A stretch of DNA of 7,611 nucleotides, taken from NCBI GenBank assembly GCA_014730055.1, contig WJIV01000153.1, positions 1 through 7,611 of the forward strand, read 5' to 3'. The position numbers and the translations under genes are program-made. This DNA is from Candidatus Bathyarchaeota archaeon. GTDB lineage: Archaea > Thermoproteota > Bathyarchaeia > TCS64. Of this stretch, positions 1 to 7,611 are shown piece after piece. The stretch's first letter is position 1; each line of letters starts with the position of its first letter. Below the pieces are notes generated by a model that was not told where the DNA came from, made no database searches, and saw only the letters and a program-made list of their open reading frames with translations.

Positions 1-139
1 CCAGTGAGTCCCTACCTTGTCCGCATCCTAGATCTAGTATGGTTCCCTTTGGCTCATAATTTCTGAAGAATGAGATCAGTGCTGGGTAGGGAGAGCCGAA
101 GTGATCTGGTTGTCTATAGTGTTTATCATATACTGTCAC
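1..139 (-). CDS. Class I SAM-dependent methyltransferase, N-terminal part (cut by window edge)
   Basis: The minus strand is open from a GTG at 139-137 to the window edge, giving 46 codons. The translation starts MTVYDKHYRQPDHFGSPYP and reaches ILDLGCGQGRDSL at residues 34-46. The latter is methyltransferase motif I, the glycine-rich loop that binds S-adenosylmethionine in the Rossmann-like fold. The YDKHY...FG.PYP lead-in is, from memory, typical of small soluble methyltransferases of this class, so the GTG start fits. The frame stays open upstream to a TTG near 192, but that extension has no family-like sequence. The substrate cannot be told from this fragment. The SdpI-like gene lies just upstream on the same strand, with a 66-nt gap, so they may be co-transcribed. 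Confidence 0.8.
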   Translation of the reverse strand, partial: MTVYDKHYRQPDHFGSPYPALISFFRNYEPKGTILDLGCGQGRDSL

Positions 140-205
140 ATATGGAATAATGAATGATAACTCAAATACCCTGGGAATATTGAGAACAATCAATTAGTTT
201 TTTCC

Positions 206-853
206 TTAATTCATTCTTTCCATTGTTATTTGTTTGTATTTCAGGTAAGAATAGATGATAACATAGATTCCTGAAACCAACACGGGCACCATAGCCAACC
301 CCAGAGACAACCAACCGCTAAAAAACACACCAGCAATAGCCAATAAACCAGATACCCTGAAAAGCAGACCCCCGACACAATGCGTCTCCCTCCAAACCTC
401 CTCGCTACTCAAAGTCCAAGGTGTCCTGATACCAAGAAACCAGTTGATCTCCACCTCCCCAAGAATGCAGCCTAATCCATAGAAGAGAACCCCCAACATT
501 GGAATAAGCAATCGCAGCAAGTCAAACCTGTAACCGAGATTCCAAGCAGTTGATAACCCAAAGACATAGGACATGTAAAAAGTGAACAACAGGATGAACC
601 ATTCATAGGATTCCATCATCTTCTCCTTAGAAGCCTTGGGGTCTATTCTGGGTAAGACTATGAAAAAGGGAATTAGAACCACTTCTATTACTGGTATGAG
701 GAATAACCCCAGGGTTTTAGAGCCGTAGCCGTCTGCTTCTCCCTTTATGTTCCAGTGGATGGCTATACGATCAGGCATCCTTGGGTATAGAATTATTCCT
801 ATTAGAAACTGAATTATTATCAGAAGGATGGATAACGCAATTGCTCTTCGCAT
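206..853 (-). CDS. SdpI/DUF1648-family integral membrane protein
   Basis: This 215-residue protein is very hydrophobic, with about six predicted membrane segments (roughly residues 5-23, 48-67, 85-103, 112-131, 165-180 and 183-203). The stretch MPDRIAIHWNIKGEADGYGS at residues 26-45 is the DUF1648 signature. WFLGIRTPWTLSSEEVWRET at 138-157 is the SdpI-family C-terminal motif. In Bacillus, SdpI gives immunity to the SdpC toxin and acts as a signalling receptor. For archaeal homologues the role is unknown, so immunity here is only an inference from the family. I chose the ATG at 853; a TTG one codon earlier (856) is less likely. No Shine-Dalgarno is seen; the rc sequence CGTATACG at 889-896 is a possible promoter element. 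No toxin gene lies next to it; the neighbours are a methyltransferase (downstream) and the HepT-MntA pair (upstream). Confidence 0.88.
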   Translation of the reverse strand: MRRAIALSILLIIIQFLIGIILYPRMPDRIAIHWNIKGEADGYGSKTLGLFLIPVIEVVLIPFFIVLPRIDPKASKEKMMESYEWFILLFTFYMSYVFGLSTAWNLGYRFDLLRLLIPMLGVLFYGLGCILGEVEINWFLGIRTPWTLSSEEVWRETHCVGGLLFRVSGLLAIAGVFFSGWLSLGLAMVPVLVSGIYVIIYSYLKYKQITMERMN

Positions 854-911
854 CAATATTTATGTAAATGGTTAAAGGAAAAAGATTACGTATACGATCA
901 TATAGCAGAAT

Positions 912-927
912 AATCGATGATTTTATC
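912..927 (+). promoter_or_regulatory. Intergenic 16-bp motif, copy 1 (orphan)
   Basis: The sequence AATCGATGATTTTATC is identical to copy 3 (3144) and differs by one base from copies 2 (2041) and 4 (7536). Unlike the others it has no plus-strand start codon at the expected distance: around 951 there is only non-coding sequence. It lies 58 bp upstream of the minus-strand SdpI-like gene but in the opposite orientation. It may drive an unrecognised small RNA, be a leftover promoter of a lost gene, or be a regulator site for the minus-strand gene. Confidence 0.55.
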
Positions 928-937
928 ATCATTTTAT

Positions 938-1008
938 ACTCGCCAATTTATTACCAAAAGTCTTGACTTAGTTGCTACATTCCTAAAATTAGACATAGTT
1001 TGGCGAGT
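938..1008. repeat. 9-bp inverted repeat with 53-nt spacer
   Basis: ACTCGCCAA at 938-946 and its exact reverse complement TTGGCGAGT at 1000-1008 enclose a 53-nt A/T-rich spacer. The arms are G/C-richer than their surroundings. They sit in the non-coding gap between SdpI and HepT, 10 bp after motif copy 1. They could be paired regulator sites, ends of a tiny non-autonomous element, or the stem of an RNA. No clear target-site duplication flanks the arms. The rest of the 184-bp gap shows no gene. Confidence 0.35.
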
Positions 1009-1037
1009 TAATGAATAGTACGTATTTTATATTTTCT

Positions 1038-1460
1038 CTATTTTTCTATATATTTGTGGATTTGTTTCTCGAATTCTAATATATCTTCAATTCTGGTTTT
1101 GATTATTACGAGAAACCTTTCATCATCTACTTCACCATACCTGTGCCCCAGAAGGTTTCTGAAACGGGCCATATCCTCCAGTCTATTTGCAAGGTTAATC
1201 TCAATGACTTTTTCTTCTCCTAGGATCCTGAACATCTGACTATAGCTCTCTGCTCTACTGAATCCTTGAACGGATATGATGTGATTTGCTATATCAAAAG
1301 TGGCCTCCAGAATCTCAAGAAGGCTGAACTTTGCTGCCTGAACATCCTTATAGCTGTTGATGAATTCCTTTTTGGGTATATCCTTGTATTCTTTCAGAAA
1401 GTTGATGTTGCGCTCTATTGTATCAAATCTCTCCTTTATGATGCCCTTGTCAACTTTCAT
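1038..1460 (-). CDS. hepT: HepT-like HEPN-domain toxin (DUF86)
   Basis: This is a 140-residue, mostly helical protein of the HEPN/DUF86 family, normal length for HepT. The family hallmark RX4HXY is intact at residues 101-108 (RNLLGHRY: Arg101, His106, Tyr108). In studied HepT proteins this motif is the RNase active site, and its tyrosine is AMPylated by the partner MntA, which silences the toxin. The ATG at 1460 was chosen because it gives the standard N-terminus (MKVDKGIIKERFD). The frame extends 13 codons upstream to an ATG at 1499, deep inside mntA, which is unlikely. The gene overlaps the end of mntA by 11 bp (1450-1460), so the two are translated from one message, antitoxin first. Function is inferred from motif and pairing, and is well supported. 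Confidence 0.9.
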   Translation of the reverse strand: MKVDKGIIKERFDTIERNINFLKEYKDIPKKEFINSYKDVQAAKFSLLEILEATFDIANHIISVQGFSRAESYSQMFRILGEEKVIEINLANRLEDMARFRNLLGHRYGEVDDERFLVIIKTRIEDILEFEKQIHKYIEK

Positions 1461-1884
1461 TTCGTAGCCTCGTGCTCCTGTACATATCGTAAGCCTCATG
1501 AAAGGGCTTTATATCCAGGTACATGGAGACCGCTTTAGCCTCGAACTGCGCCCTCTTTCTCTCGTCTCTGGATATTATTAACTCTCCCTCACTTATCACG
1601 CGGTACTGAAACCTGGGGTTTCTGTCATTAAGGATCCTTATGTCTATCACCCGTTTAAGCCCAGTCTCTTTCTCAATTTCCTTTGCCAGCGCCTCTGGGT
1701 ATAGTGCTTCTTGTTTGTAGCAGTCCTCTAGAAGTAGTCCAACATCAAGGTCGCTGTCCTCCCGTGCGTATCCTTTCACCGATGACCCGTATAGATAAGC
1801 GACTATTACCTCTTTATGGGGCTCCAGTGCCCTTCTTAAATCCAGCTTAATTTTAGATAAATTAAGTTCCTCTGATAGGGCCAT
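1450..1884 (-). CDS. mntA: MntA-like minimal nucleotidyltransferase antitoxin
   Basis: This 144-residue protein has the pol-beta-type nucleotidyltransferase signature GSX10DXD: Gly33-Ser34 and Asp45/Asp47 in GSSVKGYAREDSDLD. A likely third metal-binding aspartate is Asp81 in RVIDIRIL. MntA proteins transfer AMP from ATP to the HepT active-site tyrosine and so neutralise it; the overlapping hepT gene supports this role. The ATG at 1884 gives the usual family length and has a TATA-like AATATTAAAG about 30 nt upstream (1911-1920, minus strand). The frame stays open to a TTG at 1977, which would add 31 residues of unfamiliar sequence. That TTG has its own TATA-like box near 2001-2008 at leaderless spacing, so the longer form cannot be excluded. 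The C-terminal tail (residues 104-144) is basic and probably helical. Confidence 0.88.
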   Translation of the reverse strand: MALSEELNLSKIKLDLRRALEPHKEVIVAYLYGSSVKGYAREDSDLDVGLLLEDCYKQEALYPEALAKEIEKETGLKRVIDIRILNDRNPRFQYRVISEGELIISRDERKRAQFEAKAVSMYLDIKPFHEAYDMYRSTRLRNES

Positions 1885-1983
1885 CTCAAATACTTGTATT
1901 CTTGAAGTAACTTTAATATTTCTAAACCTGAATGCTGGAATGCTTTGCGCATCGAAAAAAACGTTTATTTTATCCAAAAAGGA

Positions 1984-1993
1984 AATACGTATT
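1984..1993. promoter_or_regulatory. Palindrome AATACGTATT upstream of mntA
   Basis: A perfect 10-bp palindrome lies in the divergent region between mntA and the Fe-S gene. The core TACGTATT recurs at 1019-1026, just past the end of hepT, and TACGTA recurs at 887-892 before the SdpI-like gene. It could be an operator for the toxin-antitoxin operon, but short A/T-rich palindromes also arise by chance. Confidence 0.25.
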
Positions 1994-2040
1994 CTCTAAG
2001 TATATTATTTAGTTGAAATAATATCCAATTTATGCAGTCT

Positions 2041-2056
2041 AATCGATGGTTTTATC
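2041..2056 (+). promoter_or_regulatory. Intergenic 16-bp motif, copy 2, before the Fe-S gene
   Basis: AATCGATGGTTTTATC differs at one base from copies 1 and 3. It ends 34 nt before the ATG at 2091, 11 nt further than copies 3 and 4. A separate TATA-like GTATAACATA at 2061-2070 sits about 26 nt before that ATG, so here the motif may be an upstream activator or regulator site rather than the TATA box itself. Confidence 0.6.
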
Positions 2057-2090
2057 CTCAGTATAACATAATTGTATACTTGATGAAAGA

Positions 2091-3134
2091 ATGGGTGAAG
2101 AGTTTGGACTTCTAGCTGATGCATTAGGAAGACTACCAAATGGGTTCGCTAGAACAAAATCAGGGATAGAACTTGAAATATTAAAAAGAATGTTCAATGA
2201 AACAGAAGCAAAACTAGCCTCAACCCTTACAAGAGACTACGAAACAATACAAACAATATCAGAAAGAAACCAAATGAAACCTCAAAAAATTGAAGAAATG
2301 CTAAAAGAAATGTCTAAAAAAGGAATGGTTTGGACAACAACAGATAAAAATGAAACCTGTTATCGTCTTGCTCCATTTGTAGTAGGTGTTTATGAATCAC
2401 ATCTAGGTTCTATGGATCACAGCTTCGCACACATGGTAGAGGACTATTTTCAAGAAGGAGGGTTCGAAGCCATCATGCAGCCCCTACCAAGCATCCACAG
2501 AGTAGTACCCGCACAATCTGCAGTAAAAACAGAATGGGTCCTCCCTTATGATGATGTAAAAAAGCTGCTCATGGAAAGTAAAGTGTTCCGAGTAAATGAT
2601 TGCATATGCAGGACTCAACAAGAGTATATTGGCAGAAAATGCGATTTTCCGATTCATAACTGTATGACTTTCTCTAAACATGAACGTGAGCCTCGACCAG
2701 GAGATGTTTCAAAGGAAGAGGCGTTAGCTTTGCTTGATGAAACAGAGAAAATTGGGCTTGTACATACTGTGAGTAATGTGGTTGAGGGTGTGAACTACAT
2801 TTGTAATTGTTGTGGGTGTTGTTGTGGGATTTTAAGAAGTTTAACTGAGTTTGGGTATGAGAACTCGGTAGCTGCTGCTAATTATTATTCAGTAATTGAT
2901 GATGATGTTTGTATTGGTTGTGGGGTATGTGAGAAGCGATGTCAGGTCAAGGCGATTAGTATGGTTGATGGGAAACCTGTGATTGATCTGAGTAACTGTA
3001 TTGGATGTGGCTTGTGTGTCACTGGATGTCCGGTTAATGCTGCCAAACTATTATTGAAGCCTGAGGATGAGAGAATTGAGCCCCCTCGAGACTTCATTGT
3101 GTGGGAGGAGAAACGTATCGAAAACAGAAAATAA
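2091..3134 (+). CDS. Cysteine-rich 4Fe-4S protein with N-terminal winged-helix-like region
   Basis: This is a 347-residue soluble protein. Residues about 25-95 look like a helix-turn-helix/winged-helix region (YETIQTISERNQMKPQKIEE...). Residues 168-191 hold a first cysteine set (Cys171, Cys173, Cys184, Cys191). Residues 238-245 hold CNCCGCCC, six cysteines in eight residues. The C-terminus has two classical ferredoxin CX2CX2CX3C motifs (Cys274-284 and Cys303-313, the second followed by Pro), enough for two 4Fe-4S clusters. From memory, proteins of this layout are common in anaerobic archaea and bacteria but lack a firmly known reaction. A redox sensor or an electron-transfer partner are both possible. 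Codon choice shifts from A-ending in the first half to G/T-ending after about 2690. The ATG at 2091 is the first standard start in frame. No Shine-Dalgarno is seen. Confidence 0.9.
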   Translation: MGEEFGLLADALGRLPNGFARTKSGIELEILKRMFNETEAKLASTLTRDYETIQTISERNQMKPQKIEEMLKEMSKKGMVWTTTDKNETCYRLAPFVVGVYESHLGSMDHSFAHMVEDYFQEGGFEAIMQPLPSIHRVVPAQSAVKTEWVLPYDDVKKLLMESKVFRVNDCICRTQQEYIGRKCDFPIHNCMTFSKHEREPRPGDVSKEEALALLDETEKIGLVHTVSNVVEGVNYICNCCGCCCGILRSLTEFGYENSVAAANYYSVIDDDVCIGCGVCEKRCQVKAISMVDGKPVIDLSNCIGCGLCVTGCPVNAAKLLLKPEDERIEPPRDFIVWEEKRIENRK

Positions 3135-3143
3135 TAGAACCAT

Positions 3144-3159
3144 AATCGATGATTTTATC
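3144..3159 (+). promoter_or_regulatory. Intergenic 16-bp motif, copy 3, before the VOC gene
   Basis: AATCGATGATTTTATC is identical to copy 1 and ends exactly 23 nt before the ATG at 3183, the same spacing as copy 4. The TTTTATC part is centred about 27 nt before the ATG, the position of a TATA box for a leaderless message. The first 11 bases form a dyad, AATC-GAT-GATT. A T7 run at 3173-3179 follows and could also end transcription of the Fe-S gene. Confidence 0.65.
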
Positions 3160-3182
3160 CATTTGTTTTATGTTTTTTTAGT

Positions 3183-3560
3183 ATGACTCAATTCAATAGA
3201 GCATACACTTTCATCTATTACAAGGATGTTAAAGAGGCTGAACCATTTTACAGAGACCTTCTTGGCTTAAGGCTAGAATATGAAAGCGATTGGGTAACCC
3301 GTTTTTGGGTTACTGATGATTATGCCATAGGTGCAGTGCAATCAGGGAAGGGCTTCTTAGAAGCTATGGAGGACAAGCCAGTTATCCTTTGTATTGGGTT
3401 GAAGGATGAGGCGGATATATTCGCATTATACGATAAGCTGAAGGATGCCGGGGTTAAGATGCATACTAGTATGGTGGAGCTTCGTGAAACTGAGGGAAGA
3501 ATCTTCTTTTGTGAAGACCCTGAGGGATATATTGTTGAAATAGTACAAACTCCAAAATAA
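3183..3560 (+). CDS. VOC-superfamily protein (glyoxalase / bleomycin-resistance fold)
   Basis: This 125-residue protein has the paired beta-alpha-beta-beta-beta layout of the vicinal oxygen chelate fold. The first half contains VKEAEPFYRDLLGLRLEYES (residues 16-35) and the second ends with DPEGYIVEIVQ (112-122). The closing glutamate (Glu119) matches the usual last metal ligand. The histidines normally found at the first strand of each half appear to be replaced (YTFIYYKD near residues 8-15 and VILCIGLKD near 67-75). It may therefore bind a metal poorly, or act as a ligand-binding or resistance protein rather than a glyoxalase. The substrate is unknown. It follows the Fe-S gene on the same strand but has its own motif-containing promoter, 48 nt away. 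The start is an ATG without Shine-Dalgarno. Confidence 0.88.
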   Translation: MTQFNRAYTFIYYKDVKEAEPFYRDLLGLRLEYESDWVTRFWVTDDYAIGAVQSGKGFLEAMEDKPVILCIGLKDEADIFALYDKLKDAGVKMHTSMVELRETEGRIFFCEDPEGYIVEIVQTPK

Positions 3561-3574
3561 CTTAACCACAATAA

Positions 3575-3688
3575 CCAGCAAACCCTCTTTTTAATGAGTT
3601 CCAAGGATATGGAGATGAGTTTGAGGACGAGGATATGTTCCTTGAGGAGATGATCCTGTTCCTCGATGAAGAGGAAGAGAGTACTTGA
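3575..3688 (+). pseudogene. Acidic ORF remnant without a start codon
   Basis: An open frame runs from just after a TAA at 3572-3574 to a TGA at 3686-3688. Its end is strongly acidic (FEDEDMFLEEMILFLDEEEE). It looks like the genuine C-terminus of a protein, but there is no start codon before the ATG at 3635, which would leave only 17 residues. I do not recognise the family. It may be the tail of a gene lost when the neighbouring nucleotidyltransferase module arrived or decayed, or it may be chance. Confidence 0.25.
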
Positions 3689-3707
3689 AGCACGGAGATC
3701 CTATTGC

Positions 3708-4244
3708 TTAGGTTATCTTTTCTAGTATCTCGAGGGTGTTTTCTTTCTTCGCCTCCATTTTTAACCTGGATATGTCTATCTGGGTGTTTCTGATTATTGA
3801 CTTGATATCTTCCTCATCTTTGTATGCTTTCCTCGGGTCCCTAGTGGCTTTAATCATTCTTAGTTTTGCGAGTATGAGGTCTTTAGGAGTCTGGATGAAT
3901 GTTGGATCTCCAAGGATGGTGCTTGCTCTCTTTTTTAAGGGGTCCGTGACGAAGATGAGGTCAACGCTGTATGGGGTCACTGTGTCCATTAGTGTTGCAA
4001 TATTGCACTCTAACTCGAGGGCCTGCTCCAGTCTATGATCGTTGACATCGAGTCCTGCCTCTCATAGGGCCCGGTTTAAGCGTGATATGTCTTCTGTTCT
4101 TGTCTGGATTATTATATCGATGTCTGTGGTTGTTCTGGGTCTTCCGTAGTAGCTTACTGCTAGGGCTCCGGTGAACATGTAGTCCTGCTGGGATTTGTTT
4201 AGCTCTTTTATGAGTCGCTTCACAAGTCCTTGAAAGGTATCCAG
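3708..4244 (-). pseudogene. AbiEii/DUF6036-like nucleotidyltransferase broken by an in-frame TGA
   Basis: Read from 4244, the frame gives TGALAVSYYGRPRTTTDIDI (residues 25-44). This matches the active-site pattern of AbiEii/DUF6036-type nucleotidyltransferases: a Gly-rich loop with Asp41 and Asp43. A single TGA follows at codon 61 (4064-4062), in the stretch LNRAL-stop-EAGLDV. The same frame then continues without break for 117 codons to the TAA at 3710. It includes a likely third catalytic aspartate (YSVDLIFV) and the family-like PTFIQTPKDLILAKLRMIKA. Total length would be about 178 residues, normal for the family. The start is unclear: there is no ATG. CTG at 4244 lies 9 nt after the GAGGAG at 4259-4254, and a GTG at 4223 is the alternative. 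One substitution (for example AGA or CGA to TGA) explains the break. Sequencing error or stop-codon readthrough are other explanations. Confidence 0.75.
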
Positions 4245-4245
4245 T

Positions 4246-4422
4246 CTAGTCTTCTCCTCTTATCCTCAATCGGAGTTCTTGAAGAAGCTCCTTCTCGGTG
4301 ATATCCGGGTTTTCTGCCCTTATTCCGTCAGCACTGACTCTTACCACTGTATCAGAGATCTCTATTGCTATTCGAAGTTTTTCATCCGGTGCTAGTTCCT
4401 CAATACTCAACTCAAGAATCAC
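4246..4422 (-). CDS. 58-residue partner of the nucleotidyltransferase
   Basis: This small acidic protein begins MILELSIEELAPDEKLRIAI and ends with ITEKELLQELRLRIRGED. The pattern of an 'E.L.P.EKLRIA' helix, an 'AxGIRAENPD' turn and a closing 'TEKELLQEL' helix is, from memory, shared by short proteins encoded immediately before AbiEii/DUF6036-type nucleotidyltransferases in many bacteria and archaea. It is read from a GTG at 4422; a TTG at 4410 is an alternative. The stop (TAG, 4248-4246) falls at the start of the nucleotidyltransferase frame, so the two were translationally coupled. It is intact although its partner is broken. Its role is unknown; by position it could be the antitoxin or regulatory subunit of a two-gene module. 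Confidence 0.65.
   Translation of the reverse strand: MILELSIEELAPDEKLRIAIEISDTVVRVSADGIRAENPDITEKELLQELRLRIRGED
4254..4259 (-). promoter_or_regulatory. Shine-Dalgarno GAGGAG for the broken nucleotidyltransferase
   Basis: GAGGAG lies inside the end of the 58-residue gene, 9 nt before the CTG at 4244. It is one of the few convincing Shine-Dalgarno sequences in a window of mostly leaderless genes, as expected for the second gene of an operon. It supports a start at or near 4244, perhaps a former ATG or TTG changed to CTG. Confidence 0.45.
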
Positions 4423-4795
4423 TAAGCTCGTATCCGCAAATAATTGTTTTTATTACAGATTAGTATAGCCTGGATTCAAGAGTAAATTTATTTATACTCT
4501 GGTTAAGGAGGAAGATATCGAATACGATTTATGTTCTTTGAGAATGAGATATTATTACCTATCTTATTCATAAAATAGATTTAGGTGAACAAAATTATAC
4601 AGTAACGCCAAACCTAAAACAGGTAGAATAATTCTCCAAAGAAATACTAAAACTATTAATATAAATTAATTAACCGATAACTCAACATTTATTATATAAT
4701 GTATAATTTAAATAAAAAAAATATGAGATATTATTTTTAATACTAAATAATATTTTTCAGAAATTTAATGAGAATTTATATTAGTAGTAAATTAA
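4423..4795. other. A/T-rich stretch without a convincing gene
   Basis: This 373-bp stretch contains no long open frame. Its first part holds TATA-like sequences for the minus-strand small gene (GTATAAATA reading down from 4497; GTAATAAAAAC near 4446-4456). The middle (4501-4570) has a short coding-like piece, GGAGGAAGATATCGAATACG onward, but stops follow quickly. From about 4650 to 4795 it is extremely A/T-rich and carries the hairpin at 4728-4753. Confidence 0.6.
4728..4757 (+). terminator. A/T-only hairpin followed by a short T run
   Basis: ATATTATTT at 4728-4736 pairs perfectly with AAATAATAT at 4745-4753 around an 8-nt loop, and TTTT follows directly. It has the shape of a terminator, but no plus-strand gene ends just before it and A/T-only dyads are frequent in such DNA. 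Confidence 0.22.
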
Positions 4796-4960
4796 TTTGG
4801 TAATTTTAGTCTGGTAAGACGTATTAAAGAGCATGGTAGTATTTTTCATCCTAATCTATGTAAGGCACTCAGAGTCTTGGAAAGATACCGTAGTAGAGAC
4901 CTATTATCTGAAGATGAGCTTGAGACAGCAATTAGGAGCCTAATCTCGGGATCATTGTAA
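4796..4960 (+). pseudogene. Small coding-like ORF without a standard start
   Basis: After an in-frame TAA at 4793-4795, the frame is open to TAA at 4958-4960. It encodes a protein-like helical sequence including RRIKEHGSIFHPNLCKALRV and LSEDELETAIRSLI. No ATG, GTG or TTG occurs near its beginning; CTG at 4811 is the only candidate. A TATA-like TTTATATT at 4775-4782 lies about 32 nt before that CTG, so a leaderless non-standard start is conceivable. I do not recognise the family. It is either a small gene with a degenerate start or the remnant of a longer one. Confidence 0.4.
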
Positions 4961-5131
4961 TGTGTAGACTTATTGGAACAGAAAACCCGTGTAATCTCAA
5001 GTATGGTACGACGTACATTACATACGATGATGCACTAATTCTTAAAAGTAATTGAGGTAGTAGGAATGTTAATTGAAATAGGAGACGCTACGGCGGACTG
5101 GGAAGAGAGATTCAGATGGCTAACTCCATAG
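4960..5131 (+). pseudogene. Two overlapping coding-like fragments, probably one frameshifted ORF
   Basis: An ATG at 4960 overlaps the preceding TAA and opens a 31-residue frame (MCRLIGTENPCNLKYGTTYI...) ending at 5055. In the next frame, an open stretch from 5039 to the TAG at 5131 encodes LKVIEVVGMLIEIGDATADW and more. Shifting frame near 5040 would join them into one protein of about 56 residues. I do not recognise it. With the fragment before it, this looks like the worn-down end of an older operon. Confidence 0.3.
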
Positions 5132-5176
5132 CAACTAGCTCCCAGAAACAATCCCCTTTATTATTTGTTTCATTAT

Positions 5177-5842
5177 TTATTTCTCAACGTCATAAATTGT
5201 CCCGCCTAAAATCATCAAAAGTATCGGAACAAACATGAAGGCAGCAAGGGGCTCAAGCAACCTAATCAAAGCCTGATTATTCATACCTGCAACACTCAAA
5301 ATAAGCATAGATCCAGATACTAAACTATAAGCAGTAATTGAAAAAGGAAATAACCATATCAGCCAGTACTTTGCCCTGTGATTAAGATTTTTGCGTAACC
5401 AATCAACGGGGTTATCAATTCTGGTAGCAAGAACAGAAGCCATTAACCCAAGGTCAATAACCCAGCCACCGCCAACCAACACCTGCATCACTGAAAGAAA
5501 AAACAGGATCAATGCACCATTTTCTCTTTGAACATATCTCACGGACCATAAGATGACGAGAATACTTGATATGGTAGCTAATATCCCTGTAACTAGAAAG
5601 TTGGGTATGATGGTTACCGCGTAATATGTGAAATCTTCATGCATCAAGTAGTCAGGCCCAATGGTACTGATCACAATGCCACCTGTAGATATATTCCCTT
5701 GAAGTACCTCAAAGATTCCCGCAATTATCCCTGTCAAGCCACAGAGAGTCCCAAAAGCTGCCACTACCAGCCTCGTACCCTCCAAGCCACCTATATTGAA
5801 GTCTCCATCAGTATATCGAAAAGGCATATACGGAAAAATCAT
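5177..5842 (-). CDS. Polytopic membrane protein of unknown function (about five helices)
   Basis: This 221-residue protein has strongly hydrophobic segments at about residues 25-47, 76-101, 109-139, 159-186 and 196-216. The N-terminus (MIFPYMPFRYTDGDF) and the loops at 48-72 and 140-158 are soluble. I see no known catalytic or transporter motif and do not recognise the family. The ATG at 5842 is the first standard start. The ATG at 5827 is a real alternative, because the TATA-like TAATATTA (5861-5854, minus strand) sits about 30 nt before it and only about 15 nt before 5842. It is divergent from the zinc-ribbon gene, with 79 bp between starts, so the two may share regulation. Confidence 0.75.
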   Translation of the reverse strand: MIFPYMPFRYTDGDFNIGGLEGTRLVVAAFGTLCGLTGIIAGIFEVLQGNISTGGIVISTIGPDYLMHEDFTYYAVTIIPNFLVTGILATISSILVILWSVRYVQRENGALILFFLSVMQVLVGGGWVIDLGLMASVLATRIDNPVDWLRKNLNHRAKYWLIWLFPFSITAYSLVSGSMLILSVAGMNNQALIRLLEPLAAFMFVPILLMILGGTIYDVEK

Positions 5843-5890
5843 TAATCCGGATTTAATATTATGGAAAATCAATTATTATTTTTTGAATAA

Positions 5891-5900
5891 AATTATTAAC
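5891..5900 (+). promoter_or_regulatory. TATA-like box of the zinc-ribbon gene
   Basis: AATTATTAAC is centred about 26 nt before the ATG at 5922, the spacing of a leaderless archaeal promoter. Confidence 0.35.
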
Positions 5901-5921
5901 TTATTTTGCAGTCAGTACTTT

Positions 5922-6080
5922 ATGGTAAAATTAGGTAAATGTCCTGAATGTGAGATGGTTCTAGAGGATTCGGATATTGAGGAGATTCACTTCAAAGGTA
6001 CAGTGGTAAGGCACATCGCTTATAGGTGTAGACACTGTGATACAATAATTGGGTTCTCAAGTCATAACCGGTTTTCATAG
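5922..6080 (+). CDS. 52-residue zinc-ribbon protein
   Basis: This is a small protein with two CXXC knuckles, CPEC at residues 7-10 and CRHC at 36-39, 25 residues apart. That is the layout of a zinc ribbon binding one Zn2+. It starts at an ATG (MVKLGKCPEC), which puts the first knuckle right after the start as in many archaeal mini-zinc-ribbons. The frame is open further upstream (to an ATG at 5796), but that stretch runs into the divergent membrane-protein gene and is low-complexity, so I reject it. Such proteins often act as nucleic-acid or protein adaptors. Nothing here fixes a role beyond zinc binding. A 14-bp tandem repeat overlaps the stop codon. Confidence 0.72.
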   Translation: MVKLGKCPECEMVLEDSDIEEIHFKGTVVRHIAYRCRHCDTIIGFSSHNRFS

Positions 6081-6094
6081 ACCAGTTTTCATGA
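6067..6094 (+). repeat. Imperfect 14-bp tandem repeat over a stop codon
   Basis: ACCGGTTTTCATAG (6067-6080) is followed directly by ACCAGTTTTCATGA (6081-6094), with three differences. The first copy contains the last codons and the stop of the zinc-ribbon gene. It is probably a local duplication. The remaining intergenic DNA up to 6308 shows only short chance frames. Confidence 0.4.
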
Positions 6095-6276
6095 CCTTTC
6101 CAGGTTTAGTGAGGGAATGATATATTCCAATATTAAGCGTTTGACTGTCCATTATAGTTTAGAGGATACCATAATGTTATTTTGCTATTAAATAATCTCA
6201 TAAAGCTTACATGGAAATATTTTAGGCTGGAAGAGAAATCTGGATTTGTTATATACATGAACCAAGGACTCTGCTA

Positions 6277-6287
6277 AAACTTATTCA
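6277..6287 (+). promoter_or_regulatory. TATA-like box of the DUF4760-like gene
   Basis: AAACTTATTCA is centred about 27 nt before the ATG at 6309 and so supports that start over the TTG at 6291. Confidence 0.3.
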
Positions 6288-6308
6288 ACCTTGATCCCAT
6301 ATCAGTAC

Positions 6309-6806
6309 ATGGTCTCTATGGAATACATGCTGATGTCAGCACTAGTTTTAGCACTCATTGCGGTAGTGTACCATCTAGGTAGCAAAATTATAGTTTTGAG
6401 ACGAAGCCAAGTAAGAATAGATCAGATCAGATTCATCAATGACTCTGCTGTTGATGAGGCTCTCACCGAGATTCTCTGGGTATGGGATTGGACTGACTTT
6501 GATGACTACTGGAAGAAATTCAGCCCTAGGGTAAACCCAGAAGCCAATAAAAAAAGGAGAATAGCCAGGAACTATTATGTCGCCCTCGCTGAGATGGTGA
6601 GAAAAGGTGACCTTGAGATAGAGTTCCTGTATAAGCTGAATCCATCAGGGGTAACCAGGTACTGGGAAAAGATAGGCCCCATAGCCCACGAATTTAGGAA
6701 GAGAAACAACTACCCAGACTACCTTGAACCCGTAGAGTACCTTGCCACGAGGATAGACGAGTTTAGGAAAAACCTCGGTATCACAGGCCCAAATCAAGTC
6801 AAATAA
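6309..6806 (+). CDS. Single-pass membrane protein, DUF4760-like
   Basis: This 165-residue protein has one N-terminal membrane helix (about residues 5-24, LMSALVLALIAVVYHLGSK), then a charged helical domain. The domain contains DEALTEILWVWDWTDFDDYW (roughly 49-68), ARNYYVALAEMVRKGDLEIE (roughly 85-104) and RYWEKIGPIAHEFRK (roughly 116-130). The 'NYY..LAEMVRKGDLE' helix followed by a long W/R-rich helix resembles DUF4760 proteins, which have no known function. That assignment is from memory of the pattern and needs a profile search. The ATG at 6309 is preferred over an in-frame TTG at 6291 because of promoter spacing. The basic residues after the helix suggest the C-terminal domain is cytoplasmic. 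It precedes the ICMT-like gene by 150 nt. Confidence 0.72.
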   Translation: MVSMEYMLMSALVLALIAVVYHLGSKIIVLRRSQVRIDQIRFINDSAVDEALTEILWVWDWTDFDDYWKKFSPRVNPEANKKRRIARNYYVALAEMVRKGDLEIEFLYKLNPSGVTRYWEKIGPIAHEFRKRNNYPDYLEPVEYLATRIDEFRKNLGITGPNQVK

Positions 6807-6926
6807 CAGATATGATTTTTGTGAAACGAAATTAGAAACAAGGCATATTTAAATAGAATTCAGACTCTTTGAGATTTATTCATTAAACTTAGAAATGTTA
6901 AATATTTATAATCCAAGCGGCAGAGT

Positions 6927-6936
6927 CATAAATTCA
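6927..6936 (+). promoter_or_regulatory. TATA-like box of the ICMT-like gene
   Basis: TCATAAATTC is centred about 26 nt before the ATG at 6957, at leaderless spacing, so this gene probably has its own promoter. Confidence 0.35.
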
Positions 6937-6956
6937 ATTAACAATAATAGATTAGA

Positions 6957-7457
6957 ATGTCTAATGTAGGGGTTCCTGAATGGAGCTTTTCTTGGAGGGA
7001 AATAGTTTCATCTGGCTTGCTGGTAACTCAGATACTTCTGACTTTTTTCACTTACAATAACTTGGGATATGATAATATTGCGAATGCTGGTTGGGGGGTT
7101 ATGACTTTTTCAGCGATCTTTGGCTGGTTACCAATCTTAACTTTAAAATCAAAGGGAAATGTGCCAAAAGGAAAAAGCTATACACAGACGACTGCCCTAG
7201 TGGATACCGGCATTTACTCAATAATAAGGCACCCTCAATACTTTGCCGGGGTTTTAATGAGCATTGCACTGGCTCTAATTTCCCAGTACTGGATTGTAGC
7301 TATTCTAGTCCTACCAGTCTCAATTACCATTTATCTCGATTCTTTAAGAGAGGACAAGAGGTTAATTGAAAAATTTGGAGAGGATTATGTCGAATATATG
7401 GGAAGAGTGCCAGGATTTAATATTTTTATAGCATTACTACGAAAAATTATTAGATAA
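6957..7457 (+). CDS. Isoprenylcysteine carboxyl methyltransferase-like membrane methyltransferase
   Basis: This 166-residue integral membrane protein has hydrophobic segments at about residues 17-34, 44-62, 95-110 and 111-128. The family signature is complete: LVDTGIYSIIRHPQYFAG (81-98), with the RHPQY SAM-binding motif at 91-95. It is followed by REDKRLIEKFGEDYVEYMGR (131-150), with the conserved Glu and the FGxxYxxYxxRVP ending. Eukaryotic ICMT methylates prenylated C-terminal cysteines; prokaryotic relatives methylate lipids or unknown membrane substrates with S-adenosylmethionine. The archaeal substrate is unknown, with lipids a reasonable guess. The ATG start is clear and no Shine-Dalgarno is seen. 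Length is normal for the short prokaryotic form. Confidence 0.9.
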   Translation: MSNVGVPEWSFSWREIVSSGLLVTQILLTFFTYNNLGYDNIANAGWGVMTFSAIFGWLPILTLKSKGNVPKGKSYTQTTALVDTGIYSIIRHPQYFAGVLMSIALALISQYWIVAILVLPVSITIYLDSLREDKRLIEKFGEDYVEYMGRVPGFNIFIALLRKIIR

Positions 7458-7477
7458 AAAAAAGGTTTTAGAACGCA

Positions 7478-7483
7478 TTTTTT
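7478..7483 (+). terminator. T6 run after the ICMT-like gene
   Basis: Six Ts about 20 nt after the stop codon, without a stem-loop, fit the oligo-U terminators used by archaeal RNA polymerase. The signal is short and could be chance. Confidence 0.3.
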
Positions 7484-7535
7484 CATGACATATACTTATG
7501 CTCTTGCTCGTATAATTCTGACAGGTAAATACTAA

Positions 7536-7551
7536 AATCGATGAGTTTATC
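7536..7551 (+). promoter_or_regulatory. Intergenic 16-bp motif, copy 4
   Basis: AATCGATGAGTTTATC differs from the identical copies 1 and 3 at one base. It ends exactly 23 nt before the ATG at 7575, the same distance as copy 3 to its gene. Confidence 0.6.
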
Positions 7552-7574
7552 ATTAGTTTGTTCTAGTTTTATGC

Positions 7575-7611
7575 ATGATTAACGTAAACACTCTTTCATA
7601 CAAGAGATATC
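7575..7611 (+). CDS. Start of an unidentified gene (cut by window edge)
   Basis: An ATG at 7575 opens a frame that runs to the edge of the window (MINVNTLSYKRY, 12 codons). By itself this is far too short to call. The support is positional: a copy of the 16-bp motif lies exactly 23 nt before it, as for the VOC gene. An ATG four bases earlier (7571) meets a stop after three codons. Nothing can be said about function. Confidence 0.45.
   Translation, partial: MINVNTLSYKRY

Follow-up and report, generated by a model that had tools for sequence, protein, structure and literature searches.

Four copies of a short word lie between the genes of this archaeal locus, all on the same strand, and they raise the question of what such a word is: a part of the core promoter, the site of a regulatory protein, or a mark with no bearing on transcription. 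A defined 16-bp element with candidate targets provides a handle on gene regulation in uncultured Bathyarchaeota-like archaea, and this one also bears on whether winged-helix Fe-S proteins act as regulators. The element is probably regulatory, and the explanation that we favour is that of an operator.

Copies and sequence of the element

In the window (the whole stretch of 7,611 nucleotides that was analysed), AATCGATGATTTTATC is present without mismatches at 912..927 (copy 1) and 3144..3159 (copy 3), and with one mismatch each at 2041..2056 (copy 2, AATCGATGGTTTTATC) and 7536..7551 (copy 4, AATCGATGAGTTTATC), always on the plus strand. The scan of the window agrees with the positions and mismatches given in the preliminary description, and the location of the four copies outside genes holds for recognised genes. 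Two short, mechanically listed minus-strand frames enclose copies 1 and 2, namely 771-932 (53 aa) and 2039-2197 (52 aa), and both are taken as spurious. The site at 1959 has three mismatches and was ruled out as a fifth copy.

The element can be written in a two-block form, AATCGATG-NN-TTTATC, which all four copies match without mismatch; AATCGATG itself occurs exactly four times in the window, each time followed by NN-TTTATC. The AATC-GAT-GATT dyad proposed earlier does not stand as the conserved feature, since its AATC/GATT arms are complete in copies 1 and 3 only and are disrupted by the single change of copy 2 and of copy 4. The sole palindromic part kept in all four is ATCGAT. When 32-nt stretches that include the 16-mer are compared with that of copy 1, identity is 81% for copy 2 and 72% for both copy 3 and copy 4, the flanks beyond the 16-mer being mostly unrelated between copies.

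The motif is a real, non-random element of the window. With up to three mismatches allowed, AATCGATGATTTTATC has five matches in the window against 0.21 expected, and none of 200 shuffles gave five (the maximum was two). The biggest family of 16-mers differing by at most one mismatch has four members, whereas over 100 dinucleotide shuffles the biggest family had one member 20 times, two 79 times and three once, never four. About 23% of the window 16-mers lie entirely outside gene calls; for this noncoding part a first-order Markov model predicts 2.5e-5 two-block matches on the plus strand and 2.9e-5 on the minus strand. An identical word ahead of several genes is above chance, and two of the four copies (2 and 3) precede a recognised gene of the same orientation.

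Neighbouring genes and their relatives

Copy 2 is followed by a plus-strand gene (2091..3134) whose product carries a predicted N-terminal winged helix (positions ~26-93) and a C-terminal 2[4Fe-4S] ferredoxin domain (~265-322). Sequence comparison with solved structures places the best stretches in the ferredoxin part (best 60 of 83 matches) and says nothing about the winged helix. This Fe-S protein shares 70% identity with the Bathyarchaeota protein P0006, 63 and 57% with P0026 and P0117, and 71-99% with the metagenome relatives P0001 to P0005. Bacterial relatives are found in Zixiibacteriota (P0064, 58%) and Stahlbacteria (P0100, 57%), and the best match among 147 relatives of a Lokiarchaeota genome reaches 56%. 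Upstream of the homologues at L166, L168, L170 and L180 nothing stood above shuffles; these were the four usable loci out of 20 (L164-L183), with the closest homologue, L164, left out, and the comparison is too poor a test.

Copy 3 precedes a VOC (glyoxalase fold) protein gene on the plus strand (3183..3560; PF00903 at 42 bits, the cut-off being 20.6). The gene start nearest to copy 1 is that of a DUF1648/SdpI membrane protein encoded on the minus strand (206..853), whose named relatives among the best 120 matches belong only to Bathyarchaeota (P0300, 52%) and Hydrothermarchaeota (46 and 45%). The methyltransferase of the window has two named matches, both bacterial, with 52 and 50% identity, and points to no clear host. 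Judged by the nearest named relatives of the window proteins, the host is taken as a Bathyarchaeota-like archaeon. No relatives of four window proteins were confirmed in viral contigs.

Position of the copies relative to gene starts

According to part of PMC5316973, archaeal TATA boxes have their centre some 27 nt ahead of the start. In the promoter comparison the ATG was taken as +1 and the slot from -29 to -24 was read. TTTATC occupies exactly this slot ahead of the VOC gene (ATG 3183, copy 3) and ahead of ATG 7575 (copy 4), the motif ending in both cases 23 nt before the ATG, as reported previously. The frame from ATG 7575 runs for only 12 codons before the contig ends, and the gene is putative. 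At both sites positions -34/-33 read AT, whereas the BRE is defined in passages of PMC4158304 by two adenines there.

The Fe-S gene is arranged differently. Copy 2 spans -50 to -35 relative to ATG 2091, leaving a gap of 34 nt, with its TTTATC at -40 to -35, and the slot is occupied by a separate TATA-like box, TATAAC (2062..2067, plus strand); both the gap and the second box had been pointed out before. The whole 16-mer is thus kept 11 bp above the slot, an offset of about one helical turn (a single observation). Copy 1 is 58 nt away from ATG 853, the start of the DUF1648/SdpI gene on the minus strand, to which it is opposite in orientation, and no recognised plus-strand gene follows the site in the gene calls of the window.

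The other plus-strand genes show ATAAAT (methyltransferase), TTATTA (small protein at 5922) and CTTATT (DUF4760) at -29 to -24, the last two being weak boxes. Therefore, the motif is more than the plain TATA box of the host, since the remaining plus-strand slots read TATAAC, ATAAAT, TTATTA and CTTATT; the earlier suggestion that it marks a subset of promoters is borne out. The more specific idea of a special promoter is upheld in part: TTTATC stands in the TATA slot at copies 3 and 4, but the arrangement is not uniform, with TATAAC at copy 2 and no co-oriented gene at 912. Two minus-strand starts lack a clear box (TTTTCC at the SdpI gene and AGTTAA at the membrane gene at 5872).

None of the Shine-Dalgarno-like words GGAG, GAGG, AGGT, GGTG, GTGA or GGGG is present in the 20 nt preceding the seven plus-strand starts, and the only such word among the 16 upstream regions compared belongs to the operon-internal HepT start at 1460. 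Three of these 16 regions, all on the minus strand, are not at start codons (MntA, one codon off, and those of the membrane gene at 5854 and 5836); the plus-strand regions used in the argument all begin at start codons. On the plus strand, then, the genes seem to be leaderless and to have an A/T-rich box in the slot from -29 to -24, in agreement with the TATA position given in PMC5316973.

The element as a proposed operator

The best explanation, to which we give an even chance, is that the motif is an operator through which a single sequence-specific transcription factor acts on a few promoters. A core-promoter element is expected at a constant distance from the start, while the site of a regulator is free to vary. 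The operator is favoured because copy 2 is displaced by a helical turn at the Fe-S gene, because TTTATC is kept there beside TATAAC, and because copy 1 is reversed with respect to the gene start closest to it. The AT at -34/-33 of copies 3 and 4 and the precedent of TrmB-type regulators also speak for it.

The site covers the BRE and TATA positions of the VOC gene and of the putative gene behind copy 4. A factor bound there would compete with TBP/TFB and cause repression or, alternatively, would recruit TFB and thereby offset the poor BRE. In front of the Fe-S gene the site lies one helical turn higher, just upstream of TATAAC, and activation would be more likely. The target of copy 1 may be the divergent SdpI gene or a transcript missing from the annotation. 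The leaderless starts, the binding of a protein to the motif and the sign of regulation are inferred here. The winged-helix Fe-S protein is a candidate autoregulator, by its location and predicted fold only.

Some features of the locus speak against an operator. There are only four sites, one of them without a clear target and another ahead of the 12-codon frame. Copy 2 could take TTTATC as its TATA box, and no DNA from a relative was found to carry the motif. Dyad symmetry is usual in the sites of dimeric regulators and not obligatory for all; here it is lost except for the short ATCGAT, whereas TrmB-type and OxsR sites, as far as the sources portray them, are mostly palindromic. Copies 3 and 4 lie on the BRE and TATA positions, unlike the upstream or downstream precedents in the same sources, with the exception of the TrmB site of malE.

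Two possible targets of the motif are the Fe-S protein and the VOC protein. A redox or stress regulon, as hinted at in the preliminary description, is unproven: the copies number only four, copy 4 precedes a putative gene, and the target of copy 1, if any, is DUF1648/SdpI. A broader proposal is highly speculative: fusions of a winged helix with a 2[4Fe-4S] ferredoxin domain might form a family of redox-sensing factors in Bathyarchaeota and other prokaryotes, of which the member found here would read AATCGATG-NN-TTTATC, autoregulate and control a small regulon, with the sign of regulation set by position relative to the TATA box.

Alternative explanations

The motif could instead be a special core promoter, a reading that is rather unlikely in our judgement. 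AATCGATG would be a lineage-specific extended BRE for one TFB paralogue and NN-TTTATC would supply the TATA box; a leader of about 11 nt would precede the Fe-S gene, and an unannotated small RNA would start from copy 1. The presence of TTTATC in the -29 to -24 slot ahead of two starts, where other plus-strand genes of the window have A/T-rich boxes, fits this arrangement, as do the constant two-base gap between the blocks and the common orientation of the four copies towards the plus strand. Moreover, several archaeal TBPs and TFBs give some promoter specificity, according to parts of PMC7289017. However, the BRE in those parts is 3-5 bp long and the block exceeds it, and the second TATA-like box already fills the slot of the Fe-S gene. 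The small RNA also fares poorly. The stretch with which a copy-1 transcript would begin has no Rfam or tRNA match, and among 200 shuffles of 950-1037 there are 193 that fold as well as the native stretch or better (z +1.70). A strong hairpin does lie near copy 1, at 936-1012, but it would not be transcribed from copy 1 at the expected spacing because it begins too close. Thus, copy 1 was rejected as a small-RNA promoter.

It is improbable that the motif has nothing to do with transcription and is instead a short repeat dispersed between genes, or a site there that organises the chromosome or marks a strand. The single strand of all four copies would suit such a site (although this is weak alone, 1 in 8), and so would the similar spacing of the first three copies (1129 and 1103 bp, then 4392 bp to the fourth) and the fact that copy 1 lacks a recognised co-oriented gene. 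Nevertheless, three of the four copies lie 23-34 nt ahead of an ATG (one of these starts being putative), and no longer repeat unit was seen around copies whose flanks are mostly unrelated. A chance likeness of A/T-rich upstream regions selected by eye is scarcely credible, since TTTATC alone is frequent (10 exact matches on both strands of the window) but AATCGATG has four plus-strand occurrences in the noncoding part against 0.03 expected, and no family of four arose in the 100 shuffles.

Occurrence of the motif elsewhere

Across 616 genomes from two other phyla of archaea, the pattern AATCGATGNNTTTATC does not rise above background. In the phylum of the Lokiarchaeota genome it occurs in 29 of 227 genomes, at 33 places and at most three per genome (reversed control, 27); the ten genomes scanned first, a subset of the 227, had none. 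In the phylum of a Thermoplasmatales genome, the 389 genomes scanned, a sample of a larger group, include 11 that contain it, at 11 places (control, 10), and one Methanobrevibacter genome has one place against one in the control. This background level in the 227 and 389 genomes indicates that the motif is not a general archaeal element.

The exact 16-mer is present in at least 118 stretches of genome contigs, seven of them named as archaea among the matches listed. None of the at least 118 matches listed is named as Bathyarchaeota or Thermoproteota, a weak absence, as the listing recovered five of the 19 exact copies of one MAG and some titles are only partial or read "bacterium". Five listed exact copies in a Terriglobia MAG belong to one repeated stretch and were rejected as unrelated. 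In viral contigs, all 43 stretches with AATCGATGRKTTTATC-N12-40-ATG carry the motif within a frame that stays open for at least 72 codons; these matches are taken as chance. With respect to the literature, no motif such as AATCGATG in archaea appeared among the matches listed, nor did a Bathyarchaeota operator or promoter motif among those listed from open-licence sources.

Comparison with known archaeal systems

At copies 3 and 4 the element would share with the canonical archaeal BRE-TATA arrangement an A/T-rich box near -27 of a start that looks leaderless, but its upstream block is a fixed 8-bp word that is not A-rich and that lies off the TATA slot at the Fe-S gene. TFB-RF1 of Pyrococcus furiosus, which recruits TFB and so activates promoters whose BRE is weak, is comparable by its description in parts of PMC5937170 and PMC4158304, not by the sequence of its site.

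The sites of TrmB-type regulators lie on the BRE/TATA region or to either side of it, with repression or activation according to position; autoregulation is reported for some members (passages of PMC4158304). Their operators (TGM TATCAC-N5-GTGATA; TACT-N3-AGTA) resemble the present element in being short motifs of varied placement relative to BRE/TATA. However, in the same passages they are inverted repeats of another sequence, whereas the motif described here keeps no full dyad, and by eye the 16-mer does not match the TGM/TM motifs given there. A similar case is the OxsR site of Haloferax volcanii (CGGnCGnGCG), read by a winged-helix regulator, whose position relative to BRE/TATA tracks activation or repression. 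As portrayed in portions of PMC9426492, OxsR combines a CG-rich semipalindrome with a cysteine-based switch, while the motif of this locus is an A/T-rich asymmetric word.

The hairpin downstream of motif copy 1 and the mntA-hepT genes

A MntA/HepT type VII toxin-antitoxin pair is encoded on the minus strand of the window at 1038-1884, both proteins scoring above the cut-off of their NCBIfam models. The plus strand carries a strong hairpin at 936-1012, which starts 10 nt after copy 1 of the 16-bp motif (912-927, plus strand) and lies 29 nt beyond the end of the HepT gene. Its stem consists of 9 bp, formed by ACTCGCCAA (938-946) and TTGGCGAGT (1000-1008), and its folding energy is -17.7 kcal/mol (z -3.75), a value equalled by none of 200 shuffled sequences. 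Rfam and tRNA searches gave no match for this hairpin. It is possibly a 3'-end structure of the mntA-hepT transcript.

Other regions of the window

Two minus-strand frames at 3708-4223 share the same register and are separated by an in-frame stop. Joined, they resemble by eye a single nucleotidyltransferase-like gene, which is probably decayed; the 3708-3989 frame had no match in a Pfam search. The stretch 4440-4830 appears by eye strongly A/T-rich and devoid of a convincing gene.

The motif in a Terriglobia genome

The 16-mer occurs in 19 genomic places of a single Terriglobia MAG. The exact copies L005, L039, L049, L088 and L118 sit close to the ends of contigs; the stretch around them is rich in GC, has the same flanks each time and is perhaps a mobile element. 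These copies were rejected as unrelated to the window motif.

The family of the Fe-S protein

With the 2091-3134 (plus strand) product, 5,690 of the 7,998 candidates scored matched at E 0.001; winged-helix plus 2[4Fe-4S] proteins of this predicted kind form a large family, although many matches may share the ferredoxin domain only. Among 147 relatives of a Lokiarchaeota genome, the highest count is at least 15 matches in a genome, close to the 14 candidates scored, and may understate the true numbers. The sources name this family differently, as RnfB, ferredoxin or PreA.
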